Of a stretch of DNA of 64,000 bases, positions 1 through 64,000 are shown piece by piece. The DNA is taken from positions 62,001 through 126,000 of the forward strand of contig JAMXAG010000003.1 of assembly GCA_024281675.1 (NCBI GenBank). The letters are read 5' to 3'. Source of the stretch: Nitrosomonas sp. GTDB lineage: Bacteria; Pseudomonadota; Gammaproteobacteria; Burkholderiales; Nitrosomonadaceae. The notes beneath the pieces are model-generated. The model was not told the DNA's origin and ran no database searches. It worked only from the letters and a program-made list of their open reading frames with translations. Position 1 is the stretch's first letter. Each line of letters opens with the position of its first letter. The position numbers and the translations under genes were made by a program.

Positions 1-131
1 ATGGCATGCAATAAAACATCCGCATCGGAATGACCTAACAGCCCTTTATCATGTGGAATCGTAACGCCACCGATGATAAGCGGACGACCTTCGATTAACT
101 GATGCACATCAAAACCTTGTCCAATTCGCAT
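1..131 (-). CDS. ispF: 2-C-methyl-D-erythritol 2,4-cyclodiphosphate synthase, N-terminal part
   Basis: MEP-pathway enzyme that cyclises CDP-methylerythritol 2-phosphate to MEcPP with release of CMP. Only the first 43 codons are visible; the gene runs off the left edge. The N-terminus begins [12 protein letters not shown] and carries the Asp8/His10 metal-binding pair (DVH) and the conserved stretch [10 protein letters not shown]. The ATG at 131 matches the usual family start. An in-frame GTG at 140 overlapping the ispD stop (GTGA) is the alternative. It lies 5 bp downstream of ispD, so the two consecutive-pathway genes are probably co-transcribed. Identification from the visible motifs is firm; the rest cannot be judged. 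Confidence 0.93.
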
Positions 132-136
132 TGCAC

Positions 137-841
137 TCACGCATGACTCCTTTTATGAATGATTAATTCTGCCAAAGCCAGATCATGGGAGTAAGTCACT
201 TTAAAATTGTAGCTGTCCCCGATGACAAGCTTCGGACATAGTCCTATGGCCTCGATTGCGCTGGCTTCGTCAGTGACTAATTCTCCCGTGGTTTGTTGTA
301 ATGCTTGGGCTAATAATCCATGTCGAAACATTTGTGGTGTTTGTGCTTGCCAGATATTGTCCCGGGATTCAGTACGAATGACTCGATTCTCAGCATCGCC
401 ACGCTTTAGCGTATCGGCAACAGGCACCGCAAGCAACCCCCCCACCGGATCTTCGCGTACTTGTTCAATGAGATTATCCAATTGCGTTGTTGTTAAACAA
501 GGACGAGCGGCATCGTGCACTAAAATCCAATCATGCGGTTCCACCGCATTTTTTTGTTTCATTGCCAGCAAGCCATTGCGTACACTTTCAGAACGCGTAG
601 CGCCGCCGCAGTTTATTACCACCAACTTGGCCGAAAATTCGCTCCAATCGTAGTTGTACCAATCATCATCGACGGGTGATAACACGACAAATACTTTTGA
701 TAGGGTTTGATTGCTGCATAAGGTCCTAATAGCATGGTATATCATGGGATGATTATTGAGCTGCAGGTATTGCTTGGGTAACGTATTGCCCATTCGTGAA
801 CCTGATCCTGCTGCGGGGATGAGTGCATTAAACTGAGTCAT
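137..841 (-). CDS. ispD: 2-C-methyl-D-erythritol 4-phosphate cytidylyltransferase
   Basis: Third step of the MEP isoprenoid pathway: transfers CMP from CTP to methylerythritol 4-phosphate. The 234-residue length is normal for the family. The nucleotide-binding loop [10 protein letters not shown] followed by PKQY is near residues 9-25, VHDAARP lies near residue 108, and the C-terminal TDEASA and KVT segments are present, so the active site looks complete. It is the upstream gene of an ispD-ispF pair and is divergent from prfB. The roughly 190-bp spacer must hold both promoters. Confidence 0.96.
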
Positions 842-962
842 GGATCAACTGGATAAATAGTTTTCTGGGGAAATAGCCTATACAAAATTTTTAAATGCCA
901 TGAAAAATTATAGTTTCTTTACTGTTTTGTAGTAGAACTATATTCAGGAGACGCGCGTACTG

Positions 963-989
963 AGCCTCATTTTTGCTAAAAATGAGGCT
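963..989. repeat. Perfect 12-bp inverted repeat upstream of prfB
   Basis: Bases 963-974 pair with 978-989 around a 3-base loop, giving a tight hairpin in the ispD-prfB divergent spacer. There is no U-run on either side, so it is not a classical terminator. It lies just upstream of the putative extended -10 of prfB and could be an operator or a cruciform. Function unknown. Confidence 0.6.
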
Positions 990-995
990 ACCAGT

Positions 996-1004
996 TGATA
1001 TAAT
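996..1004 (+). promoter_or_regulatory. Putative extended -10 promoter of prfB
   Basis: The sequence TGATATAAT is a perfect -10 hexamer (TATAAT at 999-1004) preceded by the TGn extension that compensates for a weak -35. It would start transcription near 1011, about 20 bases upstream of the prfB ATG at 1033. No good -35 is seen at 17 bp spacing. Confidence 0.5.
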
Positions 1005-1032
1005 TACAACAATCTTAATTTAGGTAGACAAC

Positions 1033-2140
1033 ATGGAAGCAGAACACATTAATGCCATTGCCAATAAACTCCAAGATTTAGCAAGCCGATCCAACGAATT
1101 ACGGAGGTTTCTTTGACTTTGATACGAAACAAACGCAACTAAGCGAACTCTCTCGATTACTCGAAGATCCAGCCGTATGGAATGATACACAGCGTATCCA
1201 AGAAATTAATCGTGAAAAGAAACTGCTGGAGGACATTGTATTAACGCTGGAATCGGTTCAACGGCAATTAGGCGACACTGGGGAGCTATTCGATATGGCC
1301 AGAGAAGAATCCGATCATGCTGCATTGGAAAGTATTGCGCTGGATATGGCAAGCCTGGAAAAATCGGTTGCGAATCTCGAGTTTCGCCGCATGTTTTCCG
1401 ATCCGATGGATGCAAAAAATTGTTTTGTCGATATCCAATCGGGTTCTGGCGGAACCGAAGCGCAGGATTGGGCGGTCATGCTCGAACGTATGTACACGCG
1501 GTATTGTGAAAGGCAGCAATTTAGTGTGGAAATTTTGGAAGAATCTCCCGGTGACGTTGCCGGGATTAAAAGTGCCAGCTTAAAAGTAATCGGTGAATAC
1601 GCCTATGGTTATTTACGAACTGAAACAGGCGTACACCGTCTCGTCAGAAAATCGCCTTTCGATTCTAACAGCCGGAGGCATACCTCTTTTGCCAGTGTGT
1701 TTGTTTATCCAGAAGTCGACGACACCATCGAAATTGAAATCAATCCCGCAGATCTGCGGATCGATACATTCAGGGCATCCGGTGCCGGGGGACAACACAT
1801 TAATAAAACTGACTCAGCCATACGAATTACGCACAATCCCACCGGTATCGTAGTGCAATGTCAAAGCGGACGCTCGCAACACCGGAACAAAGCGGACGCA
1901 CTTTCAATGCTCAAATCAAAGCTTTATGAAGCCGAACTGCGTAAACGTCATGAAGAAAAGCAAGCGATTGAAGACACTAAAACCGATATCGGTTGGGGAC
2001 ATCAGATTCGTTCTTATGTGTTGGATCAATCCAGAATTAAAGACCTTCGCACCAATGTCGAGATTGGAAATACACAAAGTGTGCTGGACGGCAATTTAAA
2101 TGATTTTATTGAAGCAAGCCTAAAACAAGGTGTCAAATAA
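1033..2140 (+). CDS. prfB: Peptide chain release factor 2, programmed +1 frameshift
   Basis: RF2 recognises UGA/UAA stop codons and triggers peptide release. Translation starts at ATG 1033, reads 27 codons to CTT and meets an in-frame TGA at 1114. A +1 slip gives CTT-GAC and opens the frame to the TAA at 2138, for a 368-residue product, close to the normal RF2 size. The catalytic GGQ motif ([11 protein letters not shown]) and the RF2-specific SPF anticodon-like tripeptide ([10 protein letters not shown]) are both present. An ORF search alone finds only the part after the shift, beginning near 1295, and misses the N-terminal domain. The gene ends before a strong hairpin shared with the convergent RTX gene. 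Confidence 0.96.
1103..1117 (+). promoter_or_regulatory. prfB: RF2 autoregulatory +1 frameshift site
   Basis: An internal Shine-Dalgarno-like GGAGG (1103-1107) is followed after three bases by the slippery CTT (1111-1113), the stop TGA (1114-1116) and C. This is the layout of the known RF2 frameshift element: low RF2 slows termination at the weak UGAC stop and favours the +1 slip, so RF2 controls its own synthesis. The known mechanism is inferred to apply here from the sequence layout. Confidence 0.93.
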
Positions 2141-2150
2141 GAAGAAACTT

Positions 2151-2201
2151 TTAAAAGGAACCTACTGTCTCCTTGCAATGAAACAGCAGGTTCCTTTTTA
2201 A
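2151..2201. terminator. Bidirectional hairpin terminator between prfB and the RTX gene
   Basis: The arm at 2151-2168 pairs with 2183-2201, a long stem interrupted by one bulge, with A-rich and T-rich flanks on either side. It sits between two convergent genes, so it can end transcription in both directions. Confidence 0.8.
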
Positions 2202-2211
2202 AACAAACTAC

Positions 2212-2769
2212 TTAACCATACACCATCCAAAGTGGATCGACGCCAGCTTCAAGACCAACCAATTTTACTGACCAATCATTGGTAGTACCGTATACATCGG
2301 CAGTTAAAATATTAGTGGAATAGTTATAAGACAATTGAGAGTAGTAATCAAAATTTTGATTGCCATATTGTGTAACATCAGCATCAATTCCGCTAATATC
2401 GATGTAATCGCCTTCACTATAGCTAAGATTGAAAATGGTATCTCTTTGACCTGTTGCAGGACTCCCGCCCGAAAACAACCAAACGAAAGCATCATAACCT
2501 GACCCACCAATCAGCGAGTCTTTACCCAGACCACCTAACAGAACATCATTACCATTGCCGCCGTTTAGAAAATCATTGCCTTTACTGCCATCCAAACGAT
2601 CATGACCATTTCCACCATAAAGGAAATCGTCGCCGCCCCAACCGTTTATATCATCATTGCCGCCATACCCCCAAACTTTGTCGACGGCATTACTTGTTTT
2701 TGGACCTCCCGTGGAATTATAGGTGTTATAGATAATGTCATCGAAATTTGTTCCATGGATATTTGCCAT
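2212..2769 (-). CDS. Small RTX-repeat (hemolysin-type calcium-binding) protein
   Basis: A 185-residue acidic, glycine-rich protein. Residues of about 35-95 hold consecutive nonapeptide repeats of the GGxGxDxLx type (for example GGNGHDRLDG, GGNGNDVLLGG, GGSGYDAFVW), which bind calcium in a parallel beta-roll. There is no N-terminal signal peptide. RTX proteins of this design normally leave by type I secretion through an uncleaved C-terminal signal, which fits the hydrophobic C-terminus. I place the start at 2769 because the Shine-Dalgarno AAGGAG (2783-2778) lies 8 bases from it, but only 2 bases from the ATG at 2775. No type I transporter gene is visible nearby and no enzymatic domain is seen, so the role is unknown. 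Confidence 0.8.
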   Translation of the reverse strand: MANIHGTNFDDIIYNTYNSTGGPKTSNAVDKVWGYGGNDDINGWGGDDFLYGGNGHDRLDGSKGNDFLNGGNGNDVLLGGLGKDSLIGGSGYDAFVWLFSGGSPATGQRDTIFNLSYSEGDYIDISGIDADVTQYGNQNFDYYSQLSYNYSTNILTADVYGTTNDWSVKLVGLEAGVDPLWMVYG

Positions 2770-2783
2770 TTTCATATCTCCTT

Positions 2784-3289
2784 AAAGTACATATTGATTT
2801 AATAAAGCTAAAACAAATTGTCTACGATAAGACTTGAGTAATGATTCAAATTTATCGGCAAAATCTAAATAGGTTATTGATTGTATTGAGGGTTATTGAA
2901 CTGAAATATTAGAATCCACGAGTAATCGTATTTGCCAATTCTTTTTGTTCTTGAGGTTTAAAAACGCATAACCAAAGTATCAATATTCAACAACTCAATT
3001 TAGAAGTGCGGGGTCAGGATAGGTGCTAATTAATTTAAAATCCGTGATAAAAATCACAACACAAAAACCTCTGCACAATTCCGAAGGCTTTGCTGTGATG
3101 ACAGAGAAAAATCTCCAGATGAATCATTTCGGTTTTTAAAGTCTTTATTTGGGTGGAATTGGTTGCCTAAAATATTCTAAATTCGTTTGGTGTGATAATA
3201 GGCATACTTTGAAAACCAGCATCCGCTAGCACAGGTGCTTAAACGATACCTTGAAAATAAGTTAGAATAGCAATTTAGAATTTTTAATG
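2784..3289. other. Intergenic region without a recognisable gene
   Basis: About 500 bp of AT-rich DNA between the divergently placed RTX gene and ilvE. It must contain both promoters. No ORF with a ribosome-binding site, no RNA gene and no clear insertion-sequence end was found. A G+C-richer patch near 3010-3030 stands out from its surroundings but cannot be assigned. Confidence 0.4.
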
Positions 3290-3300
3290 GGAGTTCCTGA

Positions 3301-4221
3301 ATGTCAATGGCAGACCGCGATGGTGTAATTTGGTATGACGGTAAAATGGTTCCTTGGCGGGATGCAAATACACATGTGCTGTCCCATACGCTGCACTATG
3401 GTTTAGGTGTCTTCGAAGGTGTGCGTGCGTATGAAACGGAGCGTGGTACCGCGATATTTCGCTTACAGGAACACACGAACCGATTGTTTAATTCCGCGCA
3501 TATTTTGATGATGAAAATACCGTATGACAAAGCCACGTTGATGCAAGCGCAGTGCGATGTTGTCAGGCAGAATAAATTATCGTCATGTTATATACGTCCG
3601 CTCGCATTTTATGGCTCGGAAGCCATGGGGCTTTCCGCCAAAACACTTTCGGTTCACATTATTATTGCGGCATGGCCTTGGGGGACTTATTTGGGCCCTG
3701 AGAGCCTGGAAAAAGGCATTCGGGTTAAGATCTCCTCATTTACGCGGCACCATGTCAATATCAATATGTGCCGTGCTAAATCAGTTTCGACCTACACTAA
3801 TTCTATTTTGGCCAATCAGGAAGTGTCAGCGAATGGATATGATGAAGCTTTGTTGCTCGATACGGATGGCTATGTTGCGGAAGGGTCAGGAGAAAATATT
3901 TTTATCATAAAACAAGGTAAGATCTTCACACCGGATTTAACTGCGTGCCTTGAAGGTATTTCTAGGGCCTCTGTCATCGAACTGGCGGGAGAAATTGGCG
4001 TGCCTGTCATCGAAAAACGCATTACCCGTGATGAAGTCTATTGTGCGGACGAAGCGTTTTTCACGGGTACAGCCGCTGAAGTTACGCCAATTCGTGAATT
4101 AGACAATCGTATGATTGGCGATGGCAAACGTGGTCCAATCACAACCCGAATACAATCCATGTTTTTTGAGTGTGTCAAAGGCAAGGCCCAAAAACATATG
4201 GATTGGCTTACCTTGGTTTAA
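3301..4221 (+). CDS. ilvE: Branched-chain-amino-acid aminotransferase
   Basis: PLP-dependent class IV transaminase catalysing the last step of leucine, isoleucine and valine synthesis with glutamate as amino donor. The 306-residue length fits IlvE. The N-terminus carries the VIWYDGKMVPW and LHYGLGVFEGVRAYE blocks. The PLP lysine lies in the RAKSVSTYTNS segment, and EGSGENIF and FFTGTAAEVTPI are typical of the family. A GGAG lies a few bases upstream of the ATG at 3301; an ATG two codons later is also possible. It is followed after 25 bp by the zinc-finger gene and may share a transcript with it. Confidence 0.95.
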   Translation: MSMADRDGVIWYDGKMVPWRDANTHVLSHTLHYGLGVFEGVRAYETERGTAIFRLQEHTNRLFNSAHILMMKIPYDKATLMQAQCDVVRQNKLSSCYIRPLAFYGSEAMGLSAKTLSVHIIIAAWPWGTYLGPESLEKGIRVKISSFTRHHVNINMCRAKSVSTYTNSILANQEVSANGYDEALLLDTDGYVAEGSGENIFIIKQGKIFTPDLTACLEGISRASVIELAGEIGVPVIEKRITRDEVYCADEAFFTGTAAEVTPIRELDNRMIGDGKRGPITTRIQSMFFECVKGKAQKHMDWLTLV

Positions 4222-4246
4222 CAAAGTCAGTTATTTTGGAGTTACT

Positions 4247-4453
4247 ATGAATCAACAGAATACCAATAACAAATCGCGAGAAATTGAAATTACTGCGGAT
4301 GATTTACCATTACATTGCCCTATGCCTTCTATGATACTGTGGAATTCGCATCCACGCGTATTTTTACCGATTGAAGCAACGGGAGAAGCATTGTGTCCTT
4401 ATTGCGGCACGTACTATGTTCTCAAAGGTGGTGCGAGGGGAGGGCATCATTAA
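4247..4453 (+). CDS. Small zinc-finger protein (zf-CHCC type)
   Basis: A 68-residue protein starting at ATG 4247, preceded by a GGAG six bases upstream; longer in-frame extensions overlap ilvE and are not needed. The ligands form a Cys24, His35, Cys50, Cys53 (CHCC) zinc site, with LHCPMPSMILWNSHPRVFLP and CPYCGTYY as hallmark stretches. The family is related to the mitochondrial NDUFS6 zinc domain. The bacterial proteins commonly follow ilvE in betaproteobacteria, but their role is not established. The C-terminus is a short Gly/His tail. Confidence 0.88.
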   Translation: MNQQNTNNKSREIEITADDLPLHCPMPSMILWNSHPRVFLPIEATGEALCPYCGTYYVLKGGARGGHH

Positions 4454-4517
4454 CCATAGCGTGATAGTTAAAAGCAGCTAGTTTGTTTCTCAACATTACT
4501 TTGAAGCAAAGGACACT

Positions 4518-5894
4518 ATGAATCAGATTCCGCAGGAAATATTTAAAGCCTATGATATCCGGGGTATTGTTGGAAAAACAATCACTGTAGAGAACGTTGA
4601 AAAAATCGGCCAGGCAGTTGGTTCTGAAGCGCGCGCTAGAAAACTATCAACTGTTGCCATAGGTCGTGATGGAAGATTATCCGGTCAAGAACTATCGCAA
4701 GCGCTGGCACGGGGCATCCAGAAAAGCGGTGTTGATGTTATTGATGTCGGTATGGTCGCAACACCGATGCTATATTACGCTGCGCATGAATTATGTCAGT
4801 ACTCGGGTGTTATGGTGACGGGTAGCCATAATCCACCCGAATACAATGGTTTTAAAATTGTTCTTGGAGGCACCACTTTATCGGCTGATACTATTCAGGC
4901 GCTGCGTATTCGTATTGAAAACAACGATCTTACACAAGGCAGCGGACAGTACTCTGAACATAATATTGCCAAAGTTTATGCTGAACGGATTACGAGCACT
5001 ATCAAATTAGCTCGACCAATGAAAGTTGTGGTTGATTGCGGTAATGGTGTAGCGGGCGCATTTGCTCCCGCACTCTATCGTGAATTGGGTTGCGAAGTCA
5101 TAGAATTATTTTGTGATGTCGATGGTACCTTCCCCAATCATCATCCCGATCCATCGGTACCTAAAAATTTACAAGATGTTATTCAAAAATTAAAGTCATC
5201 AGATGCTGAAATTGGTCTTGCTTTCGATGGTGACGGCGACCGTTTGGGTGTGGTAACCAAGCAAGGGCGTATTATTAACCCAGATCGTCAATTAATGCTT
5301 TTTGCTGCGGATGTTCTATCCAGAAATCCAGGTGGAGAAATTATTTTTGATGTCAAATGTACGCGTAACTTGGCGCCATGGATTAGAAAACATGGTGGCA
5401 TTCCTACTATGTGGAAAACTGGACATTCCTTTATCAAAGCGAAACTAAATGAATCTGGAGCGCTTTTGGCCGGTGAAATGAGTGGCCATCTGTTTTTTAA
5501 GGAGCGCTGGTATGGTTTTGATGATGGTTTGTATGCGGGTGCACGATTGCTGGAGCTTTTAAGTCGTGAATCAGATATGAATGCTGTTCTGAACAATTTG
5601 CCTGACAGTATTAACACACCGGAACTACAAGTACGTACTGCTGAAGGTGAGAACTATTCATTGATTGCTGAATTACAAAAGAAAGCCGTGTTTAATAGTC
5701 CGCAGCAAGTTGTGACTATTGATGGGCTGCGTGTTGAATACAGCGATGGTTTCGGTCTTGCTCGGGCGTCTAATACGACGCCTGTCATTGTTTTACGGTT
5801 TGAAGCTGATAGTGAAACGGCTTTAAAACGAATTCAAGAAGACTTTCGTAATAACATCAAGAAAGTAAAACCAGATGCGCAGTTGCCATTTTAA
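4518..5894 (+). CDS. manB: Phosphomannomutase/phosphoglucomutase
   Basis: Alpha-D-phosphohexomutase of the AlgC/ManB type (458 residues) interconverting hexose 6- and 1-phosphates, which feeds GDP-mannose and UDP-glucose for surface polysaccharide. The phosphoserine loop TGSHNPPEYNG has its catalytic Ser at residue 103. The magnesium loop DGDGDRLG is at about 237-244, and the sugar-binding GEMSGHLFF is downstream. The four-domain length is normal. It lies 64 bp after the zinc-finger gene and 30 bp before nadE on the same strand. It could supply the polysaccharide genes at 33-48 kb, but that link is inference. Confidence 0.93.
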   Translation: MNQIPQEIFKAYDIRGIVGKTITVENVEKIGQAVGSEARARKLSTVAIGRDGRLSGQELSQALARGIQKSGVDVIDVGMVATPMLYYAAHELCQYSGVMVTGSHNPPEYNGFKIVLGGTTLSADTIQALRIRIENNDLTQGSGQYSEHNIAKVYAERITSTIKLARPMKVVVDCGNGVAGAFAPALYRELGCEVIELFCDVDGTFPNHHPDPSVPKNLQDVIQKLKSSDAEIGLAFDGDGDRLGVVTKQGRIINPDRQLMLFAADVLSRNPGGEIIFDVKCTRNLAPWIRKHGGIPTMWKTGHSFIKAKLNESGALLAGEMSGHLFFKERWYGFDDGLYAGARLLELLSRESDMNAVLNNLPDSINTPELQVRTAEGENYSLIAELQKKAVFNSPQQVVTIDGLRVEYSDGFGLARASNTTPVIVLRFEADSETALKRIQEDFRNNIKKVKPDAQLPF

Positions 5895-5924
5895 TTGATT
5901 GTTTTCATTGTGGTTTAAACGCGA

Positions 5925-7538
5925 ATGCGTATTGCGATAGCGCAAATCAACCCCATCGTTGGTGATATTTCTGGCAATGCAGAAAAAATTTTACGGGCCG
6001 TGCAACAAGCGATGCTTGCAGATGCTGAGCTTGTCATAACACCCGAGCTTGCATTATGCGGATATCCACCTAAAGACCTATTGTTGCGCGACGATTTTTA
6101 TCAATCGTGTCACCAAGCTTTACAAATGATCACGCAGGCAATTGGTGACATAACACTTGTGATAGGCCATCCACACCATGACGGCTGCAAGCTATATAAC
6201 GCGGCCTCAGTCATTCGTTCAGGCGAAATTACGCATACGTATCATAAAAGATTTCTGAGCAAATCCCCTTTTTTTAATGAGCTCTATTATTTTGATGAGG
6301 GTTTGGAACCTTGTTTTTTAAATTTCAATGGACTCAAGTTTTGTATTGATATCGGCGCAGATGCATTGCTGCACTCCGATCCGAGAAAATATACGCATGC
6401 TGACGTCGATATTTTGTTGTTTCTAAATGCTTCTCCGTATTTCATCGACAAGCAAGTGACACGCTATCAAGATACGCAGCACTATATCAAATGCACAGGT
6501 GTCAGCGTCATTCATGTGAATTTGGTTGGGGGGCAAGATGGTTTGGTTTTTGACGGAGCTTCCTTTGTTATGAATGCTGCCGGGGAATTGGTTCATCAAT
6601 CCGAGGAACTAATAGATACAATTGATTACATTGAGATTCAAAATAACCAACCGATAAAAAATAATACACTTGTAACTTCCTTGCCTCCTGTAGCCGGTGT
6701 TTACCAAGCGTTATGTTTGGGTGTCAAAGATTATGTTCGTAAGAATAATTTTCCGGGTGTTTTAATAGGGTTATCGGGGGGCATAGATTCAGCATTGGTA
6801 TTAGCGATCGCTGTCGATGCTCTGGGTGCGGAACGGGTAAAAACCGTGATGATGCCCACGCAATATACCGCTGACATCAGTTTAGCAGACGCGCAAGAGA
6901 TGGCCGGCCGATTGGGAGTTTTGCATTCAGAATGCAGTATTCAGGTTCTAGTTGATTTGTATTTATCGAAGATGACCAGTGATTTTGCGATTTCGCCCGA
7001 ATTATTTAATACCTCGACGATGCCGGAAAATATACAAGCACGCATTCGCGGCACACTGTTAATGGCACTTTCTAATCACAGCGGTTCAATTGTATTAACA
7101 ACCGGCAATAAGTCTGAAATTGCTGTGGGTTATTGCACTTTGTACGGTGATATGGCAGGTGGTTTGGCCGTACTTAAAGATGTTACCAAAACATTGGTTT
7201 ATCAGCTTTGTCATTATCGTAATCAAATCAGCCCGATTATTCCAGAGCGAATCCTACAACGGGCGCCTTCCGCTGAATTACGGCCTAATCAAACCGACCA
7301 AGATACTCTACCGCCGTATGAGATCCTCGACGCTATTATTGAAGCGTATGTTGAAAAGAATTATTCACGCAATGAAATTGTAGCGCTACATTTTGATCCG
7401 GAAATCGTAGAAAAAATAATTCATTTGATTCATCTCAACGAATACAAGCGCCAGCAAGCTCCAGTGGGAATACGTGTTACGTGCTGTGATTTCGATCATG
7501 CATGGCATTATCCTATTACATCTCGTTATCAGTCTTAG
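5925..7538 (+). CDS. nadE: Two-domain NAD synthetase with an altered glutaminase site
   Basis: Last step of NAD synthesis: ATP-dependent amidation of deamido-NAD. The 537 residues comprise an N-terminal nitrilase-like glutaminase domain (about 1-245) and a C-terminal synthetase domain with the PP-loop SGGIDS at 284-289. In the glutaminase triad, Glu41 (TPELALCGYPP) and Lys108 (TYHKRF) are present. The nucleophile cysteine, normally in an (N)ICADVW or ICEDIW segment, is replaced: the aligned stretch here reads IDIGADAL, with Gly144. The nearby GGQDELVFDG motif also has E changed to G. The synthetase half looks intact. The enzyme probably uses free ammonia rather than glutamine, which would suit an ammonia-rich cell. 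No obvious Shine-Dalgarno precedes the ATG. Confidence 0.93.
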   Translation: MRIAIAQINPIVGDISGNAEKILRAVQQAMLADAELVITPELALCGYPPKDLLLRDDFYQSCHQALQMITQAIGDITLVIGHPHHDGCKLYNAASVIRSGEITHTYHKRFLSKSPFFNELYYFDEGLEPCFLNFNGLKFCIDIGADALLHSDPRKYTHADVDILLFLNASPYFIDKQVTRYQDTQHYIKCTGVSVIHVNLVGGQDGLVFDGASFVMNAAGELVHQSEELIDTIDYIEIQNNQPIKNNTLVTSLPPVAGVYQALCLGVKDYVRKNNFPGVLIGLSGGIDSALVLAIAVDALGAERVKTVMMPTQYTADISLADAQEMAGRLGVLHSECSIQVLVDLYLSKMTSDFAISPELFNTSTMPENIQARIRGTLLMALSNHSGSIVLTTGNKSEIAVGYCTLYGDMAGGLAVLKDVTKTLVYQLCHYRNQISPIIPERILQRAPSAELRPNQTDQDTLPPYEILDAIIEAYVEKNYSRNEIVALHFDPEIVEKIIHLIHLNEYKRQQAPVGIRVTCCDFDHAWHYPITSRYQS

Positions 7539-7558
7539 CCGGTCATCGCTTGTTCAAG

Positions 7559-10500
7559 CTATGCTTGATCTTTCTCAGAAGTGGTTTTATGGGCTTCTTC
7601 TATAGATTCCGGTTTGTGAGATAAATGCTTATCGGTGTTATTTGTATTGCTGTGTTTGGGTTTTATTTTGCCAATGATAACGAAAAATAGTGGTACGAAG
7701 AAAATCGCCAAGAAAGTAGCGGCCAACATACCGCCAAAAACACCTGTTCCGATTGAATTACGGCTAGCTGCGCCTGCTCCAGTCGCTATTACGAGCGGCA
7801 ATACGCCTAAGATGAAAGCCATGGAGGTCATGATAATCGGCCGGAATCTGAGACGTGCAGCTTCAAGTGCAGCGTCAGTCAAAGATAATCCCGCCATGCG
7901 TCGCTGATTGGCAAATTCAATAATTAAAATAGCATTTTTTGCAGCAAGCCCTATTAGGGTAACCAAACCAATCTGGAAATAAATATCGTTGGTTAAACCG
8001 CGAGCCCAAATCGCTAATAAGGCACCGAGTATGCCAAAAGGTATTGCAAGAATCACCGCAAACGGGATTGACCAACTTTCATATAATGCTGCTAAAACCA
8101 AAAAGACCATCAGTAACGCAAAAGCAAATACATAAACTGATTGTCCACCAGCTTTGCGTTCTTGTAATGATATGCCGCTCCAGTCAATGGTATAGCCGCG
8201 CGGTGTTAGGATTTCGTCAGCTACTTGTTGTAATGCTTCCAATGCCTGTCCCGAGCTATAGCCTGGCGCTGCACTGCCTAAAACTAATGCGGAATTGTAG
8301 CCATTGAAGTGGGTCACAGGATCGGGGCCACTGCTGAATGTTGTTGTAACGACAGAATCCAGTGGAATCATGGTTTGTGTTTCACCGCTTCTGGCGCGGA
8401 TATAAATTTTACTGATATCGTCTGGATTAGAGCGATATTCTGGCAACGCCTCAGTTTGTACGCGATAGATGCGCCCAAATTTGATGAAATCATTGACATA
8501 CAGATTGCCAAAATAAGCTTGCATGGTGTCAAATACTTCGGAAATGGGAACGCCGAGTGCTTTTGCCCGTTCACGGTCTACTTGGGCATGCAGTCTTGGA
8601 ACGCTGACACGAAAATTGGTGCTGGCGACCGCAATTGCGGGGTGTTCCGTTGCTTTGGCAACAAAATCTTGTGCTACTGCCGCAAATTGAGCAAAGTCAC
8701 CGCCAGATGGATCTTGTAATTGTGCAGTAAAACCGCCAGTGGAACCTAATCCGCTGATCGTTGGTGCATTGAAAGCCAGAATCAGTGCCTCAGGTATTTT
8801 GGCAAATTCCTGAAAGGCTGCTTCGATAAGACTTTGTGCTTTTTCATTGGGATTGGAACGCTCATCCCAGTGATTTAATGGGACGAACATGGTGGCTTGA
8901 TTAGTGCCACGTGTGCCAAATACAAAGTTCTGGCCAGTCAATGTATCGGTTGAATGGACTGCAGGAATCGATTTGTAGTAGTGTTCAATTTTTTCCAGAA
9001 CTTCTATAGTTCGGGCCAAAGAGGCGCCGTCAGGAAGCTGTACTACGGTGATAAAATAACCTTGATCTTCTTCCGGCAAGAAACTTCCCGGAATCGTCCT
9101 AAATAACCCAATGACGACCATGATCAAAATGAAAAAGATGATCAATGTCAGCAAAGATCGCTTGAGTATGCCACCGACAGTGCCAACATAGCGATTCTCT
9201 ACCCATTCAAACGAACGATTGAACATTTGCCAGAACCGATTGGATGATTCGTGGCCTGGTTTAAGTACCAGAGCACATAAAGCAGGACTGAGTGTAAGCG
9301 CGACAAATCCAGAAATAGCAACGGATAATGCGATCGTGATGGCAAATTGTTTGTATAATTCACCGGTGATTCCACCCAGGAATCCGACTGGCACGAATAC
9401 AGCTCCGAGTACCAGAACGATTGCAATGACTGGCCCGGATACTTCTTCCATGGCTTTTTTGGCCGCATCTCGTGGCGACAACCCTCCCTTGGACATATGC
9501 CTTTCCACGTTCTCAACTACGACAATTGCATCATCCACCACAATGCCGATGGCAAGCACCATACCAAATAGCGTTAAGGTATTAATTGAGAAGCCGAGCA
9601 TGTCCATACCAGCCAAGGTACCGATCAAAGAAATGGGTGCTGCAAGCGCCGGGATCAGTGTGGCACGCCAACTTTGTAAAAAAAGAAACACCACTAGAAT
9701 GACTAGAATGAGTGCTTCCCCCAGTGTTTTAATCACTTCCTTGATGGAAACTTCGACGAATGCGGTAGTGTTGTAAGGAATGTCGTAGGAAACGCCGGCA
9801 GGAAAGCTTTTAGTTAAGTTTTCCATTTCTGCTTTTATTCTTCGAGCGGTATCTAATGCATTTGCACCGGGCGCAAGGAATGTCAACAAAAAGGTGTTGG
9901 GTTTGCCATTCCATCGGCCTTGTAAATCATACGATTGGGCGCCCAATTCTACACGCGCTACGTCGCGCAATCTGACCATAGAGCCATCAGGGTAAGCACG
10001 CACGATCATGTCTTCAAATTCCTTGACTTCACTCATGCGCCCGTGAGTGATCACGGGAATTGTCAGTTCTGTCCTTGTCGATGTTGGTTCTCGACCGATT
10101 CGTCCGGATGGAAAGTCACGATTTTGCTCACGCACTACGGAAGCAATTTCTGATGGCGTTACATTCAATTGGGCCATCCGTACCGGATCCAGCACTAATC
10201 GCATGGAGTAATTTTGTCCGCCAAAAATAATGGCATCACCCACACCGGGAAGTCGCTTTACATTATCGAGAATGCGTAACAGCGCATAGTTCGATAGAAA
10301 CACGGTGTCATGTTTCGGATCGGTCGAACTTAAAGCAATCACGATTAAAAGATCGGGTGATGTTTTTTTTACGGTAATACCTTGGCGTACCACTTCATCG
10401 GGTAATTGTGGTTCTGCTAAGCGTTGGCGATTCTGTGTTTGTACCTGGGCGATATCGATATCAGTACCTATTTCGAATGTGAGCCGCATCGTCATATGCC

Positions 10501-10759
10501 CGTCATTGGTGCTGGTTGAATCGTAATACAGCAGGTTATCAATGCCGGGAAGCTGCACTTCAATGGGACGTGCTACCGATTCTGCGACAACTTCTGCGCT
10601 AGCGCCTGGATAGTCCGCTTCAATTTGTATCATCGGCGGCGTAATTTGTGGAAACTGTGCTACGGGCAGTTTCTGTAATGAAACCAAGCCAAGAACTACA
10701 ATGATGATGGAAAGTACCGACGCAAAGATTGGGCGGTCAATAAAGAAGTGCGAACTCAT
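7559..10759 (-). CDS. RND multidrug efflux permease (HAE1/AcrB family)
   Basis: Inner-membrane proton/drug antiporter of a tripartite efflux pump, 1066 residues. The N-terminus (FFIDRPIFASVLSIIIVVLG) is the typical first membrane segment. Two large periplasmic domains separate two six-helix bundles. The proton-relay aspartates of helix 4 are present at 409-410 (GIVVDDAIVVVENV), equivalent to AcrB D407/D408. The C-terminus has a hydrophilic tail rich in Lys, His and Glu. The ATG overlaps the stop of the upstream adaptor gene by 4 bases (ATGA), indicating translational coupling. The substrate cannot be read from sequence. Confidence 0.96.
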   Translation of the reverse strand: MSSHFFIDRPIFASVLSIIIVVLGLVSLQKLPVAQFPQITPPMIQIEADYPGASAEVVAESVARPIEVQLPGIDNLLYYDSTSTNDGHMTMRLTFEIGTDIDIAQVQTQNRQRLAEPQLPDEVVRQGITVKKTSPDLLIVIALSSTDPKHDTVFLSNYALLRILDNVKRLPGVGDAIIFGGQNYSMRLVLDPVRMAQLNVTPSEIASVVREQNRDFPSGRIGREPTSTRTELTIPVITHGRMSEVKEFEDMIVRAYPDGSMVRLRDVARVELGAQSYDLQGRWNGKPNTFLLTFLAPGANALDTARRIKAEMENLTKSFPAGVSYDIPYNTTAFVEVSIKEVIKTLGEALILVILVVFLFLQSWRATLIPALAAPISLIGTLAGMDMLGFSINTLTLFGMVLAIGIVVDDAIVVVENVERHMSKGGLSPRDAAKKAMEEVSGPVIAIVLVLGAVFVPVGFLGGITGELYKQFAITIALSVAISGFVALTLSPALCALVLKPGHESSNRFWQMFNRSFEWVENRYVGTVGGILKRSLLTLIIFFILIMVVIGLFRTIPGSFLPEEDQGYFITVVQLPDGASLARTIEVLEKIEHYYKSIPAVHSTDTLTGQNFVFGTRGTNQATMFVPLNHWDERSNPNEKAQSLIEAAFQEFAKIPEALILAFNAPTISGLGSTGGFTAQLQDPSGGDFAQFAAVAQDFVAKATEHPAIAVASTNFRVSVPRLHAQVDRERAKALGVPISEVFDTMQAYFGNLYVNDFIKFGRIYRVQTEALPEYRSNPDDISKIYIRARSGETQTMIPLDSVVTTTFSSGPDPVTHFNGYNSALVLGSAAPGYSSGQALEALQQVADEILTPRGYTIDWSGISLQERKAGGQSVYVFAFALLMVFLVLAALYESWSIPFAVILAIPFGILGALLAIWARGLTNDIYFQIGLVTLIGLAAKNAILIIEFANQRRMAGLSLTDAALEAARLRFRPIIMTSMAFILGVLPLVIATGAGAASRNSIGTGVFGGMLAATFLAIFFVPLFFVIIGKIKPKHSNTNNTDKHLSHKPESIEEAHKTTSEKDQA

Positions 10760-11991
10760 AGGATTTCTTGTGTGGCAGTTTCTTTAGAGGAAGGTATTGA
10801 AGGCAACGTTTCTTTCTGCGACGGGATCGCGCGTACTTGAACGCCTGGCAGAATGCGGAAGAAGCCTTCCACCACAATCCGTTCTCCAGGTTGCAAACCG
10901 TCTTCAATGAGCCAGTCTGTTCCTCGCCATTGACTTGCACGGATCGATCGTGCTTGAATTTTTTCATCTGAGTCGACAATATACACGAGAGAACCCATAG
11001 GCCCCTGTTGTACGGCGCGCTGCGGGATTAAAATAGCGTTTATGCGAGTGTAGCCTTTCACACGGATCTTAACAAACTGGCCAGGATAAAAATACGATTG
11101 TCCAGGAGATAAATTTCCTTCCGGATTAGGAAATGTAAAACGTCCTTGTAAAGTACCGGTTTCAGGTCGTATCGCAACATCCGCAAAATCAAGCATCCCT
11201 TCTTGAGGGTAGATGCTGCCATCTGAAAAAGTCATGGTGCCGCGTAATTGGAAAATATCGGGGCGCTGGACCTTTTGTTCGGCTATCTCACGACGGCGTC
11301 GTAAAAGATAGCTTTCGGGTACATTGACGTTTACATACATTGGGTCTAATTGGTCAATGGTGGTCAGCAATGTTGTTTGTGCTGAAACTAATCGTCCCTC
11401 ATAAAAATGGCTGCGACCAATGCGACCATTCACCGGTGCGGTAATCACCGTATTATCCATATCGAATTTAGCTTTGATGACATCGTTTTGCGCAGCCTCA
11501 AGCGCTGCATTGGCAGATAACACTTCGGCCTGAGCATCATCAACATTCTTTTTGCTGACGGCTTGTTGCGCAAGTAGTGGGCGGACGCGCGCTAGATCCT
11601 GTTTAGCTTGGGTCAAGCGCGCTTTTGCTTGTTCCATTCTTGCTTTGCTGCTGAGATACACGGCACGGAAAGGAACAGGATCAATTAAATATAGCTTGTC
11701 ACCTTTTTTTACATTACGGCCTTCGGTAAAAGATATTTTTTTGATAATTCCGCTGACTTGGGGACGGATTTCGACTGGTCTGAATGCTTCGGTTTGGCCG
11801 ATGAAATCAGTTTCATCGGGAATCATTTGTGATGTTACGGTAATAACCTCAACCTCAGGAATGGGGGGAGCTGGCGGTGCTGGAGATTGATCAGAGCAGC
11901 CCACTAACAGTGGTATACAAAGCCCGATGCAGATATAAAAAGCCAATATGAGTAAGTTGGCATGGGCGCCGCAGATAGCTTTTTTTGTCAT
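10756..11991 (-). CDS. RND efflux periplasmic adaptor (membrane fusion lipoprotein)
   Basis: Links the RND permease to the outer-membrane channel across the periplasm (AcrA/MexE type, 411 residues). The signal sequence ends in a lipobox, LLVGC, near residue 32, so it should be a lipoprotein. A lipoyl/hairpin region follows (IRPQVSGIIKKISFTEG; QAKARLTQAKQDLARVRPLL as coiled-coil; NTVITAPVNGRIG), then the beta-barrel domain. It lies 114 bp downstream of the reductase gene, the one sizeable gap in the operon, so an internal promoter is possible. Confidence 0.94.
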   Translation of the reverse strand: MTKKAICGAHANLLILAFYICIGLCIPLLVGCSDQSPAPPAPPIPEVEVITVTSQMIPDETDFIGQTEAFRPVEIRPQVSGIIKKISFTEGRNVKKGDKLYLIDPVPFRAVYLSSKARMEQAKARLTQAKQDLARVRPLLAQQAVSKKNVDDAQAEVLSANAALEAAQNDVIKAKFDMDNTVITAPVNGRIGRSHFYEGRLVSAQTTLLTTIDQLDPMYVNVNVPESYLLRRRREIAEQKVQRPDIFQLRGTMTFSDGSIYPQEGMLDFADVAIRPETGTLQGRFTFPNPEGNLSPGQSYFYPGQFVKIRVKGYTRINAILIPQRAVQQGPMGSLVYIVDSDEKIQARSIRASQWRGTDWLIEDGLQPGERIVVEGFFRILPGVQVRAIPSQKETLPSIPSSKETATQEIL

Positions 11992-12105
11992 GAAATACAG
12001 ATCGTCAGAAATTAAATTGGAATCAGTCGATTTAAATAAATAGTATCGATAACCAGAATCGTAGATTGAGAAGTTAAAGCTAATGTTTTCTGATTGGATG
12101 CAAAA

Positions 12106-12657
12106 TTAACTACAATGTTTTTTTACCCAGGAAACATAACGATCAACCCAATTTTGCAATAGCTTTTTGCTGCTTTCACCAAGACCACCACTGGTGTCAA
12201 ACATTCCATCACGTAATTGTAGAAACGCTTCAGGTTGGCCCATGGTTGGTACATCTAAATACGCCAAAATATTGCGCAGATGTTGTTGCGCCATTGCAGT
12301 GCCACTGCTACCTATGGAAACTCCTAATATACCGGCTGGTTTGCCACTCCAAGCACTTTCTCCGTAGGGACGTGAGGCGTGATCGAGTGCATTTTTCAGT
12401 ATGCCTGGTATGGAACGATTATATTCTGGTGTTACAAATAACAAACCATTGGCGGTAGAAATTTCGGTTTTTAATCGCTTTACCGAGTCTGCTGGGGTTG
12501 CATCATCATCCTGATTATAGAGTGGTAAATCACCAATTGATATTTGCATGCATGAAAATTCTGCGGGCGCCAGTTTTGCAATGGCAGTTGCAAGGTTACG
12601 GTTATAGGAATCTTTCCGTAAACTGCCAACAATGATTGCGATTTGATAGTGCGTCAT
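12106..12657 (-). CDS. NAD(P)H-dependent FMN reductase (ChrR/quinone-reductase type)
   Basis: Flavodoxin-fold reductase of 183 residues. The FMN-phosphate loop is at the N-terminus (IVGSLRKDSYNRNLA), and the family signature FVTPEYNRSIPGILKNALD is near 75-95. Such enzymes reduce quinones, chromate, azo or nitro compounds. A strong Shine-Dalgarno (AAGGAG, 6-base spacing) precedes the ATG. It lies between the outer-membrane channel gene (10 bp upstream) and the adaptor gene, inside the efflux operon. This suggests that pump substrates include redox-active or quinone-like toxicants, which is an inference from context. Confidence 0.9.
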   Translation of the reverse strand: MTHYQIAIIVGSLRKDSYNRNLATAIAKLAPAEFSCMQISIGDLPLYNQDDDATPADSVKRLKTEISTANGLLFVTPEYNRSIPGILKNALDHASRPYGESAWSGKPAGILGVSIGSSGTAMAQQHLRNILAYLDVPTMGQPEAFLQLRDGMFDTSGGLGESSKKLLQNWVDRYVSWVKKHCS

Positions 12658-12667
12658 ACTTGTCTCC

Positions 12668-14194
12668 TTATTGCGATATCATTTTAGGATCAGTAACTCG
12701 TTCAAAAGTGCGTTTGTCGTCAATTTTATTATCACTAACTACTGGTATCGGTATCGAAGAGGGTGCATCTTTGTCGGGCAACCATCCTCCACCTAATGCT
12801 CTATAAAGCTGCACAATCGAAACCAAGTGAAAACGTTGTGTAGTGCTTAGAGAAAACTCTGCATCGAATAAATTTCGTTTGGCAAGCAACACGTCTACGT
12901 AGCTCGTAATGCCGCCTTTATAACGCAGATCGGCTACATGCAGAGCTGAATACAAGGCATCGACTTGTTTTTTTTGTGCTATGAGTTGATTTTTTACCGT
13001 TTGAATGGCGATTAACGCATCTTCAACTTCTTTGAATGCGATCAGGATAGTCTGTTCATATTGCGCCAAAGCTTGCCGTGTTCTTGCTTCTGCGGCGCGT
13101 TGTTCGAAACCAAGGCTTTGTGCGTTTAATATTGGTCCAGCCAGACCTAAACCGCCCACACCAAACTCGCTGCCAGATAATAATAAATTGGAAAGTGCTG
13201 GACTGGCGACACCCAGAAATCCAGTAACCGAAAGTTTTGGGAAACGTGCTGCTTTGGTTGCACCGATTCTTGCTGTGGCGGCCGTTAGCGCTTGCTCGGC
13301 TTGCAGGATATCTGGGCGGCGTTGTAATAATTCGGAGGGAATGCCTGCTGGCACTTCAATTGGGAGAGTTTGTTCCACCAAGGAATGTCCCTGTGAAATA
13401 GTATGCGGATTTTTTCCCAATAGAACACTCAATTCGTTTTCTTTTTGAGTCAGCTTTCGTTCGAGCTCGGCTACTCGAGCCAAGGCATTTGCATATTCTG
13501 CTTCGAATTGATCAAGATCCAATCGGGAGATGATGCCCCCTTGCAATTGGGCATGAGAAATGGCAACGGATTCTTTCCAAGAGGCTAACGCACGGTGTGC
13601 TATATCAAGCTGAGTCTGAAATTGCAACAGGTCAAAATATGATTGTGCAACGGCGCTGATTAACAATAAAACGATTCCGCGGCGATTTTCCTCACGTGCC
13701 ATCAAATCTGCCCGAGCGGCTTCATTTATGCGGCGAATCCGGCCCCAAAGATCGATTTCCCAATTTAGAGTGGTCCGTCCAAAATAGCTAAAGGGTGTTG
13801 GAAAACCAGATAGCAAAAATCCACCCAGTGTACCCATAACGGGTGCGTTTGCATCCGCTTCTAAAGTAGGCAAAAAATCCATGAATGCGATTTTTAAGCG
13901 GGCTTGCATTTCCTCGATGCTGGCTTCGGCTTGCTTAAGCTCTTTATTGCCTGACAATGCTTGATTGATGAGTCGTTGTAAATTTTCATCATGAAATAAC
14001 TCCCACCATGTGAGGTTAGCGATAGATTTTCCTTCTGCGTGCGAGACACGAAATTTCTCGGCAACCTCAATTTGGGGGCGTAGATAATCCGGGCCCATTG
14101 CACAGCTTGATAAGAGTAAATAACAACAGGGCCCAATAATCCAGATAGAAAGCCGGTTGTTATATTTACATTTATCGCGGAGGTGTCTTAACAT
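12668..14194 (-). CDS. RND efflux outer-membrane channel lipoprotein (OprM/NodT family)
   Basis: TolC-like trimeric outer-membrane factor of 508 residues, the exit duct of the efflux pump. The signal peptide ends with the lipobox LSSC, followed by the family start AMGPDYLRPQ. Two tandem OEP repeats follow, with long alpha-helical hairpins (for example LERKLTQKENELSVLLGKNP and LLQRRPDILQAEQALTAATA). The C-terminal tail after ALGGGWLP is longer and charged. It is the first gene of the operon channel-reductase-adaptor-permease. No regulator gene is adjacent. Confidence 0.94.
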   Translation of the reverse strand: MLRHLRDKCKYNNRLSIWIIGPCCYLLLSSCAMGPDYLRPQIEVAEKFRVSHAEGKSIANLTWWELFHDENLQRLINQALSGNKELKQAEASIEEMQARLKIAFMDFLPTLEADANAPVMGTLGGFLLSGFPTPFSYFGRTTLNWEIDLWGRIRRINEAARADLMAREENRRGIVLLLISAVAQSYFDLLQFQTQLDIAHRALASWKESVAISHAQLQGGIISRLDLDQFEAEYANALARVAELERKLTQKENELSVLLGKNPHTISQGHSLVEQTLPIEVPAGIPSELLQRRPDILQAEQALTAATARIGATKAARFPKLSVTGFLGVASPALSNLLLSGSEFGVGGLGLAGPILNAQSLGFEQRAAEARTRQALAQYEQTILIAFKEVEDALIAIQTVKNQLIAQKKQVDALYSALHVADLRYKGGITSYVDVLLAKRNLFDAEFSLSTTQRFHLVSIVQLYRALGGGWLPDKDAPSSIPIPVVSDNKIDDKRTFERVTDPKMISQ

Positions 14195-14427
14195 GAATTG
14201 CTAGAGCCGATGATTAACGAATCGAAAAAAATTTTGCTTTTAACCTGCCTAAGCGTTTCTAACTAAAAGATTAGGTGGGGTAAATGACGATATCAAAGTA
14301 GATGATGCCCGGATTCTGATTGGATCGCAAGGTCGTATGTGGATAAAAATTCAAACTTCCCTTGCTGTATTTAGCTGAGTATGAGTTATTAGACCGGTGT
14401 TTATTCCTCGAATAATTACAGAAGCTG

Positions 14428-15120
14428 ATGAAAATGCATTTTGATCTTACCGTTCGGGATTTAAATAAATTATTTTTGGGGTTAATTCTTGTTGAGCTTT
14501 TGCTTGTTACCGGATACGTTCTGAATGTACTGTGGGGTAGTCCTAGTTGGATTGTTACTAGATTAGTCGACTTAGATGATGAGGGAAGTATCGCTACTTG
14601 GTTTTCTTCAATGCAACTTTTTATCGTGGGTTTGTTGTTTTTTTTTAAAAGCCGTCATGCCAATGCGGTTGAACTACCTTCAGCGATCTTTTTTTGTATC
14701 TTGGGGTTGGGATTCATTTTTTTATCGGTTGATGAAGCAGCGGCGATCCATGAAAAAATCAATATTGTGCTGAAACAGGTTGTGTTCATGCCGCGATTTA
14801 AAGGCGATCATGGTGTCTGGATTTATATGTATGTGTCGCTAGCGGGAATCTTCCTTAGTCTCACATTACGCAATTTTATTGCACTATGGAAGCATTCCCG
14901 TCGAATTGCTTTTATTATGGCCATTGGGTTGTTAACGTTTGTAACCGGTGCAGTCTTACTTGAAATTATCGGTTATCAATTTCTTCGCAACGATATGACA
15001 TCTTGGCGCTATGTTACGGAAGTTGCTTTGGAAGAGTTTCTTGAAATGCTCGGAATCAGTATCGTGCTTTATGGTGTGTTGTTATTGTTGATGGAAGTTA
15101 ATATTGAGGGTAATGAGTAA
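14428..15120 (+). CDS. Uncharacterised multipass membrane protein
   Basis: I do not recognise a named family. The 230 residues appear to form about six transmembrane segments (near 13-33, 62-75, 86-103, 130-148, 160-185 and 205-223). Two acidic/His motifs lie at membrane borders: FLSVDEAAAIHEKI at about 99-112 and EEFLEMLG at about 197-204. Charged residues conserved in such positions could form a metal or active site, but that is only suggested by the pattern. The gene is divergent from the efflux operon and about 140 bp upstream of the RlpA-like gene. An ATG two codons downstream is an alternative start. Confidence 0.7.
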   Translation: MKMHFDLTVRDLNKLFLGLILVELLLVTGYVLNVLWGSPSWIVTRLVDLDDEGSIATWFSSMQLFIVGLLFFFKSRHANAVELPSAIFFCILGLGFIFLSVDEAAAIHEKINIVLKQVVFMPRFKGDHGVWIYMYVSLAGIFLSLTLRNFIALWKHSRRIAFIMAIGLLTFVTGAVLLEIIGYQFLRNDMTSWRYVTEVALEEFLEMLGISIVLYGVLLLLMEVNIEGNE

Positions 15121-15264
15121 TTGGTTGCATATCAGAAGGTGTTCTCTACCGTTTTTCTTCATTCTTGTTTAAATCCTCGACAAGCAATAGAATGAAAGTG
15201 TCGTTGTGTTGCCAGCCCTGGTAATGGCATCGATATTTCAAATATTTATAAGGATCTTAACAGA

Positions 15265-15627
15265 ATGAGCAAAAAAATTGCTTCAATGGTAGCCGTTGGA
15301 ATTGCGGTATGTATGCTTTTATTATCGGGCGTTGTATTAGCAGAATCTGGTTATGCGGTTCATTATAGTGATAAATTCCAAGGAAGAAAAACAGCCAACA
15401 ATGAAATTTTTGATCAAAATGAGCTAACAGCCGCGCATAAAAAATTGCCTTTTGGTACACAAGTTAAAGTAACCAATTTAGCAAATGATCGTAGTGTTGT
15501 TGTAAAAATCAATGATCGTATGGCGCGCCGTAACACAAATGTAATTGATCTGACAAAACGCGCCGCAGAGGAGCTGGGTTTTGTAAAAAGCGGACGCGCC
15601 AAGGTTAAATTAGAGGTTGTAAACTAA
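15265..15627 (+). CDS. RlpA-like double-psi beta-barrel secreted protein
   Basis: A 120-residue exported protein with an N-terminal signal peptide (hydrophobic segment about 8-26, cleavage near VLAESG). The rest is a single RlpA/DPBB domain: the TANNEIFD, LTAAHKKLPFGTQVKVTNL and VVVKINDR motifs match the RlpA consensus, and the terminal IDLTKRAAEELGF and GRAKVKLEV complete it. It has no SPOR domain, so it is a minimal form. RlpA proteins act on septal or denuded peptidoglycan as lytic transglycosylases. Activity here is not assured. Shine-Dalgarno-like AAGGAT lies upstream. Confidence 0.87.
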   Translation: MSKKIASMVAVGIAVCMLLLSGVVLAESGYAVHYSDKFQGRKTANNEIFDQNELTAAHKKLPFGTQVKVTNLANDRSVVVKINDRMARRNTNVIDLTKRAAEELGFVKSGRAKVKLEVVN

Positions 15628-15770
15628 TTACGTAATAACTCTGTTTTAAAAAATCATTCAAACTGAAAGTCTGCACGAACATTGAATAGAGTAGGTATGT
15701 CGGAAAGATATACTGCTTATTTGTAAGTAAGGTTTCAGTAGCTCATACTACGTCCAGAGATAATCCAATT

Positions 15771-16322
15771 ATGCAGAATCCCGAACCGCCTGAAATCAAA
15801 CCGTTCGTTTTTGTTTTCAGTTGGCGAAGATTTTTCTTGCATTTCCTAATTATGAGTGTGTGTGCTGTGTTGGGTTTGATGACCTGGTATTTTTCCAAAC
15901 CGCATAGTACTCGATTCTATGAAACAAGTTCCGAATCACCAATGATTGTTGCGCTAGCACCTGAGATTGATATGGCGCTGGATAAACAAAGTATTCTTGC
16001 GGTAAGAGAGGGTGATCCGCTGCAAGTGGAGTTATTTGGGGGAAGTGTTTATTTTGATATTAAAAATAAAACGATGCATGAATTGGAATTGAAAGTAGGT
16101 CAAGTTGTTATTAAAGATATCGGTACTCGATTTAGTGTCCGGATGCAGAAAAATGGCGACCACCAAATTGCTGTTGCGAATGGTCAAGTTGAAATTTATC
16201 TTGCATCCGGTGTTTTTTATGTGAATGCTTTTGAGCAAGCTAATTTTAATGAGCATCGCTTGGACAAGCGTATTCTAATCCATGAGAACGATGTTGCTCC
16301 GTGGCGATTTCTTTCCCATTAA
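15771..16322 (+). CDS. FecR-domain-like membrane-anchored periplasmic protein
   Basis: The 183-residue protein has a short cytoplasmic N-terminus (about 20 residues), one transmembrane helix (about 24-44) and a periplasmic domain. The domain resembles the FecR core: ALDKQSILAV, VELFGGSVYFDI, VGQVVIKDIGTRFSVR and IAVANGQVEIYL match the usual spacing. The cytoplasmic anti-sigma helix bundle of true FecR proteins is missing, and no ECF sigma factor or TonB-dependent receptor gene is adjacent. A direct role in iron-type surface signalling is therefore unlikely, and a solitary FecR-like sensor or structural domain is more probable. Confidence 0.65.
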   Translation: MQNPEPPEIKPFVFVFSWRRFFLHFLIMSVCAVLGLMTWYFSKPHSTRFYETSSESPMIVALAPEIDMALDKQSILAVREGDPLQVELFGGSVYFDIKNKTMHELELKVGQVVIKDIGTRFSVRMQKNGDHQIAVANGQVEIYLASGVFYVNAFEQANFNEHRLDKRILIHENDVAPWRFLSH

Positions 16323-16424
16323 TATAGGTCGAAAAAATCCAATTAAATCAGATCAGATCGGATCCTAGGCGTATGTAACTTCTTTGCAAAAGATTTTTCG
16401 TAGATTTCCAACCGATTATTGGCG

Positions 16425-16880
16425 TTAATGCATTCGATAACCAGTGAGTTTTATGACCTTCCAATCAAAGCCATGAATGTGTAGAAGATCATTCGGCAAT
16501 GACATCGATAATGCTCCTTTGGTAACGGGAGGGATGTCAGTGTCAATCGTATATATTCTGGCTTGGTGCAATGTGTCTTGATGTTCCATGTGGTGGTGCC
16601 CATGCCCATGCCCATGCCCATGAATCGGAACCATACTGATTGTTACTTGAGTGATGTGATAATCTTTGTTGCCATTATAAATACTGCCATTGAAGATGCC
16701 CCATCCAAATCCCGCATCAATTTGTAATTCTTGAATTGCCGTTTCTGGTAGTTCAATGGATTGCTTTGCACCTGCTTGCTGACAACAATCTGCAGCGTAA
16801 ACAGTTACACTCGTGAAAAGTGGTTGTGCTATCAATAATGAGGATAATAACGCATAAATAATTCTTGGTTTGATTAACAT
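16425..16880 (-). CDS. Secreted histidine-rich protein of unknown function
   Basis: A 151-residue protein with a signal peptide (cleavage near VYAADC), then Cys-Cys just after cleavage and a His/Gly-rich stretch (HGHGHGHGHHHMEHQD, about residues 87-102). A C-terminal His pair (LLHIHGFDW) follows. His-rich tracts of this kind commonly bind nickel, zinc or copper, so a periplasmic metal-binding role is plausible. No known domain is recognised. The gene is convergent with the FecR-like gene and divergent from the DUF6502-like gene. Confidence 0.7.
   Translation of the reverse strand: MLIKPRIIYALLSSLLIAQPLFTSVTVYAADCCQQAGAKQSIELPETAIQELQIDAGFGWGIFNGSIYNGNKDYHITQVTISMVPIHGHGHGHGHHHMEHQDTLHQARIYTIDTDIPPVTKGALSMSLPNDLLHIHGFDWKVIKLTGYRMH
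16597..16622. repeat. Hexanucleotide tandem repeat in the His-rich gene
   Basis: Four perfect copies of the 6-base unit TGCCCA (plus two bases) encode the alternating His-Gly run on the minus strand. Short perfect tandem units of 6 bp can gain or lose copies by slippage without changing frame, altering the length of the metal-binding run. Confidence 0.85.
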
Positions 16881-17098
16881 AAAATTTTTCTTTCAAATAA
16901 TTCTTTATTCGAGTAATTACTCAGAATAGCATCGGATTCTTAGCAAATTATTGCTCATAATAAGCTTTTTAGACTAATTTGCGACACAGAAACGAATTCA
17001 CAAAATTGAAATTTGTGTAACAATTTTCCCACGTGATAATATTGATTCCAGAGATCCATATTATACCTGTTGTACCGAATTTATTACGTTACGATTCT

Positions 17099-17968
17099 AT
17101 GAGTAGCATTTTTCCAGTCGATTCTACAATTTCCCCTGCTCTTGTTGCCGCGATACGCCGAGTGCTGCGTCCTCTGATCAAGTTAATGTTAGCAAAAGGA
17201 ATTACTTTTCCTTATCTATTTGAGACACTTAAAGATATATTTGTCGAGGTGGCGGAGAAAGAATTCAAAATCAATGGTAAGCCCTCTACCGACAGTCATT
17301 TAAGTTTATTAACCGGGATTCATCGTAAAGATATTAGGAGATTGAGACAGAGTGTTCGTTCTAACATTGAAATTGTTCCACACGTTGTTTCATTAGGAGC
17401 ACGCCTTGTTAGTGTTTGGACTAGTGATCCTCGTTATTTGGATGAGAATAGTCTACCTAAGCCTTTGCCACGTTTTGCTAAACAAGGTGGCAAAATATCT
17501 TTCGAAGGACTGGTTGCTGGTGTAAGCTCTGATATTCGTTCGCGTGTGGTGCTTGATGAATGGACAAGGTTAGGGGTGGTGCATTTTGATCCCGAGAAAC
17601 GTGTTTGTTTGAATACAGCGGCATTTGTTCCGGCACACGGCTTTGATGAAAAAATTTTTTATTTCGGCCACAATTTACATGACCATGCTGCAGCAGCAAC
17701 CAGTAATTTGTTAGGTGAAAATCAACCCTTTCTGGAACGTAGTGTATACTACGATGGTTTAAGTGCAGGATCGATTAGATATCTTGTTGAAAAGTCTGAA
17801 TTTCATGGTATGGAATCGTTACTTTCAATTAACAAAGAAGCCTTGGAATTAGAAAAAAAAGATGTTTTGGATGATAATGCTCAGCATTATCGTATGACAT
17901 TTGGAATCTATTTTTATAGTGAGCCGGTTGAAGTTAAGGTGCCTAGTAATAATAAAGATAATCTATAA
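17099..17968 (+). CDS. DUF6502-like protein, possible DNA-binding
   Basis: About 289 residues from ATG 17099; a GTG 22 codons upstream is possible but gives an unconserved-looking extension. The N-terminal half is helical with a motif resembling a winged helix-turn-helix (LVAAIRRVLRPLIKLMLAKG, then SLLTGIHRKDIRRLR at about 70-85), which fits my recollection of the DUF6502 family. The C-terminal half has no assigned fold. The function of the family is unknown to me. A short gene encoding a GIGGTG-motif protein follows after 66 bp and may be co-transcribed. Confidence 0.65.
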   Translation: MSSIFPVDSTISPALVAAIRRVLRPLIKLMLAKGITFPYLFETLKDIFVEVAEKEFKINGKPSTDSHLSLLTGIHRKDIRRLRQSVRSNIEIVPHVVSLGARLVSVWTSDPRYLDENSLPKPLPRFAKQGGKISFEGLVAGVSSDIRSRVVLDEWTRLGVVHFDPEKRVCLNTAAFVPAHGFDEKIFYFGHNLHDHAAAATSNLLGENQPFLERSVYYDGLSAGSIRYLVEKSEFHGMESLLSINKEALELEKKDVLDDNAQHYRMTFGIYFYSEPVEVKVPSNNKDNL

Positions 17969-18034
17969 ATTAATTGAGTGCTGTACTGAAGTAAAAGCCG
18001 AGTGGATATCATATAACTAAGCGAGAGGTATTTT

Positions 18035-18397
18035 ATGACAGTGTTATATAACATAAGCAAAACCGCAGTACATTTCAGCGTGTATTTGTTGAGTATCATT
18101 ATTTTATTATTTGTCTGTGTTGTTAATACAGTAGCCAAAAATATATACGAAATTCAAACTCAACTGGAACCGGATACTGTTACTTTTTTCAATTCTCCCA
18201 AGCTATATCAATATCATCAAACGGTTGAGCCCACTATCGGTAATGAGAATTTGATTGTTTGTGAGGAAGTTCAACAGAGTGGAATCGGAGGGACAGGTAT
18301 TGATTCAGAAGAAGACAATACAATTGGTAAGTACTCGGCTCTGTTTTTAGAGATTATTACCGGATTGACTGATCGATGTAGTGCTTTGAATACATAA
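18035..18397 (+). CDS. Small exported protein with a GIGGTGI motif
   Basis: A 120-residue protein with an N-terminal hydrophobic segment (about 12-34), probably a signal peptide or anchor, and two Cys in the remainder. A glycine motif, SGIGGTGI, lies at about 82-89, followed by an acidic stretch. AGAGGT precedes the ATG at a sensible distance. Glycine motifs of this type occur in the N-terminal part of DUF5666 proteins, which I recall next to DUF6502 genes. If so, this may be a shortened form lacking the repeated domain. That relation is tentative. Confidence 0.55.
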   Translation: MTVLYNISKTAVHFSVYLLSIIILLFVCVVNTVAKNIYEIQTQLEPDTVTFFNSPKLYQYHQTVEPTIGNENLIVCEEVQQSGIGGTGIDSEEDNTIGKYSALFLEIITGLTDRCSALNT

Positions 18398-18432
18398 GCA
18401 ATCTAAATTAGTCGATTGCATATGTATGCGCA

Positions 18433-18972
18433 TTATTGAGTGCTTTGAGTGCTGTTAGTCAAAAACGATGCGCGGATTTTTTCTTCAAGAGGAGGGCGCA
18501 TACCTGCCTTTCGTCCAGCTTCAATGGCTTTTTCTGGATCTGTTCCTTTTCTAATAAGATAGGCGGCCCACATCGCGCCGGCACGATTGCCAGAACCGCA
18601 GTGAATGAGAATGGGCGTTTCTGCTGATTCAAAGGCTTTAGTGAATGCGGATAGTTGTTCTTCGCTGATGCCAGAAACGGTCATCGGAATGTTGATATAA
18701 TTCATCGCGGTAGTATTAACTAATGCTTTTTCTTCTGCGGTACCTTCAGTTGATGTACGCATGTCAATAATGGTTTTAAAGCCATGTGAGGCTAAGGCTT
18801 TTACACCGCCGTCCCCAATCAAGCCGGATATCGCGATTTTATCAGTTGCACGACTGTAATTTTGTATTTGGAATACTTGATGGCCAAATGGCACAAGCCC
18901 AGACGAATTCGCCGCTGCTATCGTGATAGAGAAAGTGGTTAGCAATAAAAGTAAAGAAAAAATGTATTTCAC
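18433..18972 (-). CDS. Exported DUF442-type phosphatase/sulfurtransferase-like protein
   Basis: 179 residues from a GTG at 18972, chosen because GGAGG lies 5 bases upstream. The longer open frame up to 19104 would overlap the glycosyltransferase gene and lacks sense. A signal peptide (KYIFSLLLLLTTFSITIAAA) is followed by a cysteine-phosphatase-like fold with the active loop HCGSGNRAG (Cys125, Arg130; a C-x4-R loop as in DUF442 and rhodanese-like proteins). It should act in the periplasm. The substrate is unknown. Related domains are found in sulfide-oxidation fusions and beta-lactamase-like hydrolases. Confidence 0.8.
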   Translation of the reverse strand: MKYIFSLLLLLTTFSITIAAANSSGLVPFGHQVFQIQNYSRATDKIAISGLIGDGGVKALASHGFKTIIDMRTSTEGTAEEKALVNTTAMNYINIPMTVSGISEEQLSAFTKAFESAETPILIHCGSGNRAGAMWAAYLIRKGTDPEKAIEAGRKAGMRPPLEEKIRASFLTNSTQSTQ

Positions 18973-19060
18973 ATATACCTCCAACGTATTATAGGGAAAC
19001 GCAATTGTTGATTCTATTGTAGCGCCAGTATATGAATAGTTAAACTTAAATTTACTCGTT

Positions 19061-19786
19061 TCAACGTCGTCCGTCATACCAAATTGGTAGTTTTTTCTTG
19101 TCAATTAATGTTCGGTGAGGGTGTAATAAAACACTCATCAATTGAGCGATAATTTCACGTCCGGAATAGAGCTGTACTTTACGAGGAGAGGTGACTAATG
19201 GATGATGAGTGAGAATAGTAAATTTTAAGCCTCGCTGATTGCCCCATCGCTTGAGTAATTGGCTTAGATGAATTTCATCAGCGGCAAACAGTTCCTGATT
19301 AAAACCGCCAACTTCCTGAAAAGCATCAGCCCGACTAACCACTAATGCGCCCGATGCCCAACGAAACGTGACTGAGAAAAATGTCCAAAGTTTTATGGCG
19401 GCATTGCCCCACCACGGCAAGTTCGGCATATGCATTACACTGCCACAACCGACATAGCGATTACTGTGTATCATTTTCATGATATCGGCAACCATTCCGC
19501 GATTAAGTAAGCTATCGGCATCGACAAACAATAGCCAATCGCCTGTCGCAATGGCTGCACCTGCATTGCGAGCCCGTCCGATTTGATTAATGGGTTCAAA
19601 AACGACTTGTGCACCTGCTTGTTGCGCTATTTTGGCGGTGTTGTCGGTTGAATTATTATCCACCACGATCACTTCATAAGAAAATTCGGGAGATGTCTGA
19701 GCATTGATTGCATCGAATACTGAATTCAAACAATGAATAATCAAGCTTTCTTCATTAAATGCAGGGATTATGATCGAAAGTTTCAT
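19061..19786 (-). CDS. Family 2 glycosyltransferase
   Basis: A GT-A-fold glycosyltransferase of 241 residues with no membrane anchor. The nucleotide-sugar motifs are SIIIPAFNEE at the N-terminus, EVIVVDNNSTDNTA at about 39-52, RARNAGAAIATGDWLLFVDADS with the DxD-type metal site (DAD), and a later acceptor-side segment. C-terminal basic residues could contact the membrane. The acceptor is unknown. It ends about 90 bp before the phosphatase-like gene on the same strand. Confidence 0.87.
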   Translation of the reverse strand: MKLSIIIPAFNEESLIIHCLNSVFDAINAQTSPEFSYEVIVVDNNSTDNTAKIAQQAGAQVVFEPINQIGRARNAGAAIATGDWLLFVDADSLLNRGMVADIMKMIHSNRYVGCGSVMHMPNLPWWGNAAIKLWTFFSVTFRWASGALVVSRADAFQEVGGFNQELFAADEIHLSQLLKRWGNQRGLKFTILTHHPLVTSPRKVQLYSGREIIAQLMSVLLHPHRTLIDKKKLPIWYDGRR

Positions 19787-19849
19787 AGCAAAGATAGTTC
19801 CATGATTAAGTGAATGGGTTTGTTCTTTTAATGCTGTTATAACAGATTC

Positions 19850-22228
19850 TTAAGGTGTTAAGCGCATTTGTTTCTCAGCTATTCCGGGTAAGAAAGGAGT
19901 CGCTTTTCCTTCTACCCAATCGGCATGTCCGCCACCATAATACGGAGAAAATGGATGTCCACTTTGTCCTCCAGGCATACTGAAATAGCCTTGTTCTTCT
20001 TTTCCTGGAATGACTACTGAACGCTGTGAAGCACCAAAGGTGGGTGTTTGGACGCGTGGCATATTGTGATCGCCTGGAAGTTGATCGGGTGGCATGTCCA
20101 GCCAATTCGAAATCCATGCGGGCAATCTTTTGCTGAGTGGATGACGAATGCGAGCCGTATTGATCATTCCCCACGTGCGTTCTGAAATATTGCCTTGTTT
20201 CTGAAGCTTTTCTACAGTTCGTTGTGCGCTTTTGAGCAATAAATCTTCCCAGCTTAGATATTCAGCCGGAAGTAGGTGCATGGGCTGATGTTCAATCAAT
20301 TGCCAAACAACAGTTTCTGCCTGGCTTAACCGAGGCATTCTGAAGCTATTGTCCAATACTTTAATGGGTGCAGCAAAGCCATTCAAAATGGCTTTCATGA
20401 CTTGATGGCGGTAGGTATAAACAATGCGGTAGGCAGTCGAGTCAACCGAAGCTTTTCCATCCCAATCAGCCAATGCTTTTTGCACAGATTCAACCCACGA
20501 TTCCTTGCCATCTGCCGTTTGCAAAGTTTTAGTTAGTAATTCATGCCAGTTTGATAACAGCAGTGCACGATTATCTAGTTGAATGGCTTGCATATCTGCA
20601 ACGGTCAAATGATCAAGTTCCATTAAGCGATCACGAATTTGCCATGCTCTTGCACCTAAATCATAACCGCCATCACCGAGTAAATCTAGTTGTTCATTCG
20701 AGACCAAACGTGAATTAGCGGACCATAGCCGCTGCGATGCGGGATTGCTGATAAGAGGATATTGCGCTGAATCTAGCCACCCTATCCAGCCGGTATCAGG
20801 TTCGCTCCAGTTTGCGGGCAATTGTGGATCGTAATTTTTAGTCCGTGCGGGAATACGACCTGCAAGCGTCCATAAAATATTGCCATCACGATCACCAACA
20901 ATAAAGTTTTGCACGGGAATGCCGGAAAGCTGCGCAATTTTCGCAGCCTCTTGTGTATTTTTTGCATGCTCTAATTCAATCAATTTAAGGTTAATCGCTT
21001 CCGGTCTTAATGCCGACCATGCTAAAGCCAGCGGTGTTGCATCATGGTCTTCTGCAATGATTGGTCCCCATTCGGTTTCATAAACAGCGAGTACTTCGTC
21101 TGCGGCGTTATGGACACGGATTCGTTCTTCACTGATTTCAAAAGGTTTCCAGCCCGTTGAACTGAGATAACGGGTATTGTCGTTTTGATCGATCGTAACT
21201 CGCACCCAATCGGCGAAATCGCCTTGACTATTGGTGAAACTCCAAGCAACAAAACGGTTTGAGCCGATGATGAATGAGGGTGTTCCCGGCAAGTTGATGC
21301 CGGTTATATCGTGATGGGTATCTGTTACTGAAGGCGAGGGGTAAATTAATCGCGATCTAAACCATACATTCGGAACGCGTAATGTCAAATGCATGTCGTT
21401 GGCTACTAAGGCCGATCCGCCGGTTAATGTGCCAGAAGCCGCAAAACTATTACTACCAGGGATTGACTCACTATAAAATTGATCATTCGAAGAAGCTTGT
21501 TTGTTGAAAAGCTGCAGGTTGATATCCTTAGGGGGCGGAATATTGGGTAGGGAAATATCTTCTTCAACTAAAAGCGTATTCCAAGGACCATTTTTTGTGG
21601 TTAGAAAACGATACACTGATTCCGGAAGTGCGGCATGCATCGTTGATAATTTTAATTCACGAAAAATATTGGATTCATTCAATGTCAAAAACATCGCCAG
21701 GATTACTAAAATACTGTCCTCATTTTTCCATGGCGTCAGTTGTTTTTGTGCCAGCAAATAGGGAAAAGGGCGGGTGGTCAAAGATTCAATTCCATGATTG
21801 ACACCGATTCGGTATGCATCCAGTAATTGACGTTGTGTTTCCGGAAGCTGTTCGAGTACCAAGCTAGAACGTGCGCGTAGACGGAATTTTCTGGCTTTAA
21901 TATCGCGCATCAGCATGCTGGTGCCAAATAATTCTGCTAGCTCACCGGCTGCTTGTCGTCGCAATAAATCCATTTCAAAAAAACGTTCCTGCGCGTGCAC
22001 AAATCCCATCGCTTGCGCTAAATCTAAACGGTTTTGTCCTTTAAAAGTGACTGTGCCTAGCGAATCTCTTTCGATTGAAACCGGCGCGGATAATCCAGGC
22101 GAAGCTTTTTCCCCATCGTAGTGGGGCAAACTGCCCAGCAGCAGGAATCCCACTATGCTAATCAATAAAACGGTGATTGTTACGCCTGTTATCAAGCAAT
22201 AGCGAATGAACTGTAAAGTAGTATGCAT
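19850..22228 (-). CDS. Penicillin acylase family N-terminal-nucleophile hydrolase
   Basis: A 792-residue periplasmic hydrolase of the penicillin-amidase/acyl-homoserine-lactone-acylase superfamily. An N-terminal membrane/signal segment (about 12-32) is followed by the alpha-chain region (MGFVHAQERFFEMDLLRRQA), then the self-cleavage site GSNSFAASG with the nucleophile Ser259 at the start of the beta chain. NDMHL and LPGTPSFIIGSN are typical downstream blocks. The natural substrate cannot be told from sequence: amide-bond hydrolysis of acyl-homoserine lactones or peptides is known in the family. No obvious partner gene is adjacent. Confidence 0.88.
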   Translation of the reverse strand: MHTTLQFIRYCLITGVTITVLLISIVGFLLLGSLPHYDGEKASPGLSAPVSIERDSLGTVTFKGQNRLDLAQAMGFVHAQERFFEMDLLRRQAAGELAELFGTSMLMRDIKARKFRLRARSSLVLEQLPETQRQLLDAYRIGVNHGIESLTTRPFPYLLAQKQLTPWKNEDSILVILAMFLTLNESNIFRELKLSTMHAALPESVYRFLTTKNGPWNTLLVEEDISLPNIPPPKDINLQLFNKQASSNDQFYSESIPGSNSFAASGTLTGGSALVANDMHLTLRVPNVWFRSRLIYPSPSVTDTHHDITGINLPGTPSFIIGSNRFVAWSFTNSQGDFADWVRVTIDQNDNTRYLSSTGWKPFEISEERIRVHNAADEVLAVYETEWGPIIAEDHDATPLALAWSALRPEAINLKLIELEHAKNTQEAAKIAQLSGIPVQNFIVGDRDGNILWTLAGRIPARTKNYDPQLPANWSEPDTGWIGWLDSAQYPLISNPASQRLWSANSRLVSNEQLDLLGDGGYDLGARAWQIRDRLMELDHLTVADMQAIQLDNRALLLSNWHELLTKTLQTADGKESWVESVQKALADWDGKASVDSTAYRIVYTYRHQVMKAILNGFAAPIKVLDNSFRMPRLSQAETVVWQLIEHQPMHLLPAEYLSWEDLLLKSAQRTVEKLQKQGNISERTWGMINTARIRHPLSKRLPAWISNWLDMPPDQLPGDHNMPRVQTPTFGASQRSVVIPGKEEQGYFSMPGGQSGHPFSPYYGGGHADWVEGKATPFLPGIAEKQMRLTP

Positions 22229-22292
22229 ATCCTTAATGTATCGAGCTACCGGAGTATTGGTTTATGTACAAAATTAGGGCATTGCAACGGTA

Positions 22293-22320
22293 TCAATGGC
22301 TCAATGGTTTAATGGTTCAA
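22293..22320. repeat. Imperfect tandem 8-bp repeats upstream of flhB
   Basis: Three successive 8-base units TCAATGGC, TCAATGGT, TTAATGGT and a partial fourth TCAA lie about 100 bp upstream of the flhB start. Direct repeats at one-turn spacing can be sites for a DNA-binding regulator, but no known box is matched. Confidence 0.5.
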
Positions 22321-22416
22321 GTATTGCACAAATAAAAGGGATGATTCTTTGTTTGTTCCTAACATCAAAATTGGCCTGTCACTATGATAATTCATTTGTG
22401 AGAATTTGGAGTTGTC

Positions 22417-23571
22417 ATGGCTGAAGAAAATGATTTAGAACGCACAGAACCGGCGACGCCGCAGCGCTTACAGAAGGCTAGAGAAGAAGGTCAGGTCGCA
22501 CGTTCGCAAGAACTTACCACGTTTACCCTGCTAATGGTAGCGGCTGGAAGTTTGATTTTACTTGGCTCTGATGTGATGAAGAAGCTCTTGTTGATCATGA
22601 AGGCGGGTATGCAAATGGAACGTGAATTAGCGTTTCAGCCGAATTTGATGATGACGCGTTTTGCTGAATTAGCTTTTGAAAGCTTGCTCGCTATTGCTCC
22701 GCTGCTACTGATTTTGACCATTACGGCTTTTTTTGCACCGATGTTTCTCAGTGGTTGGATGGTTAGTGCTAAGGCACTCATGCCTAATTTTGGCCGGATC
22801 AATCCAATTAAAGGGATTGCTCGTATTTTTTCTGCACGTAGCTTGGTTGAGTTAGTTAAAGCTATTCTCAAAACGATTGTAATCGGTGGTGTTGCAGCGC
22901 TGGTCATTTGGAATAACAAGCATGAAATTATGGCATTGTTAGCGATGCCGATTGATGCAGGCATCACTGAAACCGCAGAATATTTAGCCATCAGTTTTAT
23001 TTTGACGGTGGGTGCAATGGCCCTAGTTGTTGTCATTGATGTGCCATTCCAAATGTGGGAACACGCTAAACAATTGCGTATGACCAAAGATGAGATTCGC
23101 CGGGAGCACAAAGAAAGTGAAGGAGACCCTTTTATCAAAGCGCGGATCCGTGGATTACAACGTGAAGCAGCACGTCGCCGCATGATGTCGGAGATTCCCA
23201 AAGCTGATGTGATTGTAACTAACCCAACGCATTATGCTGTGGCATTACGTTACAAAAATGATTCGATGCGGGCACCAAAGGTAGTCGCTAAAGGTGTGCA
23301 TTTACTCGCTGATCGTATTCGTGAAATAGCAAAAGAACATCGTATACCGATTCTCGAAGCGCCACCGCTTGCACGTGCATTGTATTACCACGCAGAACTG
23401 GAAAGTGAAATCCCGGAAAAATTGTATACCGCAGTGGCCGAAGTTTTGGCCTATGTGTTTCAACTCAAACGCTATCAAGAGTATGGCGGTGATGCGCCTC
23501 AGCCGCTTGTTGATGTAGCCGTTCCGGAAGGGATGGATCAACCAAATGCACAGTTTAATAATGAATCATAA
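22417..23571 (+). CDS. flhB: Flagellar type III export protein FlhB
   Basis: Membrane component of the flagellar export gate that switches substrate specificity from hook to filament. At 384 residues it has the usual N-terminus (DLERTEPATPQRLQKAREEGQVARS), four transmembrane helices and a cytoplasmic domain with the autocleavage motif NPTH (VIVTNPTHYAVAL). GGAG lies six bases before the ATG. It heads a run flhB-flhA-flhF-fleN-fliA in which the genes overlap or are tightly spaced, so they are very probably one operon. Confidence 0.97.
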   Translation: MAEENDLERTEPATPQRLQKAREEGQVARSQELTTFTLLMVAAGSLILLGSDVMKKLLLIMKAGMQMERELAFQPNLMMTRFAELAFESLLAIAPLLLILTITAFFAPMFLSGWMVSAKALMPNFGRINPIKGIARIFSARSLVELVKAILKTIVIGGVAALVIWNNKHEIMALLAMPIDAGITETAEYLAISFILTVGAMALVVVIDVPFQMWEHAKQLRMTKDEIRREHKESEGDPFIKARIRGLQREAARRRMMSEIPKADVIVTNPTHYAVALRYKNDSMRAPKVVAKGVHLLADRIREIAKEHRIPILEAPPLARALYYHAELESEIPEKLYTAVAEVLAYVFQLKRYQEYGGDAPQPLVDVAVPEGMDQPNAQFNNES

Positions 23572-23611
23572 CTAACCGAGGCCAATGCGTTTTTAAATAG
23601 CATCGCTTGTA

Positions 23612-25702
23612 ATGAATATGAATAATACAGCCACATTATCCGGTTTGATTGACGCCAATAATCTTAAAACATTGGCTGGTCCGGTATTGATCATTATGAT
23701 TCTGGCAATGATGGTATTGCCTTTGCCGCCTTTTGTGTTGGATGTGTTATTTACTTTTAATATTGCGGTATCCATTATCGTTTTAATGGTCAGCTTATAT
23801 ACACGCAATCCGCTGGATTTCGCAGTTTTTCCAACCATTCTACTCATCACCACGTTACTAAGATTGTCATTGAATATTGCTTCTACCCGCGTGGTGTTGT
23901 TGGAGGGACATACCGGCCCAGACGCAGCAGGCAAAGTCATCGAAGCATTTGGACATTTTCTGGTTGGCGGTAATTATGCGGTGGGGTTAGTAGTATTCAT
24001 TATCTTAGTAGTGATTAATTTTGTTGTAATTACCAAAGGTGCCGGAAGGATTGCGGAAGTGAGCGCTCGGTTTACGTTGGATGCGATGCCTGGTAAGCAA
24101 ATGGCGATTGATGCCGACTTAAACGCGGGTTTGATAGGTGAAGATGAAGCGCGCAAACGCCGCACAGCCATTTCCCAGGAAGCCGATTTTTATGGTTCGA
24201 TGGATGGTGCTAGCAAATTTGTACGCGGTGACGCCATCGCCGGTATTTTAATCATGTTGATTACGATCATTGGCGGATTAATCGTAGGTGTATTGCAACA
24301 TGATTTGGAATTAGACTTGGCGGCAAAAAACTACACTATGCTGACGATTGGTGACGGTTTGGTAGGGCAAATTCCGGCATTGATTATTTCAACTGCAGCG
24401 GGTTTGGTGGTAAGTCGTGTTACGACGGATGAGGATTTAGGCGAACAGGTACTGAGTCAGTTATTTAATCAACCGCAAATCCTGGTCATAACCGCCTGCA
24501 TCATGGGTATTATGGGTTTAATCCCAGGCATGCCAAATTTTGTGTTTTTACTGATTGCTTCAATTCTTGGTGGAGTTGCATACTTCAAGAAGAGATCGAT
24601 GGCAATTCAGGAAATTAAACCAGTGGTTGCAGAGGCTCCAATAGTAGAAAGAACTGATGCCAGTTGGGATGATGTGGCGCCAGTAGATACTTTGGGATTG
24701 GAAGTCGGTTATCGATTAATTCCGATGGTCGATAAGGCGCAGGAAGGAGATTTGCTAAAAAGAATTAACGGGATACGCCGGAAATTCGCACAAGAAATCG
24801 GTTTTTTGCCTCCAGTCGTGCATATTCGCGACAATCTTGAACTGCGTCCGAGTGCCTATCGTATCACCTTGAAAGGATCAGTTATGGGGCAAGGTGAATC
24901 CTATGCTGGTATGTATTTAGCGATTAATCCTGGGCGGGTTACGATGCAATTACCCGGTACAGTTACCAGTGATCCGGCGTTTGGGCTTCCTTCAGTCTGG
25001 ATTGAATCCTCGCTACGTGAGACGGCACAAATTAACGGTTATACCGTCGTTGATGCAAGCACAGTAGTGACAACCCATATTAACCACCTCATTCATTCGC
25101 ATGCGGCTGAATTATTAGGCCGCCAGGAACTGCAAAAGCTTTTAGATCATTTGAGCACACAATCGCCCAAATTGATCGAAGACTTAGTGCCTAAGTTGTT
25201 GCCGCTGTCTACGGTGCAAAAAGTCCTCCAAAATTTGTTGGATGAAAGTGTTCATATCCGTGATATGCGCACTATTATTGATGTTTTGATTGATCATGCA
25301 GTTGCAACACAAGATGCTGCTGAGTTGACTGTACTGGTCAGAAATGCATTAGGTCGTGCGATTACCGAGCAATATTTCCCAGCTGGCGCAGAACTGCAGG
25401 TGATTAGCTTGCATCACGAATTGGAGAGCATTCTGGTACAAGTGATGCATGCTGGCAGTACTCAAACCAGCGGAGGCATGGAACCAGGGCTTGCCGATAC
25501 ACTACTAAAAGAAGCACGTAACGCAGTGGAGCATCAAGAAAAATTAGGATTCCCAGTGGTATTGCTGGTACCAAGTTCTATTCGCCAGTTGTTGGCGAAA
25601 TTTCTTCGTCGCGCTATGCCGCAACTCAGGGTCCTGTCGCACTCTGAAATCCCGGATACCCGAAAAATTAAAATCACTTCCGTTATTGGAGGTAACAAAT
25701 GA
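23612..25702 (+). CDS. flhA: Flagellar type III export protein FlhA
   Basis: Largest membrane component of the export gate (696 residues). An N-terminal membrane domain of about eight helices includes the FHIPEP-family segment with the DADLNAGLIGEDEARKRR loop (about 168-190). A large cytoplasmic domain follows that docks chaperone-substrate complexes. The start at 23612 gives MNMNNTATLSG; a second Met two codons later is also possible. It is 40 bp downstream of flhB and overlaps flhF by 4 bases (ATGA). Confidence 0.97.
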   Translation: MNMNNTATLSGLIDANNLKTLAGPVLIIMILAMMVLPLPPFVLDVLFTFNIAVSIIVLMVSLYTRNPLDFAVFPTILLITTLLRLSLNIASTRVVLLEGHTGPDAAGKVIEAFGHFLVGGNYAVGLVVFIILVVINFVVITKGAGRIAEVSARFTLDAMPGKQMAIDADLNAGLIGEDEARKRRTAISQEADFYGSMDGASKFVRGDAIAGILIMLITIIGGLIVGVLQHDLELDLAAKNYTMLTIGDGLVGQIPALIISTAAGLVVSRVTTDEDLGEQVLSQLFNQPQILVITACIMGIMGLIPGMPNFVFLLIASILGGVAYFKKRSMAIQEIKPVVAEAPIVERTDASWDDVAPVDTLGLEVGYRLIPMVDKAQEGDLLKRINGIRRKFAQEIGFLPPVVHIRDNLELRPSAYRITLKGSVMGQGESYAGMYLAINPGRVTMQLPGTVTSDPAFGLPSVWIESSLRETAQINGYTVVDASTVVTTHINHLIHSHAAELLGRQELQKLLDHLSTQSPKLIEDLVPKLLPLSTVQKVLQNLLDESVHIRDMRTIIDVLIDHAVATQDAAELTVLVRNALGRAITEQYFPAGAELQVISLHHELESILVQVMHAGSTQTSGGMEPGLADTLLKEARNAVEHQEKLGFPVVLLVPSSIRQLLAKFLRRAMPQLRVLSHSEIPDTRKIKITSVIGGNK

Positions 25703-26982
25703 AAGTAAAAAGATATGTCGCACGGACATCACGTGAAGCATTGCGTCAAGTCAAAGATGAATTGGGGAATGACGCCGTCATACTTTCAAATCGAAAAACT
25801 AGAGACGGCGTGGAAATCATGGCATTAGCTGAGGCAGAGATGTCAAATCTGGTGCAACCACAAATGACAGCAAGTGATCGAGAACGAAATATCGATAGCA
25901 ATGCAACGCCTTCAACAGCATTGTACGCAAAAACATCATCGCTTCAACAGGACGATGAGCCAGTCATTGCGACTAAAACAGCTCCAGATATGCTATCCGC
26001 TGCCTTTGCACAAAGCATCATTACAGAAATACAAGCGATGAAAACCACCTTGGAAGATCAATTAGCCAATGTTGCATGGGGCAACTTTACACAACGCAAA
26101 CCGGAAAAAGTCAAAATACTTCGTGCCATGTTGGAAGCTGGCTTCAGTCCATCTTTATCGCGTCGATTGGTCGATAAACTGGCTGCAGAGTTTAATTATG
26201 AGCAAAGTTTGAAACAAGCGATTTCTGCTTTATCGATGAATCTACAAACAGTAGTTAGCGATGAAATGATTGAGAAAGGCGGCGTCTATGCACTCATCGG
26301 TCCCACTGGCGTCGGGAAAACAACCACTACAGCCAAGCTGGCTGCTCGGTGTGTGATTCGTCATGGCACCGATAAGGTCGCGTTGCTGACGACGGATAGC
26401 TATCGTATTGGCGGCCATGAACAATTGAGGATTTACGGTCAATTACTCGGTATTCCGGTTCGCAATATCAAAGATACCGAAGATTTGCATCTGACTTTGT
26501 CAGAATTGAAACATAAACACATGGTATTGATTGATACCGTGGGTATGAGTCAACGGGATCGCATGGTAACCGAGCAACTGGCGATGCTGATGCAATGCGG
26601 CACCGAGGTCAAGCGTATCTTAATTTTGAGTGCTGCATCGAATGGCAAGACCTTGGATGAGGTTATTTCCGCTTACCAAAAATATGGTATTCATGGTTGC
26701 ATTATCACCAAAGTAGATGAAACAGCATCGTTAGGTGTCGTGTTGGACGTTGTGATACGTAGAAAATTACAGTTGCATTACGTTGCAAATGGACAGAAAG
26801 TTCCGGAAGACATTCATGCTGCACATTCCCGATATCTATTACATCGCATTTTCAAGTCGTCGCAATCCGATTCTGCATTCACGCTTCAAGATGCAGAATT
26901 TGCTCTGGTTATGGCGAACCAAGGTCAAGAAGAGTCCTCGCGGTTGAATAACAAATCATTGACGGGGTTTGGGTATGACTAG
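25699..26982 (+). CDS. flhF: Flagellar placement GTPase FlhF
   Basis: SRP-family GTPase that sets the cell-pole position of the flagellum. The 427 residues contain an N-terminal B domain (KVKRYVARTSREALRQVK), a low-complexity linker and the NG domain with the P-loop GPTGVGKTTTTAKLAARC from residue 201, LLTTDSYRIGGHEQL and LIDTVGMSQRD. The ATG overlaps the flhA stop (ATGA). The stop overlaps the start of the next gene by 8 bases. Confidence 0.96.
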   Translation: MKVKRYVARTSREALRQVKDELGNDAVILSNRKTRDGVEIMALAEAEMSNLVQPQMTASDRERNIDSNATPSTALYAKTSSLQQDDEPVIATKTAPDMLSAAFAQSIITEIQAMKTTLEDQLANVAWGNFTQRKPEKVKILRAMLEAGFSPSLSRRLVDKLAAEFNYEQSLKQAISALSMNLQTVVSDEMIEKGGVYALIGPTGVGKTTTTAKLAARCVIRHGTDKVALLTTDSYRIGGHEQLRIYGQLLGIPVRNIKDTEDLHLTLSELKHKHMVLIDTVGMSQRDRMVTEQLAMLMQCGTEVKRILILSAASNGKTLDEVISAYQKYGIHGCIITKVDETASLGVVLDVVIRRKLQLHYVANGQKVPEDIHAAHSRYLLHRIFKSSQSDSAFTLQDAEFALVMANQGQEESSRLNNKSLTGFGYD

Positions 26983-27871
26983 GATGATTTTGCATGATCA
27001 AGCAGCTGGATTACGGAATCTGATTCCGTTTAAATCGCATGACCGTGCACGTGTATTCACTATCGCAGGCGGCAAGCCACGTATTGGTAAAACAAGTATT
27101 GCCATTAATCTTGCGGCTGCATTAGCCAAAAATGGCCAACGCGTGCTATTGATTGATGAAAACCCATGCCATAACAATATTTGTAGTCATCTAGGGTTAC
27201 GTGCTCGTTTTGATTTGTTGCATGTTATCCGTCGAGATAAAGCAATGCATCAAGTGTTACTACAAGGGCCAGATAACATCAGTGTGTTATCCGCTACGCG
27301 GGGCATACGAGAATTAAATAAACTGAGTCCTATTGAGCAGGATTGGTTGATTCAGAGTTTTTCCGAATTGACACAGTCAGTAGATATCGTGTTAGTCGAT
27401 ACTGCCATTACTGGTTTGACTCATGTGCTGCCTTTAAGCCTGGCATCCGAGCAGGTCATTATTGTCATTTCAGGTTCGGCGACGTCACTGACCGGAGCTT
27501 ATGCATTGATCAAAATTATGAGCCAGGTATACGCCAAGAAACACTTTCTGGTATTGGTCAACAAAGTTAATTCTGAAAAAGAGTCATTTGCTATTTACCA
27601 GAATTTATATAACGTTGCACGGCAATATCTGTCTGTCACGCTGGAATTTGTCGGTCATATTCACAATGATGAACGATTACGTACTGCTACACAATTATGC
27701 AAATCAGTGCTGACTACATTTCCAAACTCTGATGCATCAGTCCATTTTAGACAACTATCTCACGATATCTTTTGCTCATCTTGCCCAGATAAATATAACG
27801 GGGGAATTGATAATTTTATGCAACGACTCATCCGAACAAGCCATTTGAGTATGGCAAATCTTACGGCGTGA
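26975..27871 (+). CDS. fleN: Flagellar number regulator, MinD-like ATPase
   Basis: FleN/FlhG limits flagellar number by antagonising FlhF. The 298 residues contain a deviant Walker A, GGKPRIGKTS, with the signature Lys kept but Pro-Arg where MinD-type proteins have Gly-Gly. VLLIDENPCHNN and DIVLVDTAI are the other ATPase segments. I place the start at ATG 26975, inside the last codons of flhF; a TTG two codons earlier is less likely. The stop overlaps the GTG of fliA (GTGA), so the two are coupled in translation. Confidence 0.9.
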   Translation: MTRMILHDQAAGLRNLIPFKSHDRARVFTIAGGKPRIGKTSIAINLAAALAKNGQRVLLIDENPCHNNICSHLGLRARFDLLHVIRRDKAMHQVLLQGPDNISVLSATRGIRELNKLSPIEQDWLIQSFSELTQSVDIVLVDTAITGLTHVLPLSLASEQVIIVISGSATSLTGAYALIKIMSQVYAKKHFLVLVNKVNSEKESFAIYQNLYNVARQYLSVTLEFVGHIHNDERLRTATQLCKSVLTTFPNSDASVHFRQLSHDIFCSSCPDKYNGGIDNFMQRLIRTSHLSMANLTA

Positions 27872-28593
27872 TTGATATGTATACAGCGAGTGGAACTAAA
27901 AAAATAGATACCGAGCAGTTCGTTATAGAGTACACGCCATTAGTCAAGCGAATTGCTTATCACATGATGGCGCGATTGCCGGCCAGCGTACAAGTGGATG
28001 ATCTGATTCAAGCTGGCATGATCGGATTACTCGATGCAATTACTCGTTATGAAGGTTCTTATGGTCGGCAATTTGAAAGCTATGCCGCACAGCGTATCCG
28101 AGGTTCTATTTTAGACGAATTACGCGAAGCAGATTGGCTATCGCGTGGTCTACGCAAAAAGATGCGTCAAATAGAAGCAGCCGTCAATCTGTTAGAACAA
28201 CGCAATGGCTGTGCACCCAGTGAACAGGAGCTTGCCGAGGAATTGAAAATGCCGCTAGATGAATATCAATCAACATTGCAAAGCGCCCGGGGTGCTCAGC
28301 TTATCTATTACGAAGATTTTCAGCAGGATGACGAGGAGCCTTTTTTGGATCGCTTGGTGAGTAACACTGAAGGTGATCCACTTAATGCGTTGTTAGATGA
28401 GAATTTCCGTGCAACCTTAATTGCTGCGATCGATCACCTTCCAGAACGTGAGAAGCAGGTAATGGGCATGCATTATGAGCAAGAAATGAATTTGCGTGAA
28501 ATCGGAGAAGTTCTTGGCGTCAGCGAATCCCGTGTTTGCCAACTGCATACACAGGCCATCGCTCGTTTACGTAGTAAGTTGAGAAACTCCTAA
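27868..28593 (+). CDS. fliA: RNA polymerase sigma-28 factor for flagellar genes
   Basis: FliA directs transcription of late flagellar genes (filament, chemotaxis, motor). The 241 residues contain regions 2 (PASVQVDDLIQAGMIGLLDAI), 3 (SEQELAEELKMPLDEYQ) and 4 (LREIGEVLGVSESRVCQLHTQAIARL). The GTG at 27868 is preferred because the resulting N-terminus M-I-D-M-Y-T-A-S-G matches the usual FliA start, and the codon overlaps the fleN stop. ATG 27877 is the alternative. It is the last gene of the flhB-to-fliA run. Confidence 0.96.
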   Translation: MIDMYTASGTKKIDTEQFVIEYTPLVKRIAYHMMARLPASVQVDDLIQAGMIGLLDAITRYEGSYGRQFESYAAQRIRGSILDELREADWLSRGLRKKMRQIEAAVNLLEQRNGCAPSEQELAEELKMPLDEYQSTLQSARGAQLIYYEDFQQDDEEPFLDRLVSNTEGDPLNALLDENFRATLIAAIDHLPEREKQVMGMHYEQEMNLREIGEVLGVSESRVCQLHTQAIARLRSKLRNS

Positions 28594-28716
28594 ATAAGTA
28601 ATCATCAGCTTGGCCGTGCAAATCGGTGCTTAATAGTATAATTTATTAAATTTACCTTGCTTTTTCAGTGGTTAGGTAATCTTGCTACGAGATAAATTGC
28701 ATGGTTTCTAGGTTAA

Positions 28717-29475
28717 ATGAATAAAAAATCGAATCTGGATTTTAATAGTGTCTTTGGCCTATTATTGGCTTTCGTGGCCGTTATTGGCGGACAAATACTT
28801 GAAGGTGGACATGCAGGTTCACTGATACAAGCTGCGGCATTTTTGATTGTTATTGGCGGTACGGTTGGTGCTGTGTTATTACAAAGTCCGATCAAAGTCT
28901 TTGTTCGTGGCGTCAAAATGGCCAAGTGGATATTTTTCCCTCCCAACTATTCTCCGCAATCATTGATAAAGCAAATTATTAGTTGGGCTCATGTTGTTCG
29001 TAAGGATGGCTTACTTGCACTTGAAGCCTATGTTCCTATTGCTAAAGATCCGCTGATGAAAAAGGGCCTGCAATTACTAGCTGATGGTAGCGCAGCCGAT
29101 AAGCTGCGTGAAGCGATGGAGATTGATATTTCGATGCTTGAGAACCAACAACGCCAATCTGCACGTATCTGGGAAGCTGCGGGGGGCTATGCGCCAACTA
29201 TTGGCATATTAGGCGCGGTGTTAGGTTTAATTCAAGTGATGGAAAATTTATCTGAGCCCAATCTGTTAGGAAGTGGTATCGCGGTTGCCTTTGTAGCCAC
29301 AATTTATGGTGTAGGGTTTGCGAACTTGGTTTGCTTGCCGATAGCCAGCAAACTGAAAAGTATTATCAATGAACAATTGGTTATGCAAGAGATTCTGGTG
29401 GATGGTATGGCTGCTATTGCCAATGGTGAAAATCCGCGCTTCATAGAGAGCAGATTACAAGGTTATTGTATTTAG
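28717..29475 (+). CDS. motC: Flagellar motor stator protein MotC (MotA family)
   Basis: Proton-channel stator subunit, 252 residues. Four transmembrane segments are visible, with the family stretch GGYAPTIGILGAVLGLIQVM near 160-180 and the VAFVATIYGVGFANLVCLPIA segment. The cytoplasmic loop between helices 2 and 3 contains charged residues that engage FliG. It lies 123 bp after fliA, where an A+T-rich leader contains a TATAAT at 28637-28642, and is paired with motD. The motC-motD pair is a second stator type in many proteobacteria. No motA/motB copy is in the window. Confidence 0.93.
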   Translation: MNKKSNLDFNSVFGLLLAFVAVIGGQILEGGHAGSLIQAAAFLIVIGGTVGAVLLQSPIKVFVRGVKMAKWIFFPPNYSPQSLIKQIISWAHVVRKDGLLALEAYVPIAKDPLMKKGLQLLADGSAADKLREAMEIDISMLENQQRQSARIWEAAGGYAPTIGILGAVLGLIQVMENLSEPNLLGSGIAVAFVATIYGVGFANLVCLPIASKLKSIINEQLVMQEILVDGMAAIANGENPRFIESRLQGYCI

Positions 29476-29498
29476 AATCAACTACCATCTTACAAAAA

Positions 29499-30278
29499 AT
29501 GTTAAAGCGAAGAAGACGTAGAAGTGATGATTCCCATAGTGACAATCCTGATCGCTGGCTTGTTTCTTATGCTGATTTTATTACGCTTTTGTTTGCTTTT
29601 TTTATTGTGATGTATGCTGTTTCTTCTGTAAATGAAGGGAAATATCAGGTGTTAAGCCATTCATTAGTGACTGCATTTAAAAATACTGCTTCAGAAGGTT
29701 TGGCGTTTTCCACAGAAATCTCTCCTATCCAATTGCAACAATTAAAGCAAAATAATGACATTGAATTGCTAGAGCCTATTAATAAAATTCAGAAACGTGA
29801 AAAAATGCGCGGTATGGCTAGAACTATTCTCGATGCATTAGAGCCATTGGTGAGAGATGGACAGGTGAGGGTAACGCAAAGCGCATTAGGTATCACTGTT
29901 GAAATTAATGCCAGTGTTCTTTTTTCGCCTGGACAAGCAAAGCTTGCGGACAATTCGAGTGTGGCTTTACAGGCGGTAGCGCAGATCATTAAAGATCAAG
30001 AGCATGAAATTCAAGTAGAAGGCCATACCGATAATTTCCCCATTCATACTGATAACTTCCCTTCAAACTGGGAGTTATCGACAGCGCGTGCAAGCAGCGT
30101 AGTGCGGCTATTTATTGAACAGGGTGTTGATGCCAGTCGACTGACTGCGATTGGATATGGTGAAAACAGACCGATTGAATCGAATGAATCAACCGAAGGA
30201 AGAAAACGTAATCGCCGCGTCGCGATTATGATTCTTTCCGCTAACCCTGACAAGATCACCGAATTACCGATTGATTAA
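29499..30278 (+). CDS. motD: Flagellar motor stator protein MotD (MotB family)
   Basis: Partner of MotC that anchors the stator to peptidoglycan. The start at ATG 29499 gives a basic leader (LKRRRRR) then WLVSYADFITLLFAFFIVMY, where Asp26 is the proton-binding residue. The OmpA-like domain lies at about 130-250, with VEGHTDNFP and NWELSTARASSVVRLFIEQG as its signature. A TTG 11 codons upstream would overlap motC and is less likely. Length 259 residues. Downstream is 83 bp to the convergent small gene. Confidence 0.93.
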   Translation: MLKRRRRRSDDSHSDNPDRWLVSYADFITLLFAFFIVMYAVSSVNEGKYQVLSHSLVTAFKNTASEGLAFSTEISPIQLQQLKQNNDIELLEPINKIQKREKMRGMARTILDALEPLVRDGQVRVTQSALGITVEINASVLFSPGQAKLADNSSVALQAVAQIIKDQEHEIQVEGHTDNFPIHTDNFPSNWELSTARASSVVRLFIEQGVDASRLTAIGYGENRPIESNESTEGRKRNRRVAIMILSANPDKITELPID

Positions 30279-30361
30279 GAAAATGCCATCAGATTTTTGG
30301 TGGCTTAGCTTATTGTAATAAAATGAAATTTCTAGGAATTACGCAAATATCTGAAAGAGTC

Positions 30362-30544
30362 TCAGTAATAGATTAAATCTACTGTTGTGTCTTGAACATT
30401 GTTAATTTTTTGTTCTTTCAAAGAGCGCCAGTCACACCAAACCTTTTCGGCTTCCTTTACGTTATTAAAAGTCCATAGCACGACACCGTCTTCGGTCATT
30501 AATGTCGCCATTTTATTGGGCCATTCCTTGATTAAATATTGCAT
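30362..30544 (-). CDS. Small hypothetical protein (60 aa)
   Basis: A 60-residue protein that I do not recognise. It has a well-placed Shine-Dalgarno (AGGAGAATAACC before ATG), which supports its being a true gene. The sequence is mixed alpha/beta in character with three Trp (KEWPNK, VVLWTF, KVWCDWRS) and no signal peptide. It lies alone, convergent with motD, and upstream of it is a 280-bp AT-rich spacer. Confidence 0.6.
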   Translation of the reverse strand: MQYLIKEWPNKMATLMTEDGVVLWTFNNVKEAEKVWCDWRSLKEQKINNVQDTTVDLIYY

Positions 30545-30828
30545 GGTTATTCTCCTATTGTGATAAGTATTGGTAATGCTCGGAGAAGCTTAACAAGTCA
30601 TTGTGACAATGTTATGACAAAAATATCGTTAGAATGGGCGTGATGGGAAAAGAACGATAAGGTATCAGTAATTTTTTAGAAGAATAGTAGTACGAGTTTT
30701 TTGCAAAATGAAAATTACTAGTTAATGGTTTTTATTAATCCTAATTTCTTACAAATAAGATTTTGCAAAGGCTTTGGTGCGACTATAATTAATTTTCCCT
30801 CTTACTGTGTTGATATTAAGGAGTTGTT

Positions 30829-31389
30829 ATGAATAAAACAAAATGTGCTCAACTAGGTATTACAGTTGCAATTTTATTTTTAGCGGGGTGTGCTGCAAAC
30901 CCAGGAATAAGCACTCCTGATGGCGTTGCTGCACAAACAGGCCAGCAGGCGCTTAATGCGGGTGGTGTGGCTGCAAGTAGCAGTGTGGGGCTTAACCAAA
31001 TTGGTTTGGTCGATATATTAGTTCATCGCCTGGGAGTATCACCGCAACAAGCTCTGGGAGGTGCTGGTGCCATCTTTCAAGCAGCAAAAGGAAACATGAA
31101 TCCACAGGCATTTGCGTCGCTTTCTGAATCAATACCAGGTATGGGTACTATGCTCGGCGCAGCGCCTTCTTTGTCCGGAGCTGCAAGCTTGGGCGGAATG
31201 TCTTCCATGATGGGAGGAGCAGGCGGTGGTTCATCAGGTGGCCTTGCAGCACTTGCCGGATCTTTTCAACAGCTTGATCTCTCGCCTGACATGGTGGGGA
31301 AATTTATTCCCGTTATAACGAATTACGTCAAACAGTCCAGTGGGCAAGCTTCAGCACAATTATTGCAGTCTGCTCTGGGTGTGCGATAA
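30829..31389 (+). CDS. DUF2780 family lipoprotein
   Basis: A 186-residue exported protein with signal sequence and lipobox (LFLAGC, Cys at about 21). The mature part has a helical segment (LVDILVHRLGVSPQQALGGAGAIFQAAKG) and a Gly/Ser/Met-rich linker (GGMSSMMGGAGGGSSGG), then QLDLSPDMVGKFIPVITNYV, a pattern typical of DUF2780 (VcgC/VcgE-like) proteins. Function unknown. AAGGAG lies seven bases before the ATG. It is convergent with the outer-membrane protein gene across a hairpin. Confidence 0.82.
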   Translation: MNKTKCAQLGITVAILFLAGCAANPGISTPDGVAAQTGQQALNAGGVAASSSVGLNQIGLVDILVHRLGVSPQQALGGAGAIFQAAKGNMNPQAFASLSESIPGMGTMLGAAPSLSGAASLGGMSSMMGGAGGGSSGGLAALAGSFQQLDLSPDMVGKFIPVITNYVKQSSGQASAQLLQSALGVR

Positions 31390-31415
31390 CAGAATCTTCT
31401 TGTGTTTATTGAGTA

Positions 31416-31448
31416 GCGTGTGATGTGTATTCTGATAACATCACACGC
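31416..31448. terminator. Hairpin between convergent genes
   Basis: A perfect 11-bp stem (31416-31426 with 31438-31448) and an 11-base loop lie between the DUF2780 gene and the convergent outer-membrane protein gene. No strong U-run follows, so termination efficiency is uncertain, but position and symmetry suit a bidirectional terminator. Confidence 0.6.
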
Positions 31449-31478
31449 ATACTAAATAATAACGATTAGGCTAGGTTT

Positions 31479-32381
31479 CTAAAACCCTACTCCTAAGTAA
31501 CCACCTGCTGTCATGCCGCTTAGATTGATACCATCCGTTTGCCCGGCAGTTAACTGATAGCGTCCGTCGATACCGATAAAAAAATCTTTCCAGATGTTGT
31601 AATCAATTCCGGCACCAAATTGCACGCCTGGGACAATATAAGTAATTGATTCGCTTGGTGGGCTCATGACATGAACGGCTAGGCCGGCTGGAATAATCCA
31701 GGGTCTAATTTTTGAGCCTTCAAAGAATTTAATTTTGGGTGATGCGGTCAATGTAAATTGATTAACCGTAACATTAATCGGATTTAATGCACCGCCTGCT
31801 AGCATGCTGGGTGCGTTACCTACAGCACCATTACCGAGTACGTGCGCGCCGAACTGTTTGTATTCAAACATGAGCTCCGCAAATATGGTGGTTTTAGGCA
31901 CGTAGCCCCACATATCTCGGCTTAAAGCCCAGTCAATTCCAGCGCCGACGTGCCAGCCATCCTTATCACTACGATCTTGTGCGCCAATGGGGAGTACGTC
32001 ATTTTGTATGGTAACCCCATTACGATGATTCATCATATGTGCAAAGCCACCACGAAAAAACAGCATACGTGTTTTTTCTGTTACATCGTCACCTATTCTT
32101 TCTTTTATTCTTGCTTTTGTTTCTTCAAGATCATTATTGACCTTTTGCACAGTTTGATTGGTGGTTTGTTCTAGTGTGTTTACTTTTTGTGTAGCTTGCG
32201 ACGATTCAGATTTCACTTTCTCAAGTTCTATTTGAATAGCCTGGAGTCTTTGTTCAAGCAACCTGACGCGGTCAGTCGCTGAATCGTGCGCCCAAGAGTG
32301 AGGTGCGGCGATAGCCAATGCAGCGACAGATAGGCATGCTAAAGGGATACGTAAAGTGGTTTTTTTAAAAAAAGTCTGCAT
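31479..32381 (-). CDS. Outer-membrane beta-barrel protein with periplasmic coiled coil
   Basis: About 300 residues from ATG 32381, supported by GGAGG 7 bases upstream; an open frame extends 20 codons further but without a ribosome site. A signal peptide (cleavage after WAHA-like SWAH) is followed by a coiled coil at about 35-95 with heptad-rich LLEQRLQAIQIELEKVKSE. A barrel of alternating strands then ends in GGYLGVGF with the terminal Phe expected of BAM substrates. The coiled coil may reach through the periplasm. Resembles Nitrosomonas-type porin-like proteins, but no specific substrate can be named. Confidence 0.8.
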   Translation of the reverse strand: MQTFFKKTTLRIPLACLSVAALAIAAPHSWAHDSATDRVRLLEQRLQAIQIELEKVKSESSQATQKVNTLEQTTNQTVQKVNNDLEETKARIKERIGDDVTEKTRMLFFRGGFAHMMNHRNGVTIQNDVLPIGAQDRSDKDGWHVGAGIDWALSRDMWGYVPKTTIFAELMFEYKQFGAHVLGNGAVGNAPSMLAGGALNPINVTVNQFTLTASPKIKFFEGSKIRPWIIPAGLAVHVMSPPSESITYIVPGVQFGAGIDYNIWKDFFIGIDGRYQLTAGQTDGINLSGMTAGGYLGVGF

Positions 32382-32441
32382 TGAGTCCTCCAATAATGTG
32401 CTGTGATTTTTATCGTTATGCTGGATTAAGTAACAATCCAT

Positions 32442-32865
32442 TTTGGAGTATAAAAAATGTGGTTGCCGCTTATTTGATCTGAGTCAAAGAATATCCAATT
32501 AGTGTTTTCCCCGGCTTACATAAGGATTAGTTCTTTTTCGATTGGTAATATGCTTAAGAAGCTGATTGGGATGTTAATTTTTGAAAAATATAAAATCATG
32601 TTGATACGTGTTGATGTTGTTGTTGGATAAGTGGGAATAACTTCGTTCATACATACTTGAAGTGAGTGGTTAATTGGAACCATGCTATAATAAAAAATTG
32701 AGCTAACCTTTTGTATTGATTACTGGCGTGCACTATAAATTTAAGTTCTAGTCGGTCAGTTTGAGGTAGGATTTAATGATTTTGTTCTGTCTCAATTAGC
32801 ATCATATGCATGCATTAATTAAATTTAGCGGCCTTCTCAATTTTTGAAAAAACGACTAGTACAAT
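32442..32865. other. Intergenic region upstream of the polysaccharide genes
   Basis: A 424-bp AT-rich divergent spacer between the outer-membrane protein gene and the tyrosine phosphatase gene. It contains one good extended -10 (32683-32691) and no coding region with a ribosome-binding site. No RNA gene was recognised. Confidence 0.45.
32683..32691 (+). promoter_or_regulatory. Putative extended -10 promoter of the polysaccharide gene cluster
   Basis: TGCTATAAT is a perfect -10 with the TGn extension; no good -35 is seen. It would start transcription around 32698, giving a leader of about 170 bases before the phosphatase gene. Confidence 0.45.
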
Positions 32866-33306
32866 TTGTGTAAAAGTATTCTTTTTGTGTGTATTGGCAA
32901 TATATGCAGAAGTCCTATGGCTGAAGGTATATTTAAGCAATTGCTTATTGAATCGAATAAAGCCGATTGTAGAGCGAATTCTGCTGGACTTCATGCTTTG
33001 GTGGGGCGGCCGCCCGAGCCTTTTGCTTGTGAACTTCTGCTAAAAAAAGGAATTGATATTTCTGGTCATAGGGCTTGCCAAATCAATTCCGCGATGATTC
33101 GAAATGCTGATTTGGTTTTGGTGATGGAATTGAATCAAAGGCTTATTATTGAGAAGTACGATCCAAGTGCAAGAGGGAAAGTTTATCGATTAGGCGAATG
33201 GGGAAAATTTGATGTCGGTGATCCGTATCAGCAAGGGATTGCAGCGTTTGAAGAATCACTCGAATTAATTGAGACCGGGGTATCGCAATGGCTAGGAAAG
33301 CTATAA
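32866..33306 (+). CDS. wzb: Low-molecular-weight protein-tyrosine phosphatase (Wzb/Etp type)
   Basis: Dephosphorylates the tyrosine-rich tail of the polysaccharide co-polymerase kinase, so it controls exopolysaccharide assembly. The 146 residues contain the CX5R loop FVCIGNICRS with Cys9 and Arg15 and the acid DP pair at about 119 (GDPYQQ). A stop codon at 32857 leaves the TTG at 32866 as the only plausible start before the catalytic loop; no Shine-Dalgarno is visible. The gene is followed by wza- and wzc-like genes, the standard trio. Confidence 0.88.
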   Translation: MCKSILFVCIGNICRSPMAEGIFKQLLIESNKADCRANSAGLHALVGRPPEPFACELLLKKGIDISGHRACQINSAMIRNADLVLVMELNQRLIIEKYDPSARGKVYRLGEWGKFDVGDPYQQGIAAFEESLELIETGVSQWLGKL

Positions 33307-33574
33307 ATGGCACAAAAAGTAATTTTTGCACGCATAAAATGCGCACGATATATTTTACGTTTTTAAACCTGCTATGAAATTAAATTAGCAAAAAACTCAC
33401 AACAAAATTCTAAATAGCAGAATGAAGATCTTCAAAGAATTTAATCAGCATATTTTTAATAAAATTAACATAATAAAAATAAAAATGCCGCAACTTTTTA
33501 TATTGAGTTGTAATATGTTCTTTTTTACCCTAAAAGAACATATTACAAAAAATACAATCAACCATTTGTTTCAC

Positions 33575-34810
33575 ATGCTATCGGATAAAAAGCTTTTTTT
33601 AGCAAAAATAGTGCTTATTCCAATCATAATCGTTCAGATTTCTGCATGTACGATAGTTCCTGGACAACATATGCGCCAGTTTGCCACGGAATCTAGTATC
33701 GAATTTCCGGTTACCGAAAATAATGATGTCATTTTCAAAAAACTTAATATTCGGACCATTGATGCCCAACTCATTATTGATCTAGAAAAGGATATTAATA
33801 ATAGAAGCTTAGGCGTTAATAACGTAGCCAATCATTATTTTGATTATCGTATCGGTGCTAAAACAATCAAAGCGATACCGACACAGGGGGCTTATAGTCA
33901 ATATCGTGTTGGGGCACGAGATATCCTTAATATTACTGTTTGGGGGCATCCTGAACTCACTATTCCAGCAGGAGAGTTTCGGTCCCCCGCTGTGGCTGGT
34001 AATGTCGTTGGTGAAGATGGCACATTTTTTTATCCTTTTGCCGGTGTTGTCAGAGCAGAAGATAGAACCGTTGAAGAAATACGCGAAGAATTAACTAAGA
34101 AATTATCCCGTTTCATTGAGAATGTTCAACTGGATGTCAGAGTTGCAGAGTACCGGAGTCGACGTGTTTATGTGGTTGGCGAGGTAAGTAAGCCGGGTGT
34201 TTATCTCGTTAGAGATATACCTTTATCCGTTTTGGAAGCTATTAATGGTGCAGGTGGTGTAACGTCCGATGCGGATTTGCGCAATATCACGCTAACCAGA
34301 AACGATAAGACCTATAGCATCAACTTATTGAGCCTGTATGAAGGGGGAAACATCAGTCAAAACGTACTTCTAGAGCAAGGAGATGTTCTGAATGTTCCTG
34401 ACAACGCGTTCAACAAGGTTTTTGTGTTGGGTGAAACAATGTTTGGTCGTGGTTTTGGTGTTCGTCCGCGTAGTATCATTATGAGTAAGGCGCGTATGAC
34501 ATTGACAGAAGCCTTAGCTGAAGGCGGTGGATTGGATCAGGAAACTTCTGATGCGGCGAGGATTTTTGTTTTTAGATCTAATTTGGGTAAATCTGAAATA
34601 TTTCATTTGGATGCCAAATCTCCCGATGCTTTAATATTGGCCGATCGTTTCCCGATGCAACCCCGTGATGTGATATTTGTTGATCGAGTTGAAGGTTTGC
34701 GCTGGAACCAAATTATTGCTCAAGTTGCGCCGACAGTCCAATTGTTGAATATATTTGATGGTTCAATGAATGTTCAACCATTCATATCTTTTCCCCCGAT
34801 TCGCCAATAG
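33575..34810 (+). CDS. wza: Polysaccharide export lipoprotein, Wza-like
   Basis: Outer-membrane polysaccharide export channel, about 411 residues. I place the start at ATG 33575, which gives a signal sequence with lipobox ISAC (Cys25) followed by TIVPGQHM, the usual Wza context. The frame is open to 33422 and would add a 51-residue leader of low-complexity, Lys/Ile/Asn-rich sequence that looks non-coding. Domains: poly_export (YRVGARDILNITVWGHPEL), then two SLBB-type domains (VYVVGEVSKPGVYLV; VFVLGETMFGRG). The start remains uncertain because no ribosome site is evident at either codon. Confidence 0.88.
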   Translation: MLSDKKLFLAKIVLIPIIIVQISACTIVPGQHMRQFATESSIEFPVTENNDVIFKKLNIRTIDAQLIIDLEKDINNRSLGVNNVANHYFDYRIGAKTIKAIPTQGAYSQYRVGARDILNITVWGHPELTIPAGEFRSPAVAGNVVGEDGTFFYPFAGVVRAEDRTVEEIREELTKKLSRFIENVQLDVRVAEYRSRRVYVVGEVSKPGVYLVRDIPLSVLEAINGAGGVTSDADLRNITLTRNDKTYSINLLSLYEGGNISQNVLLEQGDVLNVPDNAFNKVFVLGETMFGRGFGVRPRSIIMSKARMTLTEALAEGGGLDQETSDAARIFVFRSNLGKSEIFHLDAKSPDALILADRFPMQPRDVIFVDRVEGLRWNQIIAQVAPTVQLLNIFDGSMNVQPFISFPPIRQ

Positions 34811-34875
34811 CCATGTACTTTCTTTATGACGCATAAATATCATACACAGGCTAGGAGCTTACTTGATTTTTTACG

Positions 34876-37146
34876 ATGATAGATCCAAACAACACTAAAA
34901 AATTGGCCGAATTCCAACCTGCTCGCGATGATACTGAAATCGACCTGGTTGAATTCTTGGCTATCTTAATAGATGGAAAGTGGATCATTCTTTGGGTGAC
35001 ATCACTGATCTTCTTGTTAGGGGTAACGAAAGCTTTTCTTGATGAACCTATTTATAAAGCTGATGCAATCTTACAGGTTGATGATAAGCCTAGAATGCTA
35101 GTTGGAATGAAGCAACTGGACGATACTTATCAAGGTAGTTTGCCGGTGCTGGCTGAGGTTGAGCTCATTAAATCAAGAAAAGTATTGGGCGAAGCAATAA
35201 GAAACCTCAATTTAGATATCGAGGTGAGGCCAAAGTATTTTCCGATCATTGGAAAAACGATTGCAAGTCAGTTTCAAAAGGATCCCAACGAGAGCCAGAG
35301 TAAATCGTCGCTGAGTGATGTTTCTTTCCTTGCACAATATGCATGGGGTGGAGAATCAATTCAAATTGATACACTGTCAATCCCGAAATCATTGCGCGAT
35401 AAAGAATTGCTTTTGCAAGCCGGCGAGCAAGGGTATTTTCAGATTATTTATGATGAGCAAATCATACTCGATGGGATGGTTGGGGAATTGGTCAGTAAAC
35501 CCATTCAACAGGTTGAAGGAATTTTTGCAATTCGGATAACACGCTTAGAGGCAAATTCCGGCACACATTTTACGCTAAAGCAATTTTCTGAAAATAAAGC
35601 AATTAATTTGCTAAAAGAGAACTTGTCCGTTGCTGAAAAAAATAAACTGACGGGCATACTTGAACTCACTTTAGAATCAAAAAACCCGGAGATGGCTGTT
35701 CGTGTATTGAATGAAATTGCAAACATCTATGTACAGCAAAATGTTGAACATAAATATGCTGAAGCGCATCAGACATTGGAGTTTTTAGAGGAACAATTAC
35801 CGATACTTCAGAAACGAAAAGATGAGGCCATCAATGCATTGAATGCCTACAAGAACAGCAAAGGCTCGATTGATTTTTCTACTGAAACCAATAATGTCCT
35901 CAGTGATTTGGTAAATTTACAGACACAAACTACTTTATTGGAGCATAAGCGCGATGAATTGAGGCAGACTTTCACGCAATCACATCCCAATATTATTGCC
36001 ATTGACAAACAAATTGCACGACTGAAAGCGCAAATTCAATCGCGTGATAACATGATCAAGGCATTGCCTGAAACGCAACAAGTTCTTTTAGGGTTGTCTG
36101 GAGACGTGAAAATCAGTAGCAATCTTTATAACACGCTATTTGATAAGGCTCAAGCCCTGAGGGTGACCAAAGCAGGTACTGTGGGTGATGTTAGGGTGAT
36201 AGATTACGCGATCGTGCCCAATACGCCTATCAAACCGAGAAAAGAATTCATTATCGCAATTGCGTTAGTAATGGGATTCATATTCGGTATTGCGATTGTA
36301 TTTATACGCAAAATGTTGCGCCGTGGGATGGAGGATCCAGATCTCATCGAGAAACAATTGAATGTTCCGGTATATGCCACCATCATTTATAGTAAGAATC
36401 AAGAAATTCTTAACAAAAAAATTGATAAGCCAAGTGCACGCCAGAATAATGAGTCTCTGTTATTGGCTAAAAGTTATAGTGAAGATAGTGCCATAGAGAG
36501 CTTGCGTAGTTTTCGAACGACTTTGCACTTTTCTTTGTTAGACGCAAAAAACAATATTATCTTGATTTCTGGACCGGGCCCCAATGTTGGTAAATCTTTT
36601 GTTTCAGCAAATCTGGCTGCAGTAGTTGCCGACAGTGGAAAAAAAGTACTGTTGATAGATGCGGATTTACGTAAAGGGGCTATTCATAAATTATTACGTG
36701 TTAAGAGAGAGCGTGGATTATCCGAGATCATTCTAAATTCCATATCGATTAAAGAAGCAACGCATAGTATCCCGGTAGCGAATATTGATTTTATTGCGAC
36801 AGGGACATTACCACCCAATCCTTCAGAATTATTATTGCATGAAAGATTTGGCGTTCTTCTTGAGGCATTAACCCCGCAGTACGATTTGATCATTGTCGAT
36901 TCTCCTCCCATTTTGGCTGCTACAGATGCCGCTATCATAAGCCGGTTTGCCAGCGCAACATTCATGGTCATAAAAGCAGGGTTGCATACTCGAAGAGAAT
37001 TGGATCAAAGTATCAAGCGGTTTTCTCAGTCGGGTACAAACATTAAGGGTATCGTGTTTAATGGAATTCTTGAAACGTCGTCCCGATATGGATATAACTA
37101 TAATAAATACGTTTATCAATATAGCTATAAAAATACTAAGCGATGA
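34876..37146 (+). CDS. wzc: Polysaccharide co-polymerase with tyrosine autokinase, Wzc-like
   Basis: The 756-residue inner-membrane protein controls chain length and export. Order: cytoplasmic N-terminus, first membrane helix (about 38-56), large periplasmic coiled-coil region with GNVR-type sequence, second helix (about 457-478), then the BY-kinase. The kinase has Walker A GPGPNVGKS at 566-574, the A-prime LLIDADLRKG and the B segment LIIVDSPP. The C-terminus is a tyrosine cluster (SSRYGYNYNKYVYQYSYKN), the autophosphorylation site that the neighbouring phosphatase would reset. It follows wza by 65 bp. Confidence 0.93.
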   Translation: MIDPNNTKKLAEFQPARDDTEIDLVEFLAILIDGKWIILWVTSLIFLLGVTKAFLDEPIYKADAILQVDDKPRMLVGMKQLDDTYQGSLPVLAEVELIKSRKVLGEAIRNLNLDIEVRPKYFPIIGKTIASQFQKDPNESQSKSSLSDVSFLAQYAWGGESIQIDTLSIPKSLRDKELLLQAGEQGYFQIIYDEQIILDGMVGELVSKPIQQVEGIFAIRITRLEANSGTHFTLKQFSENKAINLLKENLSVAEKNKLTGILELTLESKNPEMAVRVLNEIANIYVQQNVEHKYAEAHQTLEFLEEQLPILQKRKDEAINALNAYKNSKGSIDFSTETNNVLSDLVNLQTQTTLLEHKRDELRQTFTQSHPNIIAIDKQIARLKAQIQSRDNMIKALPETQQVLLGLSGDVKISSNLYNTLFDKAQALRVTKAGTVGDVRVIDYAIVPNTPIKPRKEFIIAIALVMGFIFGIAIVFIRKMLRRGMEDPDLIEKQLNVPVYATIIYSKNQEILNKKIDKPSARQNNESLLLAKSYSEDSAIESLRSFRTTLHFSLLDAKNNIILISGPGPNVGKSFVSANLAAVVADSGKKVLLIDADLRKGAIHKLLRVKRERGLSEIILNSISIKEATHSIPVANIDFIATGTLPPNPSELLLHERFGVLLEALTPQYDLIIVDSPPILAATDAAIISRFASATFMVIKAGLHTRRELDQSIKRFSQSGTNIKGIVFNGILETSSRYGYNYNKYVYQYSYKNTKR

Positions 37147-37213
37147 TTTCTTGCTTAGGGCAGATATTGGTACTATAAGTGCATCGGACAATCAATGCCT
37201 GTGAAATTTACGA

Positions 37214-37249
37214 TTTGCTACCGACTATAAATATATAGTCGGTAGCAAA
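37214..37249. terminator. Strong hairpin between wzc and the convergent glycosyltransferase
   Basis: A perfect 16-bp stem (37214-37229 with 37234-37249) with a 4-base loop lies between convergent genes. The stem ends in AAA/TTT, which may help release in either direction, although there is no long U-run. Confidence 0.7.
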
Positions 37250-37254
37250 ATTCT

Positions 37255-38418
37255 TTAAGATACTTCCTCTTTCACGGTTCTGGATGTGGTTCTTATATCA
37301 TTTCCCCATACGGAGTGGTATGCGGCGATCATTTTTTCAAGGCTAAAAGTCTCCACGACTCTATTTCGTGCTGCTACACGACGCGATTCCCATTCATCGT
37401 GATTGCTATAGGATAGCAATGCCGAATGGATGGCATTTGCAAGTAAACTGGCATCTGAGGGGGGAGCTATCCAACCCGTGTGACCAATAATGTATGCAGC
37501 ATCACCGACATCTGTAGCGACACAGGGTGTTCCACACGCCATCGCTTCGGCCACTACATTGGGAAAAGCCTCGCCGTAAGTGCTAGAAAGGATATGTAGA
37601 TCCAATGCATTCATTACTGCAGGTATATCTGTGCGTTGACCAAGTAATAGCACCTCATCTTCTAAATCATACCGGTTTACCCAAGAAACAAGCTGTGCAT
37701 TATCCGTATTGAGACCGCGACCTACCAGTATGCAACGAAAAGACACGCCATTTTGTTTAATTATTGCAAGCGCCGCTAAAAGATTCTGGTGATCTTTTTG
37801 TGGATCAAAACGACCTACACAACCTAACAACAGTGTTTGTTCGTTTATCTCTAGTTCTGCACGTAATTTCTTTCTATCCTCGCTGTCAGGTTTGAAATAA
37901 TTAAGATTATATCCGTTGGGTATCACGGTAAATCGGTCAACCGCAAATCCTAATTGCTGATGTGTTTGCTGTGCCCGATCGGCGCAACAGACAATGCCGG
38001 TTGGTACCCAGCGCGATAACAAAGCATTGATATAAGCTACGACAATAGTGCGCCAGCTAGACTTTCCAATTTCCAGGGAGCTGGCACGTATTCCCCAATA
38101 GATTTTATGGGCACCCGCTAGGCGAGCAACCAAACCACCAATGAGGTCAGCATGATACATCCAGGTTTGTACTACATCAGGTTTTAAACTTTGTATCAAT
38201 CGATACAATTTCGAAATGCCTGATAGCGCTACACGCCCTCTTGGCATACCTAACCAATGAACTTGAATGTCTTTCTCTAGCAGTAATGAGCCATATTTTC
38301 CCTTTTCGGTCAGGGAAATAACGATATGAGTATTTATTTTATCCTCTGAACACAGACGATAGAGCACTGCTTCTGCGCCCCCGTCGCTCAACCCTGTAAT
38401 GATATGAATAATCTTCAC
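37255..38418 (-). CDS. Family 4 glycosyltransferase, copy A
   Basis: GT-B-fold retaining glycosyltransferase of 387 residues. The N-terminal acceptor lobe begins MKIIHIITGLSDGGAEAVLYRL. The C-terminal donor lobe has the RFDPQKDHQNLL and EAFPNVVAEAMACGTPCVATDVGD motifs, the E-x7-E signature of the GT4 family, with nucleotide-sugar contacts. Expected to act on the cytoplasmic face in surface-glycan assembly. Nearly identical to the gene at 38587-39738. The last 11 residues differ from that copy, TTSRTVKEEVS here. Acceptor and donor are unknown. Confidence 0.88.
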   Translation of the reverse strand: MKIIHIITGLSDGGAEAVLYRLCSEDKINTHIVISLTEKGKYGSLLLEKDIQVHWLGMPRGRVALSGISKLYRLIQSLKPDVVQTWMYHADLIGGLVARLAGAHKIYWGIRASSLEIGKSSWRTIVVAYINALLSRWVPTGIVCCADRAQQTHQQLGFAVDRFTVIPNGYNLNYFKPDSEDRKKLRAELEINEQTLLLGCVGRFDPQKDHQNLLAALAIIKQNGVSFRCILVGRGLNTDNAQLVSWVNRYDLEDEVLLLGQRTDIPAVMNALDLHILSSTYGEAFPNVVAEAMACGTPCVATDVGDAAYIIGHTGWIAPPSDASLLANAIHSALLSYSNHDEWESRRVAARNRVVETFSLEKMIAAYHSVWGNDIRTTSRTVKEEVS

Positions 38419-38586
38419 CTGTTAGGTCCTATAGTACTAAATTTGGAATAAACTCCCCCTAAAATTGTTAGGATAATAGAGTGGCTTTAGAATATAGCGT
38501 TCTTTTCTATTAGTTCTGTGTAAGGGCATTATACAGTATCATCAAATCTTTGGAATTTGAGTGCTGGTTCTTCAAAGTATTTTCTT

Positions 38587-39738
38587 TTATCGCGCTAAAT
38601 CAGGCCGTGGCCGAATATCATTTCCCCATACGGAGTGGTATGCGGCGATCATTTTTTCAAGGCTAAAAGTTTCCACGACTCTATTTCGCGCTGCTACGCG
38701 ACGCGATTGCCATTCATCGTGATTGCCATAGGATACCAATGCCGAATGGATGGCATTTGCAAGTAAGCTGGCATCTGAGGGAGGAGCTATCCAACCCGTG
38801 TGACCAATAATGTATGCAGCATCACCGACATCTGTAGCGACACAGGGTGTTCCACACGCCATCGCTTCGGCCACTACATTGGGGAAGGCCTCGCCGTAAG
38901 AGCTAGAAAGGATATGTAGATCCAGTGCATTCATTACTGCGGGTATATCTGTGCGTTGACCAAGCAATAGCACCTCATCTTGCAAATCATACCGGTTTAC
39001 CCAAGAAACAAGCTGTGCATTATCCATATTGAGACCACGACCTACCAGTATGCAACGAAAAGACACGCCATTTTGTTTGATTATTGCAAGCGCAGCTAAA
39101 AGATTCTGGTGATCTTTTTGTGGATCAAAACGACCCACACAACCTAACAGCAGTGTTTGTTCGTTTATCTCTAATTCTGCACGTAATTGTTTTCTACCTT
39201 CGCTATCAGGTTTGAAATAATGAAGATTATATCCGTTGGGTATCACGGTAAATTGGTCAACTGCAAATCCTAATTGCTGATGTGTTTGCTGTGCCCGTTC
39301 GGCGCAACAGACAATGCCGGTTGGTACCCAGCGCGATAACAAAGCATTGATATGAGCTACGACGATAGTGCGCCAGCTAGACTTTCCAATTTCCAGGGAG
39401 CTGGCGTGAATACCCCAATAGATTTTATTGGCACCTGCTAGGCGAGCAACCAAACCACCGATGAGGTCAGCATGATACATCCAGGTTTGTACTACATCTG
39501 GTTTTAAATTCCGTATCAATTGATACAATTTCAAAATGCTTGATAGCGCTACACGCCCTCTTGGCATGTTCAATTGGTAAACCTGAATGCCTTTCTCTTG
39601 CAATAATGGACCATATTTGCCATCCTCTGTCAAAGATATGACAGTATGGATATTTGATTTATCCTCTGAACACAAACGATAGAGCACTGCTTCTGCGCCA
39701 CCATCATTCAATCCTGTAATGATATGTATAGCTTTCAT
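38587..39738 (-). CDS. Family 4 glycosyltransferase, copy B (tandem duplicate)
   Basis: 383 residues with the same lobes and motifs as copy A. The two genes are in tandem with a period of about 1.32 kb. Differences are uneven: about 17 of the first 77 residues differ, but only about 14 of the next 295. The shared block at the 3' end stops after VWGNDIR, where the tails diverge (PRPDLAR here). The N-terminal lobe selects the acceptor, so the copies may transfer the same sugar to different acceptors. This is inference. Confidence 0.88.
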   Translation of the reverse strand: MKAIHIITGLNDGGAEAVLYRLCSEDKSNIHTVISLTEDGKYGPLLQEKGIQVYQLNMPRGRVALSSILKLYQLIRNLKPDVVQTWMYHADLIGGLVARLAGANKIYWGIHASSLEIGKSSWRTIVVAHINALLSRWVPTGIVCCAERAQQTHQQLGFAVDQFTVIPNGYNLHYFKPDSEGRKQLRAELEINEQTLLLGCVGRFDPQKDHQNLLAALAIIKQNGVSFRCILVGRGLNMDNAQLVSWVNRYDLQDEVLLLGQRTDIPAVMNALDLHILSSSYGEAFPNVVAEAMACGTPCVATDVGDAAYIIGHTGWIAPPSDASLLANAIHSALVSYGNHDEWQSRRVAARNRVVETFSLEKMIAAYHSVWGNDIRPRPDLAR

Positions 39739-40186
39739 TTTTGTTATTGTTATTTTGGGCGCCTTATTTTCAAGAGTTAGGCAAGTTAATAGATTGAAAA
39801 ATAAGAAAAATTATTGAGTGAATGTTAGAGATCGGTATTGCTCTCATTTCTGGATTAAGGAAGCAAAATTTAAGCAGCTTATTCAAGATTTTTCTCAGGA
39901 TTTTACTACTACTTAGGTAGCACAATTGCCCTGTATTTCATTTGTCAATGTTAGTCACTTTAAGCCGGATTTATTTTTATATCAAATCACTACTGCTCCG
40001 CTAATGAGCAGGTATTGCGACCCGATACGGGTAAATATTACAATTTTTGGCCAGTAATTCTAAACTTGTAGCCAGCAATCATTGCTGATATCTACAGGGC
40101 ATGTTGGCAAGTGGAGTTGTTCGTCAAATGGATCAAGCAAATATGATTCTTGCGTTATCGCGATGTAAGATTGTTTCTGGCATAGA
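39739..40186. other. Intergenic region with three small hairpins
   Basis: A spacer of about 450 bp without a supported gene. Three perfect inverted repeats occur close together: 39993-40011 (6-bp stem, 7-base loop), 40020-40032 (5-bp stem, 3-base loop) and 40073-40087 (6-bp stem, 3-base loop). They lie downstream of the copper-chaperone-like gene on its strand and could be its terminator region or a small structured RNA. A 50-codon open frame starting near 40100 overlaps that gene in antisense and looks like chance. Confidence 0.4.
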
Positions 40187-40414
40187 CTATTCCACAGTTG
40201 TTATTGATTCAGCGACATCAAAGCCTGCATCGATGATTGCTGTTTTAATTTGATCGATAGTAATTTTGTTTGGATCGAATTCAATCATTGCTTGGCTTGG
40301 ATTTAAAGAAACATTTGCGCGGGATACGCCGGGTAATTTTTCCACCACTGTTTTGACGCTATTTACACATCCCATACAGGTCATTCCTACTATTTTGATC
40401 GTGATTATTTGCAT
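40187..40414 (-). CDS. copZ: Heavy-metal-associated (copper chaperone-like) protein
   Basis: A 75-residue ferredoxin-fold protein with one HMA domain. The metal site is GMTCMGC (Cys13, Cys16) in the usual loop, and the remaining alternation (VEKLPGVSRANVSLNPSQA, IIDAGFDV) follows the family. CopZ-like proteins deliver Cu(I) to a P-type ATPase, but no such ATPase gene lies in the window, so its partner is elsewhere or this is a solitary metal buffer. Confidence 0.88.
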   Translation of the reverse strand: MQIITIKIVGMTCMGCVNSVKTVVEKLPGVSRANVSLNPSQAMIEFDPNKITIDQIKTAIIDAGFDVAESITTVE

Positions 40415-40894
40415 GTTTTTACTTTAAATTTTGTATGTTAAGAGTATTCTGCAGCATATCAAAAATACAGATTGACTGCTTTTTTTATCCTAAAAGTCTA
40501 CTTCATTCAACTGAAGTTTATCGATATTCATATCCTTATAGATTTCTTCTGCTCGTCGATATGACTAAGTTGCTTTGCTTACTCGAAGTGTAATTTCAGA
40601 TTTAGATAGCAGTAATATAACTATTTGACATAAAAAAATAGACAAATGTTATTTCTTTTTATATGAAAAATTTGCTATTGTGCGCTTCCTTAATTTTTCA
40701 TTCCTAAGCAGTCGATTAAAAATAAATCAAAAGTATATTGAATTCATTGATGAGTAATATGTGCTGAGTGATTGAAAAAAATAAGGTGTTAAATCGTTGT
40801 TTCTTGCGGTTATCTAAAAATAAAAATAAGCGAAAATCCAACACGGCAAAATTGTATCGATGGATTGGAAAAAATAAAAAGAGGAATGAGTGTA
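40415..40894. other. Divergent promoter region between copZ and the AlgE-like gene
   Basis: About 480 bp, AT-rich and without a supported gene. It contains a 6-bp inverted repeat with a 6-base loop at 40500-40517 and a good -35/-10 pair (see the separate entry). Nothing else is recognised. Confidence 0.4.
40625..40652 (+). promoter_or_regulatory. Putative promoter, TTGACA/16 bp/TGTTAT
   Basis: A perfect -35 (TTGACA at 40625-40630) with 16-bp spacing to TGTTAT (40647-40652, 4 of 6 consensus). It would start transcription about 236 bases before the AlgE-like gene, so the transcript would have a long leader. Moderate support only. Confidence 0.35.
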
Positions 40895-42589
40895 ATGAGA
40901 TTATTGTGTGTCTTTTTTAGCGCTGTGATGACAGGGATATTTTTTTTAAGCTCTGTCGTAATCGCTGAAGATAAGCCACGTACCATACATTTTCAATCTG
41001 CCCAATTGAGTGAGGTTCTGATAAACAATCCGAGACTATCTGATGCGGAAAATGTAGCAAAGAATTCCTCAAATGATTTATCCAAATCGTTACCTGCGAT
41101 TGTTCCAGAAGCAAAACTTGATACAAAAGATGCGAGCAAGCAATCAACGACCTATTACCGCCGATCGGATAGCTATGCAACTAATCCTGAGTCTGATCCA
41201 CCGCGTTATGTGCGTCGTTTAAGTGATATTGGCGTTGAGCGATTTAAAGATTTTACTTGGTTGGATGTTGGTTTGGAGCATCGCACACGCTACGAGTGGC
41301 GTAACAATGACGTTCGACGCATTGAAGGCGGCGAAGATCATCCAATTTTTTTGCGGCACCGTGCCTGGATTGGGATTCGCGATATCTTGGATCCATTCCG
41401 TTTTGGCGTAGAGTTCCAAGATTCTAGGGTAGTCAATAACAAACATGTACCGACCGATCAGGAAAGAAACGAATACGATTTGGTGAATGCTTACGGAGAG
41501 CTTTATTTCAAGAAAGGATTGGGTGTTGATGATCGCAATCAGGATCGCCCAATTCGTTTCCGTGTTGGGCGCATGGCTTATGAAACCACGGATCGACGGT
41601 TTATTGCACGCAATGAGTGGCGTAATACCACCAATTCATTCGAAGGATTTCGTTTAAATCTAGGTCGAGAAGCTAATGATTGGGAGCTAGATCTATTTGG
41701 TTTGCAACCGGTAAAACGTTTGCAAACCAGATTTGACGAAGCTAATGATCGTTTATGGTTTTTTGGGGCGATTGGTCATTGGCGCAAATGGTCTGATATC
41801 GTTACCCTCCAACCCTATTATATGGGTCAAAAGCAAACCGCCGATCCAAATGGTTTTACTACAACCAATCGGTTGGATCGAGAAATTCACATGCCCGGGT
41901 TCCGTGCTTACGGAAAAGTGGGTAAATTGTTTGATTACGATGTTAGCTATAACCATCAACTTGGCTATAACCATGACCCGCTGACGCAGGCCACTACCAG
42001 ACAAGATGCACAAGGTTATACGATTGAAGTAGGGCGTACTTTTGATCATCCATGGAAACCTAAGCTCATGGGGTTTTATGGCTATGCCAGCGGCGATCGT
42101 AATCCGAATGATGGAGAAGATAATCGTTTTGATCGCTTTTTTGGTTTCGCGCGACCTTGGTCTGCCGATCACTATGTTATTTATGAGAATCTGAAAGCAC
42201 CTAAAATAAGAATGGATTTTCAGCCAACACAGAAATTAGGGTTTGAGCTGACTTACGCATGGTATTTCCTGGCTAGCAAACGAGATCGCATGTTTGATAT
42301 TCTTGATGGTAATATTAATAATACGATAAAAGACCCTGGGTTTAACCGAGATCGCACGGGTCAGAGCGGAGATTTTGCGGGTCATGCCTTTGAAGGGCGC
42401 ATACGTTACCAAGTGACGCCTAAAATCGGTGCTACATTGGGATATACGCACTTTACTGCGGGAGATTTTGTGAAAAATCGCATTGCTGCTAGCCCTTCGT
42501 GCGCAACGGGTCACATACATCCTTGTGTTGATCATCGTTCTGGTAATACCGATTTTCTGTATTTTGAAGTATTAATCAGTCTGCTATAA
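40895..42589 (+). CDS. AlgE-like outer-membrane alginate-export family porin
   Basis: About 564 residues from ATG 40895; GAGG at 40881-40884 has suitable spacing to it, while the ATG at 40886 and TTG at 40865 sit too close to or upstream of it. Signal peptide (LLCVFFSAVMTGIFFLSSVVIA) then a disordered linker and a large beta-barrel with repeated Arg/Asp-rich strands (GLEHRTRYEWRNND, FRVGRMAYETTDRR, FGLQPVKRLQT). This pattern is the alginate-export (AlgE) family. It probably passes an anionic polysaccharide. Its neighbours downstream are the sulfate activation genes. Confidence 0.85.
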   Translation: MRLLCVFFSAVMTGIFFLSSVVIAEDKPRTIHFQSAQLSEVLINNPRLSDAENVAKNSSNDLSKSLPAIVPEAKLDTKDASKQSTTYYRRSDSYATNPESDPPRYVRRLSDIGVERFKDFTWLDVGLEHRTRYEWRNNDVRRIEGGEDHPIFLRHRAWIGIRDILDPFRFGVEFQDSRVVNNKHVPTDQERNEYDLVNAYGELYFKKGLGVDDRNQDRPIRFRVGRMAYETTDRRFIARNEWRNTTNSFEGFRLNLGREANDWELDLFGLQPVKRLQTRFDEANDRLWFFGAIGHWRKWSDIVTLQPYYMGQKQTADPNGFTTTNRLDREIHMPGFRAYGKVGKLFDYDVSYNHQLGYNHDPLTQATTRQDAQGYTIEVGRTFDHPWKPKLMGFYGYASGDRNPNDGEDNRFDRFFGFARPWSADHYVIYENLKAPKIRMDFQPTQKLGFELTYAWYFLASKRDRMFDILDGNINNTIKDPGFNRDRTGQSGDFAGHAFEGRIRYQVTPKIGATLGYTHFTAGDFVKNRIAASPSCATGHIHPCVDHRSGNTDFLYFEVLISLL

Positions 42590-42644
42590 AGAATATAATA
42601 AGCATGGAATTCCAAGGGCTAATGGCACTCAAACAATACGATGA

Positions 42645-42665
42645 GCACCTATATAGATTAGGTGC
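42645..42665 (+). other. Hairpin downstream of the AlgE-like gene
   Basis: A perfect 7-bp inverted repeat with a 7-base loop (GCACCTA and TAGGTGC) 55 bp after the AlgE-like stop. It could end that transcript, but lacks a U-run, or be an operator for cysD, which starts 154 bp further on. Confidence 0.4.
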
Positions 42666-42745
42666 GTAAGCCGACAATGAATTTTCCCTTTTAGAGCAAT
42701 AGATTTTCCATCAAAAGGCAAAATTACCTTGATAAAGTGATCTAT

Positions 42746-42775
42746 TTTACCGTAAGAAAATTTTAAGTTTATATT
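42746..42775 (+). promoter_or_regulatory. Putative cysD promoter
   Basis: TTTACC (42746-42751) and TATATT (42770-42775) are separated by 18 bp. Transcription would start near 42782, 37 bases before the cysD ATG. The -10 matches well, the -35 is moderate. A CysB-type site was not identified. Confidence 0.35.
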
Positions 42776-42818
42776 AACATAGCCCTGCCACGTTTTAATC
42801 ATTAAGGAATTATTGACA

Positions 42819-43715
42819 ATGTTGACACACCTGCAGCGCCTTGAGGCCGAGAGTATTCAAATCATGCGGGAGGTGGTTGCGGAATGCGAGCATCCTGTAA
42901 TGCTGTATTCCATTGGTAAAGATAGCGCTGTTATGCTGCATCTTGCAGTGAAAGCGTTTTATCCTTCCAAATTACCTTTTCCATTACTACACGTTGATAC
43001 CACCTGGAAATTCAGGGAGATGATTGAATTTCGTGATGTCATGGCAAAAAAAATAGGTGCTGATTTGATTGTTCACATCAATCCAAATGGCATTGAAAAA
43101 AATATTAATCCTTTTACCCATGGATCTGCTGTTCACACGGACATCTGGAAGACCGAAGGCCTGAAACAGGCGCTGGATAAATATGGGTTTGATGTGGCTT
43201 TCGGTGGCGCGCGCCGAGATGAAGAAAAGTCACGTGCAAAAGAACGTATTTTTTCAATTCGTTCAGCGCAGCATCGCTGGGATCCCAAGTTACAGCGTCC
43301 AGAACTTTGGCGACTCTATAATGCACGTAAAAACAAAGGTGAAAGTATCCGTGTATTTCCATTGTCAAATTGGACTGAACTGGATATCTGGCAGTACATT
43401 TATCTGAATAATATTCCGATTGTGCCTTTGTATTTTGCTAAAGAACGCCCTGTTGTCGAACGGGATGGAACCTTAATTATGGTGGATGATGATCGCATAC
43501 CGATGAAGCAAGGGGAAGTTCCTATGGTGAAAAAGGTGCGTTTCCGCACGCTGGGCTGTTATCCGTTAACAGGTGCCATAGAAAGCGATGCAGAAACCCT
43601 AACATCAATTATTCAAGAAATGCTACTGACCAAAACTTCCGAACGCCAGGGTAGATTGATCGATCATGATTCAACGGGTTCAATGGAGAAGAAGAAACAG
43701 GAGGGATACTTCTAA
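42819..43715 (+). CDS. cysD: Sulfate adenylyltransferase subunit 2
   Basis: Small catalytic subunit of ATP sulfurylase, forming APS from sulfate and ATP. About 298 residues from ATG 42819; a TTG two codons earlier is the alternative. The PP-loop-like [10 protein letters not shown] is near 33-42, and [15 protein letters not shown] and [17 protein letters not shown] are family hallmarks. An AAGGA precedes the start by ten bases. The stop overlaps the next ATG by one base, so the two subunits are coupled. Confidence 0.96.
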
Positions 43716-45625
43716 TGGCGCATGTATCTGATTTGATCGCGGAAGATATCGAGTTATACTTAAAAACACACGAGAATAAAAGCTTACTTCGTTTTATCAC
43801 CTGCGGTAGCGTGGATGATGGCAAAAGCACTTTGATCGGACGGTTGCTGTACGAATCTAAAATGCTATTTGAAGATCAACTAACGCAGTTGGAAGCAGAT
43901 TCAAAGAAAGTAGGTACGCAGGCTGGTGACCTGGATTTTGCACTTTTAGTCGATGGACTCGCCGCAGAGCGCGAACAGGGAATTACGATTGATGTAGCCT
44001 ACCGATTCTTTTCTACCGATAAGAGAAAATTTATTGTCGCTGATACTCCGGGGCACGAGCAATATACCCGAAACATGGTTACTGGTGCGTCTACAGCAGA
44101 TGTTGCCGTTATTTTGATCGATGCGCGTAAAGGTGTGTTAACACAGACTCGCCGTCACAGCTATTTGGTTTCGCTTATTGGTATTCGTCATGTTGTGCTG
44201 GCAATCAACAAACTCGATATGGTTGGGTATTCAGAAGAAATTTTTAATCAGATCGATAAGGAGTATCGTGTATTTGCAAAAAATTTGGGATTACAAAATA
44301 TCGTATCCATTCCCATGTCAGCCTTGAAAGGCGACAATATTACCGAGTTGAGCGCCAATATACCTTGGTATCAAGGGCAAACGCTGATGGGATACTTGGA
44401 AAACTTACAAGTTGAGGATGCCGTGATCGAGCCGGGGGTTTTTCGCTTACCCGTGCAATGGGTTAATCGTCCCAACCTGGATTTTCGCGGTTTTTCTGGT
44501 ATGGTGGTACGCGGTAGTATTAAGCCCGGTGATACCATTCGAGCATTACCTTCCGGTAAAGAAAGTAAAGTTGCACGCATTGTCACCAGTGATGGAGATC
44601 TCGATAAAGCAGTTTCAGGACAATCCATTACCCTGACGCTGACTGATGAAATCGATATCAGTCGTGGTGATGTAATCGCCGCAACCGACTCCCCCCCTAG
44701 CGTAGCGGATCAGTTTGAAGCAACCGTTGTATGGATGTCTGAAGAACCGATGTTGCCCGGCAGGCCGTATTTGATGAAAATTGGAACAAGAACGGTTACT
44801 GTAACCATTTCGATGTTGAAACATAAGGTTAATGTCAATACGTTGGAACAGGTTGCGGTTACAAAATTAGAGCTAAACGAGATCGGCGTTTGCAATCTTA
44901 GCTCTGACCGCTTGATTGCATTCGATCCGTATAAGGAAGATCGCGATACTGGTGGGTTTATCTTGATCGATCGTTTGACGAATAATACGATCGGTGCCGG
45001 TATGTTGCACTTTGCGTTACGCCGGTCACAAAATATTCATTGGCAAGCAATCAATATCAATAAACAAGCGCACGCAGCACTTAAAGGACAGAAGCCTTTT
45101 GTACTCTGGTTTACTGGCCTATCTGGCAGTGGCAAATCAACCATTGCTAATTTGGTTGAGAAAAAGCTCTATTCGCTTGGTAAACATACCTACTTGTTAG
45201 ATGGTGACAATGTTCGTCATGGACTGAACAAAGACCTTGGTTTTACTGATGCGGACCGCGTGGAAAATATTCGCCGCATTGCGGAAGTTGCAAAACTAAT
45301 GGTCGATGCTGGGCAAATCGTTCTTGTATCATTCATTTCGCCATTCCGTGCGGAACGAAGAATGGCGCGTGATTTGGTCGAGCAAGGTGAGTTCTTGGAA
45401 ATATTCATCGATACCCCGATTGAAGTAGCTGAACAAAGGGATCCTAAAGGGCTATATAAAAAAGTGCGTCGCGGTGAACTGAAAAACTTTACCGGTATTG
45501 ATTCACCTTATGAAACGCCGGAAAACGCTGAAGTGCGCGTGAATACGACGAATCAAGCGCCTGAACAAGCAGCTGAGCAAATTGTAAATTACTTGATAGA
45601 AAATGGCTTGCTTGACTCGCATTGA
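43715..45625 (+). CDS. cysNC: Sulfate adenylyltransferase subunit 1/APS kinase fusion (NodQ type)
   Basis: One 636-residue polypeptide carrying the GTP-dependent regulatory subunit of ATP sulfurylase (about 1-440) and an adenylylsulfate kinase (about 450-636). CysN part: GTPase P-loop GSVDDGKST at 31-39 and the switch regions DVAYRFFST and DTPGHEQY. CysC part: P-loop GLSGSGKST at 468-476, with [15 protein letters not shown] following. The fusion makes PAPS from sulfate in two steps. PAPS can go to reductive assimilation or to sulfation of glycans. No sulfotransferase or PAPS reductase is in the window. Confidence 0.95.
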
Positions 45626-45655
45626 CACGATTGTTTTAAACAGCGCATCAATCAT

Positions 45656-46615
45656 ATGAATCATTACTACGTATTTAATGGCGACGCTGATGGATTATGC
45701 GCATTGCATCAATTACGACTGGCCAATCCGGGTGATGCCAAGCTCATTACTGGCGTAAAACGAGATATCAAACTGTTGGATCGAGTAGAAGCCGAATCGG
45801 GTGATCAAGTTACTGTGTTAGATATTTCGCTCGACAGTAATCGCAATGGTTTGATACGTTTGTTAGGCGCTGGAGTGCAGGTTGAATATTTTGATCATCA
45901 TCATGCTGGGGAAATACCGCAGCATCCGAATTTGACTACGCGAATTGATTTGTCATCGGATATATGTACTAGCCTTTTGGTCGATCAGCATCTAAAAGGG
46001 CAATATCATTTGTGGGCAATGACTGCGGCGTTTGGAGACAATCTCGTGAAGAAAGCGCAACAGCTGGCCGCAGAAGCTGGGCTTTCCCCGTCTGCATCAG
46101 AGCAGTTAGCTTGTCTTGGCGAATACCTGAATTACAATGGGTATGGAGATCATTTGTCGGATCTGCATTTTCATCCCGTGGCGCTCTACGAAGCAATCAA
46201 ACACTATGCCAATCCTTTTGATTTTATTGCGCAATCGACTGTGTTTGCAAAATTGGCTGCGGGCTATCAGGAGGATATGCAATGTGCAAATTCGCTACGC
46301 CCGCTAGCGGATGATGACAAATGTGCAGCTTATGTATTACCGGATGAAGTCTGGGCTCGTCGTGTGATGGGTATTTTTGCCAATAAATTGGCAAATGAAA
46401 GTCCGCAACGTGCACATGCTGTGATAACGCTTAATCATTCGGGTGACTATACGATCAGCGTTAGGGCGGCACTGACGAATCCACAGGGTGCAGATTCGTT
46501 GTGTTTGCAATTTGATACGGGAGGAGGGCGTAAAGCTGCCGCCGGTATTAATCACTTACCGGTTGATGCATTGGATGATTTTGTTGCAACGTTTAAGCAG
46601 CATTTCTGTAACTAA
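45656..46615 (+). CDS. DHH family phosphoesterase-like protein
   Basis: The 319-residue protein has the DHH superfamily core: an N-terminal DGDADGLCALH (Asp10, Asp12) and the FDHHHAGE motif near residues 79-87. A C-terminal DHHA1 domain ends in GGGRKAAAGINHLP. Relatives cleave phosphodiesters of short RNAs or cyclic dinucleotides or the phosphate of pAp. The position right after the PAPS-producing gene (30 bp) fits a pAp phosphatase, the by-product of PAPS use, but this is inference, since the substrate is not known. Related proteins are sometimes labelled acetyltransferase without basis. Confidence 0.8.
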   Translation: MNHYYVFNGDADGLCALHQLRLANPGDAKLITGVKRDIKLLDRVEAESGDQVTVLDISLDSNRNGLIRLLGAGVQVEYFDHHHAGEIPQHPNLTTRIDLSSDICTSLLVDQHLKGQYHLWAMTAAFGDNLVKKAQQLAAEAGLSPSASEQLACLGEYLNYNGYGDHLSDLHFHPVALYEAIKHYANPFDFIAQSTVFAKLAAGYQEDMQCANSLRPLADDDKCAAYVLPDEVWARRVMGIFANKLANESPQRAHAVITLNHSGDYTISVRAALTNPQGADSLCLQFDTGGGRKAAAGINHLPVDALDDFVATFKQHFCN

Positions 46616-46688
46616 TTGATAAAAAATAATAACAGCTCTCGAAGAAGCCATAACAGTTAAATTTATTCTTTCTTAAAGGCACGAGATT

Positions 46689-47717
46689 ATGATTCTTGTC
46701 ACAGGCGGAGCCGGTTATATCGGATCACATACTTGTGTTGAATTACTCAATGCGGGTTTTGATGTGACTGTTTTTGATAATTTCTGTAATAGCAATCCTG
46801 AAGCATTAATTCGTGTTGAACAGATTACGAAAAAGAAACTGGCTTTAATTAAAGGTGATTGCCGAGATCGGGCTGCCATGATAAAAGCACTCAAAGAAAG
46901 TCAAGCCTCCGCGGTGATTCATTTTGCGGGGTTGAAAGCAGTGGGTGAATCGGTTGAGAAGCCAACAGTTTACTATGATAATAACGTTGTTGGAACATTA
47001 CGGTTGCTTGAAGCGATGCAGGAATGTCAGGTAAAAACATTGGTCTTTAGCTCTTCCGCAACCGTATACGGTGATCCTATTAAATTGCCTTTGACCGAAG
47101 ATCATCCATTGGCCCCCACCAATCCTTATGGGCGTAGCAAATGGATGATTGAAGAAATGCTACGCGATCTTTATCAGAGTGATCACTCATTTAAAGTTGC
47201 CATTTTGCGTTACTTTAATCCGGTAGGCGCTCACGATAGTGGATTAATCGGTGAAGATCCGAGAGGCATCCCTAATAACCTGATGCCTTTTGTGGCTCAA
47301 GTGGCTGTGGGGCGACGGGAATCATTAAGTGTGTGGGGTAGCGATTATCCTACTCCGGACGGAACCGGTGTGCGTGATTACATCCATGTGGTGGATTTAG
47401 CCCTAGGTCATTTGAAGGCTTTGGAAGCATTGGAAAATGTTGTCAGTGAAAAATTGAATAGTTGCTTGACGATCAATCTGGGTACGGGACAAGGTTATAG
47501 TGTGTTGGATGTTGTGCGTGCTTATGAGAAAGCAAGCAAAAAAACCATTCCTTACCGTATTGCGCCAAGACGATCCGGTGATATCGCTTCCTGCTATGCA
47601 GACCCTAAACGCGCACACGATGTATTGGGATGGCAGGCAAAACTCGGTTTGGATGAAATGTGTGCTAACAGTTGGCATTGGCAAAGCAACAATCCCGCAG
47701 GTTATCAGCAAAATTGA
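46689..47717 (+). CDS. galE: UDP-glucose 4-epimerase
   Basis: Interconverts UDP-glucose and UDP-galactose with bound NAD. The 342 residues carry the NAD loop GGAGYIGSH, the catalytic Tyr147 and Lys151 (NPYGRSKW), the Ser/Thr of FSSSATVYG, and the usual sugar-binding C-terminal part. It lies 73 bp after the DHH gene and 22 bp before galU; the pair supplies UDP-sugars for the surface polysaccharide genes nearby. Confidence 0.96.
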   Translation: MILVTGGAGYIGSHTCVELLNAGFDVTVFDNFCNSNPEALIRVEQITKKKLALIKGDCRDRAAMIKALKESQASAVIHFAGLKAVGESVEKPTVYYDNNVVGTLRLLEAMQECQVKTLVFSSSATVYGDPIKLPLTEDHPLAPTNPYGRSKWMIEEMLRDLYQSDHSFKVAILRYFNPVGAHDSGLIGEDPRGIPNNLMPFVAQVAVGRRESLSVWGSDYPTPDGTGVRDYIHVVDLALGHLKALEALENVVSEKLNSCLTINLGTGQGYSVLDVVRAYEKASKKTIPYRIAPRRSGDIASCYADPKRAHDVLGWQAKLGLDEMCANSWHWQSNNPAGYQQN

Positions 47718-47739
47718 CTTATTCTAAGGAGATATCGAT

Positions 47740-48627
47740 ATGAAAGCGATAAGAAAAGCAGTGTTTCCTGTTGCTGGACTTGGCACAAGATTTTTGCCAG
47801 CAACCAAAGCTAACCCAAAGGAAATGCTGCCAATTGTTGATAAACCGCTCATACAATTCGCCGCTGAAGAAGCAGTTGCCGCGGGTGTTGATGTGCTTAT
47901 TTTTATTATTGGGCGGAATAAAAATTCGATTCCGGATCATTTTGATAAGGCATTCGAGCTTGAAACCAAGCTGGAAGAAGGGAAAAAGCAAGAAATGTTG
48001 GGAATCGTGCGCAATATCCTGCCGCCGCATGTAGATTGCATTTACATTCGGCAAGCCGAAGCGCTCGGGCTTGGACACGCGGTTTTATGCGCTCAATCGG
48101 TCGTAGGCGATGAACCTTTTGCTGTGCTTCTTGCAGATGATCTCATTGATGCGGGAGAACGCACCTGCTTAAATCAGATGGTAGACATTCATAACCACCA
48201 TCACTGCTCAGTCTTAGGGATCGAGCGAGTAGAACCAGAAACGGTGAATCGCTATGGGATTATTGATAGTTCCGCGATGGCTGAACGGCTTACAAAAGTC
48301 AATGCGATCGTAGAAAAACCGCCTGTTGACAAGGCGCCTTCCAATTTGGCAGTAGTAGGCCGCTACATTTTGACACCGCGTATTTTTAAACTACTCGAAC
48401 AAACCGAACGTGGTGCAGGCAATGAAATTCAATTAACGGATGCAATTGCGAAGCTTCTCAAAGAGGAAACCGTACTCGGATATGAGTTTGAAGGAAAACG
48501 TTTCGATTGTGGAAGTAAGCTGGGTTATTTACATGCTACTGTGGAATTTGCATTGAAGCATGCGGAGCTTAAAAAAGACTTTGAGAATTACCTACGTGAC
48601 CTGGTTAAGAAAACACAGAAGGTGTAG
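47740..48627 (+). CDS. galU: UTP-glucose-1-phosphate uridylyltransferase
   Basis: Makes UDP-glucose from glucose-1-phosphate and UTP. 295 residues with the nucleotidyltransferase loop [20 protein letters not shown] and the [11 protein letters not shown] segment. AAGGAG lies 8 bases before the ATG. Glucose-1-phosphate comes from the phosphoglucomutase activity encoded at 4.5-5.9 kb, so the window encodes a short route from glucose-6-phosphate to UDP-galactose. Confidence 0.96.
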
Positions 48628-48659
48628 TTTTGTAGCAACCATCGCAGCACCTTCTTCTA

Positions 48660-48701
48660 AGCAAATTAGGTTAAACGTTTTTTAATTTGACCTAATTTGC
48701 T
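48660..48701. terminator. Bidirectional hairpin between galU and aconitase
   Basis: The arms 48660-48670 and 48691-48701 are an 11-bp perfect inverted repeat, with an inner A/T-rich repeat extending the stem. The loop contains a T-run. It separates two convergent genes. Confidence 0.65.
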
Positions 48702-48730
48702 GCAAATACAAACTCATGATGCATTTATTA

Positions 48731-51700
48731 TTACTGTGTCATGAGCTTTCTCAACACATAAGGCAAGATTCCACCGTGATTGTAATAATCCACTTCGATG
48801 GATGTATCAATCCGACACAATAGTTTTACCGCTTGACTGGAGCCATCTTTTCGGTGAATAATCAAAGTGACATCTTTTTGTGGTTCGATTTTTTCCAAAC
48901 CCTCAATATCAAATTGTTCGTCCCCTTTGATGTTTAACGATTGCACAGTGTCATTGTTTTTGAATTGTAGCGGTAGAACACCCATGCCGATCAGATTACT
49001 GCGATGGATGCGTTCAAAACTGGTGGTAATAACTGCTTTAACACCCAATAATTGAGTTCCTTTCGCGGCCCAATCTCGACTCGATCCTGTGCCGTACTCC
49101 ATACCACCAAAGACGATCGTTGGAGTTTTTTGTGCCTGATATTTCATTGCGGCATCATAAATACTCATTTCTACTGGTGTGGTCGGATTTTCTGCATAAC
49201 ATAGCGTAATACCGCCTTCGCTACCAGGGATCATCAAGTTTTTGATTCGAACGTTGGCAAAAGTGCCACGCATCATCACTTCGTGATTGCCGCGCCGAGC
49301 ACCGTAGCTATTAAAATCAACTTTATCAACGTGATGATTTAACAGATAACGTCCGGCTGGAGAAGTATCCTTGATTGAACCGGCTGGACTAATATGATCG
49401 GTCGTAACAGAATCACCAAATATCCCCAAAGCAAAAGCATTTTTGATATTGGCGGAGACATTAGCACTAGGCTGCAACAAAAAATTCTCAAAAAAGGGTG
49501 GGTGTGCAATATAGGTGGATTCAGGCCAGTTAAATACATCTCCGGTCACTGAAGTAATGCTATTCCAAAGATCGTGATCTTTGGTGAGATTGCCATAGAG
49601 CTGCCGGAATGTATCGGCATTGGTCGCAAATTTCAATAAGTCGTGAATCTCACCGCTACTAGGCCATATGTCTTTTAACCAAATAGGCTGGTTGTTATGA
49701 CCCATGCCTAAAGGTTCTTGGGTAAGATCTTTTAAGATCGTGCCAGCGATTGCGTAAGCGACAACCAACGGGGGGGAAGATAGGAAATTTGCTCGTATGT
49801 TGGCGTGAATACGTGCCTCGAAATTTCTGTTACCTGACAAAACAGCTGCACATACCAAGTCATTCTTGATAATCGCTTCTTCGATTGGATGGGCCAGTGG
49901 CCCGGAGTTTCCGATACAGGTCGTGCAACCGTAGCCAACTAAATTAAAGCCCAGTTGTTCGAGATATGGCATTAATCCGGTGATTGTCAGGTAATCAGTG
50001 ACTATCCGTGAACCTGGTGCGAGCGATGTTTTGATATGCGGTTTTACCGATAGGCCTTTTTCAACGGCTTTTTTAGCCAGCAATCCCGCGGCAAGTAGGA
50101 CGCTCGGATTTGAGGTGTTGGTACAAGAAGTGATAGCCGCAATCAAAACATCACCATGTCCCAGCTCAACGGATGAACCCATGAGTTCATCAATATATTG
50201 ATCTTCCTCTGTGTGAACCGGCCGGTTACTGGTCATTTCGGTAACATTACGTACGGTTGTGGCAGATGCGGTTGCCTTGATTGGAGTTTTCGCTGTTATA
50301 GTTGCGGCAGTATCATCCACGATAACAGTGTCAGGTAGGATGCATATATCAGGGTTTTCCTCACAAACGCCCAATGCTACTACTCGAATTTCAGTGTGAA
50401 TGTCAGTTGGAATGCATATATCAGGATTCTCTCTGTTAGAGTCTCGTGTCTGATAACGTTGATAAATATCATCATTCTCTTTGCCATACCCGTTGTTTGC
50501 GACGGGCTTATTAAATAGATCAACAAATTTGCTTTTGATTTCACCTAGATAGATGCGATCTTGAGGTCGTTTAGGTCCTGCCAGGGATGGAACCACAGAG
50601 CCCAGATCGAGCGTCAATTCCTGTGTGTAATCGATACTACCTGATAATGGGATTCCGTAGAGTCCTTGCGATTTGAAATACGTTTGAAACAAATCAATTT
50701 CTGGCTGATTTCTTCCGGTTTCTCTGAAATAGGTAATCGTTGCGTCATCAACCGGGAAAAAACCCATTGTGGCGCCATATTCAGGGGCCATATTCGCAAT
50801 GGTGGCGCGATCAGGTAGTGCGAGGGAAGCTGTTCCCGTACCAAAGAATTCGACAAATTTACCGACTACATTGGCTTTCCTCAGCATTTCAGTAATAGTT
50901 AGCACCAAGTCGGTTGCGGTAACGCCTTCAGTCAGCTGACCCGTGAGATTTACGCCGATTACATCAGGTGTGAGGAAATAGATCGGCTGCCCGAGCATGC
51001 CGGCTTCCGCTTCAATTCCACCTACCCCCCAACCTACAGCGCCAATGCCATTGATCATGGTGGTATGCGAATCCGTACCCACCAGGGTATCGGGAAAAAC
51101 AACGCCTTCTTTCTGATGCACGCCTCGTGCAAGATATTCCAGATTGACTTGATGAACGATACCGATACCAGGAGGAATTACTTTAAAGTTATCAAAAGCT
51201 TGCATGCCCCATTTAATGAATTGATAGCGTTCATGGTTGCGGGAAAATTCCATTTCCATATTACTGTTCAGTGCCGCCTTGGTACCGTAATGATCAACCT
51301 GTATGGAATGGTCAACTACCAAATCAACTGGAACGAGAGGTTCAACCAATTTGGGATCTTTTCCAAGATTAACCGCAGTACTGCGCATGGCGGCTAGATC
51401 CACTAACAAAGGCACGCCGGTAAAGTCTTGCAAAACAATGCGTGATACTACAAAAGGGATTTCGTCCACCCTGACTGTATTCGGTTGCCAATTCGCTAGT
51501 TGACGTACGTGTGCCTCGGTAATTTTTTTTGCATCATAATTGCGAAGCACAGATTCCAAGATGATTCGAATTGAGACAGGCAGGCGGGAAATTTTTCCGA
51601 TGCCATTTTTTTCGAGGGATGGTAATGAATAATATTTCAGTTGACTTGATTTATTATTTGGTAATTCGCTCAGTGTGTTGAATAAATTATGATGATTCAT
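48731..51700 (-). CDS. acnA: Aconitate hydratase A with an internal insertion
   Basis: TCA-cycle enzyme isomerising citrate to isocitrate with a [4Fe-4S] cluster. 989 residues from ATG 51700, preceded by AGGA at 8 bases; typical AcnA is about 890-900. The cluster cysteines are present in SCTNTSNP and [14 protein letters not shown]. The catalytic blocks ([15 protein letters not shown]-type and [10 protein letters not shown]) are intact. An extra segment of roughly 90 residues lies before the [15 protein letters not shown] block, between about 50165 and 50490. It contains a 24-residue period with the ENPDICI motif repeated. It is not homologous to anything I recognise and looks like a low-complexity surface insertion. 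Confidence 0.95.
50329..50434. repeat. 72-bp-period imperfect tandem duplication inside acnA
   Basis: A stretch of about 34 bases at 50329-50362 recurs at 50401-50434 with few changes, a shift of 72 bases that keeps frame. On the minus strand it encodes the ENPDICI motif twice, 24 residues apart. This marks the extra segment as a product of internal duplication. Confidence 0.7.
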
Positions 51701-51817
51701 CGAAAATTCCTGCAGAAAAACATGAAAAAGCACTTTAGTATGTATGTGATGATATATTTTTGAGCAAACAAAGTCACGTTAAGTACCATTGATTAATATT
51801 TAATAAGGAGGATTCCA

Positions 51818-52312
51818 TTGTTCAGTGCTGGTTACCGGAAAATAGCTGTCTTGCTTAATAGCAGTGCCGATCTGTTGCCGCCTTTAATATTACGGCTAAT
51901 TCTGGCCTATGAGTTTTGGGATGCTGGTTTTATGAAACTCAGTAGCGAAGGTTGGTTTGATCAGCTCAAATTTCCCTATCCTTTTAATCTAATTTCCGAT
52001 GATAACTTGTGGATCATGAGTACTTGGCTTGAGATTGCCGGTGCGATTGGCTTGCTGCTGGGCTTAGGTACTCGATTCTTCACCGTAGCGTTGATGGTGT
52101 TGACTGTTGTAGCAATTCAAACAGTACACTGGCCTATCGAATGGCATACTCTGACAGATCTTAGTAAAGGTTTTGTCATCACGGATAAAGGTTTCGGGAA
52201 TTTTAAGCTGCCTGTTATGTACCTTGCTATGTTCATGCCGCTACTATTTGGCGGAGCTGGAAGATTGAGCATGGATTACGTTATTAATTCCTATTTACGG
52301 AAAAGGAAATAA
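51818..52312 (+). CDS. DoxX family membrane protein
   Basis: 164 residues with four transmembrane helices typical of DoxX: LLPPLILRLILAYEFWDAGF, WLEIAGAIGLLLGLGTRFF, a third near 95-110 and the C-terminal LPVMYLAMFMPLLFGGAG. The start is the TTG at 51818, because a full Shine-Dalgarno (AAGGAGG) lies 6 bases upstream and there is no ATG at a suitable place. DoxX proteins occur with respiratory or redox-stress functions but are often of unknown role. Divergent from acnA. Confidence 0.85.
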   Translation: MFSAGYRKIAVLLNSSADLLPPLILRLILAYEFWDAGFMKLSSEGWFDQLKFPYPFNLISDDNLWIMSTWLEIAGAIGLLLGLGTRFFTVALMVLTVVAIQTVHWPIEWHTLTDLSKGFVITDKGFGNFKLPVMYLAMFMPLLFGGAGRLSMDYVINSYLRKRK

Positions 52313-52474
52313 AGAGTCAGTGTGCTAGGTTTTGAAAAGGCGCAAACTTTTTCAAAGCATAATTTCCGTTTTTTCATTGAACAACGTAGCCCAGAAGCCT
52401 TGGGTAACTGCCGCATAAATGGGTATTTTGTATTCGCGGTTCGAGATTTATTGCGCTTAGGTAAGATTCCTCCC

Positions 52475-53176
52475 TTACAGATCTTGGTAGTATTCCTCTT
52501 TGACTCGATCAACATAATCAATCAAATTGTGCTTTGACAATGCATATTCTTTCAATGGCGATTCAATTGGGCAGCGAAGAATGTTGATCAGGTGGCCGAA
52601 AGCGGATGCATCGAGTGTTGTCGGTTGATTTCCTAGGAAATATTGCTTATTGCCAAGAGTCGTTGATAGTGCATCGATATCTTGTTTGCCGAGTGTGAAA
52701 ATTTCTTCGGCTTGGTGTCTGCCGGTGCCGTGGCCATGAATTTGCTGTTTTATTTTTTGCCGCCACACATTGGCAGCGATATCTCGAATAATGGGCGGAA
52801 GCCCTCCAAAAATTGCTTTCTTATTGATTTGCCAATTGCTGTCAGTGTATTGCCAGCGCGTATACAGTATGGCCCAGAATAAATGCTCATCGAGCAAACG
52901 TTGCATGGCTAACGATATTGCTTGTTCTGTGTCATTGAGTGTTTTGTCCAAATCTTGATAGGTCGATTTGAGATAAGCAATGATAAAGCGGGAATCACCC
53001 AAAGCTTCATTGTTATCTTCTATAAAAGGTAATTTGCCTTTTGGAGCGCTAAAAGGTAGTGCTGATTTGATGTCATATTCGATACCAGCCATCCGCAAAT
53101 ACGTTTCTATTTTGCAGCAAAAAGGACTTAAGTTTGGAATGCCCCAGGTGCGCTCAAATTGGTAGAGTTTTATCAT
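52475..53176 (-). CDS. Glutathione S-transferase-like protein
   Basis: 233 residues from ATG 53176, with AAGGA 8 bases before it. The open frame continues upstream, but through the regulatory region. The N-terminal thioredoxin-like domain is MIKLYQFERTWGIPNLSPFCCKIETYLRMAGI, with PFCCK where the GST active loop lies, and the glutathione-binding segment (GKLPFIEDNNEALGDSRFII) contains cis-Pro. The C-terminal helical domain follows. The fold resembles metaxin/fax-like GSTs. It is divergent from an HxlR-type regulator, which probably controls it. Confidence 0.86.
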   Translation of the reverse strand: MIKLYQFERTWGIPNLSPFCCKIETYLRMAGIEYDIKSALPFSAPKGKLPFIEDNNEALGDSRFIIAYLKSTYQDLDKTLNDTEQAISLAMQRLLDEHLFWAILYTRWQYTDSNWQINKKAIFGGLPPIIRDIAANVWRQKIKQQIHGHGTGRHQAEEIFTLGKQDIDALSTTLGNKQYFLGNQPTTLDASAFGHLINILRCPIESPLKEYALSKHNLIDYVDRVKEEYYQDL

Positions 53177-53221
53177 GTTATTGATCCTTATCGGTATATT
53201 ATCCATAGTGGATTGTATAAT

Positions 53222-53259
53222 GCAAGTTAATATACTTTGCACACTTGTTAATTGCAAGT
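53222..53259. promoter_or_regulatory. Operator-like inverted repeats between GST and HxlR genes
   Basis: Two overlapping-type palindromes built on ACTTG/CAAGT half-sites: 53222-53240 (GCAAGT...CTTTGC type) and 53243-53259 (ACTTG-N7-CAAGT). They span the -10 to -35 region of the inferred GST promoter. HxlR proteins bind similar palindromes as dimers, so these are good candidates for the operators of the adjacent regulator. Binding is inferred, not shown. Confidence 0.55.
53229..53257 (-). promoter_or_regulatory. Putative promoter of the GST-like gene
   Basis: On the minus strand TTGCAA (53257-53252) and TATATT (53234-53229) are separated by 17 bp, a good sigma-70 pattern, and would start transcription near 53222, about 45 bases upstream of the ATG. 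It is embedded in the operator-like repeats. Confidence 0.5.
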
Positions 53260-53310
53260 TATTATGTTGTAGCAGACTAAATGCTTTATTTTTTGAAGGT
53301 ACATTTCTTT

Positions 53311-53730
53311 ATGACGAATGATCCGGACAAACCAATTTTCGAGCGATCATGTTGCCCGATTGCTTGTGCACTTGATCTACTAGGGGATAAATGGACATTG
53401 TTGATTATCCGCGACTTGCTATTGGGTAAAAAACGCTATCAAGAATTTCTGGAATCGCCGGAAAGGATTGCCACGAATATATTGGCCGATAGATTGAAGA
53501 AAATAGAATCTGCTGGGCTGGTGATTCACCAAGCTTATCAACAAAAGCCAGTTCGTTATGAATATGCTTTGACAAAAAAGGGAGAAGATCTGAAGCCGAT
53601 ACTTCAGGCTTTAGTGAAATGGGGGAAAGCACATTATCCTGATACCGAAGTTTTTGAATCCGTTGAAAACGATTTGCCGGATAAATCTGGTTCTTGCTCA
53701 TTCAACTTCATCGGAAATATCAAAAGTTAA
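53311..53730 (+). CDS. HxlR family transcriptional regulator
   Basis: 139 residues from ATG 53311; an in-frame ATG at 53281 adds 10 hydrophobic residues and is less likely. The winged helix-turn-helix has the family start CCPIACALDLLGDKWTLLII with the cysteines that in HypR-like members sense disulfide or electrophile stress, then RYQEFLESPERIATNILADRL (recognition helix) and the wing YEYALTKKGEDL. Divergent from the GST-like gene, and the two share operator-like palindromes. This suggests a thiol- or electrophile-response pair. Confidence 0.9.
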   Translation: MTNDPDKPIFERSCCPIACALDLLGDKWTLLIIRDLLLGKKRYQEFLESPERIATNILADRLKKIESAGLVIHQAYQQKPVRYEYALTKKGEDLKPILQALVKWGKAHYPDTEVFESVENDLPDKSGSCSFNFIGNIKS

Positions 53731-53915
53731 TCTGCGCTATTACCTACTGTATTGGAGTTGAAACAAACCGCGCTTGATGTATAGAAACTACTACTCATCT
53801 ATTTATTTCCATAAAATTTGCGGTGATACTGGTGGATATGATGGAAAGAAAACAAATTTTACTCCCAACGTTCCTTTTATTTTAATTGACAGTGTATCCT
53901 TCAAATAATGAATTC

Positions 53916-55679
53916 ATGACCGATCACTCACAATCTTCGAAATCCCGTCGTTGGTTCGATATCAAAATGGCGGCTAAATTTGTTGCACCCTATAAACGTC
54001 AAGTGGTCTACAGTCTGCTGGCGTTGCTATTTACAGCAACAATTATGCTATCGATTGGACAAGGTATCCGTTTGTTGATTGATCAAGGATTGGCTACGCA
54101 ATCAAAAGATATGCTGGGTCAATATGTGGGGATATTTCTGATGCTGGTAGCAGCTTTGGCTTTCGGAACATTCACCCGCTATTACTGGGTTACTTGGCTG
54201 GGTGAGCGGGTTATCGCGGATATCCGCCAAGCGGTATTCAATCACTTGATCCAACTGCATCCTGGTTTTTTTGAGGAAAACCGCAGCCTTGAAATTCAAT
54301 CCCGTCTAACCGCCGATATGACCTTATTGCAAACGGTGATTGGATCTTCCATCTCGTTTGCATTGCGAAATTTTATCATGATGCTTGGTGGCATGATCTG
54401 GCTATTTATCACGAACCCGAAACTGACCGGGTTAGTATTGATTTGTGTGCCGCTAGTAGTGATTCCTATCTCGATCTATGGTCGGCGGGTTCGGCGTCTT
54501 TCGCGTGAAAGTCAGGATAAAATTGCGGATGTAGGCGCTTATGTAGGGGAAGTGCTTGGTCAAATTAAAACAGTGCAAGCTTACAATCACCAATCGATTG
54601 ATCAGCAAAAATTTCATGATCAAGTAGAAGACGCTTTTGCAATCGCCAAGCGGCGTACTATGCAACGTGCTTTGCTGATTACTATTGTCATTTTGTTGGT
54701 ATTGAGCGCTGTGGGTATGATGTTATGGGTAGGTGGCATCGATGTGATTGAAGGCCGGATCAGCGCAGGAGAATTGGCCGCTTTTGTTTTTTATAGCGTC
54801 ATTGTGGGATCGGCGGTTGCCGCGATTTCAGAGATTATCGGTGAATTGCAGCGCGCAGCTGGTGCGGCCGAACGGACGATGGAGTTGTTACAAGCGCCTA
54901 ATTTGATTCAATCTCCAGTCAAACCCGATACATTATCGAAAGTTTCTGGAAATATTGAAATTGATCATTTGTGTTTTGCCTATCCATCCCGCCCTGAGGT
55001 GCTTGCCATCGACAATTTGACCCTGAATATTAAATCGGGGGAAACTTTTGCATTGGTGGGCCCTTCTGGCGCAGGAAAATCAACATTGTTTGATCTGCTG
55101 CTGCGCTTTTTTGACAGTCAATCTGGCTGTATCAAGCTTGAAGGTATTGATATCCATAATCTGGATCTTTTTACCTTACGTCGATGTTTTGCGTTGGTAT
55201 CGCAAAATCCGGTACTATTTTATGGCACGATTATCGATAATCTGCGATATGCTCGCCCCGATGCTAATGATATTGATGTGCAAGCAGCAGCTGAAGCGGC
55301 TTATGCGCATGATTTTATTTGCAAGCTGCCGCAAGGCTATCAAACGCATCTGGGTGATTTGGGATTGGGCTTGTCAGGTGGGCAGAAACAACGCTTAGCC
55401 ATTGCTCGTGCGCTTTTAGCAGATGCGCCAATTCTGTTATTGGATGAGGCCACCAGTGCGCTGGATGCGCAAAGTGAGTATTGGGTGCAACAAGCACTAC
55501 AACGATTGATGCGCGACCGAACCACGCTGGTCATTGCCCATCGATTAACTACGGTACAGTCTGCGGATCGAATTGCCGTGCTGGATCATGGTTGTCTCGA
55601 TGCGCTCGGTACGCATACCGAGTTACTTCAATCGAGTGAGTTATATGCGCGCTTAGCGGCCTTACAACTGCAGAGATAA
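53916..55679 (+). CDS. ABC transporter, fused permease/ATPase half-transporter (MsbA-like)
   Basis: About 587 residues from ATG 53916; a TTG at 53886 would add 10 residues. Six transmembrane helices in the first 330 residues (for example QVVYSLLALLFTATIMLSIG) and a nucleotide-binding domain: Walker A GPSGAGKST at 382-389, signature LSGGQKQRLAIARALL, Walker B ILLLDEATSALD and H-loop IAHRL. Homodimers of this type export lipids or drugs. The substrate is not determinable. Confidence 0.92.
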   Translation: MTDHSQSSKSRRWFDIKMAAKFVAPYKRQVVYSLLALLFTATIMLSIGQGIRLLIDQGLATQSKDMLGQYVGIFLMLVAALAFGTFTRYYWVTWLGERVIADIRQAVFNHLIQLHPGFFEENRSLEIQSRLTADMTLLQTVIGSSISFALRNFIMMLGGMIWLFITNPKLTGLVLICVPLVVIPISIYGRRVRRLSRESQDKIADVGAYVGEVLGQIKTVQAYNHQSIDQQKFHDQVEDAFAIAKRRTMQRALLITIVILLVLSAVGMMLWVGGIDVIEGRISAGELAAFVFYSVIVGSAVAAISEIIGELQRAAGAAERTMELLQAPNLIQSPVKPDTLSKVSGNIEIDHLCFAYPSRPEVLAIDNLTLNIKSGETFALVGPSGAGKSTLFDLLLRFFDSQSGCIKLEGIDIHNLDLFTLRRCFALVSQNPVLFYGTIIDNLRYARPDANDIDVQAAAEAAYAHDFICKLPQGYQTHLGDLGLGLSGGQKQRLAIARALLADAPILLLDEATSALDAQSEYWVQQALQRLMRDRTTLVIAHRLTTVQSADRIAVLDHGCLDALGTHTELLQSSELYARLAALQLQR

Positions 55680-55737
55680 TTCGAGTCATGCAAATATGCA
55701 ATTTGTACTATTTCTAGAAAATAAATTTTTTCCTGCA

Positions 55738-55771
55738 ATAAGAAATGGAGCCAGAAGGCTCCATTTCTTAT
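55738..55771. terminator. Strong hairpin between ABC transporter and hsp20
   Basis: A perfect 15-bp stem (55738-55752 with 55757-55771) and 4-base loop lie between convergent genes. There is no U-run, but the stem is very stable, so a bidirectional terminator is likely. Confidence 0.7.
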
Positions 55772-55790
55772 GTGATGAATGAGATAAAAG

Positions 55791-56219
55791 CTAGCTTTCT
55801 GTGGCTGTGACATTGATTTTTTTAGGCTGCACTGCTTCACGCTTTGGTATCACTACTTCCAGCACTCCATGTTTCGATGCGGCGGAAATTGCATCGGCAT
55901 TGGCTGTATCTGGTAAGCTAAAGCGTCGGTAGAATGAACCATACGTACGCTCTACACGTTTATAGCCGGCATTCTCGGTCTTGGCCTCCGTTTTTTTCTC
56001 GCCTTTGATGGTCAGCACACCATCGTGCATACTGATATCAATATCTTCCGGTTTGACGCCAGGAATGTCGGCGTGAATCACAAACTTATCCGCTTCTTCC
56101 TTGATATCCACGGCGGGTGCCCATTCTGCCGTTGCCGTAGATCCTTCGGCGCCATTTCTTTCCAGTTCTCTTTGTAATTGATTTAACAAACCCCAGGGTT
56201 CATAACGCATAATAGACAT
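55791..56219 (-). CDS. Small heat-shock protein, Hsp20 family
   Basis: A 142-residue alpha-crystallin-domain chaperone that holds unfolding proteins. The N-terminus is MSIMRYEPWGLLNQLQREL, the crystallin domain runs from about 33 to 125 with the IHADIPGVKPEDIDISMHDGVLTIKGEK core, and GVLEVVIPK ends it. AGGAG lies 9 bases before the ATG at 56219. No clear sigma-32 promoter was found. Confidence 0.92.
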   Translation of the reverse strand: MSIMRYEPWGLLNQLQRELERNGAEGSTATAEWAPAVDIKEEADKFVIHADIPGVKPEDIDISMHDGVLTIKGEKKTEAKTENAGYKRVERTYGSFYRRFSLPDTANADAISAASKHGVLEVVIPKREAVQPKKINVTATES

Positions 56220-56335
56220 AATGAATTTCTCCTCGTCAGTAATGTAGTTGATACAATTTACAACTTGCGCGTAGCAACTTTCTCAGTTGATCGTAAATTG
56301 CTGCAACGCGCCTTCAGTACTGTATATAAGGATCA

Positions 56336-57016
56336 TTAGGTGTTTTTCAAGTATGAGGAGATTCTTTTAATGGGTGCTGCGATACGGCGCCATTGAAAGA
56401 TTGCAGCAAGTAGTAAAAATACCAATATTGCTATCCATAAACCATTGCGTTTGAGCCACTCAGACCGGTTTGCTTGTACTAAAAAATTCGCTTCGGCGAG
56501 GTCGAGAATTTTACTATCCAATCGCGAGCCATCTTGTGTCAAGAGATGCAACTGCAAGGTTAGTTCTTGTTGACCGGAAGATTCAGGGGTAACACGCCAA
56601 CGCCAATTTGATAAACCTTGATACGAAGAAATGGGTTCTTGCGCACCTTCACGATCAATCAACCAATTTTTACCGACTATCTCGGCTTTCATATTGCCCG
56701 ATACTGCGCCTATGATGCCCTGATATGATGCGCCTTCCGATGCGTTTGAAACAATTTCATTGAGAAATTTAGCAAGCTGAAGGGTTTCCAGGTTAAGCCC
56801 CACTTCAAAAGATTCATATTGCTTGACGTTGGATGGAATGGTGACCACGGTACTGTCCACCGGGATCTTCATAATCACAGGAGAGACTTGTCGGTTAGAT
56901 GACAATAAGTGCAATAATGCATTAATCGAAAAAGGCACAATTAATAACACCACTAGCAATGCGATGGGTACTGTCAGATTTAGATTCAATCCCGGTTCTG
57001 TTTCTGAATCACGCAC
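56336..57016 (-). CDS. Uncharacterised protein with two membrane segments
   Basis: 226 residues from a GTG at 57016 with AAAGGAG five bases before it. An N-terminal helix (about 14-34) and a C-terminal helix (about 190-208) frame a periplasmic domain of about 150 residues; the cytoplasmic C-terminus is basic (FQWRRIAAPIKRI). I recognise no domain. The gene lies 46 bp downstream of dodecin on the same strand, so the two may be co-transcribed. Confidence 0.65.
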   Translation of the reverse strand: MRDSETEPGLNLNLTVPIALLVVLLIVPFSINALLHLLSSNRQVSPVIMKIPVDSTVVTIPSNVKQYESFEVGLNLETLQLAKFLNEIVSNASEGASYQGIIGAVSGNMKAEIVGKNWLIDREGAQEPISSYQGLSNWRWRVTPESSGQQELTLQLHLLTQDGSRLDSKILDLAEANFLVQANRSEWLKRNGLWIAILVFLLLAAIFQWRRIAAPIKRISSYLKNT

Positions 57017-57062
57017 TTTGTCTCCTTTAGATCGGTTTATCCCGGTGGATAAACATTACGAG

Positions 57063-57320
57063 TTACTTTTTCTTGGTTTCTATTTTCTTAGTTTCAACTT
57101 TCTTCGTTACGACTTTTTTACTTTCTAGGATGAAAGTCACTTGAAGGTTAACACGATACTCAACAATCTTGCCGTTTTTAATTTCTAGCTTCTGTTCTTT
57201 GACCCATGCGCCACAAACGTTATTAATGGTTTCGCAAGCACGTACGATGCCTTCATTAATAGCATGTTCAAAACTTTTGTTACTGCTTGCGCTGATTTCG
57301 ATCACTTTTGCTACGGTCAT
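57063..57320 (-). CDS. Dodecin with a lysine-rich C-terminal tail
   Basis: The 85-residue protein begins MTVAKVIEISASSNKSFEHAI and continues through GAWVKEQKLEIKNGKIVEYRVNLQVTFIL, matching dodecin, a 12-mer flavin-storage protein. Ordinary dodecins end after about 68-70 residues; here a tail of about 18 residues, Lys/Val/Thr-rich, is added (KKVVTKKVETKKIETKKK). The tail contains a short repeat of the form KK(V/I)ET. Its role is unknown; it might bind nucleic acid or membranes. Confidence 0.92.
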   Translation of the reverse strand: MTVAKVIEISASSNKSFEHAINEGIVRACETINNVCGAWVKEQKLEIKNGKIVEYRVNLQVTFILESKKVVTKKVETKKIETKKK

Positions 57321-57490
57321 GAGTCATCTCCTTGAAAAGTTGCATCGTTATTTTAACGATAAATTGGTGCAAGACTATGATTTTCTGCACTGACATGAAG
57401 GTACTGAATGTTAATGGGATTTGTCAAGTCGTGAATGTTTTTTATTGTAGGAACGTAATTGTCAGGGTGCGCGTAATCATATTGATTGCT

Positions 57491-58192
57491 TTATCGTAAG
57501 GACAGCTTGTTAAGCTCTTTTCTGGCTGACAAATAATCCGCATAGATATCCTCGACCAGTGCCCAAAATGCCTGAGAGTGGTTCATTTCAATCAAATGAC
57601 ATAATTCATGCGCAACCACATAATCAACCAAACGTAACGGCAATTGAATCAAACGCCAATTCAAATGGATGACACCACGATTGGTACAACTTCCCCAGTT
57701 TGTTTTGGCTCGCGACAAGCGAAAAATAGGCTTGGGGAGGTGCAATTTCTGCGCATAGTATTGGATTCTTTCGTTAAAACAAGCAGTAGCTTGTTGGTAA
57801 TACCAATGCATTACGATTTTTTCAATTTGCTCTGCATGCAATGCATGTATGGAAGGATGAAAACTCTGTTCAGTGGCCTTACGCACCATCACGAATTCTC
57901 CAAATTGTGCTGATGAGAGAATCCAGGGTTCACTGAGCAAAGGGTATTTATTGTCTGCTGTCCAGTTCGATAAGAGTTTCTGTTTGTTATCCCATAGTTT
58001 GAGTTTTTGGGTAATCCAATCAGCTTTTTCTTGTAAAACAATTTCAATATGCGTTAAAGGTACTTGCTGTGGGATGTTGATGCTTAAGCCACGATGATCA
58101 ATTTTCAATCCGATGGATTGACGGCGGTTACTGCGCTTTAAGGTGTAACGGATAGTTTGTCCATTTAGGACGGCTTCATTATTGGTCTTCAA
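57491..58192 (-). CDS. ygjP: YgjP-like zinc metallopeptidase (M48/SprT-type DUF45)
   Basis: A 233-residue protein from TTG 58192, which overlaps the plsC stop as TTGA; a much longer frame reaching 58243 would cover plsC and begins with a TTG. The zinc motif is HELCHLIEMNH, near residues 182-192, and the upstream TNWGSCTNRGVIHLNWRLIQLP block is typical of DUF45. Such proteases have unknown targets. Translational coupling to plsC is implied by the 4-base overlap. Confidence 0.82.
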   Translation of the reverse strand: MKTNNEAVLNGQTIRYTLKRSNRRQSIGLKIDHRGLSINIPQQVPLTHIEIVLQEKADWITQKLKLWDNKQKLLSNWTADNKYPLLSEPWILSSAQFGEFVMVRKATEQSFHPSIHALHAEQIEKIVMHWYYQQATACFNERIQYYAQKLHLPKPIFRLSRAKTNWGSCTNRGVIHLNWRLIQLPLRLVDYVVAHELCHLIEMNHSQAFWALVEDIYADYLSARKELNKLSLR

Positions 58193-58914
58193 GTCCGTGA
58201 TTGATTGCGAGTACTGATGCGTTGCGTTTCTGCTTCGATCCAATTTTCGATTTGCACATTCAAGTCATTCGCTTCCATGCCGGTTGGATCAATGGGTTTG
58301 CCAATGCTGACAGTAATCTTTCCAGCTCGTTTAACAAATGAATTTCTACCCCAGAATTCGCCGGCATTATGCGCGACAGGGACTACCTTTGCATCGGTAT
58401 GGGTAGCCAGCCAAGCGCCGCCGATTTTGTATTTTCCCCGTTTTCCCGGTGCAATACGTGTGCCTTCTGGAAATATGACAACCCAAAATCCTTGCTGCAA
58501 GCGATCTTTACCTTGTTCGACAATTTGTTCCAATGCTTTTTTGCCGGATTTGCGGTCGATGGCAATCGGATTGGTCATGGCAAGCCCCCAGCCAAAAAAG
58601 GGGATCAACAATAATTCTTTTTTCAGCACCCATACCTGCGGTGGAAAAATTTCTTGAAATGCCAGTGTTTCCCAAGCCGATTGATGTTTGGACAGTACAA
58701 TACTCGGGGATTTAGGGATATTTTCAGCGCCTAAAATCTGATAATGCAACCCGCATACATATCGCAGCAAAAATAACATGGTTTTCGTCCAGCTTGAAGT
58801 GACACGATAGCGTTGCATGGGCGACAATGGAAAACATAGCAGCGTAGCCAATGCGAAGGGTGGTGTAATAATGATTTGCAGTAACATGTATAAGGTAGAT
58901 CGCAAGGCCGCCAT
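58189..58914 (-). CDS. plsC: 1-acyl-sn-glycerol-3-phosphate acyltransferase
   Basis: Adds the second acyl chain in phospholipid synthesis. The 241 residues contain an N-terminal membrane segment, the catalytic block KHQSAWETLAF (His77, with Glu82 in place of the usual Asp of HX4D, a variant common in betaproteobacteria) and the glycerol-phosphate site FPEGTRIAPG. It lies between gmhB (2-bp gap) and ygjP, which it overlaps by 4 bases. Confidence 0.93.
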   Translation of the reverse strand: MAALRSTLYMLLQIIITPPFALATLLCFPLSPMQRYRVTSSWTKTMLFLLRYVCGLHYQILGAENIPKSPSIVLSKHQSAWETLAFQEIFPPQVWVLKKELLLIPFFGWGLAMTNPIAIDRKSGKKALEQIVEQGKDRLQQGFWVVIFPEGTRIAPGKRGKYKIGGAWLATHTDAKVVPVAHNAGEFWGRNSFVKRAGKITVSIGKPIDPTGMEANDLNVQIENWIEAETQRISTRNQSRT

Positions 58915-58916
58915 AA

Positions 58917-59456
58917 CTATCCTTTTCCCACCAGTGCGTCAACAGCAGTCTCTAGGTTGGCAAAAATCTGTGTATTGGCAGGAATTTCTTCATGATCGTA
59001 AGTTTCCTGTCCCTTGCCGGTCAATACGAGTATTGGCATTGCACCGGCAGTGATGGCGGCTTGTAAATCGCGCATGGAATCGCCGATTGCTGGCACATTT
59101 TTTAAATTCACGCCGTAACGCTGTATGATTTCTGCAAACAGCCCTGCCGCTGGCTTACGGCACGAACATTGATCGATGCTGGCGTGCGGACAGAAAAAAA
59201 TCGCGTCGATGCGGCCACCACTCTGGATAACAGACTGGTGCATTTTTTGATTGATCGCATTATAGGTTGCCATGTCCATCAATCCGCGGCCAATACCCGA
59301 TTGATTGGTTGCAATCACAACGCGATAGCCGGCGTGTGTTAAACGGGCAATCGCTTCCAGGCTACCTGGAATGGGGATCCATTCATCCGGTGTTTTGATG
59401 GAAGTATCGCTACATTCGTTGATCACGCCTGCTTGGTCGAGGATAATGAGTTTCAT
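58917..59456 (-). CDS. gmhB: D,D-heptose 1,7-bisphosphate phosphatase with altered active site
   Basis: GmhB of the HAD superfamily dephosphorylates heptose 1,7-bisphosphate for LPS inner core. About 179 residues from ATG 59456, one base after the glyS stop. The family has DRDGVIN at the nucleophile; here the sequence is LDQAGVINEC: Asp7 (nucleophile) is present but the second Asp, the general acid/base, is Ala9. The other motifs look normal: VIATNQSGIGRG, the zinc site (CPHAS... CSCRKP) and GDSMRDLQAA. The enzyme may be weakened or have changed activity, or the base is an error. Confidence 0.9.
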   Translation of the reverse strand: MKLIILDQAGVINECSDTSIKTPDEWIPIPGSLEAIARLTHAGYRVVIATNQSGIGRGLMDMATYNAINQKMHQSVIQSGGRIDAIFFCPHASIDQCSCRKPAAGLFAEIIQRYGVNLKNVPAIGDSMRDLQAAITAGAMPILVLTGKGQETYDHEEIPANTQIFANLETAVDALVGKG

Positions 59457-59457
59457 G

Positions 59458-61608
59458 TCAGGAGGCGAGTTTCGATAAATCGGCAACTTGATTCATTGTT
59501 TTGTACAATAAATCCAACAATGTGAGTCGATTGGCTCGCAGATCTTCATTGTCTGCATACACCATCACTTGATCAAAGAATGCATCAATAGGATTCTTGA
59601 GCTCAGCTAGCAGTTGTAATGATTGTGTGTAATATCCTGCCCTTACTGCGGTGTCAACTCTTGGTTTTATGTTGCTTAAAGCTTGGTATAGAGCTATTTC
59701 AGCCGATTCCGTCAAAATACCTTCGTCAACATCACGATTTCTGATCGATCCCACACCCGATACAGGCCCTTTGTCCATATCTTTTTTTAGAATGTTGTGT
59801 ACTCGTTTATAGGTTGACGCCAGGCTTGCCGATTCTGGCAGATTGGCAAAGGCGCGCACGGCTTCAAGTCTCTTGGGAATTTCAAATAAAAGATCCGGAA
59901 GGTAGCTCAGCACGGCTTCTATTTCCTGTACTTTGTATCCTTGTTCACGAAGATTGTGATTGAGCCGATCATAGATAAAAAGCTTGAGATTCACGAAGGT
60001 ATCGTTTTCTTGTGATGGAAAATTTTCTGGTGAATTGAAAGCTTCTCTAGATTGTTTTAACAATTCTTTTAGAGATAATGGTAATTCCTTCTCGATTAAC
60101 AATCGAATCACACCTAGAGCGTGACGGCGAAGCGCAAAGGGATCTTTGTCACCAGTGGGGATTTGTTGAATGCCGTATAAGCCTGTTAAGGTTTCCAATT
60201 TATCTGCTAATGCAACACAAATGCCTGCTAAGTTTCTAGGTAATACATCGCCGGCAAAGCGCGGTTTATAGTGATCTTCAATTGCATGAGCGATGATTTC
60301 GCTAAGGCCGTCATGATGTGCGTAGTAATTACCCATAATGCCCTGTAGTTCTGGGAATTCACCAACCATTTCCGTAAGTAAATCGGCTTTTGCCAGATTG
60401 GCAACTTTTGCTGCTTGCCTAGATAATTCTTCTCCGCCGAGTTGAGAGCCGATGGCTTTTGCAATTGTACAGACTCTTTGAGTGCGGTCACCTTGTGTGC
60501 CTAGTTTATTGTGATAAACCACTTTGTTAAGCTCTGGTATACGCGACTCCAGCGTTTTTTTGCGATCCTGGTCAAAGAAAAATTGCGCATCGGCCAAGCG
60601 TGAACGCACCACACGCTCATTCCCTGCGATGATCAAACTCGGATCAGCCGGTTTGATATTGGCAACCAGTAGGAATTTATTGGCCAGTCTTCCTTGTACA
60701 TCCAGCAGCGGAAAATACTTCTGGTTTGTTTTCATGGTGAGAATCAAACATTCCTGGGGCACTTGCAAAAATGCTGGATCGAATGTGCCAACCAGCACAT
60801 TGGGATGTTCAACCAACGCCGTCACTTCGTCTAATAATGCGGCATCTTCTATGGGAGTAAGATTTTCATGCTGCGCAGCGGCGGTCATTTGCCGCACAAT
60901 CTCACCTTGTCGCTCGGCAAAGCTGGCAATTACAGCGCCTTCTACTGCCAATTGCTGCGCATAGCTATCGGCTTCCTTGACAATGATTGACTGCACTGTG
61001 GCTTCAAAACGGTGTCCTTGTGTTTCTCGCCCGGATTGTAAACCTAAAATGTTAACCGAAATGACATCTGCACCATGCAGTGCAATCAGTGCATGCGCAG
61101 GACGGACAAAATCAACACTTTGCCAACCATCTGCTAACTGGTAAGTCATTACTTTGGGAATCGGTAATTGACCAATCGCTTCCTGTAATGCTTTTTGCAA
61201 GCCGGCGGCCAATGAAGTTCCTTTGATAGTGCTATCCCAAAAAAGGGTTTCCGTTTTACCTTCCATTGCACGTTTGAGTCGGGGTATGACCGATGCATCT
61301 GCTCCCAAACTCGCCAATTTTTTAAGTAGCGGTGGTGTCGCCAGACCTTGTGCATCCAGGCCAACCGCGACCGGCATTAATTTTTGCGTAACCGCTCTAT
61401 CAGATGCCTGTGCTGCAACATTGGTAATATGCACCGCCAAACGGCGAGGGGAGGCATAGGCTGTGACGCGCGCTTCCGCTTCCGTTGTGACAAGGTCTTG
61501 TGCTTTCAGATTGGCAACTAATAATTCAGCAAAGCTATGCCCCAATTGTTTCAGTGACTTAGGGGGTAATTCTTCGACCAATAATTCAACAAGTAGATTT
61601 TGGGTCAT
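59458..61608 (-). CDS. glyS: Glycyl-tRNA synthetase beta subunit
   Basis: Tetrameric (alpha2-beta2) glycyl-tRNA synthetase component, about 716 residues from ATG 61608, which overlaps the glyQ stop (ATGA). The beginning [19 protein letters not shown] and the [18 protein letters not shown] block are hallmarks of the subunit, with the HD-type and anticodon-binding regions further on. Longer frames upstream cross into glyQ and are not used. Confidence 0.95.
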
Positions 61609-62546
61609 GATGCAGATTCCAAAACATCCGCATCCGGCATTTGCGCGACCCATTCGCGCGGCGCCATAGGAAAGTTCAAGTTCTTGCGACTATCGTAATA
61701 GGCTTTGGCAACTTGCCGAGACAAATTACGAATGCGACCGATATAAGCCGCACGTTCCGTGACCGAAATGGCACCGCGCGCATCCAGTAAATTGAACGTA
61801 TGTGCCGCTTTTAACACTTGTTCATAAGCAGGTAGGGCCAGTTGCTGTGCAATTAAATGATCAGCTTGCGCTTCGTGCTTACCGAAGGCTAGAAACAGAA
61901 ACTCAGTATCGCTTTGTTCGAAGTTGTACGTCGATTGCTCCACTTCGTTTTGATGATACACATCATGGTATGTTAGGCCCTGAGTCCAAGTCAGATCAAA
62001 GACGCTTTCCACATTTTGTAGATACATCGCCAGACGCTCCAGACCGTAGGTAATTTCACCGGTTGCAGGCTTGCAATCAATGCCACCGACTTGTTGAAAA
62101 TAAGTAAATTGCGTGATTTCCATACCATTTAGCCAAGCTTCCCAACCCAACCCCCAGGCACCTAAGGTAGGATTCTCCCAGTCATCTTCCACCAAGCGGA
62201 CATCATTTTGTGTGAGATCCAATCCCAGTTCGCGAAGCGAAGCAAAATAGAGATCTAGAATATTTCTTGGTGCTGGTTTCAGCACTACTTGGAATTGGTA
62301 GTAATGCTGTAAGCGATTAGGGTTATCGCCATAGCGCCCGTCTTTAGGACGACGAGAGGGTTGTACATAGGCAACTTTCCAGGGTTCGGGGCCGAGTGCA
62401 CGCAAAAAGGTCGCTGTGTGACTGGTCCCTGCGCCGACTTCCATGTCATAGGGTTGCAATATCGCGCAACCTTGCTTGGCCCAGAAACGTTGCAAAGTAA
62501 AAATAATATCTTGAAATGATTGTGTTGTTGGTTGTGTGATTGCCAT
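61605..62546 (-). CDS. glyQ: Glycyl-tRNA synthetase alpha subunit
   Basis: Catalytic subunit of the tetrameric glycyl-tRNA synthetase, 313 residues. Diagnostic blocks: [20 protein letters not shown] at the N-terminus, [19 protein letters not shown] (ATP site) and [14 protein letters not shown]. The stop overlaps the glyS start. Upstream is 48 bp to lnt. Confidence 0.96.
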
Positions 62547-62594
62547 GCGTCGATTAAATCCGGTCAGAGATAGCCAATAAATACAGTGCGAATT

Positions 62595-64000
62595 CTACAG
62601 GTTTTTTTGTGGACCTTTTGATTTTGCCCGCAGCAAGGCAAGTGCGATAATGCATAATAATCCAGCGAATAGCAGCACCGGATAATTACCGCCACGCACG
62701 TACGGTGTGGTTCCGGTGAAACCTTGCACCATGCTATGCAGCGCTGCGGTGGTGAAAATTTCTATGCTTTGCAGCACTTGTCCGCGTTCATCAATGATTG
62801 CGGTAACACCGGTGTTCGTTGCACGAAGCATATATCGCCCGGTTTCCAATGCACGCATTTGCGAAATTTGTAAATGTTGCTGTGGCCCAATTGAGCGACC
62901 GAACCATGCATCATTGCTGACGTTGACTAGTAGGGTTGCGTCTGGGAGTTGCTTGATGATTTCTTCACCAAATACGTCTTCATAACAAATGTTAATGGCA
63001 ATCCTTTGTCCGGCCAGATACATCGGTTTTTGATCGAGACTGCCGCGCGAAAAATCAGACAGCGGAATTTGTAATATATGAATGATCCATCCAAAAACAG
63101 CTTTCAAGGGAATATATTCACCGAAAGGCACCAGATGATATTTGCGATAGCTTTGCTCAGGCGCAGAACCAAAACTGAACATGGTATTGTAATATTCTCC
63201 CTGATTGACTCCATGTTCGGCTAGGCCAACTAATACATCACCATTGTTGTTACGCGCATGTTCGGCCAACTGTGCTATATATTTTGCAGGTACGACATTG
63301 CTAAATAGTGGAATGGATATTTCCGGTGTGACGATTAACTGACTTGGGCTTTCCAGAATCAGTTTTTTATAAATTTCCATGGTATTTTCAATGTGATCGT
63401 CCCGCCATTTTAAGTCCTGCGAGATATTACCTTGTAGTAAGCTCACTGTTATTGGCTCTCCTTGGGGCTTGGTCCAATCAATCATTTGCAAAACGAAACC
63501 ACCAAACCAAACCAAAACGAGCAGAGCTCCATAACGCCATGCTTTTAGCCTACTTTCGATGTAAAGAAAAAGCAGCGCAGCACTCAATACTAATAAAAAG
63601 GAAATGCCATACACGCCAATAATCGGTGCAAAGCCTACCAAAGGACTTGAGGGGGCTTGTGAATAACCCACTGCCAACCACGGAAAACCCGTAAATAAAG
63701 TGCCACGCAACCACTCAAATAGTGTCCACAGTGCAGCAGCAACACATGACCATAGCAAAGTGGATGAAATACGAAGGCGAGCTAGGATGTACAGACTCAA
63801 TGCCGGAAATAATGACATATAAATGCATAGTATCATTAATACAACAATTGCAATGTGTGTTGGCATTGCACCGAAATCATGCAAGCTGACATAAAGCCAA
63901 GTGACTCCTGCTGAGAATAATCCCATGCCGAAGCTGAAGCCTAGTAAGCCTATTTGCCATGCGGATTGGCTGTTGCGGCAGAATTTCAACAGTAATGCAA
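62595..64000 (-). CDS. lnt: Apolipoprotein N-acyltransferase, 3' part
   Basis: Last step of lipoprotein maturation, acylating the lipoprotein cysteine in the inner membrane. The frame is open to the right window edge, so roughly the first 40 residues are missing from this view; 464 or more are visible against a usual length of about 510. Several transmembrane helices precede the nitrilase-like domain with Glu (VTPEISIPLF), Lys (PFGEYIPLK) and Cys (NICYEDVFGE), the catalytic triad. A C-terminal helix ends the protein. Confidence 0.93.
   Translation of the reverse strand, partial: ALLLKFCRNSQSAWQIGLLGFSFGMGLFSAGVTWLYVSLHDFGAMPTHIAIVVLMILCIYMSLFPALSLYILARLRISSTLLWSCVAAALWTLFEWLRGTLFTGFPWLAVGYSQAPSSPLVGFAPIIGVYGISFLLVLSAALLFLYIESRLKAWRYGALLVLVWFGGFVLQMIDWTKPQGEPITVSLLQGNISQDLKWRDDHIENTMEIYKKLILESPSQLIVTPEISIPLFSNVVPAKYIAQLAEHARNNNGDVLVGLAEHGVNQGEYYNTMFSFGSAPEQSYRKYHLVPFGEYIPLKAVFGWIIHILQIPLSDFSRGSLDQKPMYLAGQRIAINICYEDVFGEEIIKQLPDATLLVNVSNDAWFGRSIGPQQHLQISQMRALETGRYMLRATNTGVTAIIDERGQVLQSIEIFTTAALHSMVQGFTGTTPYVRGGNYPVLLFAGLLCIIALALLRAKSKGPQKNL

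Follow-up and report, generated by a model that had tools for sequence, protein, structure and literature searches.

According to the scheme set out in an available portion of PMC3376133, two-component NAD synthetases use glutamine and single-domain NAD synthetases use ammonia. The human two-substrate case is described in PMC6946656, where the enzyme accepts ammonia as well as glutamine. For ammonia versus glutamine, the accessible excerpt of that paper gives 20-23 versus 3.7 (apparently kcat) and 42 versus 8.3 (apparently Km), along with values of 0.49 and 0.45 that appear to be the kcat/Km ratio.

The nadE gene carried by the 64,000-nucleotide stretch of Nitrosomonas sp. DNA analyzed here (the window) very likely encodes a fused NAD synthetase that depends on ammonia and carries a retained pseudo-glutaminase (Table 1). 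Its reading frame is unbroken when translated, as the preliminary description had stated. In Pfam matches, CN_hydrolase covers residues 2-239 and NAD_synthase residues 260-512 (239.1 bits), and the whole-protein model NF010588/PRK13981 scores 673.9 bits over residues 1-536 (curated cut-off, 479). Both this score and the PP-loop, which fits the pattern SGG[IV]DS and is intact as first described, assign the protein to NadE2, and the best-matching solved chain is 4f4h, the NadE of Burkholderia thailandensis (521.4 bits). The CN_hydrolase domain separates the enzyme from the single-domain ammonia-dependent form, which has no glutaminase domain. It also departs from the glutamine-dependent class, which is marked by a Cys-Glu-Lys glutaminase triad, in that Glu41 and Lys108 are present and Cys is replaced by Gly144.

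Table 1. Positions of nadE, its domains and its diagnostic codons in the window.
Feature	Position	Strand	Basis
nadE, two-domain (NadE2-type) NAD synthetase, 537 aa	5925..7538	+	ORF, Pfam, NF010588
N-terminal glutaminase domain of the nitrilase type (taken as residues 1-250), catalytically dead as judged by sequence	5925..6674	+	Pfam, alignments
Glu41, codon GAG, triad acid/base, kept	6045..6047	+	sequence and alignment
Lys108, codon AAA, triad lysine, kept	6246..6248	+	sequence and alignment
Gly144, codon GGC, nucleophile position (Cys in 187/206 aligned NadE2)	6354..6356	+	alignment
Leu148, codon TTG; Trp in 186/187 Cys-bearing enzymes	6366..6368	+	alignment
Gly206, codon GGT, within GGQDGLVF; Glu in 187/187 Cys-bearing NadE2	6540..6542	+	alignment
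Synthetase domain, C-terminal, residues 258-535 as used here	6696..7529	+	Pfam NAD_synthase
PP-loop SGGIDS, intact, residues 284-289	6774..6791	+	sequence and alignment
Asp524, codon GAT, C-terminal stretch; Gly in 184/185 Cys-bearing NadE2 with a letter there	7494..7496	+	alignment

Alignment leaves no ambiguity, at the level of sequence, about the identity of the nucleophile column. The IDIGAD segment of the window enzyme stands opposite VVICED of 4f4h, and the column occupied by Gly144 holds Cys in 86 of the 105 aligned NadE2 proteins from Nitrosomonadaceae and in all 101 from outside the family, whereas the columns of Glu41 and Lys108 are invariant in all 206. The preliminary description had read the catalytic Cys as replaced by Gly, the other two triad residues as kept and the Glu of GGQDELVF as changed to Gly, and had proposed comparison with other Nitrosomonas NadE proteins as a check on the column. 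All of these readings hold in the alignment, which also reveals W148L and G524D, two changes absent from that earlier list.

The same Gly is found in all four members of the clade to which the window enzyme belongs (L009/L038, L010 and L011 are 95%, 89% and 76% identical to it, respectively), which excludes a base error at this position. A sequencing, assembly or contamination artefact could be suspected because the assembly, with 1.51% contamination, is in 29 contigs, one of which carries a second purF start. However, Gly occurs in the assemblies of three other species, in an open frame and with conserved gene order, and conservation across four assemblies refutes this explanation, to which we attach a negligible probability. 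The second purF start (L238, G000:C9:18042-18248) reaches the end of the fetched stretch and has neighbors unlike those of the C1 copy; it belongs either to a contaminant contig or to a true second copy of purF.

To place the window enzyme among its relatives, 125 Nitrosomonadaceae genomes were searched, and 109 of these yielded a NadE2 match at E 1e-60. The nucleophile column could be read in 110 family genes, four of them incomplete (105 aligned plus 5 more). Cys is kept in 90 and absent from 20 (19/105 plus 1/5). Among the incomplete genes that cover column 144 are L073 (482 aa, at a contig end), L083 (314 aa) and L263 of G009 (192 aa), and the fragments in G029 (a 52-aa frame) and G030 (a 101-aa frame) stop short of it and are excluded from the count. 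NadE2 proteins from other families of the order, taken as the best-scoring rows among the matches listed rather than as a random sample, have Cys in 101 of 101 cases. Similarly, the NadE1-type enzymes (700 aa) present in 27 Nitrosomonas genomes have Cys in every instance.

The distribution of the two enzyme types varies among genomes. Only the NadE1 type, and no NadE2, was found in G002, G003, G004, G014, G021, G022, G033, G035, G036, G068, G069 and G072; the same applies to G030, whose residual 101-aa frame matches the NadE2 C-terminus. Other Nitrosomonas carry both types, and G052, a Nitrosomonas genome that is 98% complete, gave no NAD synthase match. In G044, nadE2 is broken close to the boundary between its domains, beside unread bases, and its two halves (L083, G044:C1:382760-384157, and G044:C1:1617609-1618379) are separated by 1.2 Mb of the same contig, probably through an assembly fault.

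Three groups make up the 20 Cys-less enzymes. The window clade (group A) has four Gly at column 144. Group B is a second set of Nitrosomonas enzymes with five Phe, two Gly and one Tyr, plus the G009 fragment with Phe, and group C, from a genus whose genomes measure 1-2 Mb, has six Ser and one Gly. A 77-row tree was built that includes 54 Cys-bearing rows from the family, left after thinning, and an outgroup of 5 rows. The group C gene L112 (G089:C40:78828-80432) was left out; its 351-aa product ends at one in-frame TAG, possibly an assembly error, and most of its synthetase columns are without letters. Group A forms one clade within Cys-bearing Nitrosomonas (support 100/100), and group C forms another, apart from the window clade (98/94). 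Group B includes one Cys-bearing row, L074, and a single origin within this group is compatible with the well-supported branches; the fewest changes of Cys state on the tree is four. The nucleophile appears from these sequences to have been lost at least three times in the family, in that two or more other lineages seem to have undergone the loss independently of the window clade. The preliminary description had explained the loss by a life on ammonia. This lifestyle is insufficient as an explanation because 90 of the 110 family enzymes retain Cys.

Loss of the nucleophile is accompanied by remodeling of the glutamine pocket. We defined 35 glutaminase columns, including column 144, in which no fewer than 98% of the 185 long Cys-bearing rows agree. 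Between one and nine of these are changed in each of 19 Cys-less rows, compared with a mean of 0.12 in Cys-bearing rows inside the family and 0.20 outside. Pocket positions that are altered include W148 (14/19) and Y47 (9/19). Specifically, group A has W148L and E206G in all four members; group B has lost W148 and K176 in 8/8 and F117 in 7/8; and group C has lost R180 in 5/7 and, in the synthetase domain, both R517 and G524 in 6/6. Glu41 and Lys108 are retained in all 19. The glutamine-site residues named in the accessible part of PMC6946656 include a gate of the glutamine tunnel (Trp179 in the human enzyme, Phe180 in that of M. tuberculosis), Phe130 and Tyr58, and by their spacing from Cys and Glu these would correspond to W148, F117 and Y47, respectively. 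The Cys-bearing enzyme within group B (L074, G010:C155:6426-8021) already has Y47H, E119D, W148Q, Y270F and G394S, and is possibly an enzyme caught before nucleophile loss.

These patterns might reflect neutral decay, in which abundant ammonia relaxed selection, Cys drifted away and the domain persists for the sake of the fused fold. This explanation, whose probability we place just short of even, is compatible with ammonia dependence. The nucleophile has been replaced repeatedly and by differing residues (Gly, Phe, Tyr and Ser), pocket losses are lineage-specific and had begun in the Cys-bearing L074, and the three clades share changed glutaminase columns no more often than chance predicts (0.26 and 0.91). 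Furthermore, the glutaminase domain has a high share of the change in two of the three dead clades. The ratio of glutaminase to synthetase branch lengths is 1.74 in A, 1.80 in B and 1.15 in C, compared with 1.16 for the Cys-bearing family, but a high ratio alone proves nothing because the outgroup (5 rows) gives 1.61.

Against neutral decay stand the retention of Glu41 and Lys108 in 19/19 and the low rate of amino acid replacement within the dead clades. Pairwise dN/dS values for the glutaminase domain, obtained by a simple counting method and not by a branch model, are 0.064-0.093 for the three group A pairs with dS < 1; two saturated pairs of this group fall at 0.091-0.101. Group B yields 0.165-0.185 (three pairs) and group C 0.113-0.184 (two pairs), and the median for Cys-bearing family pairs is 0.128 (397 pairs after the dS filter). 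Of the 10 dead-domain pairs computed, the 8 with dS < 1.2 have values of 0.064-0.185, within the Cys-bearing range. Thus, the dead glutaminase domain is under continued purifying selection and is not rotting. On the stem of group A, with branch lengths fitted separately, the glutaminase domain has a length of 0.369 versus 0.187 for the synthetase domain, and the data are consistent with a burst of change on this stem followed by constraint.

A further point against purely neutral decay comes from the synthetase domain, where each of the three dead clades is altered at columns 394 and 524 (0.0023 by weighted permutation), although synthetase columns common to at least two dead clades show no excess over expectation (0.31). 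An extended C-terminal loop is described as contacting the glutaminase in the portion of PMC3376133 at hand, and column 524, near the C-terminus, would lie within this loop. The change at column 394 is G394S in 11 of 18 Cys-less rows and in 3 of 186 Cys-bearing rows. We considered it as a motif of ammonia-using enzymes (TSN of 2e18 and 3p52), but give it little weight because L074 has G394S with its Cys in place and because the equivalent position of Nitrosomonas NadE1 enzymes reads G in 18, A in 2 and S in 1 (6 of 27 are unread by the pattern).

A check for a second nadE had been proposed in the preliminary description, and our genome search found none. At a threshold of E 10, two other frames exceed the 21-bit Pfam cut-off (with 32.8 and 29.6) and are GuaA and MnmA. 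A single NAD synthase is present at E 1e-9 in 19 of 19 Cys-less genomes, including that of the window, and the twentieth, G009, has one at 1e-12.

Alternatively, the enzyme might still use glutamine, with a different residue as nucleophile or with a glutaminase supplied by a separate protein. The retained Glu41 and Lys108, the presence of Cys140 four residues from the vacant position and a stand-alone nitrilase of ~290 aa encoded in the genome would fit this alternative, which we nevertheless judge very improbable. Cys140, the substitute nucleophile that the preliminary description itself had raised against its reading, is unlikely in this role because it is Arg in the clade member L011. Versions of such enzymes in which the catalytic Cys is changed to Ala or Ser are not known to be active. 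Relatives with these changes were made for crystals, as recorded in the titles of 3sez, 5nz5 and others. A nitrilase of similar size is present in all 13 genomes searched for this family (8 Cys-less and 5 Cys-bearing), each of which encodes NadE, a ~500-aa protein that by size is probably Lnt and a nitrilase of ~280-315 aa. Nothing in this set distinguishes the 8 Cys-less genomes, and a partner glutaminase specific to them is rejected on this sample; a fourth nitrilase-type protein occurs in 2 of the 13 (G010 and G113).

Cys loss is not general in the window genome because the other amidotransferases that were read keep this residue. With patterns for the nucleophile, the Cys motif was found in eight frames: a TrpG/PabA-type subunit, CarA, GuaA, PyrG, HisH, asparagine synthase, GlmS and PurF. 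The same motif is present in L233, a frame that resembles class I amidotransferases, and L234, which we read as DJ-1-like, keeps its Cys.

The window genome encodes an AmoC match (1.8e-128), and a search of the same genome with PF02461 (AMO) gave no match; from its predicted proteins, the host is an ammonia oxidizer. AMO was found in all four Nitrosomonadaceae genera searched, and of the 20 Cys-less genomes 18 have AMO or AmoC, some of it fragmentary. Neither was found in G086 and G088, both from the small-genome genus g2. G088 is 99% complete; either these two genomes have lost ammonia oxidation or the genes fall into gaps of the assemblies.

All 15 Nitrosomonas stretches compared (14 genomes; L038 and L275 counted as one), Cys-bearing and dead alike, have the genes in the order ilvE-small protein-phosphomutase-nadE, which was undetected in four stretches from other genera. 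Because they share this order, dead and Cys-bearing Nitrosomonas nadE genes look like orthologues, and horizontal transfer of nadE is not favored. A glnB gene adjoining nadE, as expected for PII-regulated NadE2, was not detected with one PII T-loop pattern, whether in the window or among 11 stretches of 9-14 kb that cover Cys-bearing as well as dead genes. Elsewhere in the window, positions 2212-2775 (- strand) encode a small protein of 187 aa that is calcium-binding-repeat-like, with matches far below family cut-offs; it is found in L038/L275 at 96% and was undetected in the other stretches compared.

A structural model of the window enzyme, computed from 28 sequences, has a mean pLDDT of 76.3 and a pTM of 0.78, with pLDDT < 50 for residues 110-127 and 505-537. 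Its first structural match is 4f4h (TM 0.74), at an rmsd of 16.1 that makes the placing of the two domains unreliable. The next matches are nitrilase-fold amidases over ~240-260 columns. In the model the fold appears to be kept, and any tunnel is beyond the model's reach.

We favor an ammonia-dependent synthetase with a retained pseudo-glutaminase. Lacking a nucleophile, the Gly144 enzyme would form no glutamyl thioester, and consequently the synthetase domain would amidate deamido-NAD with free ammonia. With the high ammonia of nitrifier cells, such an enzyme would be workable, and in an ammonia-oxidizing host with this sole NAD synthase, loss of Cys would thus be tolerated or favored. Folding, contacts between subunits or regulation may be the reason why the dead domain persists. 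The preliminary description had proposed that the enzyme makes no use of glutamine and depends on ammonia, and this prediction agrees with the missing nucleophile, the single synthase, the lack of an extra nitrilase in the 8 Cys-less genomes searched, the intact state of the other amidotransferases read and the AmoC-bearing host. We likewise infer a loss of glutamine use and a use of ammonia in the cell. Its view that an unneeded domain function was lost is only half right: the domain remains full-length and conserved (dN/dS 0.064-0.093) and keeps Glu41 and Lys108, and most family enzymes retain Cys. Probably, these Cys-less nitrifiers make NAD directly from ammonia.

Several observations run counter to this interpretation. 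Glu41 and Lys108 persist, which a purely dead site would not account for, and the Cys-less G086 and G088 are without AMO or AmoC matches. Most family enzymes (90/110) retain Cys in spite of the AMO found in all four genera searched, the raised branch-length ratio of group A is approached by the outgroup and absent from group C, and changed glutaminase columns coincide among the dead clades only at chance level. A bolder proposal, which we consider unlikely, is that the dead active site has been repurposed as an ammonia intake port that feeds the retained tunnel and ties NAD synthesis to ammonia supply. It draws on the retention of Glu41 and Lys108 alongside a glutamine pocket that has been dismantled differently in each lineage. 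If true, the ammonia oxidizers would constitute a natural replicate experiment in the conversion of an amidotransferase into an ammonia enzyme.

A dead-glutaminase NadE in ammonia oxidizers is not reported among the open-access titles and abstract openings listed. The whole-protein model NF010588 ignores the missing Cys, and therefore this step could be misinterpreted in annotation and in models of nitrogen flow. The switch is open to direct testing because close relatives that keep both Cys and the gene order are at hand.

As noted above, the window enzyme most closely resembles the dimeric NadE2 proteins (NF010588) of Burkholderia thailandensis (4f4h) and Acinetobacter baumannii (5kha), with which it shares two domains, full length, an intact synthetase and the Glu and Lys of the triad. 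Unlike these enzymes, it is without the Cys nucleophile, carries W148L, E206G and G524D, and is predicted not to use glutamine. In its predicted use of free ammonia it resembles the single-domain ammonia-dependent NAD synthetases (2e18 and 3p52), but these have no glutaminase domain, as stated in the available text of PMC3376133, whereas the window enzyme keeps a complete dead one. A fused NadE whose glutaminase is dead yet conserved, and which has evolved repeatedly within one ammonia-oxidizing family, would add a further state to the scheme as given in that text.

Similarly, human CPS1 keeps a dead glutaminase-like domain, in which Cys is replaced by Ser294, and is fed by ammonia, according to the part of PMC4655335 available. 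However, CPS1 is a different enzyme, and its domain is a class I glutaminase with a His-Glu-Cys triad.
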